Assembly: GCA_027422505.1 (NCBI GenBank)
Contig: JAPQWV010000308.1
Location: 434,001-498,000 of the forward strand
Direction of reading: 5' to 3'
Source: Craterostigma plantagineum
Taxonomy: Eukaryota > Streptophyta > Magnoliopsida > Lamiales > Linderniaceae
DNA length: 64,000 bases
Position numbers and translations under genes: made by a program. The notes beneath the pieces are model-generated. The model worked only from the letters and a program-made list of their open reading frames with translations. It ran no database searches and was not told the DNA's origin. Positions 1 through 64,000 of the stretch are shown here, one piece after another (the stretch's first letter is position 1; the number at the start of each line of letters is the position of its first letter).

Positions 1-806
1 AGAGTGTTCGCCAGTCGTTTTGATATTGTGCATGTCAGGAAAATTGTTTTTCATAGTTTTTGCGTTTTGATGTATAGCACGAGATTGGCTTAAAAGATAA
101 CCGTACTCTCAAGTTGGACATAATGCATATAGATCAAGTTCCTTTGTCAGAGGAGTCGTTGACGTTATATGTTGTAGAAAGATTTATCTTGACTTGATTG
201 GTTCAAATGGGATATGATGGCAACGGGAAATATTTTCTGTTATCGTAATGCATTGTTGCTTGGATATCTATTGTCGGTTGTGGATTTAATGAACAAAATC
301 AATAAAGTATATTATGTTGCTCTTGCTTTGTTTTCTATTCGACTGCAAACAATGATTTTATTCCCGTTTGCATCCTAACTTGATTTGGTATTGTGGTTGC
401 GATGACATGATATTTGTTAGCTTCCATGTCAGACAGTATGTTCGTTTTCTTTGCGAATATGAACTCATTATATGATGATATGATTAATGAGTGCTTCGAT
501 GACGTGATATACTATAATTTTGATTTTGACTGCATTGTTAGTTCCTGGTTAATCTCATATTTAGGATGATAGATCAATGTTTGGTTGGTGTTCGATAGAG
601 AGACTTCAAATGGTTCCAGCGTATGAAGTACGTAGATAAAGGATTTGGAATCCATTGAAAGTTAAACAATTGGATCTTTTGAGTTAAAAATTAAGTCCAC
701 CAGTGCGAATGTGTAATCCTAGTCCTACGTTATGCGTAAGCTTGGACTCTTGATGCCAAAGATGCTGTAACTGACATTTCTGATGAAAAATATATTATTG
801 TTGCAG
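1..806 (+). other. Intronic sequence upstream of the first visible HUB1 exon
   Basis: This AT-rich stretch has no convincing coding segment. It ends in a T-rich tract and a CAG acceptor at 804-806, so it is read as the intron before the first visible exon of the H2B ubiquitin ligase gene. The true first exon, which should carry the start codon and roughly the first 40 residues, must lie before position 1 or be too short to recognise here. Confidence 0.55.
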
Positions 807-3800
807 CTTGATGCAGCAGTACTTCGGTTTCAAAATCAAAAGCTTTTGCAAAAGCTGGAGATTCAGAAAATCGAGTGCAAGTCCGCTGAGGATAAACTTG
901 GTCAATTGAGAGATAAACAAAGTTCTTATGACCGAACCTTAGCTGTGGTTAATAGTTCATTGGAGGAGGTAAATATTTTGTTATATGTTGTAAAGTTTTT
1001 TGCTATGTCCCGATCTTCAGAATGTATAACCACCTCTTCTGTTGTTAAATTAGAAACCAAATTGCATGCCTTGTAGAGTGCATAACCACCTCATTTTCTA
1101 TAATGCGACTCCTTAATTCTGTGTGCTAGTCCTGCCATCTAACAGGTGTTATTAATATTTTTGGTATCTGATGGTGGGATTGAGAAAATGATGAACGACC
1201 CGGATGACAGTTACAGATGAACTTTCTTATATAGTTAATTAGTTCAGAGTCAATTGGAAAGAAGAAAACATCTAATTGTACTTGGCTTACAGTGATGTTC
1301 ATTTTAGGCCCTGTTTTAAAGTAAGTATGACACTATAGGTTAAGTAACATAAACAAAGGCTCAGGTCAACTGATAGAGAGTGCTAAGTAGCTTATCTTTT
1401 CTGTCAATGTCATTCTTAAATTCGCCGGTGTATGTGACATGCATGGTTGATAATCAAACCACATATTTATGTCCTGCCGCCGCAAAACTTTTAGGTTGAC
1501 ACGTGGTTTTGAATTTTGTATTTGTGCAGTTGGTTGATGAGTTGGTGCAACGATCTAATCACATTTTGGATAATGTAAAGCATGTGGAAGGTTTTGATGG
1601 TCATCAGCTAGAAGTTGGTAAGTCATATAAATTATAAAGATAGTTCACTAATTCTATCTTTCTTATGATGTGCAATCAGCTCCTCCATCGTAGTAATATA
1701 TTACGGAGTTATTACATATGACACCCTCTGCTGCTGAAATTCACAATTTTTGTCTTGAAAAATATATCATATTGCTAAAGAATCTAGTCAAATTTCTCAT
1801 AGTAGGCAACTACCAAAATATATTGACATTTGTGTTATGCCTTCCAAGCTATCTGCGCCGTGCGCCTTCTGCTTCTTGAAGTTCATGTGCTTTAAATAAT
1901 ATGTTTTGTTTAGATGGCGATTCACCACCTGAATATGCCCTGTTAAGCCGGCTTTTGGAGACAGGTGCGACTGAAAGTAGTTCGACTTGTACGATTAACA
2001 CGTCAACTGAAGAAGCTAGTGAAGTTAATGGTGTAGTGACAAAAGAAAAAGTTATCCTGAGAAATATTCTGTCCTCTTTGGATCATTTGAATGATATAAA
2101 GCGTAGTTGCTATGCTGGGTCATTGAAGGCGCTTTCATCTAGCGGTAAGGACCTATATAGATAGCCTGTGCTGCGTAAATTTGTTTGTTATCTATATTTT
2201 AAATTATATATATTTATATATTGATTTAGTCTTATGATCCCACTTTAGGCCATAACTTGGAGATGCTTCGTCCCGAATTGCAGACCAAGGTGAATAATCT
2301 GAAAATAGAAGCCCTGAAGCTACATTTGAAACATAAATCTCTGATGAGTGATCTTCAGAAGCAAAGAGATACTGATGCAAAGAATAAAGCCGAGCTAATG
2401 TGCTTGAAAGGTATTTACACACTTCATAATTGTTCAACGCTTGAATGAAGTATATGTTTTTTATTTATCAGATGTCACTTTCTTATTGACTCAAGATTGT
2501 TCAAGTTGACTCTACTGAGGTATCTACATTTATAGGTGCTGTTTGCCATCGCCAGTACAATATTATTTATTTTTGGGTTTTAAGTCTTATGCCCAATGAG
2601 TGTTTGTATTCCAGGATTCTTAGTTAAAAAAACTACTCCATTTCGGTTTTGTTGTTGGTATTTCTTTTTTTGTCTAATTCAACCGTAGTGTCGCTTTTTC
2701 ACTCGATTTGCTAGCTTTCTGTTAAGCATGAATGTCTTCTAGCAAGCGTCCTATGGTTCTTCAAGATGCATGTCATATGCTTTCTTTATCACTCTTTGCT
2801 TATCCGGATGAGCTTTTAGAAATGGTCTTGATTAATCACTTGACCTACTTCCCTCTGTAGGAGAACTTGAAAGTGCGATTGCTGAATTGGAAGAAAGTAA
2901 CCGTGAATTGGCAATTCTAAAAGTAGAAAGAGAGAGGGATAAACTTGCTATCTTACCTGCTTTAAGTCCTGGCAGTAAGCAGTTGTCTGGAGATAAATTG
3001 AGGGACAAAGAAAGTGATTTGCATGACATGGAATCTACACTTAAGGAGCTTCTGGTAATATATATGTATCATTCTTCCTCCGCTGACATCTTTTGTTCAT
3101 TTGAAGACTTCTCTGAATACTCTAACTGAGTAAGTGATAATTACAGGATGTCTCAACCTCCCAACTGCATGAGCTGAAGCGGCTTCATGAAGATAGACTA
3201 GGCTTATTACAACGCTTGTCTGATTTGCAAGTTCCGTTCTATATTTAATATCTTTTTTGGTATTTTATTTTATAATTCATATACTTCCCTTATAGTCGTT
3301 GGCCTGTCTTATGAAATTGACAGAGCAACCTGAGAAGTTTTAAAGGTTTATGTTCTTCACGAGCATATTCGTTGCTTAAAGATCAACTTGCTAAAGCCAA
3401 AGCTGATGTAGCTCAGTATCAAGTTTTGTATGAGAATTTACAGGTTTGTCATGTTCTATTTTATTTCTGGCTCCGTGTTGTCTGTTTGGAGTTTCGATTC
3501 TCAACCCAATTTTTCATCTCAGATTGAGAAAGATAATCTTTTCTGGCGGGAAAAGGAAATTCACATAAAAAGTGAAATCTCTGATGCTGTTCATAGATCT
3601 TCAGCAGTTATTGACTCCAGAATAAGTGATTTGAAATCAGAGATAAGCCGTTATAAGAAAGAGAAGGATCACATTGAGTTCAAACTGATAGAAGCATCTA
3701 AAGAGCGTGGTGGGGAAATAGCACTTCTTTGTATTATAAGGTTTTCTTTTTCGTCTTGGTATGCTCACGTAATTTTATTAGTTACAGGCAGGAAAGATAT

Positions 3801-6800
3801 AATCAGAGAATTCAAGGCATTGGCTTCGTCATTTCCAGAGAAAATGAGTAGCATGCAAAGCCAGATAGCTAAACACAAGGAGACTGCTGCAAATATTCAC
3901 CATTTGAGAGCTGAAGTTTGTTCCCTGACTAATATTCTTGCTGATAAGGTCAGGTTGCCAATATTCTTTTCTCAATTTCTATGTTTTTTTGCATGACTTT
4001 GAAATGCATTAATGTTACAGGATGAGGAGTTGCGCTCATTGACTTTTAGATCAGATCAGCATGATGCTGAAATACTTAAACTTCGAGATATGGTATGATT
4101 TATTGCTGAATAAATTCATTTGTTTAAAAAAGCCTCGTGTTATGCAGTAATTTAATACATAGCTGCGTGATTTTGAATTCCAACACTATATAAAGCAGGA
4201 TACAAGTAGCATCTTACCAGATATTATGCAAGACTTTAAACTTGCGTTGTTATTGATAACAGGTGCATGATTTGAAAGAAACTGAGAAGGAGTTGAATCT
4301 TTTCTTGGAAATGTATCTGGGCCAGTCAGTTGATTCAAGGTTAGCATCACATGGACTTTTCTTATATAAACTTATGCGGGTTTCTCTATTGGTCTTTTTC
4401 GTGAGGGTAAATTCTGATCACTTAAAATATGATTATACTAAAACCTTAAGAAACGTGCATATCCCGAACAATGTTTATCCGTGCAAGTTCATCAAGGAAG
4501 AAAAAAAAGAACCCTTTCGTCATTTTTCTTCAACATCATACTTCATGCACAGGGAACTTGGTGAAGCCAGAAGATGTGAGCTAAAGGCATGGGCTCGAGT
4601 TCAGAGCCTTAAATCTTCTCTTGATGAGCATGTGTTAGAAGCGAGGGTTAAAGCTGCTATTGAAGATGAAGCAAATTCCCAGCAAAGATTAGCTGCATCA
4701 GAAGCTGAGATTGCTGATCTGAGACGGAGATTAGATGCTTCTAAAAGGTCTATTTGTTACCTTACTTGCATGTTCTTGAGCAACGATATTTGATTATTAT
4801 TTTTTTCTTTGAAAGTTCAAGTTTAGTTTGAAGATGGATTTTTTTAACTTTTTATTTTACATCCCAACACTGTCAGCGTATTTGTCTGCATGAACTGCCA
4901 TTCTGCTCTCAAGTCTTTGCTTTCCTGAATATGAAAATTCTTTTATCCAAACCAAACTATCCTATTTTCTCAAAAAGCCACTATCGTAACAAGTTAATAT
5001 TTATAGATGAGGTTTAAGACATTTGGCATATTCAATTTCAAATTTACAGTAGGGGTATCACTTATAAGATAAGCATTCCGTTCAGTATTTTGCTAATTTA
5101 CTGGTCCTTGTATTATGAAAACTTGAGGTCGATTACCTGACTACTGAACACTTTTTTATTTTAGACCAGAGAATTACTGTTTGTGACAATAATGATGATG
5201 TCAACAGATGCAAGACATTAGTTCTTCTAGATAGCTAAGATGTGTGACACTTCTGGACAATATATGAGATTATCTTGACATGTTTGCTGTTTCAGGGAAA
5301 AATTACAACTTTCCGATGTTCTAAAATCAAAAAGCGAAGAAACTGATGCTTATCTGGCCGAGATAGAGGTTTGATTTCATTAACTTTTTTTCCATTAAAA
5401 GAATATCATTTTGTTTTTATTGTGATTTGTGAAATGTCGCGGCAGACTATAGGGCAGGCGTATGATGAAATGCAAACTCAAAACCAGCAACTTTTGCAGC
5501 AAATAGCTGAAAGAGATGACTATAATTTGAAGGTAAGTTTACTAATGTGTTCTTTGTATCCCTATCCAGTTTTATATGTTGTTATTAGGAATTCAATGTA
5601 AAAATTTTGTTTATACCTTTGTTTGTGGTGATTTACGAAGCGATGATACCGACTTGCCATTGGTTGATTACCTACATTAATGTCAACATGCTTCCATTTA
5701 AGTATCTTCATCAAATTTATTGTTTCATAGTTACTATGAATTATTTTACTGAATATATTCAATGAATTTGCTCATGTAAAAAGTCAATGAAATGGTTTTT
5801 TGCTTCAGCTTGTCTTAGAGGGTGTTCGGGCAAGGCAAAAACTAGATGTTCTCGCAATGGAGAAGCACATGTCTGAGAAAGCGGTTCATCAGACAAGGAA
5901 AACTGTTGAACTCTATGCTTTTAAAGCCAATAGAATTGAAGACCAGGTAAATAGCATTACAAATTTCTATGCGTTTATCTCAAAAAACATTTAATGTAAT
6001 GTTAGTTAAGGTAATAAATCACCTTTTGTTTATACTACAGTTGAAAGCCTACAAAGAGCACTCTCAGAGACTTTCTGAGGATAGAACTCGCAATGTTGCT
6101 TCTCGAGAAAATACAGAAAAGGCATTGTTAGAAGCTAAAAGGACGTTGCAAAAAACCATGGGAATGATGGAAGAATCCCAATCTCAGGTCGAGAAGAGCT
6201 GGGCCATACTTGCCGAGCGGCAGATTGAGCTCGAAAAAGAAAGGTGATTAATTTTTTTTTGTTTTCCAAGTGATTAATATTTTATAATTCTAATCTTTGT
6301 TAGCGACAAAAATGAGATGGTATTAATTTGTACCAGCTGTGTACTCTCGAAAAAGCAGGACAAAAATTTGATATTAGAAAATAATATTGTTCTTACATGT
6401 TTAGGTTTGAGAGGAAAAGGGTAGAAGAAGATTTAGAAGCCCTGAGGAGGAAAGCCGACCGTTTAAAATTGCAATACGAGGGTTCCATGGCTGAAAAGCT
6501 TCGCGCGGATCTAAAGGAATACACAGAGATTCTCAAGTGTAGCGTTTGCCATGATAGAAGAAAAGAGGTAAGAGCATAAGTTTTCCATTTCTGAAGTAGA
6601 GTTTTGAACGTCCAATTAAGATACAACGCAGTCAACTTACTCAGGACGCTTCACATCTATATATGATTTGAATTAAGTTTCGTACTTTTTTTGCGTTCTT
6701 ACATGTTCGTTTTCACTCCCATTTTCTTTGCAGGTGGTTATCACGAAATGTTACCATCTTTCATGCAATCCATGTATACAACGACTCATCGAAAGGCGTA

Positions 6801-6865
6801 ATCGTAGGTGCCCAGTTTGTTCTGTTAGTTTTGGCGTCAACGATGTGAAGCCTATCTACATATGA
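807..6865 (+). CDS. HUB1: E3 ubiquitin ligase BRE1-like (HUB1 type), 5' partial
   Basis: RING E3 ligase that mono-ubiquitinates histone H2B in the nucleus, affecting transcription elongation, dormancy, cell cycle and flowering in plants. Eighteen phase-compatible exons can be read: 807-968, 1530-1617, 1914-2144, 2249-2410, 2861-3054, 3147-3230, 3324-3443, 3523-3709, 3788-3948, 4021-4092, 4263-4339, 4553-4747, 5296-5368, 5446-5532, 5809-5946, 6041-6243, 6405-6567 and 6734-6865. They encode about 842 residues, against roughly 880 in the family, so only the N-terminus is missing. Nearly all of the protein is charged coiled coil. The last two exons give a C3HC4 RING (KCSVC, CYH, NPC, CPVC) ending DVKPIYI. 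The usual HLFC of the RING reads HLSC here. The ending and the gene neighbourhood favour HUB1 over HUB2, but the paralogue choice is less certain than the family. Confidence 0.9.
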
Positions 6866-7514
6866 TTGCATTGGCCCGAGGCTCGTCGCCTTCAAGTTTT
6901 GCGTCAGCTATAGGTGCGTACGAGTTCCGAGAATGATTTAAATTATGTATTATATGTTCTCTCAACATTTTAGGATGTCTTTTTTCGGTTCATGGTCAAG
7001 ATTACTTTTTTTCTTTTTTTTTTTGCTTTTTTTCCTTTGGAATGAATTAGGACTTGTCTTCTGTTTTTCCTGTTGATGAGCTTATAGCAACTTAGTTGTG
7101 CTCTTTTTTTTTTTTTTAATTTGATAGCGAGCATGTACGTTGGCACAATAATATATATAGTTTGTCATAGTGCAACAGTTATATAGTGGTGTTTGATTGC
7201 TGGGTTTTCAATATAGTGTGACCTATTTATCATTTTATTCTGAACATTTGATTCTGTAAAAATAGGGCTCTAAATGAGCCTGAGCATGACTCATTTTTTA
7301 GGCTCGAGCTTGGGGTTAAAGCTCAAGAAATTAATACTCTCTAACATCAGACTATTACAGTTCGATAATCGATAATAATGATCGAGAAGTCGAATTTATG
7401 AATTAGTTTCAATCACTTTAAAAATTATCCTTATGTATATGGATCATATATGAATTATATGATGGGGTGGTCTTTATCACTTTGCCTTTCAATGTTAGTT
7501 GTAGTGTTTCGATT
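6866..7514. other. 3' flank of HUB1 and intergenic DNA
   Basis: No gene is visible. T-runs near 7011-7022 and 7104-7120 are typical of a plant 3' flank. Around 7265-7330 there is a degenerate segment built on GAGCCTGAGC/GGCTCGAGC words, which resembles the decayed end of a plant DNA transposon but lacks a recognisable partner end. Confidence 0.5.
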
Positions 7515-7754
7515 GAAGTTACATTGAACCATAAATGATAAAACAAAGGGAAACTTTGAATAATATTTAATTTTATGTCCCGATAAAGTCATTTTCTTGT
7601 TGCATCGACACAATTATTAGGTATTACGTCCTTTATCGAAGTTACATTGAACCAAAAATGATCAAACAAAGGGAAACTTTGAATAATATATAATTTTATG
7701 TCCCGATAAAGTAATTTTCTTGTTGCATCGACACAGTTATTAGGTATTACGTCC
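7515..7754. repeat. Tandem duplication, 123-bp unit, two copies
   Basis: The unit starting GAAGTTACATTGAACC at 7515 recurs at 7638 with only a few substitutions, so the period is 123 bp and the second copy ends near 7754. It lies in the intergenic region upstream of the HD-Zip gene. Nothing in it looks coding. Confidence 0.9.
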
Positions 7755-7775
7755 CTATAAAGGCAAGATTGGAAC

Positions 7776-10237
7776 CACGTGGTCTCCACTTTATAAGTAC
7801 ACGTCCAAAAATCACTCATCAGTGTATTAAGCATGCAATAACCTCGTAATCATTTCTCTCGAACATCATGATTAAGCATGTGGGACCCATCTTAATCAAC
7901 TCGAATCAAATCAATATTTAAATATGGTTATCATACAATTTTAACTAAATATATACATACGATACGACCCCACGTGCATACCCACTGATCAAAATCAATC
8001 CTCGCAGAGGCAGCAACGTTACGCGACGTTACATTGTACGGACAAATATTCTTTAATAAATATAATATTAATATACTTATGATATGGTATTGATATGTAT
8101 ATATGATTATTGATTAAATAAAATCAATTCGAGTCATTATACGTATACGTACATGTGAGCGGTTTGAGGTTGTGTTGTGGTGACCTAATTAGGTTGAAAG
8201 ACTTGTGCAACAAAACATTACACGTGCGTACAATGCTGCTAGCCACGTGTGAGAATCTAACACGGGGACTATGAATGACTTAAATATGATTAGCAGCATC
8301 GAATTTAGATAATAATTGCATGATTATTCCTCACCTAATACCAACAAATCAAAATGAAAATTCAGATAAAATAAGTGAAATGAATAGATGATTGTTGATG
8401 AGGGGCCATGATCACGTGAAGACAGTAAGACATGGTACAAACAATTAAGGTAGGTCTCTTGGTGATGGGAACTATTCGAATTGGTTTGCCATGACTTTCT
8501 TTATATGATTGGGTCAATTATTATTATTCGTATTACCATTTGAATTTAGGACCACAACATTTACTACATACATGTGGACCCTTCTCAACGCCCAAAGCAA
8601 TAAATTATCTTTACATCTATTAATCTCGTTACTCTTTTTTTTTTCGGAAACGATAGCTTGTATAAATTAACAAAGACACAAGAGCTAAATAGTCCCAAGA
8701 GTCTCACCGGTACATCGCCAATAGGTAGAACAAAGGCTCACAAACGAGCACAACACAGCCCACAAAGGGGCAGAAACACTCCCACGAGGGGAGAAAATGG
8801 TCCACAAGGGACAAAAACCAACAGAAAAAAAAACTCATAATCTACGACCAAGAATTAAAGAACTTATAACAGAAAAAAGCTATTAATCTCGTTACTCAAG
8901 ATGGCCATTTCCACCATCCATTTTAGAACATTTTTTTATAAAATATTTTAGATATATGTTAAGTGATAAACTTTTGATATGTAACTAAGTTTTGTAGATC
9001 AAATTTTTGAGTGAAATCCTATGACTCGATGGACTTTTCATTTTTTTTCTAATGGCTTAATTGGGAAAAAGATTAGATAAATTTCCAAGAAATATGTCAA
9101 ATTACATAATTGCCCATATCTTGGGACAAAAAAAATACTCCCTCCAGCAACTTTATCACATAAGTTGCTGGGCACGCAAATTAATGTGAAATTATTATAA
9201 TAATATAGTAAAATAAAAAGGTAAAAAATTGTATGTTTTAACACGTCTTTTAAGAATATTTAATATTATTATATTGATTGTTTGCGATAGTTTTTTGTTA
9301 AATAAGGAAAGATGATAAAATTATTGCGTCCGAAATGGAAAAGTGTGTCAAAATTAGGGGGACGAAGGGACTAATATTGGAATTGACCCGACCATAGGGT
9401 TCTGAAATTGGACCGGAAAATGTAATGATTACATATTTATGTACTTTGGTTCTGAGGGAAATAAAATAAAATAATGATTGCAGGGATTCAATAATATCAT
9501 TGTTCTCATCATCTTGTGAAAACTCCTTGAATGTGGTGGTGACCACTGCCTTTATATGTGCCCTCGTCCTTCTTTTGACTATATGCTCCCATTATCATTT
9601 ACTCTGCTAGAAACAAAAATCTTCAATTCATTATAGGTCATAAATGAAACAACTAATATATGTACTGTATATCTAAAGTGTAAAATTGACATAACATCGA
9701 ATGAATGAAAAATATAGCAATTTGAAAATATAAGGCAAACGACAAATTGGAGTCCCAGCCCTGGCTTGTCACGTGAAGTCTCCTGAAACTTCACTTTATA
9801 TTATTTTTTACTTTCACTAAAAATATGTATTTAGATATCTTTTTCAAGTCCACGTGATGACCTCCCCACAATTCCCATAAATAATGTCGATATTTCATTT
9901 TCACATTTATTGCCTCTCTCTAAGTGTGTACGATGCGTTCTATGTGAATTATAATTATCATTATCGTACTTTTATTTAAGGAACTTTGGTCATAATTATT
10001 TTCACTAATATTTGTAGAAAGACACGTGGGCCAACCTGGTTTGCAATTTGCATTGCGACATAACGTATATATATTTATATTTTGAACACTATTTGAGATT
10101 TAAAGTGGAAGCAAATAATAGAAAAAAAAAAGAAGTGTGAAAAATGAACAAAAGAATTGCGTAAAGAGCATCCAATGAGTTTCAATGATTGTATGGCACG
10201 AGCGCACCACGTTGGCCCCACGTGTGACCGACACGTG
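7776..10237. promoter_or_regulatory. Cluster of ten CACGTG G-boxes upstream of the HD-Zip II gene
   Basis: Perfect CACGTG palindromes start at 7776, 7971, 8221, 8244, 8413, 9770, 9852, 10023, 10219 and 10232. The last two are separated by only 7 bp. In AT-rich DNA of this length about one or fewer would be expected. G-boxes bind bHLH factors such as PIFs and also bZIP factors. HD-Zip II genes of the ATHB2/HAT3/ATHB4 group are known shade-induced PIF targets, so this region may be the distal promoter of the gene starting at 11384. The function is inferred. Confidence 0.55.
8617..8897 (-). mobile_element. 5'-truncated LINE-like (or SINE-like) retroposon with 18-bp target duplication
   Basis: An 18-bp direct repeat, CTATTAATCTCGTTACTC, sits at 8617-8634 and again at 8880-8897. 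Between the copies lies about 245 bp that begins with a T-run at 8635-8644, which is a poly(A) tail on the minus strand. Long target duplications plus a tail mark target-primed reverse transcription. The minus-strand 3' end (TATACAAGC followed by a short run and the tail) resembles plant L1 LINE tails. No polymerase III boxes were identified, so a truncated LINE is preferred over a SINE. The small plus-strand open frame at 8658-8840 lies inside it and is not a gene. Confidence 0.8.
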
Positions 10238-11383
10238 TCAGGTAGATTCCACGGTCGGGTCAAACGGGTCGGGGAAAAAGTGAATATGGTTATTGCATTT
10301 ACACGCGCGCGTGCGCCAAATAAAAAGCCACACAAATGTTCAACGGTCAACGCAAGTAAAAAAGGTTCTTTCATTCTTGAACGAAATCTAAAAGCCAAGA
10401 TTTTTAAAGCTACTGCAAGACTTTACAAAAGCAAAAAAATTTTGTTTATCTTCTTTATTTAGGTTTGGGTGCACTCTTTTGTCCACACATTGAAATTCTT
10501 TTTAGGGACTATAATATTGGGTGAATTTGGACGTACTCATCTTATTTTTTGAGATTGATTTTACCTTCGAAATATGTGATACAAGTTCATAATTGATTGA
10601 GCGAGGTATTTTTCGCAGAAAAAAAAAAAAGAATGGAGCTATAACAATCACCGCTAATTCATTGTAATGTTTACATGAAAAAAAAAAAATATTGCTTCAA
10701 TTATGCTTTGGAGTATTGAGTTTATTTCTCTATTCATGTAAAATTACAAAAAAGATACAAGACATAGAGACTAGAAAGTTCTTTAGATAGACGATCGTGT
10801 TCTAATAGTTTATAGAAGATTGATTGCTTAAAGTCGTATATTTTTTAATAAACGTTACATCGGCTAATACATAGATATATACAGTCAAACTCATGTTTAG
10901 CAAACCCTTAATAAATTCTATAAATATATAGGCATTACTAAATAAGTAATTTATTTTACATAGCGTGCATATGCCCCATGCAACTTTAAAAAAGGGTATT
11001 GACTCAAGAATAAAAGCAATTCATTTATAGAAAAGAGACCAAGATAAGAAGATGAAAAGAAGATTAAAGAATTCCATCAATTATGATTCAGCAGCCAATA
11101 AGCTGCATCTGACATCAGTTATCATTGAACTTCTGATTGTAATCTCTATAAAAATACAAAAAATATAGCCCCCTATATACATACATACAGGTTAGTACAT
11201 GTTAGGTCATTACCTACGATTCAAAGAAAAAACCAAAAAAATGTAACTGAAAGAAATTAATAGTAATACAAAGCTGTAAAAAGAGACCACCCCATATCTC
11301 TTCCTTCTGTCCCCTCATTGTGTGTCTCTTCTTCTCTTCGCTATATTAACTAACACAAACTCTTCACATTAAAGCTTAGAGAG
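10238..11383 (+). promoter_or_regulatory. Proximal promoter and 5' leader of the HD-Zip II gene
   Basis: No gene is visible. A TATA-like TATAAAAA lies at 11147-11154, about 230 bp before the start codon, and a weaker one lies near 11342. The leader just upstream of the ATG is CT-rich (about 11297-11340). The transcription start cannot be fixed from sequence. Confidence 0.4.
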
Positions 11384-13105
11384 ATGGACGAGACTGAGAG
11401 AGACTCCGACGGGTCGGGTTTGGGTTTGGGTCTCAGCTTGGGTTTGGGAAGTTTTACTGAGAATCGGAGTTCAAACGATTCTCCGCCGGCGCCGCCGCCC
11501 ATCGCAGCTACAACGCCTGCGTTTCCTTTGAACCTCTTCAAGCCACCTTATTTTTTGCAGAGTAACGATAAATCTCATGGCTCTTTTCATGGTTTTCGAG
11601 CACCTTCGTCAGCTGGTAAAATGTCTTTATCTTTTTCTTGAATTTCTTTTTATTGAGAGAGCTCCCAAAGATGTCTTATCTTCAGCGATTTTCTTGCATT
11701 TTCCGACGTGGGTTCAGATCTCAACAAGGAGCAGAGATCTGTACTCCGAGGAATCGACGTGAATCAGCAGCCCATAACGGTGGTGATAGACTGCGAAGAA
11801 GAGAACGCCGTCGTTTCGTCGCCGAACAGCACCGTCTCGACTACGAGCCTAAGCGGCAAGAGGAGCGAGAGGGAGGATAGGGACGACGTGGAGAGCCTCG
11901 ATGCCGACGAAGACGACGGCGACGCCGCGGGGAGGAAGAAGCTCCGCCTATCCAAGGAGCAGGCGGTGGTTCTTGAAGAGACCTTCAAGGAGCACAACAC
12001 CTTGAATCCGGTGAGGGGCAGTTTGGTAAAATCGCATTCTTTTCTTTCCTAATTTTTTCTTTCCGAAAATTGAGAATCAATTTTTTTATTTGTTTTTTTT
12101 TTCTGGTACAGAAGCAAAAGCTGGCGCTGGCAAAGCAGCTTAACCTAAGGCCAAGGCAGGTGGAGGTGTGGTTTCAGAACAGAAGGGCAAGGTTGGTAAA
12201 TTTAATTTGTCTTTCCTTTCTGCCGTGGGTATTCTTGTCATTTCGCTTGGGTGGTTCCTCGTTTTCAGACAGTAAATGTGTTTGTTGTTCAATTATGTCA
12301 CCACCTCTACTCCAGGTAATAAATGGGACGTTCATTTCTAATTCGAAACCGGAAGTATGATCAATGGATTGGAGACGAATGACTTCAATAATATTGATTG
12401 AATATCAATAAACAAAATGGCAAAATTATAAAAATGGGTTAAGTATAACATTTTTTGACTTTGGGTCACTATGTTTGGGTCACTATGTTTGCCACTATGT
12501 GTATAGTAACAAAATTTGATCACTAGTTACAAAATTAGGCCACTAAGTATGTTATATTGTAACAAAACTAGATCATTAATTATGTATATGGATATAAATT
12601 TGGATTCTAACAAAATAGAAGTAAGTGATCTAATTTTGTTACTATATAGATAGTTAGTGGCATAGTTTAGTTTTGTAACTGACAAACATAATAGCCAAAG
12701 TGGCAAATTGACGTACTTAGTGATCTTTATAATTGTCCCAAACAAAATTGTAGAAAATCTTGGATTGGCTTGTGAGGTGAACACTTTAATTGACTTCAAT
12801 TTTAATCATGGTAATAATCTTTTTATTATAGGACGAAGCTGAAGCAGACGGAAGTTGACTGCGAATATCTGAGGAGATGCTGTGAGAATCTAACCGAAGA
12901 GAATCGCCGCCTACAAAGAGAAGTCAGCGAACTTCGAGCCCTAAAACTATCGCCGCAGTTTTACTCCAATATGAAGCCGCCCACCACACTTACCATGTGC
13001 CCTCAGTGCGAGCGCGTGGCAGTTTCGTCCTCTTCCTCCCTCTCCTCCTCCACCGCCGCCGCCGGACAGCCGCCGGAGGCCGCCGCCAGGGAGTGGTGGA
13101 GGTGA
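11384..13105 (+). CDS. HAT3: HD-Zip class II transcription factor (HAT3/ATHB4 type)
   Basis: Nuclear homeodomain-leucine zipper repressor that binds CAATNATTG-type sites. In Arabidopsis this group acts in shade avoidance and leaf polarity. Four exons join in phase: 11384-11615, 11718-12010, 12112-12191 and 12832-13105, giving 292 residues. An N-terminal Leu/Gly-rich EAR-like stretch ([10 protein letters not shown], residues 13-22) fits a repressor. An acidic linker follows (about 128-148), then the homeodomain (about 149-205, with WFQNRRAR at its end) and a leucine zipper (about 206-241). The diagnostic HD-Zip II C-terminal motif reads CPQCE (258-262) instead of CPSCE. The VLRG and [12 protein letters not shown] segments match the HAT3/ATHB4 subgroup, so this may be co-orthologous to both. 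Intron 3 carries a MULE-type MITE. The C-terminus ends shortly after the motif at REWWR. Confidence 0.92.
12410..12748. mobile_element. MULE-type MITE in intron 3 of the HD-Zip II gene
   Basis: A 9-bp direct repeat, AAACAAAAT, flanks the element at 12410-12418 and 12740-12748. The left end starts GGCAAAATTATAAAAATGGG. The right end, read on the minus strand, starts GGGACAATTATAAAGATCAC. The interior is made of short GGTCACTA/TAGTGACC-like words. A 9-bp duplication is typical of Mutator-like elements. A relative lies at 45243-45658. No transposase is encoded, so it is non-autonomous. Confidence 0.8.
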
Positions 13106-13727
13106 ACTTTTGGGCCGTCGATATATAGTTTGGACTTCGGTTTTATTTGATCTAGTAGGACTAGTGAATCTTTGATTTAAAAAAATTCCGAATTTCTTTG
13201 AGAGATATGTTATGTAAAGGGTTGTGTGGATTATTAGGAGATATGGACTTGAATGTTTTTTTTTTATTTTTCTGTCATGGGCTTTTGATTGATGGGATTA
13301 TATGGAGATATGGAAGTTGAATTCCATATGCCTTTTGGGCCTTTTTAAAGCATGGTTTTGTGTTTATCAAGTTTTTTAAATGTTATGAAATAACAAGCAC
13401 AAACATATCATTAGGGCGCAAAAACTAAACCGATCTGCCAATCCAACACGAACCGCACCCGAAATAATAGGTTTGAGTTAGTAGTTTCGACATGTAACCT
13501 GAACCCAACCCGAATATTAAGTGGGTCAGGTAATGGTTCGAATTTTCAACACGAAATCAACTCGAAATCAACCCGTTTATCAACTTATTTAACACTAATA
13601 ATATAAATTATTAAATCCTCAATATAAATAAAAGAAACTGTTTTTATTTAATTATATGACTTGTATTATTTGGAATTTTGATTGTTGTTGATTTTTAGAA
13701 AAAACAATTGCTTTGTATATCTATTTA
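13106..13727. other. 3' flank of the HD-Zip gene with a degenerate transposon-like segment
   Basis: No gene is seen. From about 13410 the DNA is rich in AACCCG/CGGGTT words, and these recur at 14095-14270 on the far side of a hAT-like insertion. This suggests that an older repeat was split by the younger insertion. The outer element has no clean ends that I could define. Confidence 0.4.
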
Positions 13728-14044
13728 CAGGGACGGAGCTACGTTGGGGCTAGGGGGGCCATTGACCCCCCAGCCAATTGTCTATATACCATTTATTATG
13801 CCTTTAGATTGAACAATGGTACTTGGTCTAGTGGCAAAGTCAGTGTAGTTAAGGTCATGTGTGACGGTTTGGTTGGGTTGGAATGCCATGAAGTTCATAT
13901 TTGTTTTGATTTTCTCCGAAGTCTTTTATTATACTTTGACCCCCCAAGTTAAGAATTTTTCTTTTGCCCCCAACTTACAATTTTTTTCTTTTGGCCCCCC
14001 CCCCCCCCCAACTCGTTTGGGCTGGCTCCGTCACTGTCTATTTA
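13720..14044. mobile_element. Non-autonomous hAT-like element (with 8-bp target duplication)
   Basis: The 8-bp repeat TCTATTTA sits at 13720-13727 and 14037-14044. The element between them (13728-14036, 309 bp) starts CAGGGACGGAGCTACG and ends GCTGGCTCCGTCACTG, which are imperfect inverted repeats. An 8-bp duplication with CAG...CTG ends is typical of hAT elements. It contains G- and C-runs (for example 13996-14009) and no transposase. A shorter relative lies at 49718-49891. Confidence 0.85.
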
Positions 14045-15344
14045 GTTTTCTTTAATTTGTTTTTATAATTATGATTATTTAGTTGCTTTTTTAAAATTTT
14101 AAACGGATTGATGGGTTAATGGGTTATATTTGGGAAGTAAGTCGGGTTATGGTTCGATACATCAACCCGTTTAAGTAAACAAGTCAGATCATGGTTGAAG
14201 TTTTCAACCCGTTTATTAAACAGGTTGAAACATGAATGAGACTCAACTCAACCCGACCAGTTTACCAAACTTACATATCATCATCTTTTATTTAATTCGT
14301 TTTCGGAAAAAAAAAAGAAAAAAAAAAAAAACTCACACACATTCGATTATGCAACTATATGGAATGTAAGGAAAATATTGACTTGGAAATAACGAAAATG
14401 AAGAAATAAGACTAAACACATTTGACTGAGTAGACAGCTCAGCTCAGATATACTCAGAATTGAAACTGGACAAAATCATCAGAAGCACAACAATTCTGTG
14501 TTTTTGGTTGCTCTAACGTACGCTTGGTGGTGAAAGCCCTGCCTATCCCCTGTCGTTGTCTCTTGGTACGAATTAATCTTCGCTGTTTTCGCCATTTTTG
14601 TCTTTGTTTTACTTTCAGGAAAAGGTAGATCGATTTGTAGGTTTTGAATGAAATCCCATTCATTTTTCGTGCATTTTACTTGTCTAATTCACTCCCCCAT
14701 AGCAAAACCCTCTGTGATTTGTTGGTTTTTTTAGGTCTTGATGATGTCAATCTTCCGTGGCTTATCCACCATCGGTGGCTAATCGCGGTTTTATGATGTG
14801 GGTCTTATTTATTTCTTTCCTCTTTTTTCAAAGTGTTACCTGAAGATTTATGTATGTATTGGACGATGATGTTCTTGTTTCCTAATTTTATCTTCATAAG
14901 TATGATTGAATTGAAGAGCTGTACCAATCTGTTTCCTTCTTCTTGGCTTCCAATTTGTTCTCTGTCAAAATTTGTCGATTTCTTGGAGATGAAGTCATGC
15001 CCTTTTGCCTCTCAATTTTTGTTTTTAGGTGATGTCGATTCCTTAGTACATTTACATGCTTCAACCGATTTTGAAACTGCGATTCGAGCGCCCAGGGATT
15101 TTCTTTTACGCGCCATTTCTTGCTGATCTATACACGTGTATTTGAATTGCGACAATTTATAGTTTCATAATTGAAGTCGATCTAATCGATCCATCAGTAT
15201 ATTTTCGTTCTTACCCGACGTTGAATGAGTGTTCGTTTTTCATGCTTGACGAATAGAACTGCATAACTAAATCGAGGGTTGGTCTATTATCTCTTTCCCT
15301 TTTCTTCTCATAAGGAACTCAATCTCAGACGTCAATCCTCGTTA
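14045..15344 (+). other. Intergenic DNA and probable 5' UTR of the next gene
   Basis: No supported coding region. From about 14690 the sequence is less AT-rich and resembles transcribed leader. A CT-rich tract and CAG acceptor at 15326-15328 suggest that a 5' UTR intron ends just before the start codon at 15345. An upstream 5' UTR exon cannot be placed with confidence. Confidence 0.35.
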
Positions 15345-17335
15345 ATGACAAGTGGGATGATCGAAGATGAGATGGAAGAAGAGCTCATGAAATACACAGA
15401 CAAAAGCACAAAGCAAGCCGAAGGGACCCACAAACAAAACGCTGACGTGGAAACCGACGGCGGCCCACTTAAAGGACACGGCGAAAAGACCCATAGAGAA
15501 GCAATAATTTCAAATAACGAGTCATCGAAGGCGAAAAAGATCGCCACAGCTGACGAGGCTGTGAAATCTACGAACTTGGTTGAAGCCTCTCAGAATGGTG
15601 GCGATGACGTTGACATCATAGGTAGCCCTAAAATGCCAGGCTGTCGTTTGATAGAAGCGGGGCCCATTATTACATCTGAAAGCTCGAGCTCATTCGGTGC
15701 CACGGAGGATTCTACAGATGAGCTTTCAGACAGCTGCCGTGATTCTGAGGCTACTTCGAGCCTACGTGGCGGCCCCATGAAGGCTGAGTTCAACAGGTTT
15801 AGCGAATTATCGACGATGAGGTAACATAGTTTACTCTTTCCCTTTTTTTTGGTTATTTTTTTTAGTTCTGTAAGATAGGAGGGTGACGTTGTAGGGTGGT
15901 TATACGGAATATAACGTTAAAAAATAAGCAATTTAGGGACAATATACGCCGGAACCCTAGATTTTGTGCTAAAGTATACGGTTCGGTTCAGGCGTATAAT
16001 ATATAGGGTTCGTGCAAAATTTTATAGGGTGACATTATATTATACGGACAATAACTTTCAATTTTTAAGCAATTTAGAATCAAAGTCTACGGTTTTGGCA
16101 TATAATGTCTATAAATTGCTTAGTTTTTTTAAAGTTATGTACATATAGTCATACCTGCTAAATTATCTTCCTACAATGACAACCTCCGAAATTACATTAC
16201 TAAAAACTGATTAACTCTTTTTTTTTATGGATCGATCCATGTGTATAGGCTCTTTTTAGTAGAACTGTGAACAATTTTTTTTTTCTTCTTGCTCATTGCT
16301 AAGCGTGAAGAGGAGGAAGGTGTCGAGTCAGTGGAAGACTCTCATACAACCGCTGACATGGCGACTGAAGTGGGCGGAGCTTCACATGAAAATGCTGACT
16401 GTATTCTCGCAAGGGTACGATCGAAAGCTCGAAAACCGTAATAAGCTGAAGCAGATTCGATTCGACAGGTCAGAAATCGAAGTCGCCGGCGCAAGGCAGA
16501 CTCCATTTTCCCACGTGAAAGACGCAAATCATGTCATGAGGAGGAAAAAGAGAAAGAAGGCCGAAATTTCGGATGATTTAGCTAAATATATGTCTCAGCA
16601 TAGCCTCTTTTCTTATTACAGTACGCGTTTTTTTTTTTTTTCCTTTTTTTTTCCTCTGAGAATTCCCTGTTCTTCGCCTCTGATCTCTTATTTTTTCCCA
16701 GATAACAGAAGAAAGAACGTGCCTCCAGCTTCAGCCATGGGTGAGACTTCGATTTTTATTATGGGATTTTATACTTTCGATAGGTCTTATGCTTATGTCA
16801 GCGTTCTTTGGCTTGCCCTAAAAACCTCGAAAAAAAAGCGGCCCCAAAGTTCATGGACGAAGAAGAATCTTGGGCTTCCATGGAGCATCTCCTTGAGACA
16901 TTTCGAAGCAGCGACGATTCTTCAGACGCTTCGCTGCGAAGGATTTTCGATCTAGAGTCGAAAATCGCTGTGATGAAGAGGAAAGCGAGAAAGTTATTAC
17001 ACGATAATTCTTGGATGCATAATAACGAAACCCACGCTGGGAACCCTTCGTCTATCGGGACATACATTACGGCCCAACTCATGTCTGAATACTCTCTAAA
17101 TGACGATCTTGCCCCTGAAGATGATGAAGTCGTTGTTCGTGAAGAGGGAAACGCTTCAGAGGAAGTTCGTGCTACTGCTCGCCCGAGGGGCGCATCGGTA
17201 ATTAATCCAAACCCGTCGACGATTCGAACGGACGGTGGTTCGAACGTCGGCGATCGATCGCCGAAAAAGATACAATCGGTTTCGACGATCACGGGCCCGA
17301 GGAGCAAGAGGATGGGAGGTAATAAGGGGAGGTAA
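15345..17335 (+). CDS. Plant-specific conserved protein of unknown function, probably nuclear
   Basis: I know this family only as uncharacterised plant proteins. Readable exons are 15345-15820, 16304-16620, 16702-16740 and a last exon ending at the TAA at 17333-17335. Exon 1 is acidic and Ser-rich. Exon 2 carries a basic segment VKRRKVSSQWKTLIQPLTWR followed by WAELHMKM, the family's recognisable core, and then a second basic cluster (RRKKRKKAE) before DLAKYMSQHSLFSYY. The last exon has an acidic EEESW segment and a heptad-like RIFDLESKIAVMKRK. The joint between exons 3 and 4 is unsettled. The good donor at 16741 with the good acceptor at 16801 puts a stop at 16820. A weak acceptor at 16838 or a weak donor at 16719 restores the frame, giving about 442-447 residues. 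The basic clusters suggest nuclear localisation. Confidence 0.7.
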
Positions 17336-18249
17336 ATAAATTGTGAAATAAAAGATACGTTAATTATTGTGGAGTAATTATTTGGATTTGTGTTACTTTT
17401 TTTGTTTGTTTGTTTTCTTTTAGGAAGTGTGAAATTCGTTTTGTTCCTTTGGTGTAAGGCATGATGAATGGACTGATGCATCTTGTAATTTTGTGAGGTG
17501 CTCATTCGTGCTTGAAGATATGATTTCGAGGATTTTTTTTTTTTTTATTTTTCTGAAAAGTGAATTATGGTGTCTTTGGCTTTTTATATATGTTGATTTT
17601 TTTTTTTCCCAAGCTTTTCATATATGTTGATAACAAGCTATAATTACTTTCCATTGTTGTTTATATGATGAATAAATTCAATTTTTCGAAATTTTAAGAA
17701 ACTAGTTCCATTATATGCTTCAAGATTAGATACATATAATTTCGATGTACAGAAAAGCCTATCGAGTTGCGAGAACTAAATCATTTATTTAGTTGATCAT
17801 TAATTTTTTATGTGAATCTGATTTAATTCCTTCATGTTGAAATTAGGTTTGACTTGGGCCTTGGTTAAATATGATAAAATTAGAGTTAGAATCAAACACC
17901 ATATATATCAAACGTTATTCTTGAGATTCTCAGCTTAATTCTCCTCTTCAAACGGCGACACATTACAAAACCAAATACACCACGACAACAAAAGGCATTC
18001 AATTCAATTCATTCCATCACAAGGCCAAAAGAATAATCAAAACTTTGCAATTCTTCCATAAATTCCCTTCCTTGTTGGCTTCACAAAGCTCCGATTAATC
18101 CAATGCTAAAGAAAGTCGAATCAAAGATCCAATTCTTACATATGAATCTCTCCAAAGTCCAAAACCCATTACACTCCTCCCCCCAAAAAACCCTGATATA
18201 AATAACCCTAAAAACCTCACCCCTAACAACAAACCCTAAAAAGGAAAAA
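17336..18249 (+). other. Intergenic DNA with TATA-like site before the kiwellin gene
   Basis: No gene seen. A TATA-like ATATAAAT lies near 18196-18203, about 50 bp before the kiwellin start codon, and AACCCTAAA telo-box-like words occur between the two. Confidence 0.4.
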
Positions 18250-18807
18250 ATGACGAAAAAGCTCACACTCATCCCCGCCCTCGCCATACTCCTAACCCTA
18301 ACCCTGACCCTAACCGTCGACTCGTGCCAGCCGAGCGGCACACTCAAGGGCAAGAAACCGCCGCCCGGTCAGTGCAATCGAGACGACAACTCAGACTGCT
18401 GCCAGCAAGGAAAATCGTACAAAACTTACAAATGTTCCCCTAAAATAACGGGCCACACGAAGGCCATACTAACCCTAAATAGCTTCGAAAAGGGCAAGGA
18501 CGGGGGTGGGCCCGCCGAGTGCGATGGAAAGTTCCATTCAGACTCTAAGCCCATCGTTGCACTTTCGACTGGGTGGTTCGAGAATAGGGCTCGGTGCCAT
18601 AAGTTCATTACGGTCCATGGAAATGGTAAGAGCGTGAAAGCTATGGTGGTCGACGAGTGCGATTCGACCGAGGGGTGCGATGCAGACCACGATTATCAGC
18701 CTCCGTGCGGTAATAATATGGTCGATGCTTCGAAGGCTGTCTGGAAAGCGTTGGGCGTTCCCGAGAGCGATTGGGGATGGATGGACGTGTATTGGTCCGA
18801 CGCTTGA
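18250..18807 (+). CDS. Kiwellin / ripening-related secreted protein
   Basis: Small secreted cysteine-rich protein of the kiwellin (ripening-related, grip22-like) family with a double-psi beta-barrel fold. Some members are apoplastic defence proteins, such as the maize kiwellin that blocks a smut chorismate mutase. It is a single exon of 185 residues. Residues 1-25 form a hydrophobic signal peptide. The mature part shows family segments including CQPSG, CCQQGKSYKTYKC, AILTLNSFEKGKDGGGP, LSTGWFENRARC, MVVDECDS, CDADHDYQPPC, and the C-terminal WGWMDVYWSDA. Length and cysteine number are normal. The signal peptide is partly encoded by CCCTAAC-like repeats (18291-18316). A decayed duplicate lies about 900 bp downstream. 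The exact partner of this member is unknown. Confidence 0.93.
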   Translation: MTKKLTLIPALAILLTLTLTLTVDSCQPSGTLKGKKPPPGQCNRDDNSDCCQQGKSYKTYKCSPKITGHTKAILTLNSFEKGKDGGGPAECDGKFHSDSKPIVALSTGWFENRARCHKFITVHGNGKSVKAMVVDECDSTEGCDADHDYQPPCGNNMVDASKAVWKALGVPESDWGWMDVYWSDA

Positions 18808-19713
18808 ACTCATAATAATATGTTATTGCAAGAGTGTAAAATACGATGTTTGTTTTAAGGAAGAAAAGTGAATGACTGTGTGTGTGTGGCTTGTGTTCTG
18901 CGTGTAGTAATTAAGCGATGATCTCCGACGAGTAAGGCGAGAGATTATCGCTGTCGGTGGAATAAGGTCGTTTTCGTGTTTGTTGTGTCGTTTGTCTGTG
19001 TAACATATAATATGAAGTTTGATGATCGTCGTTTCTCATCAGTATGCGGATTTTCTTGAGAATTGATTTGAATGAAATGATTTATCGACCATAACCCTAG
19101 GTTTCGTTTTTCTTGGGCGTTTTGAATTTTATTAAGCTCCGAATCAAACGGTTTGTCGGCAATGTAACATATATGGAAGTTTGATAATGGAATCATTTTA
19201 CATCAGTATTCAGATTCTTGACGGCGATCAGAAACGAAATGTATGATTTTGAAAAGTTGCTAATTTTTTTTTATCATTTTATCATAGCCATTTTCTTGAA
19301 TTACAAAAAAATCATAACCCTTCTTTTGATATTCACGAGTTTTTTTTTTTTTTTTCGGCGCTTTGGTAACCATACGAAAACTATTATTATATGCACCTTC
19401 AAGCGGAAAGCACGAAGTAAGACGGCCATAGCTCGGAAAATATCAAGCGATTATCGTTCTATTGTTAATTTTCTACGTTACTCTCAAATTAGCCTCGTCG
19501 AAAAAATAGGCTTATTTGCGCCACGACGTGCTATCGAATCTCGTCGCATATGTAACACAAGATTGATTCAGAAATTCGATTCAATTTCATTAGACAACGA
19601 ATGTACTTTCTGCATAGGACATCCCAATTGAATATCCCAACACTACACTAAATACATTGAATCCCTTACCCTCTTCACAAACTAACAAAAACCCTAAGAC
19701 AAGAAAAAAGAAG
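18808..19713 (+). other. 3' flank of the kiwellin gene and spacer to its pseudogene
   Basis: No supported gene. Two related segments, near 19001-19060 and 19161-19240, share TGAAGTTTGAT and ATTCTTGA-type words, which hints at duplicated 3' flank material. A T-run lies at 19340-19355. Confidence 0.35.
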
Positions 19714-20202
19714 ATGAAGGAAAAACCAAGAAAGCCTAACTATTGATCATTCTCATCCTCACACTCATAACCTTAAACGTAGAGGCCCAACAATGCTCGC
19801 CGAGCGGGAAAATATTACAACACATACAAATGTTCCCCAGCTAAGATCATGGGCCACACCAAAGCAATCCTAACCCTAAATAGCTTCGAGAAGGGCAAAG
19901 ATGGGGGCGGGCCCACCGAGTGCGATGGAAAGTACCATAAAGATTAGAAGCCCGTTGTTGCCCTTTCGACTGGGTGGTTCGTAAATAGGGCTCGGTGCCA
20001 CAAGTATGTTAAGAAATTTGGCAATAATGGTAATAATAAGAGCGTTAGGGCTATGGTGGTCGACGAGTGAGATTCGACCCGAGGGTGCGATGCGGTCCAC
20101 GATTATCAGCCACCGTGCGGTAATAACATTGTCGCTGGCTCGAGGGCGGTTTGGGTAAGAAGGGTTGGGGGTTGGATGGAGATATATTGGACTGATGATT
20201 GA
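19714..20202 (+). pseudogene. Kiwellin pseudogene (tandem duplicate)
   Basis: This region is clearly homologous to the gene at 18250-18807 but cannot make the full protein. The start at 19714 runs into a stop after ten codons because of a frameshift in the signal peptide. The segment between CSPSG and the TYKC-like region is deleted. In-frame stops replace sense codons near 19945 (TAG after KD) and 20068 (TGA in the VVDEC motif), and the part before the final tryptophan-rich end is shortened. The conserved LNSFEKGKDGGGP, DYQPPC and YWTDD-like segments are still readable. It lies in the same orientation as the intact gene, so a local tandem duplication followed by decay is the simplest history. 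Confidence 0.9.
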
Positions 20203-20395
20203 TAATCATGATAATATGCTTATGTATTTGACGAGAAGGTGATGATAGTTTATGGGTGTTGTAATAAACTAAATAAATTGTTACATAAACCATTGGAGTC
20301 GATGTAATGGACAAGTATTATTGGCGATGATGTGCTCAAAGACATTATCGAAGAAATAAAAAATCTTGCTTTATTTACGGTTGTTCTCGTTTACT

Positions 20396-20397
<2 letters not shown>

Positions 20398-20441
<44 letters not shown>
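20398..20441. repeat. (ATT)n microsatellite
   Basis: About fourteen uninterrupted ATT units, lying 200 bp after the kiwellin pseudogene. Likely length-polymorphic. Confidence 0.95.
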
Positions 20442-20442
<1 letters not shown>

Positions 20443-21419
20443 AATATGTTCGCTAATTTTCTTGTGATAATTTTATATATAAAATAATATGTGGAGATAG
20501 GATGTCATCCTAGCGGGATCCAAATTAAAACAATAAAATTTATCAAGTGAAGTTCAGATGTAGTAAAATAATTCAATGGATCATTTTACAAATATAATAG
20601 AAATTAGAACTAAAATAATATTTTCTACTGCAAATATTAAGGAAAAAAAAATTCAGTGGGGTCCATGGATCCCACTGGCCGTGGTAGCTCCGCCAATTAG
20701 TACGGCGACATTGTCGGGAATTTAATATTGATTTTATTGTGGAGACTCTTTTACACGATATTGTCATTTTGACAATGTTTTTGGAATATGACAACTGTTT
20801 TTTTGTAATAAGAACACACCAATTCTGAGACTATATCGAACTTATTCAATGTTTTGTGGACTTTCTAATATAAAATATAGGAAATATACTTTTGGCGAGA
20901 GAGAACTACTACGAAAATTTTAGATTTCACATGATGAGGTGTTTAAAATCAACAAATCAAGAATCTCTATAAATGAAATTGAATCATGCCCTATAGTTTT
21001 TCGTCAAGCACTTTTCATCCATCATATTCTCTTCTTGATCTATTCGGTGCTTTACTTTCTAAGTAGATGTGTCGGAATAATTTTACAACCTAACCAAACA
21101 GAAATTAATTTCTGTTTTATGTTTTTTATACTTTTTTATAAAAATATTGTATTAATTGATATTGGCATAAAGTATGGGATACCACGCACAAGTGGGGTTT
21201 ACTGTGTGGGTGGTCGATAAAGAGACTATAGTAGAAAAATAATTACTAATATAGAAAAACAAGCAAAGTTGTCTCGCATTTATTTTAATATAGCAAAGAA
21301 AGCATAGAATGAAGGAAAAGGAAGCATTCTCATTTATCACTGCTCTCACTTGAGAGTGGACCCAAAACGCAATTCATTTCCTTTTTTCCCCAAAAAAGAA
21401 ATAGAAAAAATAAAATAAA
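20442..21419. other. Intergenic DNA upstream of the NRG2-like gene
   Basis: No gene found. At 20655-20702 a segment containing GGTAGCTCCGCC looks like one end, in reverse orientation, of a GGCGGAGC-type hAT element such as those at 13728 and 49718. The other end could not be found. Confidence 0.4.
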
Positions 21420-24400
21420 ATGGGCTGCACGGCGTCGAAGCTCGAGAACGAGGACACCGTCCGCCGTTGCAAGGATCGCCGCCGCCTGATGAAGGAAGCT
21501 GTCGCCGCCCGCCACCACCTCTCCGCCGCTCATTTCGACTACCTTCACTCCCTCCGCCGCACTGGAGATGCCCTCCTCGCCTTCGCCGCCGGAGAAAACC
21601 TCCAAGTCCACAACCACTCCCCCGCCGTACTCCTCCGCACAACAGCGCCGCCACCGAAGCGGCAGTACATGCCCAAGCCACCCAAACCACCGACATCGCC
21701 GCCGCGCCAGCAGAAATTCACCGCCCCTCATCCGCCGCCGCCGAGGCAGCACGAAGACCCTAAACCCCCCTCCGTCGCCTCCGCACAGACGCCGAAGAAC
21801 ACCAGCAAGCGCCCGGAAACTCCGCTGAGAACAGCGCCGGCGGCGCGTCAGGTGGGCCGAAGCAAGAAGCCATCTATGAAGCTTCCCCACATACTCTCAG
21901 ATTCGAGCTTCGCTTCGTCTCCGCCGCACGACAGCAAATACGGCGGCTACGCATACGACGCCAGAGCTAACTCTACCTACTCGGCCACGCCGTCGCAGAC
22001 CTCCTCCGTGTGGAACTGGGATAACTTTTATCCGCCGCCGTCGCCGCCGGATTCCGAGTACTTCAACCAATTGCACGACAGCAACAACAGAGCCCATTCC
22101 AAACACTCCGAAGACGAAGACGACGACGAGGATTTCGACGACAAATCTTCCAATTTCACATCAGATTCTCGCGATCGAGGAGATAACCGTAAGAGATTTG
22201 ACGACAGAGCTTCAAAGGCGTCTAGCTTCAGATCTTACTCAGATCGAGGCGATCAACGTAAGAGCCCTTTTGGGACTCGAAGAACTGCGAGCTTTGCAGA
22301 GTACGATGATGGGGCGTCAGAGTATTCATCGTACTCGCGATATTCACATAATCAAGGCAGCGAAAGAAGAGCAGCCATGGAGAGAAAACAACCTCAGCCT
22401 ATGAACAGATGGGAAAGCGAAGAAGAAATAGAAACAGAGAGAGAAGAAGTTCAGTGCAGCGAATGGGGCGACCACGATCATTACACAAGCACTAGCAGCT
22501 CCTCCGATGAGGAAAGAGAGGATTTAAACTCAAGGTCTGAAATTGGGTCGGCGAGAAAAGGTGCCAAAAGCTTCAACGCCGGCGAGCATGGCTGTGGCGG
22601 TGGTACTGATGCAAGTTCGAACATCAAATCCTCTTACAAGCCTGAGAAAGAATCTTCAGTTGACGACGGTAGATCATCAGTGGGATGGGGTAAGAGAGTA
22701 CAGATCGACAAAGAAGAAGAGGAAGAAGAAGAAGAGATGAACATGGAGAGGCAAATCGTTGTCAGGCATAAAGACTTGTCTGAGATCGTAGAAGCCATTA
22801 GAGAGTACTTCAATAAGGCTGCATCTGCAGGCGAGCAAGTCTCTGAGATGCTCGAGACGGGCCGGGCTCAGCTCGATCGAAGCTTCAAGCAGTTAAAAAG
22901 TGAGATTAATTCGATTTGTTCAAAAGATTTGATTATTTTCCTCGGTGGTGAATTTTGATCCCCTTTTCAACTGCACTTACTTTGTGCAGAGACTGTGTAT
23001 CATTCTAGTGGAATGTTGAGCAGCTTAAGCTCGAGTTGGACATCGAAGCCTCCATTGGCGGTCAAGTATAGGTTCGAGCCCGGCTCGATCGAGGAGTCGG
23101 GCGGTCCAAAGAGCCTATGCTCGACTTTAGAACGGCTCTTAGCTTGGGAGAAGAAGCTCTATCAAGAAGTTAAGGTATAATGAAGCTAAGATCTTTGATT
23201 TGTTTGGTTCTTCTACGCTATATGAATCATAATCATGGATTGAGTTCAGTAACATAATCAATAGAAATTCTCAAGTTGAGCTGAAAAATCAAGAACACAG
23301 TATGGTAGCAGTAGATCTGAACTCTGATTAGATGAATAACGCATAAAGGTTGGTCTTTTTATTTTAACTTTTACGAACCACTTTAATTTGATTGAGATAA
23401 GTTTTTGGTTGCAATCAATTCTAAAACAGAACGTATATCGGTTGCATGAGATGAGATTGATTTCTTGGCCCTGAGTAGACACAATAGTTGACAATAGCGT
23501 AAAGCAGTTGCCTTTTTCCCCCTCTGTTTTTTTTTTTTCTATCTGATTTTTTCTAGCGATGCCATAAAACGTGCCTCCCTTTTAGTTGGTGGAAGCTATT
23601 ACTTTGGATGCTAAAGCTTATCTTTTTGTTCCTTTCATGGGACCTCACCTTGCCTAGTTTTGGATTCTCTGCTTTTGAAATTACCAAAACACCCCCCAAA
23701 CCACTACTCTTAACTGTATTCCATACCCCATTAAACACAGCCTGGAAAACATCCACTTGACAAAATAACTGTGGGTCATCATATATAGACTTATTACCTG
23801 CCCCAATTTCCTGGGTTTTTTCTTGTCCTATTACTCGTATAAAAATAAAAATAAAAAAGTTAAAAAAAATGAGATTTTTACCCCCGTCGAATAACGGGCT
23901 CGATTTTTTTTTTTATTATTTCTTTACAGGCAAGGGAAGGCGTAATCATAGAGCACGAAAAGAAGCTCTCGGCCCTCCAAAGCCAAGAATACAAAGGCGA
24001 GGACGACGCCAAGCTGGACAAAACCAAGGCGTCCATAAAGCGCCTTCAGTCCCTAATCTCCGTCACCTCCCAGGCCGCCGCCGCCACCTCAGCGTCCATC
24101 GTCTCCCTCCGAGACTCCGACCTCGTCCCTCAGCTCGTCGAGCTCAGCCACGGGCTCATGTACATGTGGCGTTCAATGAACCGATCCCACGAAACGCAGA
24201 GCCACATAGTCCAGCAGGTCAAAGGCCTGGTCAACCGCTCGACCCACGGGGGCCCACCTCAGACCTCCACCGCCAGGCCACCAAGGACCTCGAGTCCGCC
24301 TCCTCGTGCTGGCACGCGGGCTTTTCCCGGCTCGTGCGGGCCCAACGCGACTTCGTCCGGGCTCTACACGGCTGGTTCAAGCTGACCATGATGGACCCGC

Positions 24401-24924
24401 CCCCCTCCCCGAAGGAGCTGCCCGGGGAGGTCTTTTCCTTCCTCGACGAGTGGAAGCTCGCCCTCGAGAGGGTGCCCGACACCGTTGCCTCCGAGGCGGT
24501 GAAGAGCTTCGTGAACGTCGTCCGCTCGATAGGCGCGAAGCAGGGCGAGGAGGTGAAGGCGAAGAAGAGGGTGGAGGTTGCTTCCAAGGAGTTGGAGAAG
24601 AAGGCGAGTTCTCTGAGGAGTATCGAGAGAAAGTACTACCATTCGTACTCGATGGTTGGGGTTGGGCCTGATGGGCCTGGGATTGGGCCTAATGGGCTCG
24701 ATGCGCGGGACCCGCTCTTTGAGAAGAAGGCTGAGGTGTCGGGGTGTCAGAGGAGGGTCGAGGAGGAGATGGTCAGGCACGCGAAGGCGGCGGAGGTTAC
24801 GAGGGCGATGACGCTGAATAATATTCAGACGGGATTGCCGGGCGTTTTTCAGGCGATGACGAGCTTCTCGGGATTGTTCGCCGAGGCGCTTCAGGCGGTT
24901 TGTACGAAGTCCTATGAGATTTGA
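21420..24924 (+). CDS. NRG2: NRG2-like DUF630/DUF632 protein with an apparent frameshift
   Basis: Plant-specific family member. Arabidopsis NRG2 is a positive regulator of nitrate signalling that interacts with NLP7. Exons are 21420-22899, 22990-23174 and 23930-24924, and the splice phases agree. The N-terminus MGCTASK fits N-myristoylation at Gly2 and palmitoylation at Cys3, followed by DUF630 (about residues 1-60), a long Pro-rich then acidic and Ser-rich linker, and a C-terminal DUF632 from about [12 protein letters not shown] onward. After codons for NRSTHGG (around 24248-24252, a run of five G) the reading frame must shift by one base to continue into [12 protein letters not shown], the conserved DUF632 sequence. 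One extra G would give a normal protein of about 886 residues. As written, translation ends at a TGA at 24383-24385. This may be a sequencing error in a homopolymer or a genuine mutation. Confidence 0.88.
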
Positions 24925-26631
24925 TGGGGTTTATTTTTTAGAAGAGAAAGGAAAAAGAAGTATATGGATTTGATGATGATTTATCATAGCGTTGTGCTAT
25001 TATTGTGTTGTTTTTTTTTTTTTGCAGGATGTTACATTATGAGGATTTAAGGATTATTTGTTTTTGTTGTTGTACTTCAGATGTGTGTAGATAGTATGTT
25101 GGAGGATTTTGTTCAGATGTTGGGGGGTGGCTGGGTTATTTTTTTTTTCAAGAAATATGATGATCATTGATCGATATTGTGTTGTTATTGTTGTTGTTAT
25201 TGTTATAATTGTTTTTTCTGCGGATATGATGGGATTACGGATGTCTGATGTTTTTTTTGTTGTACTAAAAATGCGTGTGGATGATAATATGGGAGCTTTT
25301 TTTGTCTGAATTCTGAACCAGTTTTTCTGTTGGAGATTGGGTTTCTCGCGTAAGAAAGAAAAAAGGTTTTGTTTTGTATTAATTTTGGAATCAATTTTAA
25401 GCTGCTCCGACGAAAACTACTAATTTTATCTCTATACAGAGAAGAAAACGAATTGAAAACCTAGAAAACAATGCCTTGACTTGACTAACGAGTGGTAGGA
25501 ACATATTACACAGAATCGCAAAATGTTGGCAAAATCTAGTTAAAAAGATTGTGGGTAATTGATTAAGAGTATCTCCAACCCGGAGCATAAAATACACTTA
25601 ATTCTGCACAATACTACGGCTGCTACATTGATTTTACTCCAACCCATAAACTCTATTTTCTAACCTAATTTTCACTCCGATCCGTAACTCTATTTTCTAC
25701 TCTAAAAATCAAATTCATATACTAAACTATATTATAATAATTAAAAAGTCAATAAAGTATAATAAATAATATTAAAATTAACTATACTATGAACTTAGCA
25801 TATTATTTAATTATAATTTTATTGAACTAAAACAAAAATATAAATAAATTATAGGAAATTAATATTATTTTTTCTTTTATTATATAAGAATATCAAATAT
25901 TTAAATACAATTATATATTAAAGGGCAGCTTTTGATACGGTGCACAGCACAATCAGATCAAAAGAACACATCAACGAATGCAGGTAGCTTTTTTTTTTCC
26001 CGAGTTGGGTGAAGACAAAACGATTTTATCGTGTCCTATTTTAGGTCAAATGTTGTTTTGTTGTACTTGGATTCTAAAGACTGATATAAAAAAGCCTAGA
26101 GGAAAGGACAGAAGATCTATGTATTATATATTTCCTGTAAAGAGAAGCCTCTTTACTAGTTGAGGGAAGCGGACAAACATGTAGAAGAAAATATAAGACA
26201 ATTGTAACAAAGTTGTCTTGAGATATGAGCTATGTCATAATGCATGTCGGTCGGAAATCAATAATTGATGATAATAATATTATTAATAAATAGACACTTT
26301 TGTGAGCAAATCTTGGATCTCGAGCACAGTGCCAGCGATAATAGCGAGCATGCGAAGAACATGGTTGGTTTTCTTCAAGAATGGAATTATTTGGTATATA
26401 TTTAAAAATAAAATGACCGGGCCCTGAAATGAAAAACATAACCCAACATTCAATCCTATGGGCCGGGCCGGGCCCTTGGAGATGAGATGCCATTTAGTGT
26501 AGACATCACCTCTATTTGGATATAGTGCGATTGGTTAGCTACAAAGCTTCGCAAATTTACGAACCTATATTAAAGTACGGTTATTTCCTTAAGTTGTATT
26601 TCATTGAATGACACGATATCATATAATCTTA
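24925..26631. other. 3' flank of the NRG2-like gene and intergenic DNA
   Basis: No supported gene. A segment at about 25563-25690 begins TTAAGAGTATCTCCAACC, a word often found at ends of plant PIF/Harbinger-type MITEs, but no matching second end was found. The rest is AT-rich. Confidence 0.4.
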
Positions 26632-27503
26632 GGGCTACTGAAATATACCGAAATACCGATATACCGTCTTTATCGTATCGAAACGTATCGAAATTTTTGG
26701 TATAACGAAGTTTTTGGTAAGGTATGATACCGTACCGAAACTTTCGGTATGGTGATGGTATGAAAAGTTTAAAAATTAAGTATACTGATCTCATTATACC
26801 AGAAGATCGAAATAGTAAAATTTTTAATATTATATATATATATACACACCTAAATATATTTCGAAAGAATATAAAATGGATAAAAATATTATAAGGATCT
26901 TCATAAATTTATTTAGCTAAATTATTAACTATACCCAACTTTCTAAGATTATTGAGGCCCACCATATTTTACTTACACTAAAAAAACAAAAGAAAATACA
27001 AAATACATGCTTGTTTCTCTTTATTTCTAATAAAAACTTACAGACAAAAATATTATAAGGATCTTCATAAATCTAAATAGCCGTTTCGTTTTAATTAATC
27101 TCTATATAAAGTTGTATTTTGTGTTTATATAAGGTCCTTTGTCTTACTAAGGAGACTGACTAAAATATGTAAATTATTTATGGTTATCTTTTAATTAAAA
27201 ATCTTTTAATTTTGGAAATTTTGGTATTAATAATCCATCTTATTGACGCCTAAGGAGTTTGAATTGACTACGAAAATAACGAATTAATGAGTTACAAGAC
27301 ACGCATGGTAAAAAACCCTCCGTGTGAATGGTATAGAAGGTATGATACCGATACCATACCGAAATTTCGATATGATGCCGTATCGAAATTTACAGTATAT
27401 GAAATTTTGGTATGATATTTGTATGATTTTTATATATCGAAATTTTGGTACGGTATACGGTATCAGAATTTTGGTACGGTATACCGTACCGAACCACCCC
27501 TAA
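26632..27503. mobile_element. Degenerate DNA-transposon-like repeat with GGTATACCG-type ends
   Basis: The two flanks (26632-26770 and 27340-27503) are full of GGTACGGTATACCG and CGAAATTTTGGTA words in opposite orientations, and the outer edges read TAGGGCTACTG and, on the minus strand, TAGGGGTGGTTCGG. These ends are typical of a common plant non-autonomous element family. The AT-rich interior encodes nothing. No clear target duplication was found, so the borders are approximate. Confidence 0.5.
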
Positions 27504-28079
27504 TGAATCTTGATGTACGTGGGCTTACCACAGCTACAACGAAGTTACCCTAGCTATCCCTTTTTTATGGGCAAGTTCCTCCTATCATATAATATATACT
27601 ATTTGCATTTTCCTTCGTAGTATTATTATTTTAATATTTATAATTGTAAAGCAAAACTAATGACTTTGTGTTTAGTTTTAAATCACGTGCGTCATATATG
27701 TGGGATGACACTATGACAGTAGTTCTCTGTCCCATATGGCAAGAGAACTCATAAAACTTGATATATTATAGCTAAAAGGTGATTAAAACAAAAAAAAAAA
27801 AGTAAGGAAAAGAAGAAGAAAACCAAAAAGAACAAATGGATAAATATGTTTCATTAATAAAAAGACCTCATCATCCATCAATTACAGAGGCGGGCTTTCA
27901 AAAATCAACGTGCGCAATTAAATTAATAAAACCAATTTCCTCCATCCTACTCAAACCTTCCCTGAAATACTCGGAAGGCCACCCAAAAAATTAAATAAAA
28001 TAATAAATAATAAATCAATCTCTCTCCTCATCGTATCTCAACAGTTCCAACTTCAATGCGTAGTACTTTTCAGTAATAA
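27504..28079. other. Intergenic DNA between the degenerate repeat and DAD1
   Basis: No gene is visible. It should include the 3' UTR of the minus-strand lipase gene on its right side. Confidence 0.4.
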
Positions 28080-29366
28080 TCAGCCGTACAAAATCTGCTT
28101 CGCCGTCGCCTTCAACGGACAATTCGAGCTCACGAAGCTATCCACCAACTGCAGATAAGTCTTCAGATCGTGACACGTGGCGACATCTCCTTTCCCCACG
28201 TTCGGACAATCTCTGCTGCTCAGCCTCAGCTCCCTCCCCACCTCCGCGTACGCCCACGGCGCGTGCCTCCCCAACCACCTCCCAAACCCCAAATCTCCGC
28301 CGCCGACGCCGTCGCAGCCGCCGTCGACCACGAAACCAGGCACCTTCGTCACCAAATCGTCGGCGTTCACTATCCTCAGAACCCTCGTCCCCTTTCCCTC
28401 CAATTCGCGCCTGAACTCCTCGTTCCCCACCCTAGGCCCGCCGAACGACACCACCGTCACCAGCGGCGCGTGGCCGAAGAACGTCCTTATGTCGTGCGCC
28501 GTCAGCGTCGCCAGCGCCGCCCCAAGGCTGTGCCCTGTCACCGTTATGCTCAGCGGCTCGTCCCCATACCTCTCCAATATCCTCCCAATCTCCTCCCTGA
28601 CCAATCCCTGCAGGCTGGCGGCGCGTCCCGACTCACCGCCGCCGCCCGACGGCGTCTCCGGCGGCGCCGTGGTGTACAGGCTCAAAAACCCACTCTGAAC
28701 CATGGACCCGGGCAGGTCGCTCATCCCCTCGGGCAGCCCGGTCAGGCCCGCCCGCAAATTCTCGAGCCACTCCATCCACGTGGCGGTCCCACGGTAGGCC
28801 ACCACCACGTCCCGGCGGCCCAGCCTGGCGATCTCCTCCTCGTCCTCGCAGACCGCCACGTAGCCTATCCAGGCCGACCGCGGGACCCGCCCGCAGGCCC
28901 ACACGGGCGGACGGGGCCCGCAGGTGGCGTGGAGGCCCGCGGTGGCCCTGTAGCCCGTGTGCCCGGGCAGCATGGAGCCAACGGGGCGGCGACACGTGGC
29001 GTAGGTAGGCGACGACGCGTCGAAGTCGAAGCATTGGTAGGCGGACTCGACGAACTCGCCGTAGCGGAGGATTTCTCCCCTTAGGGCTTCGTCGAGGGGG
29101 TCTAAAAGCCCGTCCCAGTTCTTGATCCCCTGAAACTCGGCCCAGTTATCGGAGAGCTTGTTCTTGAATTTTCGGGAGATTTCGCTCTTTGTCGACTTTC
29201 GATTGGACGACGACGAAGATTGGGTTATCTTTAGTAGGGTCGAGTTACGGGTCGGGGCGGTTTTGTTCGAAACAAGGCTTAGGCGGTATCGATCGTTCGA
29301 ATATCGACCCGCAAATTGGAGGTTATTGCTAGGGTTTAGGATGGCAGTAGTAGAAGAAAGCTTCAT
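28080..29366 (-). CDS. DAD1: Plastid phospholipase A1, DAD1 type
   Basis: Class I phospholipase A1 that releases fatty acids (including linolenic acid) from the sn-1 position of plastid lipids. DAD1 starts jasmonate synthesis in stamens and controls anther dehiscence and pollen maturation. A single intronless frame of 428 residues begins with a Ser/Thr- and Asn-rich, acid-poor stretch of about 60 residues that fits a chloroplast transit peptide. The alpha/beta-hydrolase lipase domain shows WAEFQGIKNWDGLLDPLD (about 75-92), RRDVVVAYRGTATWMEWLENL (about 184-204), the nucleophile elbow GHSLG (278-282, Ser280), the NADDLVTKVP segment with the likely catalytic Asp, and CHDLKTYLQLVD with the likely catalytic His399. 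The GC content is much higher than its flanks. The DAD1 name rests on sequence resemblance and on the WRKY12, cyclin and HUB1 neighbourhood. A related PLA1-I paralogue is the alternative. Confidence 0.9.
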   Translation of the reverse strand: MKLSSTTAILNPSNNLQFAGRYSNDRYRLSLVSNKTAPTRNSTLLKITQSSSSSNRKSTKSEISRKFKNKLSDNWAEFQGIKNWDGLLDPLDEALRGEILRYGEFVESAYQCFDFDASSPTYATCRRPVGSMLPGHTGYRATAGLHATCGPRPPVWACGRVPRSAWIGYVAVCEDEEEIARLGRRDVVVAYRGTATWMEWLENLRAGLTGLPEGMSDLPGSMVQSGFLSLYTTAPPETPSGGGGESGRAASLQGLVREEIGRILERYGDEPLSITVTGHSLGAALATLTAHDIRTFFGHAPLVTVVSFGGPRVGNEEFRRELEGKGTRVLRIVNADDLVTKVPGFVVDGGCDGVGGGDLGFGRWLGRHAPWAYAEVGRELRLSSRDCPNVGKGDVATCHDLKTYLQLVDSFVSSNCPLKATAKQILYG

Positions 29367-32300
29367 TTATATGCCAACTTCAAGTGAAGACAAACGAAGT
29401 TGTTCGATGTATATATATATGTATAGACTCAGTTGGTTAATGAATAGAAACTGAGGTTGATAAGCTGTTCGGTACGATAATGTCAGCCGAGGGTTATTTA
29501 TAAATAAGAGTGGGGCTTTGTTTTTGCTTTGCAGCAGAGAAGATGAGTGGAAGTTGCGGTTATTATATCAGGCGCTGGTGCTCATGCATTGGTACTTGAT
29601 GTTATAGTGTTACTTGAATAAAAACGTTAAAATGGCTTGTTTGAACTCCACACGTTTTTAATTATGCCAAAAAAAAAAAAAAAATCCCTACATATCTAGT
29701 GTTTTTGTCTTGGATTATTTTCTAAGACTATCTCTATGTTTCTTTATTACAGAGACGCCCGCTTTATTCATTATTTTTTTCAAGTGATGGTCATAAGATT
29801 CGAATTTAGCTCCTCAAGTGCGATTAATCTAGTTAAAAAGGAGGGAGTCATCGTGTAACTAGTTGAACAATTCCAAATATAGTTATACTATTATTATATA
29901 ATTTGTTTGGGGGTGGATATAGACGGTCATAATTTGGTTTGTAAATTATTTGCAATTTAGTCCCTAATTTGTAATTTAATTAATTAAGTATTTTCATATC
30001 ACTCCTAATTTTTTATTACCACCGTCCGTCCCATATTACTACCAAATTGCATTATTTACCATCTCTGTGGTACATTTTTTGTCACATTGCACATATGAAA
30101 TTATGCATATCTGTTAGAATTTTTCTGAATATTCCGTTCATTTTCATTATTATATATAAGATTAATTGTTGGTTGATCATTCGTTGTATATGATATATGA
30201 TGGTGCTGAAATCTTGACTTGCAATGAATTTTTTTAATATACGCCCTTGGTAACGCTTTTAATATATATACATAGTTTCAGTGACAGTGTGACGATAGTC
30301 AACGATTTTGACTGCTGCCACGTCGGATGGAGACCTGAATATGGGAATGTGAAGAATGAGAAAGTGTGCGGTCCTATTTTTATTATAATATTATTAGCTT
30401 TTCCGACCACAAAAAGACGCACGGTGGACGCACGTGCATCTCACGCGACTATTCGGACGCGCTTCGTCAGAAGATTGACTCGTTGCGTTGCGTGCGCACA
30501 TTCTATTACCAGAACTAATTTTATGCTCTTGAGTGAGAGACGATGACATAAATATAAATATATGATAAATGAAAAAGAGATGGTCATTGTCAAATGTCAT
30601 GCATGCGATAATCTGCTTTATCTATAATGCCGAATAAATCTAGAATATATTCGTTTAATTTAATTTACTTTCTCAGAGTAATTGGATTAGTCCAGCATGA
30701 AGAGTTACAAGGAGGAAAGTGTTTATTAATAATGTTAGAGGCATGGTGCCACTGATTACGCTTTTTTAGGTTTATTGTTCTCGTATCTTACTAAGTTTGA
30801 ATAAGCACTAATTTTTTGAATATTTTCCATTTTCCAATATTGCTTTTACTCATTGGTCAACTCATTCGTTCCAACGTCCAAGGTTTCGACGGTTAAGAGA
30901 ATAATAATCTGAAAATATCATGAGATATATTCTTTTGGATTTCGTTCCCATGTAAAGGTCAGCGATTAGTTATTATGTCGTATTTAATTAGCATTTGACA
31001 CTTACAAATATAGTCAATAGACATTATAAAGTTACTTGCATGCAAGCGAGAGAAGAAAAGTAAAAGCATATATTTAACCAAAATAGGATCCCAATTGCTA
31101 ATTGAACTTCTTTTGATTAACTTACTGCATTAAGTTGACTTTTTGGAATTCCAAATTGGCTTCGTGACTTACCTATAGTTTCATGTCGCAAAGCATTATG
31201 TTGCACATTAGAACTCAACTTTCCAATCTTTGAAAGATTTAATTTTGTTTGACTTAATTTTATTTTCCGGCTTAATACATTGATGGGTATATTTGCGAAG
31301 GTGCGTCGTTCTTCTGAGGTGAGAAAAGGGATAGATTGGCAGATATTCCAATTCATGGCCGGAAACAATGAATATTTGACAATTCTTATATACTTCAATC
31401 AGTTTGTCTCTTTAATCAAATGGGCTTAAGCTAAATATTCTAGGCGTCCACCGCTTTTAGAAAAATCAAATTAAGCTTTAAGTATAAGATTCTGTAAATT
31501 TCCACATATCTATTCTATTATATAAAGGGTGCGGATGACTATAATAAACTGCCACATTTGTCTGTCACTTATTTACAATTTAATCCTCTCTTTGTTAAGT
31601 AATTTCTTTAATAATTTTTAAATTACTTTTAAATTTTTTATTTATTATACTTATATCCATATTATTTTTTATATAGTTAGAAATCATATTCCTTATATTA
31701 AATTACTAAAATCTCAAAATTAGAAGTAACATAAATATAATCATATTCTAAGCACCATAGAGTGTGCGAAAACATAATAGTATTAATAAAGGTGGAAAGT
31801 CCAACGAAATTGTAAAAATTTAAAAATTTCTATTTCTAACATACAATAAAGGAGTAGGAAGTTTGTTATATCGGTTTTTTTTTATTCTTGGGAGGGTTGC
31901 TTATGGAAGGTTTTAAGACTACAGAGGCTGTTCTGTATTTAGACAAACTTTAGGGATCATTTCTGCATTTATCCTAAACTAATAATTCCGTTTTTCGAAT
32001 AAAGCACGGAAGCCCAAAACCAAAAAGCCCACGTATGAGTTTATTTGTATTTATCTAATTGGGACCTAAAAGCTAATCATTTTTTTAATGATTAAAAATT
32101 CTTGATAATCAATTTTGCACATGTACCTTAATATTTTTCCGACAGAGGCTTACAAAAGAATTGCACTTTCGTATGTATAACTTACTGCTTATGTAATTTT
32201 CTAGTAATAGATTTCATTAGTATTTCTAATGTACGGTCCCAAAAATACACTTGGGAACTCACTCACTTAAATAGTGCGGCCGCTAGGGTTTCATCTAATC

Positions 32301-32477
32301 GTTATCCTTTTCTCTCTCTCTAATCCTCTTTGAGTTCTTATCCTAAATTCTAATACGATTTACAGATCTGTTCGTTGTTTTGTAAAAATGGGTAATCGAT
32401 TTCAGTGACGTTTTTTTGGGGTGTGCGAATAATCGAAGGAAGCGATTGAGGGTTTTTATTGGTTACTTTGTGCAATA
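29367..32477. other. Intergenic region between DAD1 and the RGGA gene
   Basis: No gene supported over about 3.1 kb. TATA-like sequences for the minus-strand lipase lie near 29409-29421 and 29494-29506. From 31509 a TCTATTCTATTATAT sequence followed by AAAGGGTGCGG starts a repeat also found near 35865, 56369 and, reversed, 43651. A telo-box AGGGTTT lies at 32285-32291, about 190 bp before the RGGA start, as is common in genes of RNA metabolism and translation. Confidence 0.45.
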
Positions 32478-34490
32478 ATGGCGACGACGAATCCCTTCGA
32501 TTTGTTGGGCGACGATGATGCTGAGGACCCATCGCAGTTGATTGCTTCTCAGCAAATCAAAGCCGAGCCGAAGAAACCGTCGGCGAAGCCCGCGACTAAG
32601 CCGGCGCCTGCTCAAGCCAAGCTGCCTACCAAGCCTCTCCCACCAGCTCAAGCCGGTCTGTTCTCTCTTGTCTCTACCCATTTCTCTCTTGATATAGATT
32701 TTTCCTGATTTGTACATATGTGGGTATATTCCTGTCTGTGGTTCTTGTTTAGTTAGTGTTTCGATTTGTTGAATTTGACTTTTCGCTTGAGCGTTGTTAG
32801 GTGCCTAAATCAAGAACGATTTAACTGGACTCGAGTCATAGTTGTCGGTTATTGCCTTTCGTTTATGCTTAACAGATATTGTCTACCATGAACTGATCGT
32901 CTTTTTCTAGATTACTAAATCGATGCTTACTCTGTCTATTTTTTCCCCAGTGAGAGATGCAAAATCGGACTCTGCTCGTGGTGGTGGAAGGCAAAGTGGT
33001 GGCTATGGCCGTGGCCGTGGTGGTGTCGGTCGTGGTGGTGTTGGTGGTCGTGGTGCGCCCTACAGAGACTCGAACATTGCAGATGTATCTGCTGGTGGGC
33101 CCGAGGAGGCCAATGAAAGAAGGCCTCGCGGTGGTGGTGGTGGCTACGGTGGGCCTCGTGGTGGTTTCCGCGGCGGCCGGCGGGGCGGTGGTCCCACTAA
33201 TGGAGAAGGCTTCGAGGGCGAACGCCCTCGTAGAACTTATGATCGCCACAGTGGAACTGGCCGAGGGTACATTCTGCTCTATTAGTTTTGTTACGGTATC
33301 TTTTTCTTCTGTTTTACTTTGATTTTATTTTGGTTTTGATTGAAGGAATGAGATGAAAAGGGAAGGTGCTGGTCGTGGAAACTGGGGAACTGAGGCTGAT
33401 GAACTTTCACAGTGAGTGTTGTTTCGACACCATTTTTCTGCTATACGTTTGACATGATATAACACACTTTAATTATGAAACTCAGCGTTACATATTCGAT
33501 GTATCCCTTTTTCCATTTTTTGTTGCCTAAAGGTTCCAGCAAAAAAAAGTAGGGTATTTTTTATTGAAAACCGAAGAAAGGTAAAGCTTGAGCTTTATCT
33601 ACATGTATGTGTGTACGAGCGAATCTGCTTTAGCTTTCTTCTGTGTATGCATTGCCTTTGATTCCTCTTATTCTAATTCACCCTTTCGCCTTCTTAATTT
33701 ATTTTTCCTCCGTCAGAGTCGTTGAAGAAGTTGCTGATGAAGGCGAGAAGAAAGTCATCGTTGAAAAGCCAGAGGGAGAAGGGGAAGCTGCTCCGAAAGA
33801 AGAGAAGGAACCTGAAGACAAGGTGAAGACTCGAAAAACTAGCAACAATAATATTTGATAAATAAGATAGATCACTCTCTAAGCGTCAAAAAATTAATCC
33901 ATACATGTAACTGAAGGAAATGACATTGGAGGAATACGAGAAAGTTCTCGAGGAGAAAAGAAAGGCCCTTGCTGGACTCAAGGTAGCTGAGGAAAGGAAA
34001 GTCGACCCCAAAGAGTTTGCTACCATGCAACCACTTGCAAGCAAGAAATCTGGCAATGATGATGTCTTCATCAAACTCGTAAGTCCATTTTTTGTTTATA
34101 AATGTTTGTTACGCTCTTTTATGGTTGTGATGATGAATAAATAGACAAGTTGTGTCTTCTTATATTTAGGGCTCTGACAAGGACAAAAAGAAAGAGTTGG
34201 CTGAAAAGGAAGACAAGGCCAAGAAGGTAGAGCATCTATACACATGTGAAACTAACTATACACATTTTGCAGTTTGTAATGATCTCTTCCTTTGAGGATG
34301 GTTTTAGTCTGTGAGCATCAATCAGTTTCTGAAGCCGAGCGAAGGTGAGAATTATTACAGCCGTGGCGGCGGCGTTCGTGGGCGAGGACGTGGGCGTGGG
34401 CCTAGGGGAGGTTACGAGGGCAACGTCAGTACTACAGCTGCACCCGCCATAGAGGATCCGAGCCAATTTCCAACCTTGGGGGGTAAATGA
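32478..34490 (+). CDS. RGGA: RGG-repeat RNA-binding protein (RGGA / HABP4-SERBP1 family)
   Basis: Plant homologue of the hyaluronan/mRNA-binding (SERBP1, Stm1-like) family. Arabidopsis RGGA binds RNA and contributes to salt and drought response. Seven exons join in phase: 32478-32655, 32951-33266, 33346-33411, 33717-33822, 33917-34078, 34170-34226 and 34308-34490, giving 355 residues. The N-terminus MATTNPFDLLGDDD is the Stm1-like N-terminal motif. A Lys/Pro/Ala-rich linker is followed by Gly/Arg-rich RGG blocks (exon 2), the family core (HSGTGRG, GAGRGNWG and the MTLEEYEKVLEEKRKAL helix), and a C-terminal RGRGRGRGPRGGYEG repeat ending in FPTLGGK. Length and order match the family. It is likely nuclear and cytoplasmic, as for other members. 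Confidence 0.95.
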
Positions 34491-37400
34491 GTCATTTCAG
34501 ATTTGCTTGTTAGCAAAAAAAAAATATGTACCTTATCCTCTTCTTTGGTTGGTTTTCATGTGATTCCCAGTCGGTCCTTCCTTGTTTGTCTTGATATTAT
34601 CCCATCTGCTGTTTCTCTCTTTCTTTCTTGGTACTGAAGTCTTTTGTTTTTCTTTTTTTTTCTGGCTTAATTTATGACTCGGTTTTCAGCTTACATTACT
34701 TGTGCGAAATATCTCCTCAAGCTTTCGGCGTTTTTTAACATAATCCTTAAAGAAAGGCAAAGATTTAGGTGACTAACATTGTCGTACGTGTTTGAGTACC
34801 TAATATCTTCTAATTGGGGTGAAGGGTATAATTCTATTTGGAGTCATTGGTTATCGTTGATTTTGTGTGAATTTGAGAGTACAGAACGTAGGTATTTGCA
34901 CCGTTGAGGCTCAATTTAGACTGACATTGAACTTATTGGACAGTGAAGAAAGACAATACTATACTAGCATTGTGAGTACCTCTTATTGAAAAAAAAAGGT
35001 GAAAATCTAATTAATGAAAAATGTAAACAATTGGAATGTCAAATTGGGCCAAGGTGTGGAAGGCCCGTAATGGGAAAATATGTTTAGATTGGGAGGCCCA
35101 TAGTGAGAGACTGGGCCTATGTGCATAATAGCCCATTAAGACAGCACAATCGATCATTTCTCGTGATTTATATCCACGAATGACTTAGAACGTGAAAAGT
35201 TGGATTGTTGCAAAACATAATTTTTAAATTGGATTAAGACTTCCAATTTTTTAACTCACTCCCATTATTACATTTTGAGGCATTGCATCAATCATTTTTT
35301 TCGTACAATTGAAAGACAAAAGGTTGTTGAATGAATACTAAGTCTCACCATAAAACTAGTGAAAGGGAATATTTATAGAATGAGAAGGGACAAAAAGGGT
35401 TGAGACCCACCAAATACATATAATCATGAAGATTTTGAACAAATATAACAGATACATTTTCATTGATTGAAATAGAGCATTGATTGTTACATGGAATTCA
35501 GCACCATATTGCTTCAACTTGTTATGTTTCCTCATTGAGAGGCCATCTATTATTGCGACTTTGAAAATGTTTTAATGCGTCACAATAATGACATTATATC
35601 CTTATTTCTTTTCCAGATCCCACTACATGAACTTTACTAGTTCGTAAACTTTTACAGTATCATAATGTTTGTTTCTATTACTATTAGCAGTTGAGTGTTG
35701 ATGTAAACCTTGATATTCTTCTATAAATTATTTTCCATGTAATAAATAACAATTTATATCTCTACATATTTCGCATCATTTTGTACAATTTTGCAATCCA
35801 TCTTGGATATTCTAGTGAGCTTGATGGATAGATTATGGCAACTTGCATTTCATTCTTGGCATCGTCTATTTATACTATCTTATTAAGGGTCAGAAATTAG
35901 GATAAACCGTCAAATTGATCTTTCTTTATTAGAAAAGAACTAATTAATAAATTTAAAAGGAAACCACCCACTATCTTTAATTACTATATTTAGTTAATTA
36001 CTGTTCTAGCTTTAATTTATTAATAGCACGTGCTAATACTAGTATGTATTAAGGTTGTGCCAATTAACTAGGGCTTTCTTAAGGTGAATAAGTGTGTGAA
36101 TAATATATATGTCTATAATAAACATTTGAGTACATCAAAGCTATAATAAAAGATTAAAAAATGATTTATCGACGGTATTTCTCATGGCATGGTCGTTTCA
36201 TAAGCAACAATAAGATTCAGATTTATTGAACTGAGTCGATGATAGTGTGGTTTATAATGAATTCAATCTGAGTTGAGTTGAACTGTGGAAGACAAATATG
36301 ATGACGTTGCGTAGAGATATGGAGAAAAAACTATAATTAAAATATTATATCTCAATATCTATGCAATTAGAGGCAATGGAGTAGTATTATTAGTGTAGTG
36401 GGGGTCCAAGAAAGTCTCATTCCATGTGTCAAATATTGTCCGGCAAACAGCATAAACAAATAAATTAACGAAAAAATTATGAAAAATATAACATATTAAT
36501 AAGCCCTCTCGAAACGAATGCAGAGGAAATTTAATAGTGCTAATATATATAGATTGGTTAAATTTATATTTATTGTCCACTCAAGCCCACCTTTGCCGGC
36601 GTAAGATGGCAAGAAACTATCATCACGCTATTCATGCTAGTGATGTGATAAATATAATATATATGTTCATCACTTCTCTAGTTTTTTCCAAACATAATTC
36701 TTCACAATTCCTTCAATTAACTATTAGCCGAATATAAATTTTATTAATCGCCCTGGTTCCCATAATGTACTGTCTCCATCTGAAAAATTCGAGTTAGAAT
36801 CGAAACTTAACATCTATATAAAGATATCAAAAGCTCGACAACTTTATACATACCAAGAGAATATGTGTAACAAACCTAATAAAGTACGTATATTATAAAT
36901 ATGTAAATCAAGTATCAAAGGTATCAACTATGGACAAGCAAAAAAAAAGGCGAAAGTCAAGAAATCACGTACAATAGCTTCTGCAAGTAGGATATTATTC
37001 CATATACATGGTTTTAGGGTGTAATTATAGAAATATTTTCCCAAGGCACAAAAGATATCTTCCTTTATGGATTGAGAAGACTTGATAGATAAAGTTACCG
37101 ATATGAACTAGATTCTGCCATGCAGAATAAAGCTTGATATGAAATGAAATATGGCATTTAGTAATCATGGTTAGGATTTAAATCAAATGGATGTCATGTT
37201 TTTTTTATTATAATTTAGGATGCTCTTTCTTCTTCTTCTTTTTTTTTTTCCTTTTTATTTATGGATGTTATAGTGTGGCTTGTTTTTATCAATGTGTATG
37301 TGCTAAAGCATATTTTCGATTGAAGAGAGGCTCTTTATATCATCTAATTAAGATCATATATACGATGAACATTGCAATTAGTGTACATATTAAAACTACC

Positions 37401-37748
37401 GTAACCTCACATCAATATTAACGAATAATATATATATTTATATATATTATAGTTGTGATAGCTGTAATAGGTGGGTCATTCTTTCCAGTCAATGTTTTAA
37501 CTCGGAAAAAGTAATATTTTCAGTTCATGATGTATCTGCATAGGGCTGTGGGTACGAAAATCTTCAGGGAATATGCAAGGGTTAATCATTAGCTCGACAC
37601 GGATCAAGAAAAAAAATTAACCTTTTTATTAGTAACATAGAATAACTGATTATTTAAATTACTAGGCAATATAATATTTGTATATTTTACTCACGCTCAA
37701 GTCCTGAGTCTTCAGAACATATTAATACATCGAGGATGTATATAAACC
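34491..37748. other. Intergenic DNA, 3.3 kb, no gene recognised
   Basis: AT-rich with no supported coding region. At 35040-35140 there are several GGCCC/TGGGCC words (site II-like) within 100 bp. A repeat related to the one at 31509 starts near 35865 (TCTATTTATACTATC then TTATTAAGGGTC). T- and C-rich tracts occur near 37221-37257. Confidence 0.45.
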
Positions 37749-37934
37749 TTAGATGATAAGGTAACACTAATTAACCCTTTCTATGGGTCATTGGTCGACA
37801 TATCGAACTACGATGTGGCATGTCGACTTGCTACATCAACGTTAGATGATAACGTAACACTAATTAACACATTCTATGGGTCATTGGTTGACATATCGGA
37901 CGACGATGTGGTATGTTTACGCTTTACGTGGCAC
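37749..37934. repeat. Tandem duplication, 93-bp unit, two copies
   Basis: The unit starting TTAGATGATAAGGTAACACT at 37749 repeats at 37842 with about ten differences. Both copies contain TCTATGGGTCATTGG and a CGATGTGG word. No coding content is seen. Confidence 0.88.
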
Positions 37935-38218
37935 CTGTTATATTCTATTGATCTGTGGGCATAACATGTGCTATATAAGGCTTTAATGCCACAGCAGCAT
38001 CCGAGATGTTGATCAGTGACATCTATGTGTTAATTAAAACGACATAACCTCAAATGTCGTAGTGCGCTGTTGACATGACACGAATTGGTGTCAAATCAAC
38101 GGGTGCCCACATAATGTGAAAATTCCTCTTGCTACATATTCTAATCCCATGAGAGTTAGGTGGGGCTTCGATTATTGCATAGACAAGAACGCGGCACACA
38201 TTGTCCGATAAATCAACA

Positions 38219-38789
38219 TAAGGCCTTCCTCAATGCAAGGTTTTTTGATGAGGTGGACAAAGGAAAAAACCTATGACTATAGGTTTTTACCATTGGAAAG
38301 GGTGATAGGTTTTCTGTTGGGTTTAGTAGAATAAACCTAGGTTTTTTACTTTATGTGTAAGCTTTTTCTTTTTTAATTAAAATATTTCATTTTTATCCTC
38401 ATCTATTAATATTTATATATTAATATATATTTATTTTTACTAATAATTTTAATGTGTTAAAAATTTTTTATTTAATTTATATTTAAAAGTAAAATATATT
38501 ATGTAATGAAAAATATAAAATATATTTATTAATTTTTTCATAAATTTAACAAATTAAATAATATGACATACAATTATTTATAAATCATTTTACAAAATTG
38601 GATAAATATAATTGATAAATTAAATAAAATTTAATGAAATTGATGTGGGTCCCCAAAAAACCTCCTTTTTTGGGTTTATGGTTGGGGAGGAGTTTTATTT
38701 TGGAGGTATAGATTTTTTACTTTTGTGGTGGCGCTGATGTGGCACGCAAAAAACCTGCTTTTTGAGTATATGCATTGAGGAAGGCCTAA
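38219..38789. mobile_element. PIF/Harbinger (Tourist-like) MITE with TAA target duplication
   Basis: The terminal inverted repeat GGCCTTCCTCAATGCA begins at 38222 and its reverse complement ends at 38786. The 3-bp direct repeat TAA lies on each side (38219-38221 and 38787-38789). A 3-bp TWA duplication and GGCC-type ends are the signature of PIF/Harbinger elements. The 565-bp AT-rich body encodes no transposase. The subterminal regions also carry inverted AAAAAACCT/GGTTTTTT-like motifs. Confidence 0.88.
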
Positions 38790-39519
38790 GCCGTCACTCT
38801 CTTCAACATTCCATTATCCTTTGATGTAATTATTGACCAATTTCCCAGAAAAATAAATCACGGCTTAATTCACCAAAAATAAATAATATCATCTCTCATC
38901 TAAGTATACCAAAACCCTAATTTTATTCGAATCAATCGAATTTGGAATTCAATTGTTGTTCTTTAAGTAAATAATAGTATTAGCTGTTCGTACGTGCGAG
39001 ACTCGGACAGTCGTAGCAAGTTGTCAGCAAACTTCTGCCATCTTCTAATGTTTATTCCTTTCTTGGCTCAGACAACCTAAGAACAATAATAATCAGCATG
39101 ATATTGAAAAACCTTGAATATAATGTCATATTTCAATTTAGTACTGCTAAGAAAATTCCATTCAATCCAGTGTTTACTAGTTGACCCCAAAATCAAAAAG
39201 AGACCCATTGAGGAAACACAAGATCTTAAAATTCTCGAATCAACGCCCCACACGTTTGTACTGTAGCACAACCACTAGCACTGTCAAGTAATCTATTTCT
39301 TTATTTTTCTTTTACAAATTTATTCACATATATTACCAGTGAACTTACATTTTTCTCTTCTATATCTTGACCTTTATATGATGCATTCCCACTAAGCCCA
39401 GAAAATAGCTATTTGCACAGAGAGGGAGAGAGAAACTTTTTTATTTGTGTGTTTCTTTTCTTCAATTTACAATCGAGAATCTCTTTGAAAAAAGTAACAG
39501 CAGAAAATAATCAAAGATA
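38790..39519 (+). promoter_or_regulatory. Upstream region and 5' leader of WRKY12
   Basis: No gene seen. The leader just before the start is purine-rich (GAGAGGGAGAGAGAAAC near 39420-39436). A TATA-like TTATATGA lies near 39374. The span is inferred to hold the promoter. Confidence 0.4.
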
Positions 39520-41191
39520 ATGGAAGGTGATGGAGGGATGTTGCCTCTCATATATGATCACAATCTTCACCTCTCAAACTTCTCCTCTGCGATAGAGCAA
39601 AATCAGGAAAACAACATGGGCTTCGTTCACTTTGAAGATCACAGCCAAGTTTTGAGCTTTTTAGCCTCGCAGCAACCTCTTGAAGTTTCCGTCGACAAAT
39701 CAACACTTGGGAATGCTAATAATAAGAGTAATAATGGTTCCTTAGGGTTTAATCATGACGAACAAGTTGTCGATAGAGAATCTTGGAATGTCAACGACCA
39801 GGTAGTATTAGAGCTTGTGTTGTATGTTTTTCTTTCTCATCTTCACTAATTATTGTGCTTGCCTTCTTGGATCTTGTAAAATAAGAAGTTTGCTTTCCGT
39901 ACGTATATTATTTGTTGCTTCATTTCTAAGACGATGTTGTAATTAATCAATACATATCTCTTTTTTCTGTACTTCTCAATATGTCGTTGAGGATTAGTTA
40001 ATACTTAATCGAAATTATATAAAATAGCAGGTTGGTGGAGGATCTATGGATCCCAAGACTGTGAACGATGAAAATTGCAACGCTGCTACAAACGAGGGAA
40101 GCAATTCTTGGTATATGATAATTATTTTAATTCAATCGTCGATCTTCGTGAGTTTATTGTGATACTTTATTGTCAACTGTGCATATGAAATAATTAGACC
40201 TTGCCAAACCCTAGAGCTAGCTAGGATCTGTCTCATGAACCCATACATAAAACTCATCAGATCTATTTCTAAATCATCGCCAAACCCTAATTTGTTTTAG
40301 TTGATGTTGGGTCTGGCAAGAAAATAATGATGCGTGTCTGATAAACTGCCCCACCGTAGTGCTATCCATATAATATTTCACTTTGTTCGTCTCTGAGCAC
40401 ATATTTTCCACCCTTTCATAGTGTGAGATGTTTTGTCTCTTCATACTAAATTTGAAATAATATTTATGTTGAATTAGGCTCGATCGTAATTATTAACAGT
40501 GTCTTTTTCTTTCTTGAGTACGTAATTAGGTGGAGGAGTTCATCTGCAGACAAGAACAAGGTGAAGATAAGAAGAAAGCTGAGAGAGCCAAGGTTTTGTT
40601 TTCAGACAAGGAGTGACGTTGATGTGCTTGACGATGGTTACAAATGGAGAAAATACGGACAAAAGGTTGTCAAGAACAGCCTTCATCCAAGGTAATTCAA
40701 TATATAGCTAAATTATCATCATGAAAAATCCATATGATCTGACTAACGACCAAGTAAATGAGTTAGCAATTAGTCCCAAATCATGTAATAGGAAGGACAT
40801 TATAGATTTTTCAAATGGAAATCTAATTTGGTATATCTAAACCTTAAAATCAATGCATGATATAGTTTATACATGCCTATTTATTCGACATTATTACGAC
40901 CTCATTTCATACGATTGTTAAATTATGAAAACTTCAATAAGATTCTGAAGAAGATTCAATACTCTATCGACGAAAAAACTGATGAATTTTCATTTACTAT
41001 TTATCTGCAGAAGTTACTATCGGTGTACCCATAACAACTGTCGGGTGAAGAAAAGAGTAGAGAGGTTGTCCGAAGATTGCAGAATGGTAATAACGACTTA
41101 CGAAGGGAGACACAATCACACTCCTTGCGATGATTCGAGTTCATCAGATCATGATAATAATAATCAATGCTTCGGTTCTTTCCGATCATAA
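39520..41191 (+). CDS. WRKY12: WRKY transcription factor 12 (group IIc)
   Basis: Nuclear W-box-binding factor. Arabidopsis WRKY12 represses secondary wall formation in pith and promotes flowering under short days. Four exons, 39520-39801, 40031-40110, 40530-40691 and 41011-41191, join in phase to give 234 residues. The single WRKY domain has WRKYGQK at 160-166 and a C-x4-C-x23-H-x-H zinc site (C180, C185, H209, H211), which places it in group IIc. The intron inside the domain after NSLHPR is the conserved position. The stretch from NSWWRSSS through [17 protein letters not shown] and the C-terminal DDSSSSDHD tail match WRKY12 specifically, not WRKY13. The N-terminal half is Asn- and Ser-rich and poorly conserved. 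Confidence 0.95.
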
Positions 41192-41774
41192 ACTTAATAT
41201 CAACAAACATTAGTAAAAAAATCCCATGCCCATGCAGAGTGTTATTTATATAGATCCTATGTATGGTGAGCTTGTTATGTTATATGTTTATCAATGTCTT
41301 ATGTGTTTAACTAGGTTTTGTTTTTGATTTGTGCTGGATGTGTTTATCAATTCTATTTTATTAAGTATGAGCGGAGTCTATAAGCTGAACATCGGTCTGC
41401 CAATTTCACAAAAATTGTAATAAAACTTAAAAAACCACCTACTATTTTAATAACTATTTTTTAGTTATTTACTATTTGTAGTCGATTCTTTACCTTTAAT
41501 ATTACCTTATATATATAATTAAAATTTAAATCGTAATTTCAATTAACTATTTAAAATTAAAATACTATAGTACTGCACAAGCACAAGTATTAAATTTGCT
41601 AATATATTACTGCACACGTTTGAGCTTGCAAAGAGTAATAATTATTATAATTGCTACTACTGTTATTATGTGGTGGATTCTTTGTATTACGATATTGATA
41701 AATTAAAATAAACGTGTACATTGATGCTTCATTACACGCTTTAGATTGCACCTTTTCTTTCCCTACATGATCAC
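41192..41774. other. 3' flank of WRKY12
   Basis: No gene seen. A/T-rich sequence with a segment near 41380-41520 that shares words with the dispersed repeat family found near 35865 and 56369. Confidence 0.4.
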
Positions 41775-42154
41775 TAAGGGCTTGTTTGATAAGTGTGTAT
41801 GGGTGTGTATGGGTGTGTATGGGATGTGTATGAGTAAGTTGTGTCGTGTTTGATATCTGTGTATAGCCATACATGCCTTGTATGACTATACACGTCTATT
41901 ACAAGGTTTTTGGTTATAGGTCTTGTATATTCATACCCACCTTTAAGGTGGTTATGGGGTGTGTATCACTAATCCATACACACCTATACACATCTCAAAC
42001 ACATCTATCAAACACAATTTATATCATTACACAAATAATTAATACACACATAGCAAACATGTTAAAACACAACATCAACAAAATCCTTGTATAGCTATAC
42101 ACAAATAACTTATACCCATGTAATCCCTAAACACTGATATCAAACGAGCCCTAA
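41775..42154. mobile_element. Tourist-like (PIF/Harbinger) MITE with TAA target duplication
   Basis: Ends read GGGCTTGTTTGATAAGTGTG at 41778 and, on the minus strand, GGGCTCGTTTGATATCAGTG ending at 42151. The flanks are TAA at 41775-41777 and 42152-42154. The 374-bp body is largely built from GTGTATGGG/CCCATACAC-type words repeated in both orientations. It encodes no protein. It differs in sequence from the element at 38222, so it represents another subfamily. Confidence 0.82.
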
Positions 42155-42259
42155 TCTGTATGGTTATAAAAATGAGAAAATGGGCCGGGCCAAATTTACT
42201 ACATTGGGCCGGGCCCAAATGGGCCCACCAAGAGCAAGAGCTAAAATAAGAAAAACTTG

Positions 42260-42637
42260 TCAGCCCAAAAAGAGCAACTCCTCAGCTCCCTCAACTCTTA
42301 CGCCGCCGTTCTCCACCGCCGCGAAAAAGGGCCTCAATAATTTTCTGTAGTAGATCGGCCTCGACGCCTCGCGTCCCACGTCGATTCCGACTCGCGTGAC
42401 GCCGATTTCTAACGCACGCGCCGCCAGTTTCTCGCCGATCATGGACGATGTATTCTTGTCCCAGTAAAATCGCGGGCGCGGAAGCCGATTCTGGGCAGCT
42501 CTGTATTGCTTGGCGAAGTCTGACTCTGCCGACGACGCCATCGCCACGACGGCGCGTGTGACCGGACACGTGATTTGAGCCGTGATTTTCCGGCAAGAGA
42601 GGATCAGCTGCAAGAGGTGGATTGGAGCCGCCGTCAT
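42260..42637 (-). CDS. Ribosomal protein uL18 (L18p/L5e family), organellar or L18-like
   Basis: Small basic protein of the L18p/L5e family, which binds 5S rRNA in the large ribosomal subunit. Plants encode several short bacterial-type members in the nucleus, some mitochondrial. A single intronless frame gives 125 residues. It has the segments LILSCRKITAQITCPVTRAV near the N-terminus, then an acidic and aromatic FYWDKNTSSMIGEKLAARALE, VGIDVGREASRPIYYRK and a C-terminal GVRVEG motif, as in the family. A mitochondrial presequence is not obvious beyond the first Arg- and Lys-containing residues, so the compartment is uncertain. GC-rich relative to its flanks. Confidence 0.8.
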   Translation of the reverse strand: MTAAPIHLLQLILSCRKITAQITCPVTRAVVAMASSAESDFAKQYRAAQNRLPRPRFYWDKNTSSMIGEKLAARALEIGVTRVGIDVGREASRPIYYRKLLRPFFAAVENGGVRVEGAEELLFLG

Positions 42638-43689
42638 TTCAGTTCACCTTTTTTTTTTGGTTCTGTAAACTGACTGAATTTTACGAGACGTTGGAATATG
42701 ACCCTGAAAATTGCATTCTAATCCTTAACGTAAAAGCCATTCCTACATTTGCCCATTCGACTTAGTATCTAACCCAGTTCTTATTGTTTCCCAGTCCAAT
42801 CAGCGCAACCGTGGTTATACTAATATTCTTTGCACACTCAATTTGTTGCATATATATAATAGTCATAAAATAATCAATTGAACAGTTTAATTTAAATTTA
42901 ATTTTGTAGTTATAAATTATAAAATTAAAGGGTTAAGAATTAACTAAAAATATAATTAACTCAAAATAGTAATTAAATGATAGTGTGTGATTTTTTTAAT
43001 TTTATAATTACTTTTTTCTTGAAAATATTAATAGATACTTCGATTTGAAGTAAATATATTGATTATGAGATGACTTAGGCTTCAAGCGACTAATTCCGTT
43101 TGTTACAATCGTGGACTACAAGTATTCTTGCACCCTCAAATGTGATATAATATCATATATAATTTAAAAAGAAAAAGGATATATTATTAAATTGAAGGTA
43201 GAACTATAATGAACTAAATAGTAACTAAAAAATAGTAAATAAAGGTAGTGAGTGTTTTATAATTGAATGTGGGTTAGTAATATTTTTCATCAAATTTTAA
43301 TTGTTGATAAAACATTATTGACTAAAATTTGAATTGACAGACCAAATTAAAATTAGAAATTGACAGTTTTCATGAGGGATATGCTCTTTATAAAATACTA
43401 GTAATTTCCGCACACTTCATGCATGTGGTTAAAAATATTATTTTATTTATGTTACTTTAATTTTGATATTTATAATATTTTATATTTAATAATGAAATAT
43501 ATTGTTTAAAAGTAAAATTAATGTGTTGGGATATAATTGCAATAATAAAAATTTAGACTTAAAAAATATCTTATTAAATTAATTAATTACAAATAAAATG
43601 ACAGACCAAATTGACAGATTTTAGCCACCCTAACCTTTTTATAATAGAAGATAATAACTTATATATAGTGAAGGTGTTCAATTACATAT
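42638..43689. other. Intergenic DNA upstream of the uL18 gene
   Basis: No gene supported. CCAAT-like and GCCCA words near 42741-42805 may belong to the uL18 promoter. A reversed copy of the dispersed TCTTCTATTATA...AGGGTGGC repeat ends at about 43651. Confidence 0.4.
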
Positions 43690-44271
43690 TTGAACACAGG
43701 GGTGAGCAAAACCGGATATCCGAATTTTCGTATATCAAAAAATGATATTCACATCCGCTCTGGTTTTAATCGGATATCGCTTTATTCGGATATTTAAACC
43801 GAATATCCCATCCGCTTTTAAAATTTATTTGTCTTTTGTTTTTTATTTTTTTAATATCATTTTTTATTTCTTATCAAAATAAAAAATATATTTTTCATAT
43901 ATGAAATTTCTATACATATAATTTCACATAATATGGGAATCATTATGATATAATAAATAATAAACACAGTACCACAAATTCATATTAGTTTTTAACTTGC
44001 GTCTCGATGTTTTATGTTTTTGTTTTTATTTCAATTCTCTAACAATTTACAATAATGAAATAATATATATATATATATTCTATTTTGAGGATTTTTTTCC
44101 TTTTTGGACCTTTATTTTTCTTTTTGGGCTATTTATTTTTTTTATTTTTTTAAATATAAAATCGGATACTGGATCTGGTTTTTAGACAAACCACTATCCG
44201 TATCGAATCCGATTTTAAAACCGAATATCCGTTTTTTCGGGTTTTGAAACCGGATACCCCTAGTTGAACCC
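43690..44271. mobile_element. hAT-like non-autonomous element with near-perfect 8-bp duplication
   Basis: TTGAACAC at 43690-43697 and TTGAACCC at 44264-44271 are an 8-bp direct repeat with one mismatch. The element (43698-44263, 566 bp) starts AGGGGTGAGCAAAACCGGAT and, on the minus strand, starts CTAGGGGTATCCGG. Its flanks hold CGGATATCC/GGATATCCG words in opposite orientations. The AT-rich middle encodes nothing. Confidence 0.72.
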
Positions 44272-44583
44272 AGATTTTTTTTTTTTGTCTGCAGATCGGA
44301 CTGGACCTATGCCCCGGGAGCACCATTCCATCATCCTTATCTAAGAATCAAATTTTATACATCGAATAAATTATTGATATATATACATATATTATATGTT
44401 GATTGCGTCACTATTGTCATGATTATCTATTAACTCAAATTTTAGGATCGACAGTCGACACTAACAAATTGTAACAAGAAGTTAACAACCAGCAATAAGC
44501 ATCATCTTCTGAAATACCAAAGACTTTTACAAATAAAAGTATAACTTGAAAAAAGTTATTTATATTTCGTTACAAATAAATTC
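44272..44583. other. 3' flank of the first cysteine-rich peptide gene
   Basis: No gene seen. A T-run lies at 44276-44286. The rest is AT-rich sequence that probably includes the 3' UTR of the minus-strand peptide gene. Confidence 0.35.
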
Positions 44584-44890
44584 TTATAACTGTGGTGGAG
44601 GACAAGGTGGTCCGAAAGGCAATTCATCACAACGATCGTCTTTCGTACGACATTTTTCTCTGCAAAACTTACAACAGAAACCCTTTGGACGGCCAACCTT
44701 ACAAGTACAGAAGAACTCTCTGTTACAACTATCGAAGCATGGATCTGAAAAACTTATGTCTTGGCGATCATCAACTGTTATTACTCTTCTTCTTCTCATC
44801 ATTGTTATCAGCCTCTGATGCAATGGAGATGAACCTTGTTAGCAATGCCAAGAAAAACACGAAGCTCATGCTTCTTCTGATCATGGCCAT
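44584..44890 (-). pseudogene. Ten-cysteine secreted peptide gene, frameshifted copy
   Basis: Paralogue of the intact gene at 46439-46729. I do not recognise the family. From the ATG at 44890 the frame encodes a signal peptide (MAMIRRSMSFVFFLALLTRF) and SEADNNDEKKK, then stops at a TGA just after a GAA/AAG-rich stretch. The mature part is open in another frame: CFDSCNREFFCTCKVG, FCCKFCREKC, and a C-terminal CDELPFGPPCPPPQL. It keeps all ten cysteines with the same spacing as the paralogue. Between matching points this copy is 10 bp longer than the paralogue, so there is a net frame change in or near the AAG repeat. It is either a recently broken gene or a sequence error. A minus-strand TATA-like box (TATAAATA) lies at 44956-44963. 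Confidence 0.72.
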
Positions 44891-45233
44891 GATAAACGAG
44901 GATGGATATGTGACTTGAGAAATATTGATCGATGAAGGTGAGGAAAAGACTCTCATATTTATAATACTATTATATTTATAATCGAAATCTTGTGGTAATA
45001 AAATGTGTTAAAAGTAGAGACAGGTTGAAAAATTTATTGATATATTTGAATCTGATTGTGTTTAATATTGGAAATCTTATGGTAATAAGTGTTCAATAGT
45101 GGCAAAGGATTAATAAAAAATTTGGCAATTTGCTCCCTCTTTTCAATTAGAAGGGTGGGACGGCTCAAACGTAAAAAGGCAAGATCCAAAATGCGACTCA
45201 AAGCCATGGCTGATTTTCATTCGAGCCTATGTA
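44891..45233. promoter_or_regulatory. Upstream region of the first cysteine-rich peptide gene
   Basis: Contains a TATA-like box on the minus strand at 44956-44963, about 70 bp before the start codon. The paralogue has one at the same distance. No gene is seen in the rest. Confidence 0.45.
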
Positions 45234-45667
45234 ACTTTAACGGGAAATTATAAAATTAGGTCACTAAGTATACATATTTTCGTTTTTGGGTCACTATGTT
45301 TGATAATTGCAAAAGTAGGTCACTAACTTTTCATGTGAAAACAATTTTGGGTCATTTTTCAATTTTAGGTCACTAAAAATATATTTTTTCGATTTTGGGT
45401 CATTAAGTTTACATTATTTTCAATTTTGGGTCACTCATTTGGTACTAATGTTATAAACATAGTGACCCAAAATTGAAAAAATCTGAACTTAGTGACCCAA
45501 AATCGGAAAAATATATTCTTAGTGGCCTAAAATTGAAAAATGACCCAAAATTGTTTTCACATGAAAAGTTAGTGACCTACTTTTGCAATTATCAAACATA
45601 GTGACCAAAAAATGAAAACTTGTATACTTAGTGACCTAATTTTATAATTTTGCCATACACTTTAACG
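45234..45667. mobile_element. MULE-type MITE with long inverted arms and 9-bp duplication
   Basis: ACTTTAACG is repeated at 45234-45242 and 45659-45667. The element between them starts GGAAATTATAAAATTAGGTC. Its right arm, on the minus strand, reads GGCAAAATTATAAAATTAGG after four extra bases. The arms (from 45245 and up to 45650) are nearly perfect inverted repeats of about 190 bp, built from GGTCACTAAGTA and TTTTGGGTCA units. It is related to the insertion in the HD-Zip gene at 12419-12739. The transcript would fold into a long hairpin. No protein is encoded. It sits between the two cysteine-rich peptide genes. Confidence 0.85.
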
Positions 45668-46438
45668 AATCAAAATAAACAAAAAGAGACAGAAAATCAA
45701 CTGAATTCATATTTTAAAACCACGCATAACATAATATAAAAATTTTAAAAGTAAATTTTTAGGAGGGCACATGCTTTTTGTTTGGAGCATTCTTGAATAT
45801 TTGACTAAACAGATGATACACACTAGTATTCTTGCACACTCAAATGGTGTGTTATAATATCATATAATAATTTAAAAGAAGAAACTGATTTATTATTAAA
45901 TTAAATGAGGAATTATAATTAACTAAAAAAGTAAGTTAATAATTAACTAAGTAAATGTAGTGATAGTTTTCTTGTAATTTTATTTAAAAAATTTTTCTAA
46001 TAGTAAGTTAATAATTTAGTAAAGATGGTTTGGCTCTCCATCGTGGGACCCGCCAAGCACATATCGATCCAATCAGCTCAAAAATGGTGTATATAATTCG
46101 ATTTGAAGCGAATATGAAGCTCGTTATTATTGACTATGAGATGAGTCCGACTTTCTAGGGGGTTAATCTTCTAGACATGAAGATGTTCATGTTTTGATTC
46201 GAACCATTACTAAATTTTTTCTCGCCAAAGATTTCATGATCCACGTATGCCTTGAATTTATACGTTGAATATTTTAGTTTATATATATTGGTTTGCGTCT
46301 TTATCATCATGGTGGTTTATTACATTGAACTCAAAAGTGTTAGGATCGACCCTAACAAATTGTAAACAAGCGCAATAGCATCTCATAAAAACCTAGGACT
46401 ATAAAATAATAGCATAACAGGATGTAATCCATTACAAA
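45668..46438. other. Intergenic DNA between the cysteine-rich peptide genes
   Basis: No gene supported. Mostly AT-rich. It should include the 3' UTR of the peptide gene at 46439. Confidence 0.4.
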
Positions 46439-46729
46439 TTATTTATAAATTGGTGGCGGACAAGGTGGCCCGAAGGGCAATTTATCACAACCATCGACAT
46501 TCTGACCACATTTCTTTCTGCAAAACTTGCAACAGAAACCCTTCAGAAGACCAACCCTACAAGTGCAGAAATACTCTTTGTTACAACTATCGAAGCATCG
46601 ATCTGAAATTTTTACGTTTTCGCCATTAACAGCTGTTACATTCTTGTTATTATTACCAGCCTCTGCTCTAATGCTTGTCATTAACAGTGCGAAGAACAAC
46701 ACCGAGCTCATGCTTCTCATAATGGCCAT
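46439..46729 (-). CDS. Small secreted ten-cysteine peptide, unknown family
   Basis: Intact member of the pair. I do not recognise the family, and the cysteine spacing does not match GASA/snakin (12 Cys) or common 8-Cys defensins. From the ATG at 46729 it gives 96 residues: a signal peptide MAIMRSMSSVLFFALLMTS, a short Asn-rich propeptide-like region, and a cysteine domain with spacing C-x3-C-x5-C-x-C-x8-CC-x2-C-x3-C-x6-C-x8-C ending GPPCPPPIYK. An upstream in-frame ATG at 46774 would add 15 residues, mostly Ile encoded by a CAT/ATG repeat, but the paralogue starts at the equivalent of 46729. A minus-strand TATA box CTATAAATA lies at 46803-46811. It is likely an apoplastic peptide, and its activity is unknown. 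Confidence 0.75.
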   Translation of the reverse strand: MAIMRSMSSVLFFALLMTSIRAEAGNNNKNVTAVNGENVKISDRCFDSCNKEYFCTCRVGLLKGFCCKFCRKKCGQNVDGCDKLPFGPPCPPPIYK

Positions 46730-47452
46730 GATGGTGGTGATGATGATGATGATGATGATATGAGATATGGACACAGTGATGTTATTGAGAAAAAGGACTA
46801 CGTATTTATAGTAATGTAATTTGAAATATTATATTTCCTTTAAAGCAATCGAAATCCTGTGGTAATAATGTTATAGTGCGAGGTTGACGTTTGATTATAT
46901 ATTTACATTTGATTGCGTAGTAGAGGACTAATTAGTGATGAGAAATATATACTTAATTAATAATTGTACAGGGATTAATAAGTAATAGTTACGAACTAAT
47001 AATATGCGATATTGATGACAATTTGCTCATTTTGTTTCCGAATTAGAAGGAAGGGCCGACTAAAACTCAAACGGGCAAGGTTTAAAATGGGTCTCAAGTT
47101 ATTTTTCATATTTAACAAAAAGAAAAACAATATTATCTATATTCTTATATATTGAGCCTAGCAATGATCAAACCGTGAAATTAGTCTGTCAATTTGATAT
47201 CTTTCATTACAATTTTATCCTTTATTTTTTTTATTTTTATTACAGTTTTAACTATTAAATTAAAATTTAAAAACTGAAAATTTAACAGTAGTTGCTAGGG
47301 GCACGTGGTTTCTTTTCGAGAATTCTTTCAAATTCGACTAAATAGATAATTCAATATGATTATCACTTGCAAAATTTGATTTTTCTTAAAGGAAATGGTC
47401 AACCTTCCTTCCATACGTGACAAGACAATGACTAATTAAAGTAGTACGTCTA
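46730..47452. other. Upstream region of the peptide gene and spacer to the F-box gene
   Basis: Holds a TATA box on the minus strand (46803-46811) and a GAT-repeat microsatellite (about 46736-46760). A diverged segment at 47140-47290 shares words with the dispersed repeat seen near 35865. No gene. Confidence 0.4.
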
Positions 47453-49370
47453 ATGTTTGACGGCAATAAATCATTAATCATAAATAAATATTCCATATTG
47501 TACGCACACCCTCATCCAAACATCCATAATATCAGAGCTATTCACATCTTTCTTAATCCCTCAAATAATCTTTCAGCGCCGCCAATTCACGACAGAGAAG
47601 AGACTGATATAACTCTAAAAATAAAAAAAGAAACCCTTCCTTCTAAATGGAAATCCAAAGAAATCGCTCGAAGCCACGCAACGAAGACACGCAACGAAGA
47701 CGGCGACCGAGAATTCCCAGATTGGTTCTTGTTCGAAGTACTCCTCCGTCTACCCTTAGACAACCTTTTCGCTTGCAAAGTCGTCTCAAAGAAATGGCTC
47801 TCCATAGCTTCGGACCCTAATTTCATCCGAGCCTACAAAAAAGCACGAAACTTTTCCCAACCACCGCCTTGGATGGTCCTATTCCTAACACCCTATAACA
47901 AAGTCAAAGACAACAAAATTCTTCCAATATTCGCGCGCAGCCCTCCCAAAAACCACCGCGAACAACTTCGCCTCCGTCTGTGGGTCCCACCTATCACAGA
48001 GCGCCTTTCCATCATAGGCGTGAGCGACGGGCTAATTCTGGCGCGCACGGCGAATTTCAACCTCTACGTGTGCAATCCCGTGACGGGGCGATGGGTTACG
48101 CCCCTCGAGGACTTCGACTCGCCGAATTCTCTACGCTGGCTAAGGCACGCGTCGGGTTTCTGTTGGTAAAAATATTGCTGATTTAAAGGCCGGATATTTC
48201 TCTAGAATCGCGTTTGGAGTTCACTTTCCAAAGACAATATTTCGTCCCGGGATAAGACTAGAGAAACTCTGTGATATCGCTCGTGAATTCAATGTCCCTG
48301 TGTCGAGTATATCTGCGTTTATTTATAACCCAAGTTCCTACCGGTTATGTCTGTTCATAATAGACATAATCCTTTCAAGGATAATGTCTGTTTGAGAACA
48401 GATATTACCTTTTGCTGCCAAGCACCTATTCGGGTATACACCCTTTCGGAGGAAGGATGGATTTGAGGGGAAAGCATGCACACCTTTTCGGTGTATGCAT
48501 ACCTTTTCGGGGCCGCCACTAGGGGCGCAGCCCCCTCGACCCCTGCTTCGTTTTGGGTTCTGACATAAAATGTTCTCCGAGCGTGCACTCCGCAGCTCCT
48601 AACCCGGATACATTTTACGTCCCAATTACACTAAAATATATAACAGTTTCCTCACGAGAGTCGACGGCGGAGACTGCGTCCTCAGAAGCTACCGAATAGT
48701 CGTCGCTCTTCAGGATGCGAAGGAGGCGATTATCTTCAGCGTTTACTATTCCGAGATCGGCGGTTGGAAAAAGCACACGGTCGAACTGCACGGCTTCGAC
48801 CATTTGCTCGAACTGCAGCCGTCGGCGGCCGTCCTGGACGGCGTCCTGCACTGGACGGACCAATCCCGAGGAAGCGTGATCGCTTACGATCCCGAGAAGT
48901 GTCCCGATCGAGTGAGGGTCATTGAGTGCCTGAACCGCCGTTATTGGGGCGTGTTGTACAACGCTATTCTATGCGCGTCGTTCGGGGACGGGTTGAGGTT
49001 CCTCGGAGAGCGTCGGGGGGTGACTCGCGGTAGGCTCGAGGGATTCGCCGTTTGGAAGCTCGTCGGCTACGGTTCCGGAGAGTGGCGCGCCGAGCGCACG
49101 GTGGAAGCGACGGATATCGCGTCGGGTTTTTCGGCGGAGATTCTGTGCTTCGATCCGTTCGACGAGGACGTGGTGTACGCGGTCGACATGCGCGACCGTT
49201 CGGTGTTTTCGTACGAGTTGAGGAGTGGAAGGGCGTCGGATTCCCTCGGAGCGGCGGCTGCGGACGACTGGGATTTTCGACTGGGGCGGGGCGCGTTTTT
49301 TTGGAGCATGGTGCTTGTCGTCCCTCCGTGGATCGTGCGAGTGGTCGAGGTGCACTTGGAGCGCCGCTGA
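47453..49370 (+). CDS. F-box protein gene interrupted by a solo LTR
   Basis: Substrate-receptor subunit of an SCF ubiquitin ligase, of the plant F-box/beta-propeller-like type. The F-box itself is readable as FPDWFLFEVLLRLPLDNLFA followed by CKVVSKKWLSIASDPNF, and downstream motifs include VSDGLILA, YVCNPVTGRW, AVLDGVLHW, VIAYDP and EILCFDPFDEDVVYAV. A 485-bp solo LTR with a GTTTC duplication (48156-48650) sits in the coding sequence. Splicing from a GT at 48166 to an AG at 48645-48646 keeps the frame and gives 478 residues. Without splicing, translation stops at 48167-48169. The start is uncertain: the only in-frame ATG before the F-box is at 47453 and gives an odd, AT-rich leader of about 75 residues, so the original start codon may be lost or sit on another exon. 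Confidence 0.75.
48156..48650. mobile_element. Solo LTR of a retrotransposon with 5-bp duplication GTTTC
   Basis: Host sequence GTTTC occurs at 48156-48160 and 48646-48650. The 485 bp between them starts TGTTGG and ends ATAACA, so it has the TG...CA termini with short inverted repeats expected of an LTR. There is no internal coding part. Joining the host sequence across it restores an uninterrupted F-box protein frame, which supports insertion into a once-continuous exon. A TATA-like ATTTATAACC lies at about 48309-48318, and CTTTTCGGTGTATGCATACC-type words are clustered at about 48485-48512. Confidence 0.88.
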
Positions 49371-49708
49371 AGTGGTTGAATTATTTTTTTTTATTTAGTT
49401 TTCAATTGTGTCGATTATGCGCTTTTATGGTACTGCGGAGAGTTGGCACCATTGTTGCTGTTTTATTTTTTTAATTTTTTTTGCGTTTAAGGTGGTATGT
49501 GGAGAGTTGCGCCTCGAATCGACTTTTGAAGGGTATACTTATTGTGCTCGAGTTTGGTTCTCGGTATTCGATTTATATCGATAAGTGTAATTAGTTATAC
49601 GATCTATCGATACGTGTAACCTTATTTGTGAATATACGACCTAGGCGAAGCCTAAGCGTTAATTACACGTTGCTAAGATTCAGTGCTAGACTTGGTGCAA
49701 TCACCAAT
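49371..49708. other. 3' flank of the F-box gene
   Basis: No gene. Includes T-rich 3' UTR-like sequence (49381-49490) and repeated CGAT-containing words (49570-49640). Confidence 0.35.
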
Positions 49709-49900
49709 ATCGTATTACTAGCGGAGCCAAGTGAGATCCGGTGGGAGCCCGACCCCACTAGAAAAAAGTGATATATGGTAAATATTAATAACATGATTAA
49801 AGTTGAAAAAAAAGCTCGATGAAAATAAAATACTAAGCGTGGTTCCAATTTGATTGGACCCCAGTAACCCAACTCTCTGCCTCCGCCCCTGATCATATTA
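49709..49900. mobile_element. Short hAT-like MITE, relative of the element at 13728
   Basis: ATCGTATTA at 49709-49717 and ATCATATTA at 49892-49900 form a target duplication with one mismatch. The body (49718-49891, 174 bp) starts CTAGCGGAGCCA and, on the minus strand, starts CAGGGGCGGAGGCAGAGAG. The GGCGGAG-type ends resemble those of the larger element at 13728. No coding capacity. Confidence 0.68.
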
Positions 49901-51721
49901 CAAATTCTCGCTGATGGTTTTCTTACTATGGCGTCAGCTGAGATTTGTTACTATGATTCTTTTTTAATGTTTGGCTCCGGATTGGCGGTTAGAACAACTT
50001 TTTACCGACACGTTACACAATTTAATAATTAAGGGTAAAATTGAAAATCATTAGTATTTTTATTGTGGAAAAAGTATAACGAAATATTTTTTTTTTTTAA
50101 AAAAAAAACAGACGGAGTATTAACCAAAGAATGATTATCTTGAAACTGCAAAATTTTACTATTCTCGTGGACCATAATTAAGTTCCAACTACATCGCCAA
50201 GCTGGAAGCATGTTGTCTTTCTTAGAGTGAAATAAGAGCAAAGGATGTCGTGCAAGCTAGACAACTGATATATCCTATGTTCCTACCCATGTAATAAAAA
50301 AAATAATGTTGTAATACTATATAATTAAATGATAGTAAGATAAAAGAAGCATGTGTTGTCCATGTGAAGTCCCCTCCCACTCTCTTGCACCACCCAAATT
50401 CTTATAAAGAATATATTATAAATATAATATAGCAAAATCTTTAACCCTTATGTGCCACATGGAGGCACGTTAAAGAGTGTATTGTATGGCTGTGATAATT
50501 AAATGAAATTATCACCGACGCTAGCTATCTATAGTTTTATTTTATTTTATTTTCCTATGTTCTGTGATGGTGTAACGTGATAACAAGTGACAATTATGGT
50601 TTGCCTGATATAAATTTAGTACAAGACAGATTGGCGCAAGACAAAAGTGATGGATTTGGTACTTCGCTTTGGAGCCATCTATCTTAGAAGTCCGAAAATA
50701 GTACATTTAAATTCGATTTATGATTGTAATTATATGCTAGTTTTTTTATATTGACGTTCGCCAAAATTCATGGGTAATTGTTAAAAAATTGCTCGTAAAA
50801 AAGTATCATTGTTACATTTATCTTTGTATTAGAGTTCAGATCAAGAAGCCATTAGTACAAATTCTCACAACCACCCTTAAATAGCGTCATTCGTGAAAAA
50901 AAAAAAAAAAAGAAGAAGAAGAATTCAGCCTAATAAATATTGGAGTAAATCTTGAAGCCTAATTTCAATCTAACATTTGGTTAAAACAATAGCTAACCAA
51001 GCACATGATAAAAATGGATAACTCACAAAAAATATAATTACCATTTTTTTGTAGTACACAATTATTAATATCAAAAAAAAAAAAAAAAGATCAAGAAAAA
51101 GCAACGTGCATGAATGCAAACGGTGGTGGAAAACAAAATCCCACATCATCATAATCACAAGCAAAATATATATGAATTAGAATCATTACACATGAAAGCA
51201 AAGCATAACACACATACACACAGTTGTAAGTTTGGACCCACTTGGTTCACATTCGCCGTTAAATCGACAGGCACATAATCACATGATTAGTATATATATT
51301 TCGATACTTCCATCAAATGCATGTAATAAGATTCAAATATTTACATGCTGTCATGCATTTTATAATTATTATTATTATTATTATCTCCCTTTTCTGTACC
51401 AACAAAAGCGTATCGACACGTTCATATAGCTTTCCCACCTTCGCAAGTCAAAAGTTTAAATTCAAGAAATGCATCTTTGCCGATTTATTACCAAAAAAAA
51501 AAAAGAAATAAATAACGATGAATATTGAAATAGATTTTCACATGCAAGTACGTAGGCTCCACTATCCCATTTGAATCAAACACGGACAAGGATGTCACAA
51601 CCATAATTCAAATGTACATGTTGGATCCAAACAAATAAAATATTAATATAAAAAAAAGGAGCTTCTTTATAAACACATATCTCCAAGAAACCTTCTTACA
51701 AAAACAAAAAAACCTCATCAA
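49901..51721 (+). other. Intergenic DNA and promoter of the cyclin gene
   Basis: No gene supported. Contains A-runs (for example 50098-50108, 50899-50911 and 51074-51088) and an ATT microsatellite (51366-51383). A TATA box TTTATAAACA at about 51666-51675 lies about 50 bp before the cyclin start codon. Confidence 0.45.
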
Positions 51722-52467
51722 ATGGCAGACTCTGAAAGCTGCCATGAAGTGATGCCTAACATCATAGCCTTCCTATCTTCACTACTACAAAGAGTGGCCC
51801 AATCGAACGATCTCAACCGTTCGTCTCAGCCTCAGAAGATCTCAGTCTTCAACGGATTAACAATGCCAACGATTTCGATCCAAAGCTACCTTGAGAGGAT
51901 ATTCAAGTACGCTAATTGCAGCCCAAGTTGTTACATTGTGGCTTACGTTTACCTCGATCGCTTTACGAAGAGACAACCTTTGCTTCCCATAAATTCTTTC
52001 AATGTCCATAGGCTTCTCATTACAAGCGTTATGCTTTCTGCTAAGTTCATGGATGACATGTAAGAATATCAAGAATTGAGTTGCCTCTCTCTCTCTCTCT
52101 CGCTCTCTCTCTTACATGTTTTTATAGAAGGTTCTTTTTCTTTTGTCTCTGCAGATACTACAACAATGCATATTATGCGAAGGTTGGGGGGATAAGCATA
52201 ACCGAGATGAACTTTCTTGAAGTCGATTTTCTATTTGGATTGGGATTTAATTTGAATGTCACGCCTGAGAATTTTCACCATTATTGTTCGTTTCTGCAAA
52301 GGGAAATGATGATGCAAGCTCCTCATATGAATGTTTCGCCGCAAGAATCATTGTTATCTCCGTACGATGAAGGTAATAAAAATGGAAGATTATCGTTATT
52401 ATCGAAAGCTCATATGTGCTTCGACGAAGATGAATCTTCCCATCAACAACAGCAACTTGCTGTTTGA
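51722..52467 (+). CDS. CYCP4;1: U/P-type cyclin (CYCU4;1, CYCP4;1 type)
   Basis: PHO80-like plant cyclin, thought to pair with CDKA and act in growth responses to phosphate, sugar or brassinosteroid. Two exons, 51722-52059 and 52155-52467, join in phase and give 216 residues. The cyclin box spans about residues 45-150 and includes the signature [47 protein letters not shown] and [22 protein letters not shown]. The last 60 residues are a variable tail ending in a Gln run. The intron after AKFMDD is where the family usually has it. The gene starts near a canonical TATA box. A CT microsatellite lies in the intron (52083-52112). Confidence 0.94.
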
Positions 52468-52902
52468 AGTCAATGAATTGAATGCATGGGTTTCTTAACT
52501 GTAGTTAGGTTAGTTGAGTAGGTTATGTTTTTATTTTAATTATCGTGATGATCTTTTTTTTTTTGTTTTTTGTTTTTGTGGGGTTTAATTTTAAACCCAT
52601 GATGGAACATTTTTTGTGCTCTAGGGTGTCTATTTGATATTGTTCTATGCAGTTTTTTAATCTTTTTTTTTTTTCCAACTTCAAATTCATTAAATACTAT
52701 CATTACACAAACGCAAATATGTAATAAATAGATTCATGTGGAGGCTTATCTGTCCGATTCGTTGGATCCAATCATCATGTCATGTGAAGTCCTGTTGATA
52801 AGGAGACATCAAAATTACATTTAGGAACAAATAATTACATGCAAAATCATTGGACTAATGTACTAAAATATATGGTGAACATATGTAAGTACAAGTGGGG
52901 TG
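52468..52902. other. 3' flank of the cyclin gene
   Basis: T-rich 3' UTR-like sequence (T-runs at 52554-52575 and 52657-52675). No gene. Confidence 0.35.
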
Positions 52903-53325
52903 TTATTTAATGGGTTAATTATGTTCAGCCCCTTAGAATTTTAATTTAAGATTCAGGCCCAATCAGAAAAATAATTTAGGATTCAGGCCCCGTCAGAAGT
53001 TTAATTTTAAGATTCAGGCCATGTCAGAGAAAAGTGATAAGTTATATGAAATGGTATAGAATGATCGTTTTGTGTTACAAACTTTCATCATATTGTTATT
53101 TCAGAACAATGAAGTGGTACGACATAAATAAACTGGTATCAAATGATCATTAACTGGTACCGGATAACCGTTTTGTGTTACAAATACCATTAATATTGTT
53201 ATTTCAGAGCAATGAAGTGGTACTGCAGAAACCGGATCCTTAAAACTGAATTTTTTACTGGCAGGGGTTGAATCCTAAATTAAAATTCTGACAGGGACCT
53301 GAAATGAAAATTCCCCTTATTTAAT
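52903..53325. mobile_element. MULE-like MITE with 9-bp target duplication
   Basis: TTATTTAAT occurs at 52903-52911 and 53317-53325. The element (52912-53316, 405 bp) starts GGGTTAATTATGTTCAGCCC and, on the minus strand, starts GGGGAATTTTCATTTCAGG. The arms contain AGATTCAGGCCC words. Inside is a duplicated block of about 60 bp with period 103 (CGTTTTGTGTTACAA at 53066 and 53169). A 9-bp duplication suggests a Mutator-like origin. A related fragment starts near 53761. Confidence 0.75.
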
Positions 53326-54163
53326 AGCCCATAGTCATACAATTTTTACAAGTGGACTTCTGTTTCTTGAAATGGGTTGGATTTGGTCTTTGAAAAAGTC
53401 ACATGGGCTTTGATGTAAAGTAAGTGAGTCCCAATCGATTTCTCCAATTCTTCAATGGTCTTTTAGGGAGATTTTCCAATTTACCTCAATTTCTTGGTTT
53501 GCAGAATCTTATTATGTGACAGGAATTAGAAAATAAAATATGCGAGTTAATGGGATGACGTTAGTATTTTTATTTTCTTCCGTAGAAATGCCCATAATAA
53601 TAATAAAATTTGGTTAAAGAATCAGATTCCATATTTCTCTCATGATCAAACCCTAAAACATGCCCAATAGATGTGAATGTGATCATGATAGAGGGTTTTG
53701 AGGTGAAATTCACTTATTATTTCACTTTCTAATATTACTTTCCGCGATAGATTAAGGAAAATTTTTATTTCAGGCCCGTCAATTTTCACTTAAGATTAAA
53801 AAGCCATGTCTGGAAAAACTTTAGTTTTAATGGCCCGATTTCTGCGGTACTACTTCATTGTTCTGCAGTACCACAAAACGGTATCTGATACCAGTTCATA
53901 TACAATTTATATTTTTTTAAATTTTTATCTTTATCTCTCAATTTTAGTGAAACTGGCTCCTAATAATAATTTCTTTGATTGAGTCTGAAACATATTTAAA
54001 AAATTTAATGCGATTGAATTCAAATATTAAACCATATTCCAAAGTGAATATCGCGTCAATCAGACTTCAGATCCCTCTCATTACATCCTAAATAAAAAGA
54101 AGAAAATCAAGAACAAAACACGTTCTTCCTTCTTATTTCTCATTTTAAAAGAAGAAAAAGATA
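53326..54163. other. Intergenic DNA with a fragment of the preceding MITE family
   Basis: From about 53761 to 53900 the sequence (TTTTTATTTCAGGCCC, later ACTTCATTGTTCTGCAGTACC) is related to the MITE at 52912, partly in opposite orientation. No right end was found. No gene. Confidence 0.45.
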
Positions 54164-54556
54164 TCACGACACGGCCACAGAATCTTTAGAAGGTAAATCT
54201 GCGTTCTTCTTCGGTCGAACTTTACTACTTGAAGATGATGATTTCTTATTCCATCTTTTCTCACTCGCTTCATCTATTTCGATCTTTTCTTGTCTGCACT
54301 CTTGGCTACAAAATGGCGTATTACCTCTGCAAAAAAATAGATACACATATGATGTAAGGATATATGAAGAGGAAAGAAAAGGAAATCACAAAGAAAATTA
54401 TTGTAATAAAAGAACTAACCTGTACATGAAGATGTCGCTGTTGTCGCTCAGCGATTTATGGCAAAGGAAACAAGATTCAAGAAAATGGGGTTTGTAATTG
54501 TTATGATCATCATTATAATAGCAACCAGAGAAATACGCATATGAATAAGAAGCCAT
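54164..54556 (-). CDS. FCS-Like Zinc finger (FLZ, DUF581) protein
   Basis: Short plant-specific protein whose FLZ domain binds SnRK1 kinase subunits and acts as an adaptor in energy and stress signalling. Two exons on the minus strand, 54420-54556 and 54164-54326, join in phase (Arg codon split) and give 99 residues. The FLZ domain covers about residues 25-65: [21 protein letters not shown] followed by [20 protein letters not shown], with the C-x2-C ... C-x3-C zinc ligands and the FCS triplet. The N-terminus is Tyr- and Asn-rich. The C-terminus is a Ser- and Lys-rich tail. The intron lies inside the domain, as is usual. The context (WRKY12, U-type cyclin) matches an Arabidopsis segment that also carries an FLZ gene. 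Confidence 0.93.
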
Positions 54557-55534
54557 TTTTATTAACTCTTCAAGTTCTGTGTATTGATAGAGAGAGGGAG
54601 ACTATGAGTCGAGGAAGATGAAATGGAATTGAGCGGCGTTATATAGGAGTATAGTCTATGATAAAATAATGAAAGGAATACCTTAAGAAAAAGAAATATG
54701 AAAGATATGAAACTCTTTTATTATATAATATATGTGTATATATTTAAAACGATTGGTTGTGTTTGTATTGTATTCGAAACCAGAGGCAGTTTTGACATGG
54801 GTCTTCTGTCTTTTGCTGTTCAATGTATCTCGTTAAAAAATGGAACATTTTTTTAGGGATTTACGTAAGTAAAATTATTATTTACTCTCTATACTAAGGT
54901 AATCGATTTATTTAAATACGACCTAGACTAGATGCAAAGAACTTTCTTGCGTGTCATAATGAGTGTCGTCCTTTCTAATATTTTTTTTTTCAACGAGATT
55001 TTCATTACCAATTGAATTTACAATGAGTTAAGTCGCCCGAATTTACTTTTTTCTGTCTAAATAATTCGTGAATTTGGTGGACGTAGCAATTATCAGAGCA
55101 CACGGATTTCCAATAAGATAAAAAACATCATCACTATCGTGACAACTTATGGAAAATGACATCATTTCATTATTTAGTCCCCACCATTTTTTCTTGTCCC
55201 ATCGATACTTCCACCTTTGAGCTGCGTAGGATTGGATCACACCAAAATTCAATTTTTCAAGCATTATCATCGTATAGCTATAACGTTACACGGTAATTCG
55301 TGTGAGGGATTGTTTCGCCCGTTTTCCTATTAATAGGTTATTAAAGGACTAGTTAGGCAATGTATGTATTTATAGCGACAGTGTTAGATTAAGGGCACGT
55401 GGGAGACCATTAGGTAAAGACAATTACTAATTCATTTACTCGAACTTCAAGGAACTTGTCTCCATGTGCCCGCTGCCCGCGGGCAGCAATAATATTCCTC
55501 ATATCGTGAGAAGCTTAAGCAATACACGTGTGAC
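54557..55534. other. Upstream region of FLZ and intergenic DNA
   Basis: No gene supported. A perfect 16-bp palindrome GCTGCCCGCGGGCAGC lies at 55472-55487. Confidence 0.4.
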
Positions 55535-55774
55535 CTTAAAAGATTCCAAGTCCTAGGCCAGCCCGCCTATTATTATTTTTATTATACACACCATCCCTTT
55601 TAAAAATAAAATCGTTCTAAGTATCTTTTCGTGTTCTCAAAAGTGAGTCGTTTTCTTAAAAGATTCCAAGTCCTAGGCCAGCCCGCCTATTATTATTTTT
55701 ATTATACACACCATCCCTTTTAAAAATAAAATCGTTCTAAGTATCTTTTCGTGTTCTCAAAAGTGAGTCGTTTT
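55535..55774. repeat. Perfect tandem duplication, 120-bp unit, two copies
   Basis: Positions 55535-55654 and 55655-55774 are identical as far as I can read. The unit begins CTTAAAAGATTCCAAGTCC and ends GAGTCGTTTT. It shows no coding content. The identity implies a very recent duplication or an assembly artefact. Confidence 0.95.
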
Positions 55775-57480
55775 GATATTTTCAAAAAATGTGTAAATTT
55801 CCAATTGTCCCCCATATTAAATAACAACACAAGGTTTAATACATGACATATAATTAATGAGGGGCATAAAAGACATTCGAACTCATGTCTTAATATGTGT
55901 GAAAAATTCTGAAACGACTTTCTTTTTAGAACAGCGGGAGTATTATATAATACAAAGTATATGTTAAAAAATTAAATTAATTAGCAAACTAAATAATAAG
56001 TTATTAACAATACCATAAATAAGGACACATTTATTAATAAAGACATCATTAATTGCACATTTACACCTAATTTATTAATAAAAATAATAAATACTTAAAA
56101 TCTCATCAATAAAAGTAATATTTAAAATTTATAAAATAAATATTGAATTGTTTCTTAAATAAGGCTGGCCCAATTTTTAAGGCCCGCCCCGCCAGACTGC
56201 GGGCATTGGCGGTCTACTAAAACATTCTTAACAGGTCTACTAAACATTTTTAAATTAGTGATCATTCTAAATAAGAAAATAGTGTGGTCCCGAATTATGC
56301 CTTTTAAAAAAATATATAAAACTCAATAAGATAATAATATAATATTTTTTAAAAAATCCTGTTGTTTATTCTATTAAATTAAGGGTGAGAGACTATGATA
56401 AACGGTCAAATGGTTTGTCTTTGAGATTGAAAAAATTAATTAATAAAATAAAAGAAAATCACTAACTATCTTTAATTATATTTAGGTTAGTGCTATTTTT
56501 ATTTTTTAGTTCATTATTATCCTACTTTAAATTTATAATAAATCAAATTTTCCTTTTTACATATTTATGACATACAAATTAAACTTAAAGTATGATTTCT
56601 ATGAAATATTTCACACTAAAATAAATTTCATAAAACATATTACGTAAATAGTAAACATTATATCCCATTAAAACTTGAAATTAATAATTCATAAATATTA
56701 CGATCGTATATTTATAATGTTTTGCTAAAATATTACAATGATAATATATTCATGAGTTTTGACCATCATGCATCTAAAAGATTATTACAACAAATAAAAT
56801 GATCAATATTATTATTGATAAATTATCGAATTGTGATTGCATAAATATGAACATATATATTCAATCTTATTTTAATTTTATCCGCCATTGGCATGGATTA
56901 AAAATAGGTGAATTTGAAAAGTTTTTCTCTTAATTAATAAAAAACAACTCTCTAAATTAATTAGTTAATGGTGCCATTGGCTCCCTCTTTTAATTTCTTT
57001 TCTTTTTATTTAATTGACAGTCTATTCCACCGTCACAAAACGTTGAGTTACCAAAATTGAAAATTTACGTCAAGAGAACTCGTTATTACATCGTCATCAC
57101 CATTGACTATACATTTAAAGGAAGAATTAAGGGGAGTTAGAACATCGGGCCCGGCCCGGCCCGAGCTTCGACCTTCTCGGGCTCATCACGTAACGGTCAG
57201 TCTCCAAGCCCATTCTTCCGAACCCTCGGGCATTGCCACCGTGTCGGCCTACAATGATAGGAAAAAAAAAAAAAAAAAAGCGAGACTATAATGTAATAGG
57301 AGCAGTTAGAACCATTCATTCATTCATCAAGAGCAGATAATGTAAAGAAAACACAGTACTATAAGTATGATTTCGGATATAGTTCCAAGGACTGTAATTT
57401 GTATACAGATGCTACCACTAAATATTGGATGCTGACTATACTTCCCATTGTGAAAATGGAAAGATAGATGATGGGATAGG
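55775..57480. other. Intergenic AT-rich DNA
   Basis: No gene seen. A TTCTATTAAATTAAGGGTGAG sequence at about 56369 opens a repeat related to the ones near 31509 and 35865. A short GC-rich GGCCCGGCCCGG segment lies at 57150-57163. Confidence 0.4.
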
Positions 57481-58563
57481 TTATAGACATGGATGCTCCC
57501 ATGATCGACATTGAAGGTTTCTTTGATGAAGATCAAGAACTAAAATGAATGAATACATTGTTTTCACAGAATTATTATTGATAGCTATATCTTCCACTCG
57601 TTTAAGAATCAATGGGTCCGAGTTTAAGACAGAATATGAAAACTCCACACCGAGAAAAAAGGAGGAATTTTCAGCGTTAATTCTACCTATGAAGGGATCC
57701 TCAGTGTGAAAGATAACAGCACTACCATACCAAATGGTTTTAGGATCAGCTGAAGAATGATGAGTAAATCTAAGCCCCACAATCACGGAAAAAAAAAAAA
57801 AAAAAAAAAAAACTTCCTATACATCAGACTTTCGATAAATGGGATGACTTGTATTGTAAGAGATTGAAAGTGGGAAATTAAGTCCATCAACATTCTTTGA
57901 TCTTAAAGAGTAATTTTCTGGGACAACCAATAAATTTGGACAACAGCATTTGCTTCTCTGCCCTAAAGGTAATCAAAGCATTGTTGAAATTTATATTCCA
58001 GATAAATTCTTCATTCAGCTCCTATTCCCAAACTTTAGCTACATTGTCTACAGACATGAATTTTGCTATTATCGCATCATTTTGGTTCTTCAATTATACT
58101 AAAAAAAAACCTCAGAAACGTTTCAAAGAATTGAAATCTCAGCTCAATGGAAGCCAAACACAGTAATTCCTCGAAGAAAAGCACGCAGTCAAGCACGAAC
58201 ACAACGGCCAACGCCAACGGTATATACTCAAACCCACAGGACTTCGAGACTCAAATCGTAACGCATCAAACGCGAAAACGAACCTGTTTATCGAAGATTC
58301 TCACACAGTGCTTCCAAATCCAGCTGACGTCGATCCTCGTCGGAACTGACGACGGCGGACGCGGCTGAGCGAAGAACGCCTTCGGAATCTCCGGCGGGTC
58401 GACTGTCGGAACCACCGGTCTGCACGCGACTGCGAACAGGTCTTCCGTAGCCGTACAATCGGAGGAGATTCGGAGGCTTACGGCGGCTGCACGGCGGATC
58501 ATCGTCGGAATCGCTCGGTTCGCAGGCCGGGAAAGTTAAAAGGCTGAGCTTCGTTGTAATCAA
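57481..58563 (-). other. Possible unrecognised minus-strand gene, poorly supported
   Basis: A locally GC-rich block at 58288-58563 is open on the minus strand (91 residues, rich in Ser, Asp and Arg, containing VVSSDEDRRQLDLEALCENL). A second, AT-rich minus-strand frame at 57481-57786 gives 101 residues with a balanced composition. Neither matches a family I know, and I could not find a splice junction that joins them. A plus-strand frame at 58147-58368 overlaps the GC-rich block and is a competing reading. Function unknown. Confidence 0.25.
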
Positions 58564-59527
58564 CTGATTCGAAGAGTGAATTTAGGATTAACGAGAAATC
58601 CGATTTTAAATCAATCTCTTAGTAATAATCATCTTTAAATTTTATTTAATCTTTCTTATATAGTTACATTTTCATATGGGAATGCGATGTAGTTCAAGGG
58701 TTGGACTGGGCCCGAGACATTTAATCGAAGCCCAATTGATAAAAAAGGTAAGATATTTAATAAAAAAAAAAAGGACGAGAATGTAGGTTTTCTTTTCGTA
58801 TATGGATTGAATTGAAAAAATAGAATAGATCTATTTGCTTCTGAATAAAGTTTAGGTATCTTATTTTAGCAAATTTCTTGAACAAAGTGTTCATATCATT
58901 GTGCAGTTGTGGGCGCATACGAATTGCCAACCTTGTTTCAGAAGCAATATCATTCTATATAGCACATAGTAGAATATTAGGATACCAAGAAAAAACTTAT
59001 TAATGGGATGAATATACTACTGTTTCAGTATATATTTATAAGGAGCGTTTAATATAAAATCCAACTCTCACTCAGTGTTATTTTGTATAGTTCTACTATG
59101 AATATATATTTACCTCTTGTAATGATTGATCAGGTAAACAATACTATTCTCCGTATTAAATGCTCTGCACCATATATATCAATCCATATTCTTATATATT
59201 TTCTGCAAAAACCATCGATATTTAATGAGTTCCAACAACTGGGCATTGAATTAGTTATCTATAAAGTTTAATACTAAGTGGGACTGCTACAACTTTATAA
59301 GCTATGATCCACACATTCCAATTTATCAAGAAAATAAGAATAGTGATAATATATATATAATATAGAATGTGTTGAAAAATGGCTCAAATTTGGGACAAAG
59401 GAGCAAATGATAAATACATTCTCGATCTTGACATGAAAACTTTTGTAATAGATCAAAATACTAGCAGCCTTCGATCTATGGATAAATGTTCCAAAACGAA
59501 AGAGAACAGCCAAACATACTTTGCTTA

Positions 59528-59533
<6 letters not shown>
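58564..59533. other. Intergenic DNA
   Basis: No gene supported. AT-rich, with an A-run near 58764. Confidence 0.35.

Positions 59534-59569
<36 letters not shown>
59534..59569. repeat. (TA)n microsatellite
   Basis: About 18 uninterrupted TA units directly beside the left arm of the fold-back repeat. Confidence 0.95.
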
Positions 59570-59570
<1 letters not shown>

Positions 59571-59573
59571 AGC

Positions 59574-59890
59574 TACGGTGAGCATCCATAGCCGATTTCG
59601 CAATTACAGCTCATTTTCTCCCACTCCGGCGATGCCACCGCCTCCACCCGCCCATCTTAGCTTCCTCATAACATCCGTTGTCCATCTTCCACACAACCAT
59701 TTATCAGAAATTCATCATCTCAGCTATGTACGAGAAAATTGCAGTATAATATGAATTTCTGATAAATGAGTGCATGGAAGATGGACAACGGAGGTTATGA
59801 GGAAGCTAAGAGGGGTGGGCGGAGGTGATCGCATCGCCGGAGTGGGAAAAAGTGAGATGTAATTGTGAAATCAGCTATGATGCTCACGGT
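59574..59890. repeat. Long fold-back inverted repeat (arms about 140 bp, loop about 35 bp)
   Basis: The left arm (59574-59715) and right arm (59751-59890) are reverse complements with roughly 85-90% identity. Shared words include ATTTATCAGAAATTCAT, TTAGCTTCCTCATAAC and CACTCCGGCGATG. The arms are more GC-rich than the surroundings. A transcript would form a long hairpin. It has no clear flanking duplication, lies next to a TA microsatellite on one side and an LTR on the other, and has no coding content. It could be a fold-back transposon, a MITE or a hairpin-RNA locus. Confidence 0.85.
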
Positions 59891-59909
59891 GATTGCTCAC
59901 GGTAGGTGG

Positions 59910-60253
59910 TGTTAGGAATTATTTATTGTGTTCAATTAATTATCTTATATTAGTCTTGTAATTTATATTAAGCTAGAACCATATTGTAAATATGCCTAAT
60001 CCGCTGGTATATTAGTTACATTTGGCTTAATAGCCCATTAGTACTTATGTATAAATATCATAAATATTACAATGTTTAGGGTTACGTATTCAGAATTAAA
60101 GTTTAACTATTTTGCTAAGTAGCTCGCGCACCCCACTCTGTTCAAACTCTGCACATCGTCAGTGGTATTACTGCTCTTTAGTATCCGAAATTCATCGTCT
60201 AAGGTAATACTAATTATATGAATCTTGTCAAGGTTGAATAAAATGGACCAACA
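59910..60253 (+). mobile_element. LTR of a copia-like retrotransposon
   Basis: The 344-bp segment starts TGTTAGG and ends CCAACA, giving TG...CA termini with short inverted repeats. It is followed after two bases by TGGTATCAGAGCC (60256-60268), the classical primer-binding site complementary to the initiator methionine tRNA. This fixes the strand as plus. No gag or pol frame follows within the window and no second LTR was found, so it is a truncated element or the left end of a very degenerate one. Confidence 0.75.
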
Positions 60254-60255
60254 AG

Positions 60256-60268
60256 TGGTATCAGAGCC
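60256..60268 (+). other. tRNA-Met primer-binding site of the LTR element
   Basis: TGGTATCAGAGCC matches the primer-binding site used by many plant copia elements and sits two bases after the LTR end. It is not a tRNA gene. Confidence 0.85.
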
Positions 60269-61738
60269 AAACGCGCTCAGATTTGAGAAATTTTCAAAAT
60301 AATATTTTTGGGTGTTCTTCGTGTTCTTCACTAATTTTGAAAATTTTGAATTTTGTGTTCTTTTTATCATAATTTACCAGTTTTTCATGTTCTTATCGTT
60401 CAAGGCACCGTTCTGTTCAAGACAATGGTCTTTACGCAAACCTCAATATATCATAAGGGCCTTATGATAAGGCATGCTAAGCTATTTAATATAACTTTTT
60501 ACTTCGCTTCTCATCAACTTATTCTGCCAAAAAGGTTTGAATATTTATTTATTTATATTTTTTCGTGTTCTAATGGCTAAATTGATGTTCATATTCTCAT
60601 AATCTTGCAATCTACACCAAAGATATACTCTTTTTAGGAATGTATACTGCTTCATCCTAGTAAGATGTAAGGAAAAGAATACAAATGTGCCAAAAGGTTA
60701 TATATAACTTATAAATGAAGCACGTACGTGTACAAACATGACCACTGTAATAACATATCATTTTTAGGCGACCCGACTATACTTTATGTATTGACTTCAT
60801 CTTTCTAATATTTTTTATATTAGGTAAAATAGATGCAATACTGTGCCTGTTGCTTGAGAATAATTCAATTATTTTACGCGACAATGAATACATATGAAAT
60901 GATTTCACTTGTTCAATAATTCCCATGTTCATTTACATGCACATTTTCATCACTTTTACGTATTAATTATTTGTAGGCGTGGGAAAGATAGGAAAGGGTC
61001 AAGGGAATAACTCAGCGGAATACCGTATAGGTAAAGATGGACGTGGAAAATTAAAAATTACCAAGAAAAAAAATAAAATTGACAGTGATCAATTCATTTA
61101 CCTAAAATGGTACTAACTACAGAAGATATAATTAATTTTCCGTGGGACGTTAATGATTTTGGGACCAGTACGAGTGGGACATCTTTGCTTAGGAAATTAA
61201 ATAGGATAATTGACTTCTCACATTATCAACTTAAAATACGTTGGTTACTTGTAATTCATAAATGAGCCTCATGTAAAAGATGGTTAGAATGTTAGATAAA
61301 ATCTACGTAAATGACCAAACCAAAGATATGAGTTGACTTTATCGCAAAGAATACATGTTAGATTATAAAATTAATAATAATACACATGAAAAGTCAACAT
61401 ATGCTTTGTGACAGTCTAGAATGATAATGTTGTGCTCGCAATATATGAAAAGGAAAAAATTATCAAGATCGAGGTTTCTTTCTTTTAGTAAAATAATCCC
61501 TTTTAATTATTATTACCTCAAAAATTATGCCAAATGCCAAATTGATGAATTTATAATTTTTTGAAAATGTAGACACGTGTCGAGCACGTGATACCCAAAA
61601 ACCCGCAATATCATGAGATAATATACACACAGTTGTCATTCTCAGTTGAATGTCATTACACCAAAACATAAAAACTCGTCACTGTAATAAATACCTGACA
61701 GAGAGCATTCGCCCCAAATAAATGTCCTAACAAATCCC

Positions 61739-61740
<2 letters not shown>
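60269..61740. other. Remnant of the LTR element and promoter side of ATL4
   Basis: No coding region supported. The first few hundred bases could be leftover internal element sequence. CACGTG-containing words GACACGTGTCGAGCACGTG occur near 61573-61592 (two overlapping G-box-type sites). Confidence 0.4.

Positions 61741-61774
<34 letters not shown>
61741..61774. repeat. (CT)n microsatellite in the ATL4 leader
   Basis: Seventeen CT units ending about 40 bp before the start codon. CT-rich leaders are common in plant genes. Confidence 0.95.
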
Positions 61775-61777
<3 letters not shown>

Positions 61778-61814
61778 AAACCCTCATTTTCCTCCTTCGC
61801 CGACGACCAAAACA

Positions 61815-62828
61815 ATGTCCTCCGAGAATGCCCTCTCGCCGCCGCTCGACTACTCCTCATCCGCCGCGTCGTCGTCGTCACTGCCAGCTCAGACTTCGTC
61901 GTCGACCTCCTCCGCCACGTCCGCCGTCATCGTCGTCATCGTCATCGCCTCCGCAGTCATCCTCTCAGTCTCCATCTACCTCCTCCTGAAGTTCCTCTCC
62001 AGGAACCTCGGCGATCGCCGCCGCCACCACCAAACTCACCCGAACGATGTCGTCCTTTCCCGCCACTCCTCGTCGATGACGACGGAATCGCGCGGCGGCG
62101 ACGCCATCCTCGAGTCGCTGCCCCTCTTCACTCTCCGCTCGGTCGCCACCAGAGGAAAAAACAACCTCGCCGAGGGAGACTGCGCCGTCTGCCTGTCGAG
62201 GTTCGAGCCCGACGATCAGCTAAGGCTGCTGCCGCTCTGCTGCCACGCGTTCCACGGCGCGTGCATCGACGCGTGGATCGTCGCCAATCGGACGTGTCCG
62301 CTCTGCCGGTCGGTGGTGGTCCCCACCGACGGCGACGTAATGGATAAAATAAACGAAAGCCGCGACGACGGCGGCCTGGCCGACAGCAGCCGCTCGCGCA
62401 GCTTCAGAATCGAGATGGGCAGCATCAGCCGCCGTCGGAACGGAGGCGCCTCGGCCGCCGGTGACGGCGATCGGAGGTCCTATTCGGTCGGCTCGTTCGA
62501 GTACATTGTGGACCAGATCCGAGATTACGAGGTCGTTTCGGCCGTGGATTTCGTCGACAAGGAGTACCCGACGTCTATCGGAGCGGCGGAGGTCGGCGGC
62601 GGCGAAGGGGGGAGGAGCGGCGGTGGTAGTAACAACTGGCTGAGGGACTACGTGGACAGGCTTGGGATTTCGTCGCGTGCGCTGTCATTCAGGAGCTCGG
62701 GGAGGTTTTTCTCCGGCAGCAGTCGCCGGAGCGAGGCGACGGTGACGGCGGCGGAGGTGGAGGATTTGGAGGCGAATCGCGCCGGAGAAGAAATCAGTGA
62801 GCTGTTTCGGTGGTTGTCTGGGGTTTGA
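61815..62828 (+). CDS. ATL4: RING-H2 E3 ubiquitin ligase, ATL4 type
   Basis: Membrane-anchored ATL-family E3 ligase, presumably at plasma membrane or endomembrane, acting in stress or defence signalling. A single intronless frame of 337 residues. A Ser-rich N-terminus precedes one transmembrane helix (about residues 37-60). The GLD-like element reads ESLPLFTLRSV (100-110). The RING-H2 has C123, C126, C142, H144, H147, C150, C161 and C164 in GDCAVCLSRFEPDDQLRLL, CCHAFHGACIDAWI and CPLCRS, with the Pro before the third ligand that E2 binding needs. The C-terminal half is basic and Ser-rich, with SVGSFEYIVD and a terminal ISELFRWLSGV, like ATL4/RHX1A relatives. It is GC-rich relative to its flanks. 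Which ATL paralogue it is remains less sure than the family. Confidence 0.9.
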   Translation: MSSENALSPPLDYSSSAASSSSLPAQTSSSTSSATSAVIVVIVIASAVILSVSIYLLLKFLSRNLGDRRRHHQTHPNDVVLSRHSSSMTTESRGGDAILESLPLFTLRSVATRGKNNLAEGDCAVCLSRFEPDDQLRLLPLCCHAFHGACIDAWIVANRTCPLCRSVVVPTDGDVMDKINESRDDGGLADSSRSRSFRIEMGSISRRRNGGASAAGDGDRRSYSVGSFEYIVDQIRDYEVVSAVDFVDKEYPTSIGAAEVGGGEGGRSGGGSNNWLRDYVDRLGISSRALSFRSSGRFFSGSSRRSEATVTAAEVEDLEANRAGEEISELFRWLSGV

Positions 62829-64000
62829 CAACGAAGGATTATCATTACCATGTAAATTTCAAGGTAGATGCATTAGGGGTATTTTGGTCACTTAGCTGAA
62901 GAAGAGCTCTGCAATTTAAACATTGCAGTAATCAATCGGTATTATAAATGTTAATTATAATATATACATTTTTTGTTTCTATGTTTTGAGGATTTTCCTA
63001 TTTGTTTACTGCTTTCGAAAGACGTAAATATGCATAATGAATATTAAACAGAATGCCTTGCAGAGGGTATTTCTGTAATTTGAATGGCTTCATAATAATT
63101 CATAACTTGCGGTCGACGTCTTAAATGCGGTGGTGGAGCTTTTGGTTTATTTCTGTAATGTTTTATTTTTAATTTTAGACATTAATTACAATGTATATAC
63201 TATACTATACTACATAAGTTGTCCCCTTTTTTACTTCGTTTTAGTCGTTAGAAATAAAATCATATTAAGACATGTTTCTTCACAATAAGTCACGCTTTTA
63301 TTAGCCTTCTATATATACATATATATATGCTTATGTCTATGATTGATTAAGTAGTTGATGAAATATCTTCACAATGTCTACAATCAACTCGGAAATTGGA
63401 TAGGATTTGAGTATTAGTTGGAAAGTAGAAGTAGATTTTCCACAATATAAGATAAACTATTTACGTAAGAAGACCCTAAGGAAGTTGATGCGAAATGCAG
63501 TAGCGAATTTAGATGTACATTTAATATATTTAATAAATATGGCTGTTCAAATGTCACGATATACATATATATATGTTGTGTAATGCTTCCCACTAATTAG
63601 TTTACCGATAGAAAACAACAATTACACGTGTCCAATTAAGTTTATCAAGGTTTTACAGTCAGATGATTATAACCCCTAACTTCTGAACTTCAAAAAAATT
63701 ATACTGATATACTATTATTACAATATTGTTTCGTGAGAGTAAACGGAGAGATTAAAGAAAAACTATATCTAAACCTCCTTCGATATATGGACAGACAAAT
63801 GACAGAGAAGATCGATGTTGTTCTTTTTTGTCGTACACTCCCTTTGATTATTAATAGTAGTACTTTATATTTCCTAACATTCCATTGATCCAATCGAACT
63901 ATCATCAACTTAGATACGACATTTTCAATTAGGCCATCTAAATTGTATCCCCAACACTATTAACTTATGAATTTTTTTTTCCGAGAAACGTGGACTATTA
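62829..64000. other. 3' flank of ATL4 and intergenic DNA to the window end
   Basis: No gene supported. AT-rich with several TATATA tracts. Confidence 0.4.

What the first reader, a model, noticed from the sequence alone, without database searches (positions are those of the whole stretch)
48156..48650. Solo LTR inside an F-box coding exon that could be spliced out as a new intron
Seen: host pentamer GTTTC on both sides, a 485-bp insert with TG...CA ends, and an F-box protein frame that is continuous if the insert and one pentamer are removed. Also seen: a GT (48166) six bases into the LTR and an AG made from the last A of the LTR plus the first G of the duplicated host pentamer (48645-48646). 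Joining these gives an in-frame mRNA that adds only three residues (Cys-Cys-Phe). So the retrotransposon end itself supplies both splice sites. If it is not spliced, the protein stops right after the F-box half. Such intron birth by an LTR is seldom caught so cleanly.
Basis: partly seen in the sequence, partly recalled or inferred. Interest (0 to 1): 0.85.

Follow-up and report, generated by a model that had tools for sequence, protein, structure and literature searches.

The report
Solo LTR in broken F-box gene
A leftover end of a jumping gene sits inside one plant copy of an F-box gene that is also broken near its start, so it is more likely ordinary gene decay than the birth of a useful new intron, although it could in principle be spliced out.

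Summary
It is a solo LTR of a Ty1-copia family, antisense to the gene. Four syntenic copies (C185, C1, C8, C79) show the empty site, one GTTTC and no intron; a fifth (C452) lost that part.

The intron-birth reading is weakened. All five other copies keep the ATG matching 47647, but here a private 13-bp tandem duplication (47676-47701) puts that ATG out of frame with the F-box, so splicing the LTR would not restore the protein from its own start. The three ~97% copies (window, C452, C185) are each broken differently; the three more distant ones have full-length frames. The splice signals are chance-like. LTR/Copia elements acting as introns in plants are already published. No RNA evidence was available.

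The parts
48156..48160 (+). target-site duplication, copy 1 (GTTTC)
   Evidence: single GTTTC in the four copies that keep the site
48161..48645 (-). solo LTR, 485 bp, Ty1-copia family; its own sense strand is the minus strand, i.e. antisense to the F-box gene
   Evidence: 45 listed family matches in the genome, 40 of 588 candidates scored; 12 distinct perfect 5-bp TSDs in 15 of the 30 loci read; polypurine tract beside the LTR on the antisense side in 6 of 10 loci printed; copia domains on the minus strand relative to this LTR orientation
48646..48650 (+). target-site duplication, copy 2 (GTTTC)
48166..48646 (+). candidate intron of 481 nt (TTG|GTAAAA ... AACAG|TTTC); net +9 nt in the mRNA
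   Evidence: splicing itself not tested
48167..48169 (+). TAA stop met in the F-box frame if the LTR is retained
47647..47820 (+). conserved start ATG and the 57-codon frameshifted ORF that now follows it
   Evidence: ATG in all five other copies; 406, 406 and 403-aa ORFs in C1, C8, C79
47676..47701 (+). perfect 13-bp tandem duplication (2 x ACGCAACGAAGAC), a frameshift not present in the five other copies
47648..48160 (+). F-box gene, 5' part in the F-box frame; PF00646 match about 47729-47827
48651..49370 (+). F-box gene, 3' part; At3g26010-like beta-propeller (PF24750)
48322..48327 (-). TATAAA on the LTR's own sense strand, about 160 bp from the LTR 3' end: possible LTR promoter, would read into the 5' half of the F-box gene on the minus strand
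   Evidence: function inferred
48434..48510 (-). three 16-nt repeats upstream of that TATA box (element sense), possible U3 repeats
   Evidence: function inferred

Best explanation
A Ty1-copia retrotransposon inserted antisense into the single coding exon of one of several syntenic (homoeologous or haplotypic) copies of an F-box/At3g26010-like gene and was reduced to a solo LTR by LTR-LTR recombination. The same copy carries an independent 13-bp frameshifting duplication just after its start codon, so it is most likely a decaying, redundant copy. Any splicing from GT 48166 to AG 48646 would be incidental use of cryptic sites and would not restore the F-box protein from its native ATG. Shown: the insertion, the empty sites, the family, the orientation, the frameshift and the full-length frames elsewhere. 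Inferred: solo-LTR formation by recombination, redundancy, and lack of function. The order of LTR and duplication is unknown.
For: Empty site with a single GTTTC in C185, C1, C8 and C79, and no LTR hit (E 1e-5) in the stretches fetched around the five other copies, L045-L050. Intronless ORFs of 406, 406 and 403 aa in C1, C8, C79 from the ATG matching 47647. The 13-bp duplication is absent from the five other copies (C452 by its reading frame, the other four by alignment). Sister copies are broken otherwise: C452 lacks window 48116-50021; C185 has a 4-nt deletion after the ATG (31-aa frame) and a deletion of about 130 bp. The frame from the ATG matching 47453 is interrupted in C452, C1, C8 and C79, and its GC3 here is 0.31 against 0.61-0.75 in the gene. 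Family: 45 listed LTR matches, copia domains between two LTR matches on C75. Terminal branch of this LTR 0.018.
Against: The frame from ATG 47453 is open into the F-box (1.85% of shuffles are as open) and is also open at the same place in C185, so an N-terminally extended product is not excluded; nor is a propeller-only product from the in-frame ATG 47873. Apart from the duplication and the LTR the F-box frame has no stop over 410 codons, though at this age 0 stops is expected 43% of the time without selection. dN/dS of this copy to the four others compared is 0.46-0.61, not 1. The 'intact' copies are not shown to be functional: C1 against C8 has dN/dS 1.52 on 2 synonymous and 10 nonsynonymous differences, and C1 or C8 against C79 has 0.66-0.69. 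The 13-bp duplication could be an assembly error; raw reads were not available.
Confidence: 0.83

Rival explanations
1. Intron birth: the LTR is efficiently removed at 48166/48646 and the gene still makes an F-box protein with three extra residues, starting at ATG 47453 or a non-ATG codon.
For: GT-AG ends, CAG acceptor, frame kept; the LTR is AT-richer (44% GC) than the exon parts (52% and 61%), as plant introns are (recalled); open frame from 47453; published precedents for LTR/Copia elements acting as introns in plant exons (PMC9241368, passages; PMC12112155, sections).
Against: Native start frameshifted; the upstream frame is interrupted in four of the five other copies; the donor matches 5 of 9 positions of a recalled consensus, a score reached by 25% of the 3284 GTs in the window; few pyrimidines before the acceptor; chance gives similar pairs.
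Confidence: 0.07
2. If transcribed, the RNA is spliced at other junctions, for example from GT 48166 to the host AG at 48739, or ends in the LTR, giving altered or truncated RNAs.
For: 48166/48739 ranks first and 48166/48646 third of the 14 frame-restoring pairs in a crude score; the former also restores the frame, losing 28 residues. ONSEN insertions often gave truncated transcripts (PMC8501995, table passage; PMC12112155, section 2.3).
Against: The ranking is crude and uses a recalled consensus; no RNA data. Not exclusive of the best explanation.
Confidence: 0.25
3. A version of the best explanation: the insertion came first and silenced the copy, and the 13-bp duplication followed by neutral decay.
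For: The duplication is perfect, hence young; the LTR branch of 0.018 leaves time for an indel.
Against: Equally compatible with the duplication first; C185 decayed without the LTR, and C452 has no LTR in the stretches fetched.
Confidence: 0.4

Closest known systems
LTR/Copia insertions acting as new introns in Brassica rapa exons (BraA07g030180.3.1C, BrFLOR1.2; PMC9241368, abstract and passages seen)
   Same: Copia element inside a coding exon, described as a new intron
   Different: Those are 4.7-4.8 kb elements; here a 485-bp solo LTR in a copy with a separate frameshift and no RNA data
ONSEN/ATCOPIA78 exonic intronization in Arabidopsis (PMC12112155, abstract, passages and sections 2.3 and 3.4 read)
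   Same: Copia element in an exon spliced out; the authors suggest that the LTRs may hold splice sites
   Different: Full-length element, shown by cDNA; the gene is AT5G32415 in the results section and AT4G34215 in the discussion; the sections read do not tie the splice sites to the TG...CA/TSD junction
Outlaw TRIM in exon 2 of Bassia scoparia AUX/IAA16 (PMC12277486, abstract and passages seen)
   Same: LTR element with 5-bp TSD in an exon; splicing at a GT-AG pair changes a few residues and keeps a protein
   Different: 3466-bp TRIM; the last 19 bases of the insertion stay in the mRNA and replace 16 bases of the exon; resistance-causing, expressed allele
Introners (PMC9860276, passages seen)
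   Same: Splice site carried by the element and partner site taken from the TSD; some families add whole codons (12 bp in Aureococcus)
   Different: Many-copy intron families with DNA-transposon features in part, not found in land plants in that study; here one site, no transcript
SMART small LTR elements in grasses (PMC3281118, passages and sections 9 and 16 read)
   Same: LTR elements and solo LTRs within genes
   Different: In its Table 3 solo LTRs lie in introns, flanks or elsewhere, none in exons
New intron after a TE insertion in the Culex cpm1 gene (as told in PMC3501640, passage seen)
   Same: TE in coding sequence creates a new intron
   Different: There the insertion unmasks donor and acceptor sites of the host gene

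Membership tests
Ty1-copia solo LTR | TG...CA ends and 5-bp target-site duplication | tested here: met
Ty1-copia solo LTR | no internal region or second LTR at the site | tested here: met
   one copy in the window; host exon on both sides
Ty1-copia solo LTR | related LTRs flank a copia coding region with integrase before reverse transcriptase | tested here: met
   between two LTR matches on C75: L032 holds gag, zinc knuckle, GAG-pre-integrase, rve (28.0 bits, below its cut-off of 32.6) and SH3-like; L031, the next piece in element sense, holds RVT_2; pairing of the two LTRs by TSD was not checked
Ty1-copia solo LTR | polypurine tract abutting the 3' LTR | tested here: met
   ...AATGGTGGAGGAT|TGTTATATA in 6 of the 10 loci printed (L010-L013, L026, L027)
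Ty1-copia solo LTR | tRNA primer binding site after the 5' LTR | tested here: inconclusive
   shared ATCAAAGACAATATT after the LTR in L008 and L028; no match to the usual initiator-Met site as recalled
Spliceosomal intron | GT...AG ends with the local frame kept | tested here: met
Spliceosomal intron | good donor, branch point and U-rich tract | tested here: inconclusive
   donor 5 of 9; acceptor context TAAAATATATAACAG is poor in pyrimidines; branch point not scored; consensus recalled
Spliceosomal intron | removed from transcripts | not testable with these tools
   no RNA data
Functional F-box gene | F-box domain plus propeller in one open frame from the native start codon | tested here: not met
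   ATG 47647 leads to a 57-aa frame
Introner | same element present as intron in many genes | tested here: inconclusive
   1 of 16 solo-LTR loci examined, this one, crosses a frame longer than 127 codons at the empty site; short exons and splicing elsewhere not assessed

The most novel reading that the evidence does not exclude
In antisense orientation this copia LTR family is a pre-packaged intron: the tip TGTTG|GTAA is a donor (20 of 30 LTR loci read, some of them duplicates of one site) and the CA end plus any target beginning with G makes a CAG acceptor, so excision leaves 9 nt (5 LTR + 4 TSD) and keeps the frame. Of 1108 positions in this gene's coding sequence 328 begin with G and 311 would give a stop-free join. 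Exonic insertions of the family could then often be tolerated, and this locus would be one of them.
Probability: 0.1. Interest if true: 0.55.

Novelty: new member of a known kind. Interest (0 to 1): 0.2.

Why it matters
If transcripts showed clean removal, it would be a young case of an LTR acting as an intron, with the empty site present in sister copies of the same genome, and the arithmetic (5-bp TSD plus a 5-nt tip gives a net of nine) would predict which insertions of this family are survivable. As it stands it mainly shows why a reading frame restored on paper must be checked from the start codon and against sister copies: this copy carries two independent breaks.

Tried and rejected
Protein search for relatives: 7992 candidates scored, none at E <= 0.001; I take this to mean that the collection holds few or no plant F-box proteins, so it says nothing about the gene. 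Solved structures, 3' half only: none. Rfam at gathering threshold: none. tRNAs: none. 29-nt LTR tip, exact, in viral contigs: none. The first frame-restoring count gave 0 because of a wrong end coordinate, corrected. A script that assumed one orientation failed and was redone. Considered and rejected: a pre-existing intron with unrelated sequence (the four copies that keep the site have none); ATG 47453 as the native start, though not excluded as a present-day start; the open 3' half as proof of selection. Selection on this copy alone could not be separated: dN/dS 0.61 to C185 on 7.5 synonymous and 14.5 nonsynonymous differences. One abstract (PMC5659011) was read and not used: its TGTT and AACA names mean something else.

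Rows dropped: of 45 match rows, 30 had loci and were read; of the other 15, three are second pieces of LTRs that were read and 12 are further rows not read. One search used 16 of 30 loci: the 15 with a perfect TSD and L019 (4 of 5). One search has 19 rows: own, six rows for the five close copies, and 12 short rows (72-81% over about 100-125 bases; other F-box genes, presumably) not followed; one search has 11 rows: own, four close copies, six weak rows not followed. C452 was left out of the codon comparison because half its gene is gone, and that comparison uses codons from 47702 on (342-388 codons).

Full report
The insertion. The window holds GTTTC-[TGTTGGTAAAAATATT...ACTAAAATATATAACA]-GTTTC at 48156-48650, with a 485-bp insert. 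Leaving out the insert and one pentamer gives one frame from 47648 to 49370 with an F-box (PF00646) and an At3g26010-like propeller (PF24750). The propeller match rises from 41.5 bits (3' half alone) to 65.9 bits when the halves are joined, so they are one gene.

What the insert is. The host genome (1.71 Gb, 6262 contigs, unnamed; a plant by gene content; window = C308:434001-498000) has 45 listed matches to the LTR; only 40 of 588 candidates were scored, so this is a lower bound. Of the 30 loci read, 15 have one LTR between perfect 5-bp TSDs, 12 distinct TSDs in all. Two pieces between two LTR matches on C75 encode copia gag, zinc knuckle, GAG-pre-integrase, integrase core (below its cut-off) and, in the next piece, RVT_2, on the minus strand. 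The insert is therefore a solo LTR of a Ty1-copia family lying antisense to the F-box gene. On its own strand it has a TATA box at 48327-48322 with three 16-nt repeats upstream of it; a promoter reading back into the 5' half of the gene is possible (inference).

Empty sites. Searching with the two gene halves finds five other close copies. They are colinear with the window over much of the 10 to 20 kb fetched around each: C452 and C185 at about 93-98% by segment, C1, C8 and C79 at about 80-90% by segment; over the aligned gene region this copy is 98.1% identical to C185 and 90.7-92.1% to C1, C8 and C79. This looks like polyploidy or uncollapsed haplotypes (inference). C185, C1, C8 and C79 carry the uninterrupted exon with one GTTTC, no LTR and no intron. 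C452 lacks window 48116-50021, so the site is absent there. Among these six copies the insertion is private to the window copy. Its terminal branch in an LTR tree of 30 loci is 0.018, about 1.4-2.6 million years at 1.3e-8 (recalled) to 7e-9 (quoted per generation in PMC12277486, passage) substitutions per site and year, one generation a year assumed; rough, and an upper bound if closer copies were missed.

The gene is broken in a second place. All five other copies have the start codon that corresponds to ATG 47647. In C1, C8 and C79 it opens intronless frames of 406, 406 and 403 aa, and in C452 MEIQRNRSKPRNEDGDREF... runs in frame into the F-box. In the window copy a perfect 13-bp tandem duplication at 47676-47701, absent from the five others, shifts the frame, so that ATG 47647 gives 57 residues and a stop. 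The nearest upstream ATG in the F-box frame, 47453, opens a frame that is interrupted in C452, C1, C8 and C79 and stays open in C185; its GC3 is 0.31 against 0.61-0.75 in the gene, though only 1.85% of shuffles are as open. C185 is broken by a 4-nt deletion after the ATG (31-aa frame) and a deletion of about 130 bp. So 3 of 3 copies of the close group are broken in three different ways and 3 of 3 more distant copies have full-length frames. This is the pattern of a redundant copy in decay.

Limits of that argument. The absence of other stops is not evidence of function: at K = 0.018 no stop is expected 43% of the time without selection. dN/dS of the window copy is 0.46-0.61 against the four others compared, which mixes time before and after decay. 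The full-length copies are not proven functional: C1 against C8 has 10 nonsynonymous and 2 synonymous differences. The duplication rests on the assembly.

The splice sites. GT 48166 and AG 48645-48646 exist and the join is in frame (+9 nt). This is built in: five LTR bases plus the last four of a five-base TSD make nine, and an LTR that ends in CA makes CAG in front of a G. Of 1108 positions in this coding sequence 328 begin with G and 311 would allow a stop-free join. Of 1000 shuffled LTRs with the same ends, 328 give an in-frame donor within 30 bp paired with the junction AG, and 101 a donor of at least the same score. The donor TTG|GTAAAA matches 5 of 9 positions of the recalled consensus; 25% of all 3284 GTs in the window do as well or better. 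In 11 of the 30 LTR loci the tip reads GTAAG, a better donor than this one by that consensus (loci partly duplicates), so there is no sign that this copy was tuned for splicing. L015 (TSD GAAAC) has the same donor and a G-first target, with no frame longer than 77 codons across its empty site, so the arrangement is not special to the F-box gene. The pair 48166/48739 scores higher in my crude ranking.

Precedents. LTR/Copia insertions acting as introns in plant exons are reported in Brassica rapa (PMC9241368, abstract and passages), in Arabidopsis for ONSEN (PMC12112155, abstract, passages and two sections) and, as a TRIM with altered splicing, in Bassia scoparia (PMC12277486, abstract and passages). 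Introners show TSD-supplied splice sites and added codons, but that study found none in land plants (PMC9860276, passages). Searches for 'solo LTR' with 'intron gain', 'novel intron' or 'new intron' listed three papers in all; in the passages seen of each, none describes a solo LTR serving as an intron in a coding exon. That library holds only open-licence papers, so this is weak evidence of absence.

Verdict. The proposed intron birth is possible as RNA biology but unlikely to matter for this gene, because the coding frame is already broken upstream of the LTR. Without RNA the splicing itself cannot be decided.

Noticed in passing
window 45245-45650: A hairpin-forming insert with 185-nt arms (92% complementary), MITE-like, missing from the syntenic copies C185, C1, C8 and C79 and largely missing from C452.
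   Followed up: partly
L045 (C452), about 9035-9172: In C452 window 48116-50021 (the 3' half of the F-box gene and beyond) is replaced by about 140 bp of other sequence.
   Followed up: partly
window about 44400-52500 against C452, C185, C1, C8, C79: Six syntenic copies of the region in one assembly, in a close group of three and a more distant group of three: probably a polyploid or uncollapsed haplotypes.
   Followed up: partly
window 44578-44780 and 46436-46638: Two copies (80% alike) of a sequence that, at 46439-46774 on the minus strand, encodes a small cysteine-rich protein with a hydrophobic start.
   Followed up: no
window 18440-18744 and 19841-20154: Tandem pair of similar sequences (84-85% alike); the first lies in an open 185-aa kiwellin (KWL1) frame.
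   Followed up: no
L008 and L028, inner side of the LTR: The stretch after the 5' LTR of this copia family does not look like the usual initiator-Met primer binding site as recalled.
   Followed up: no
window 55535-55774: A perfect 120-bp tandem duplication.
   Followed up: no
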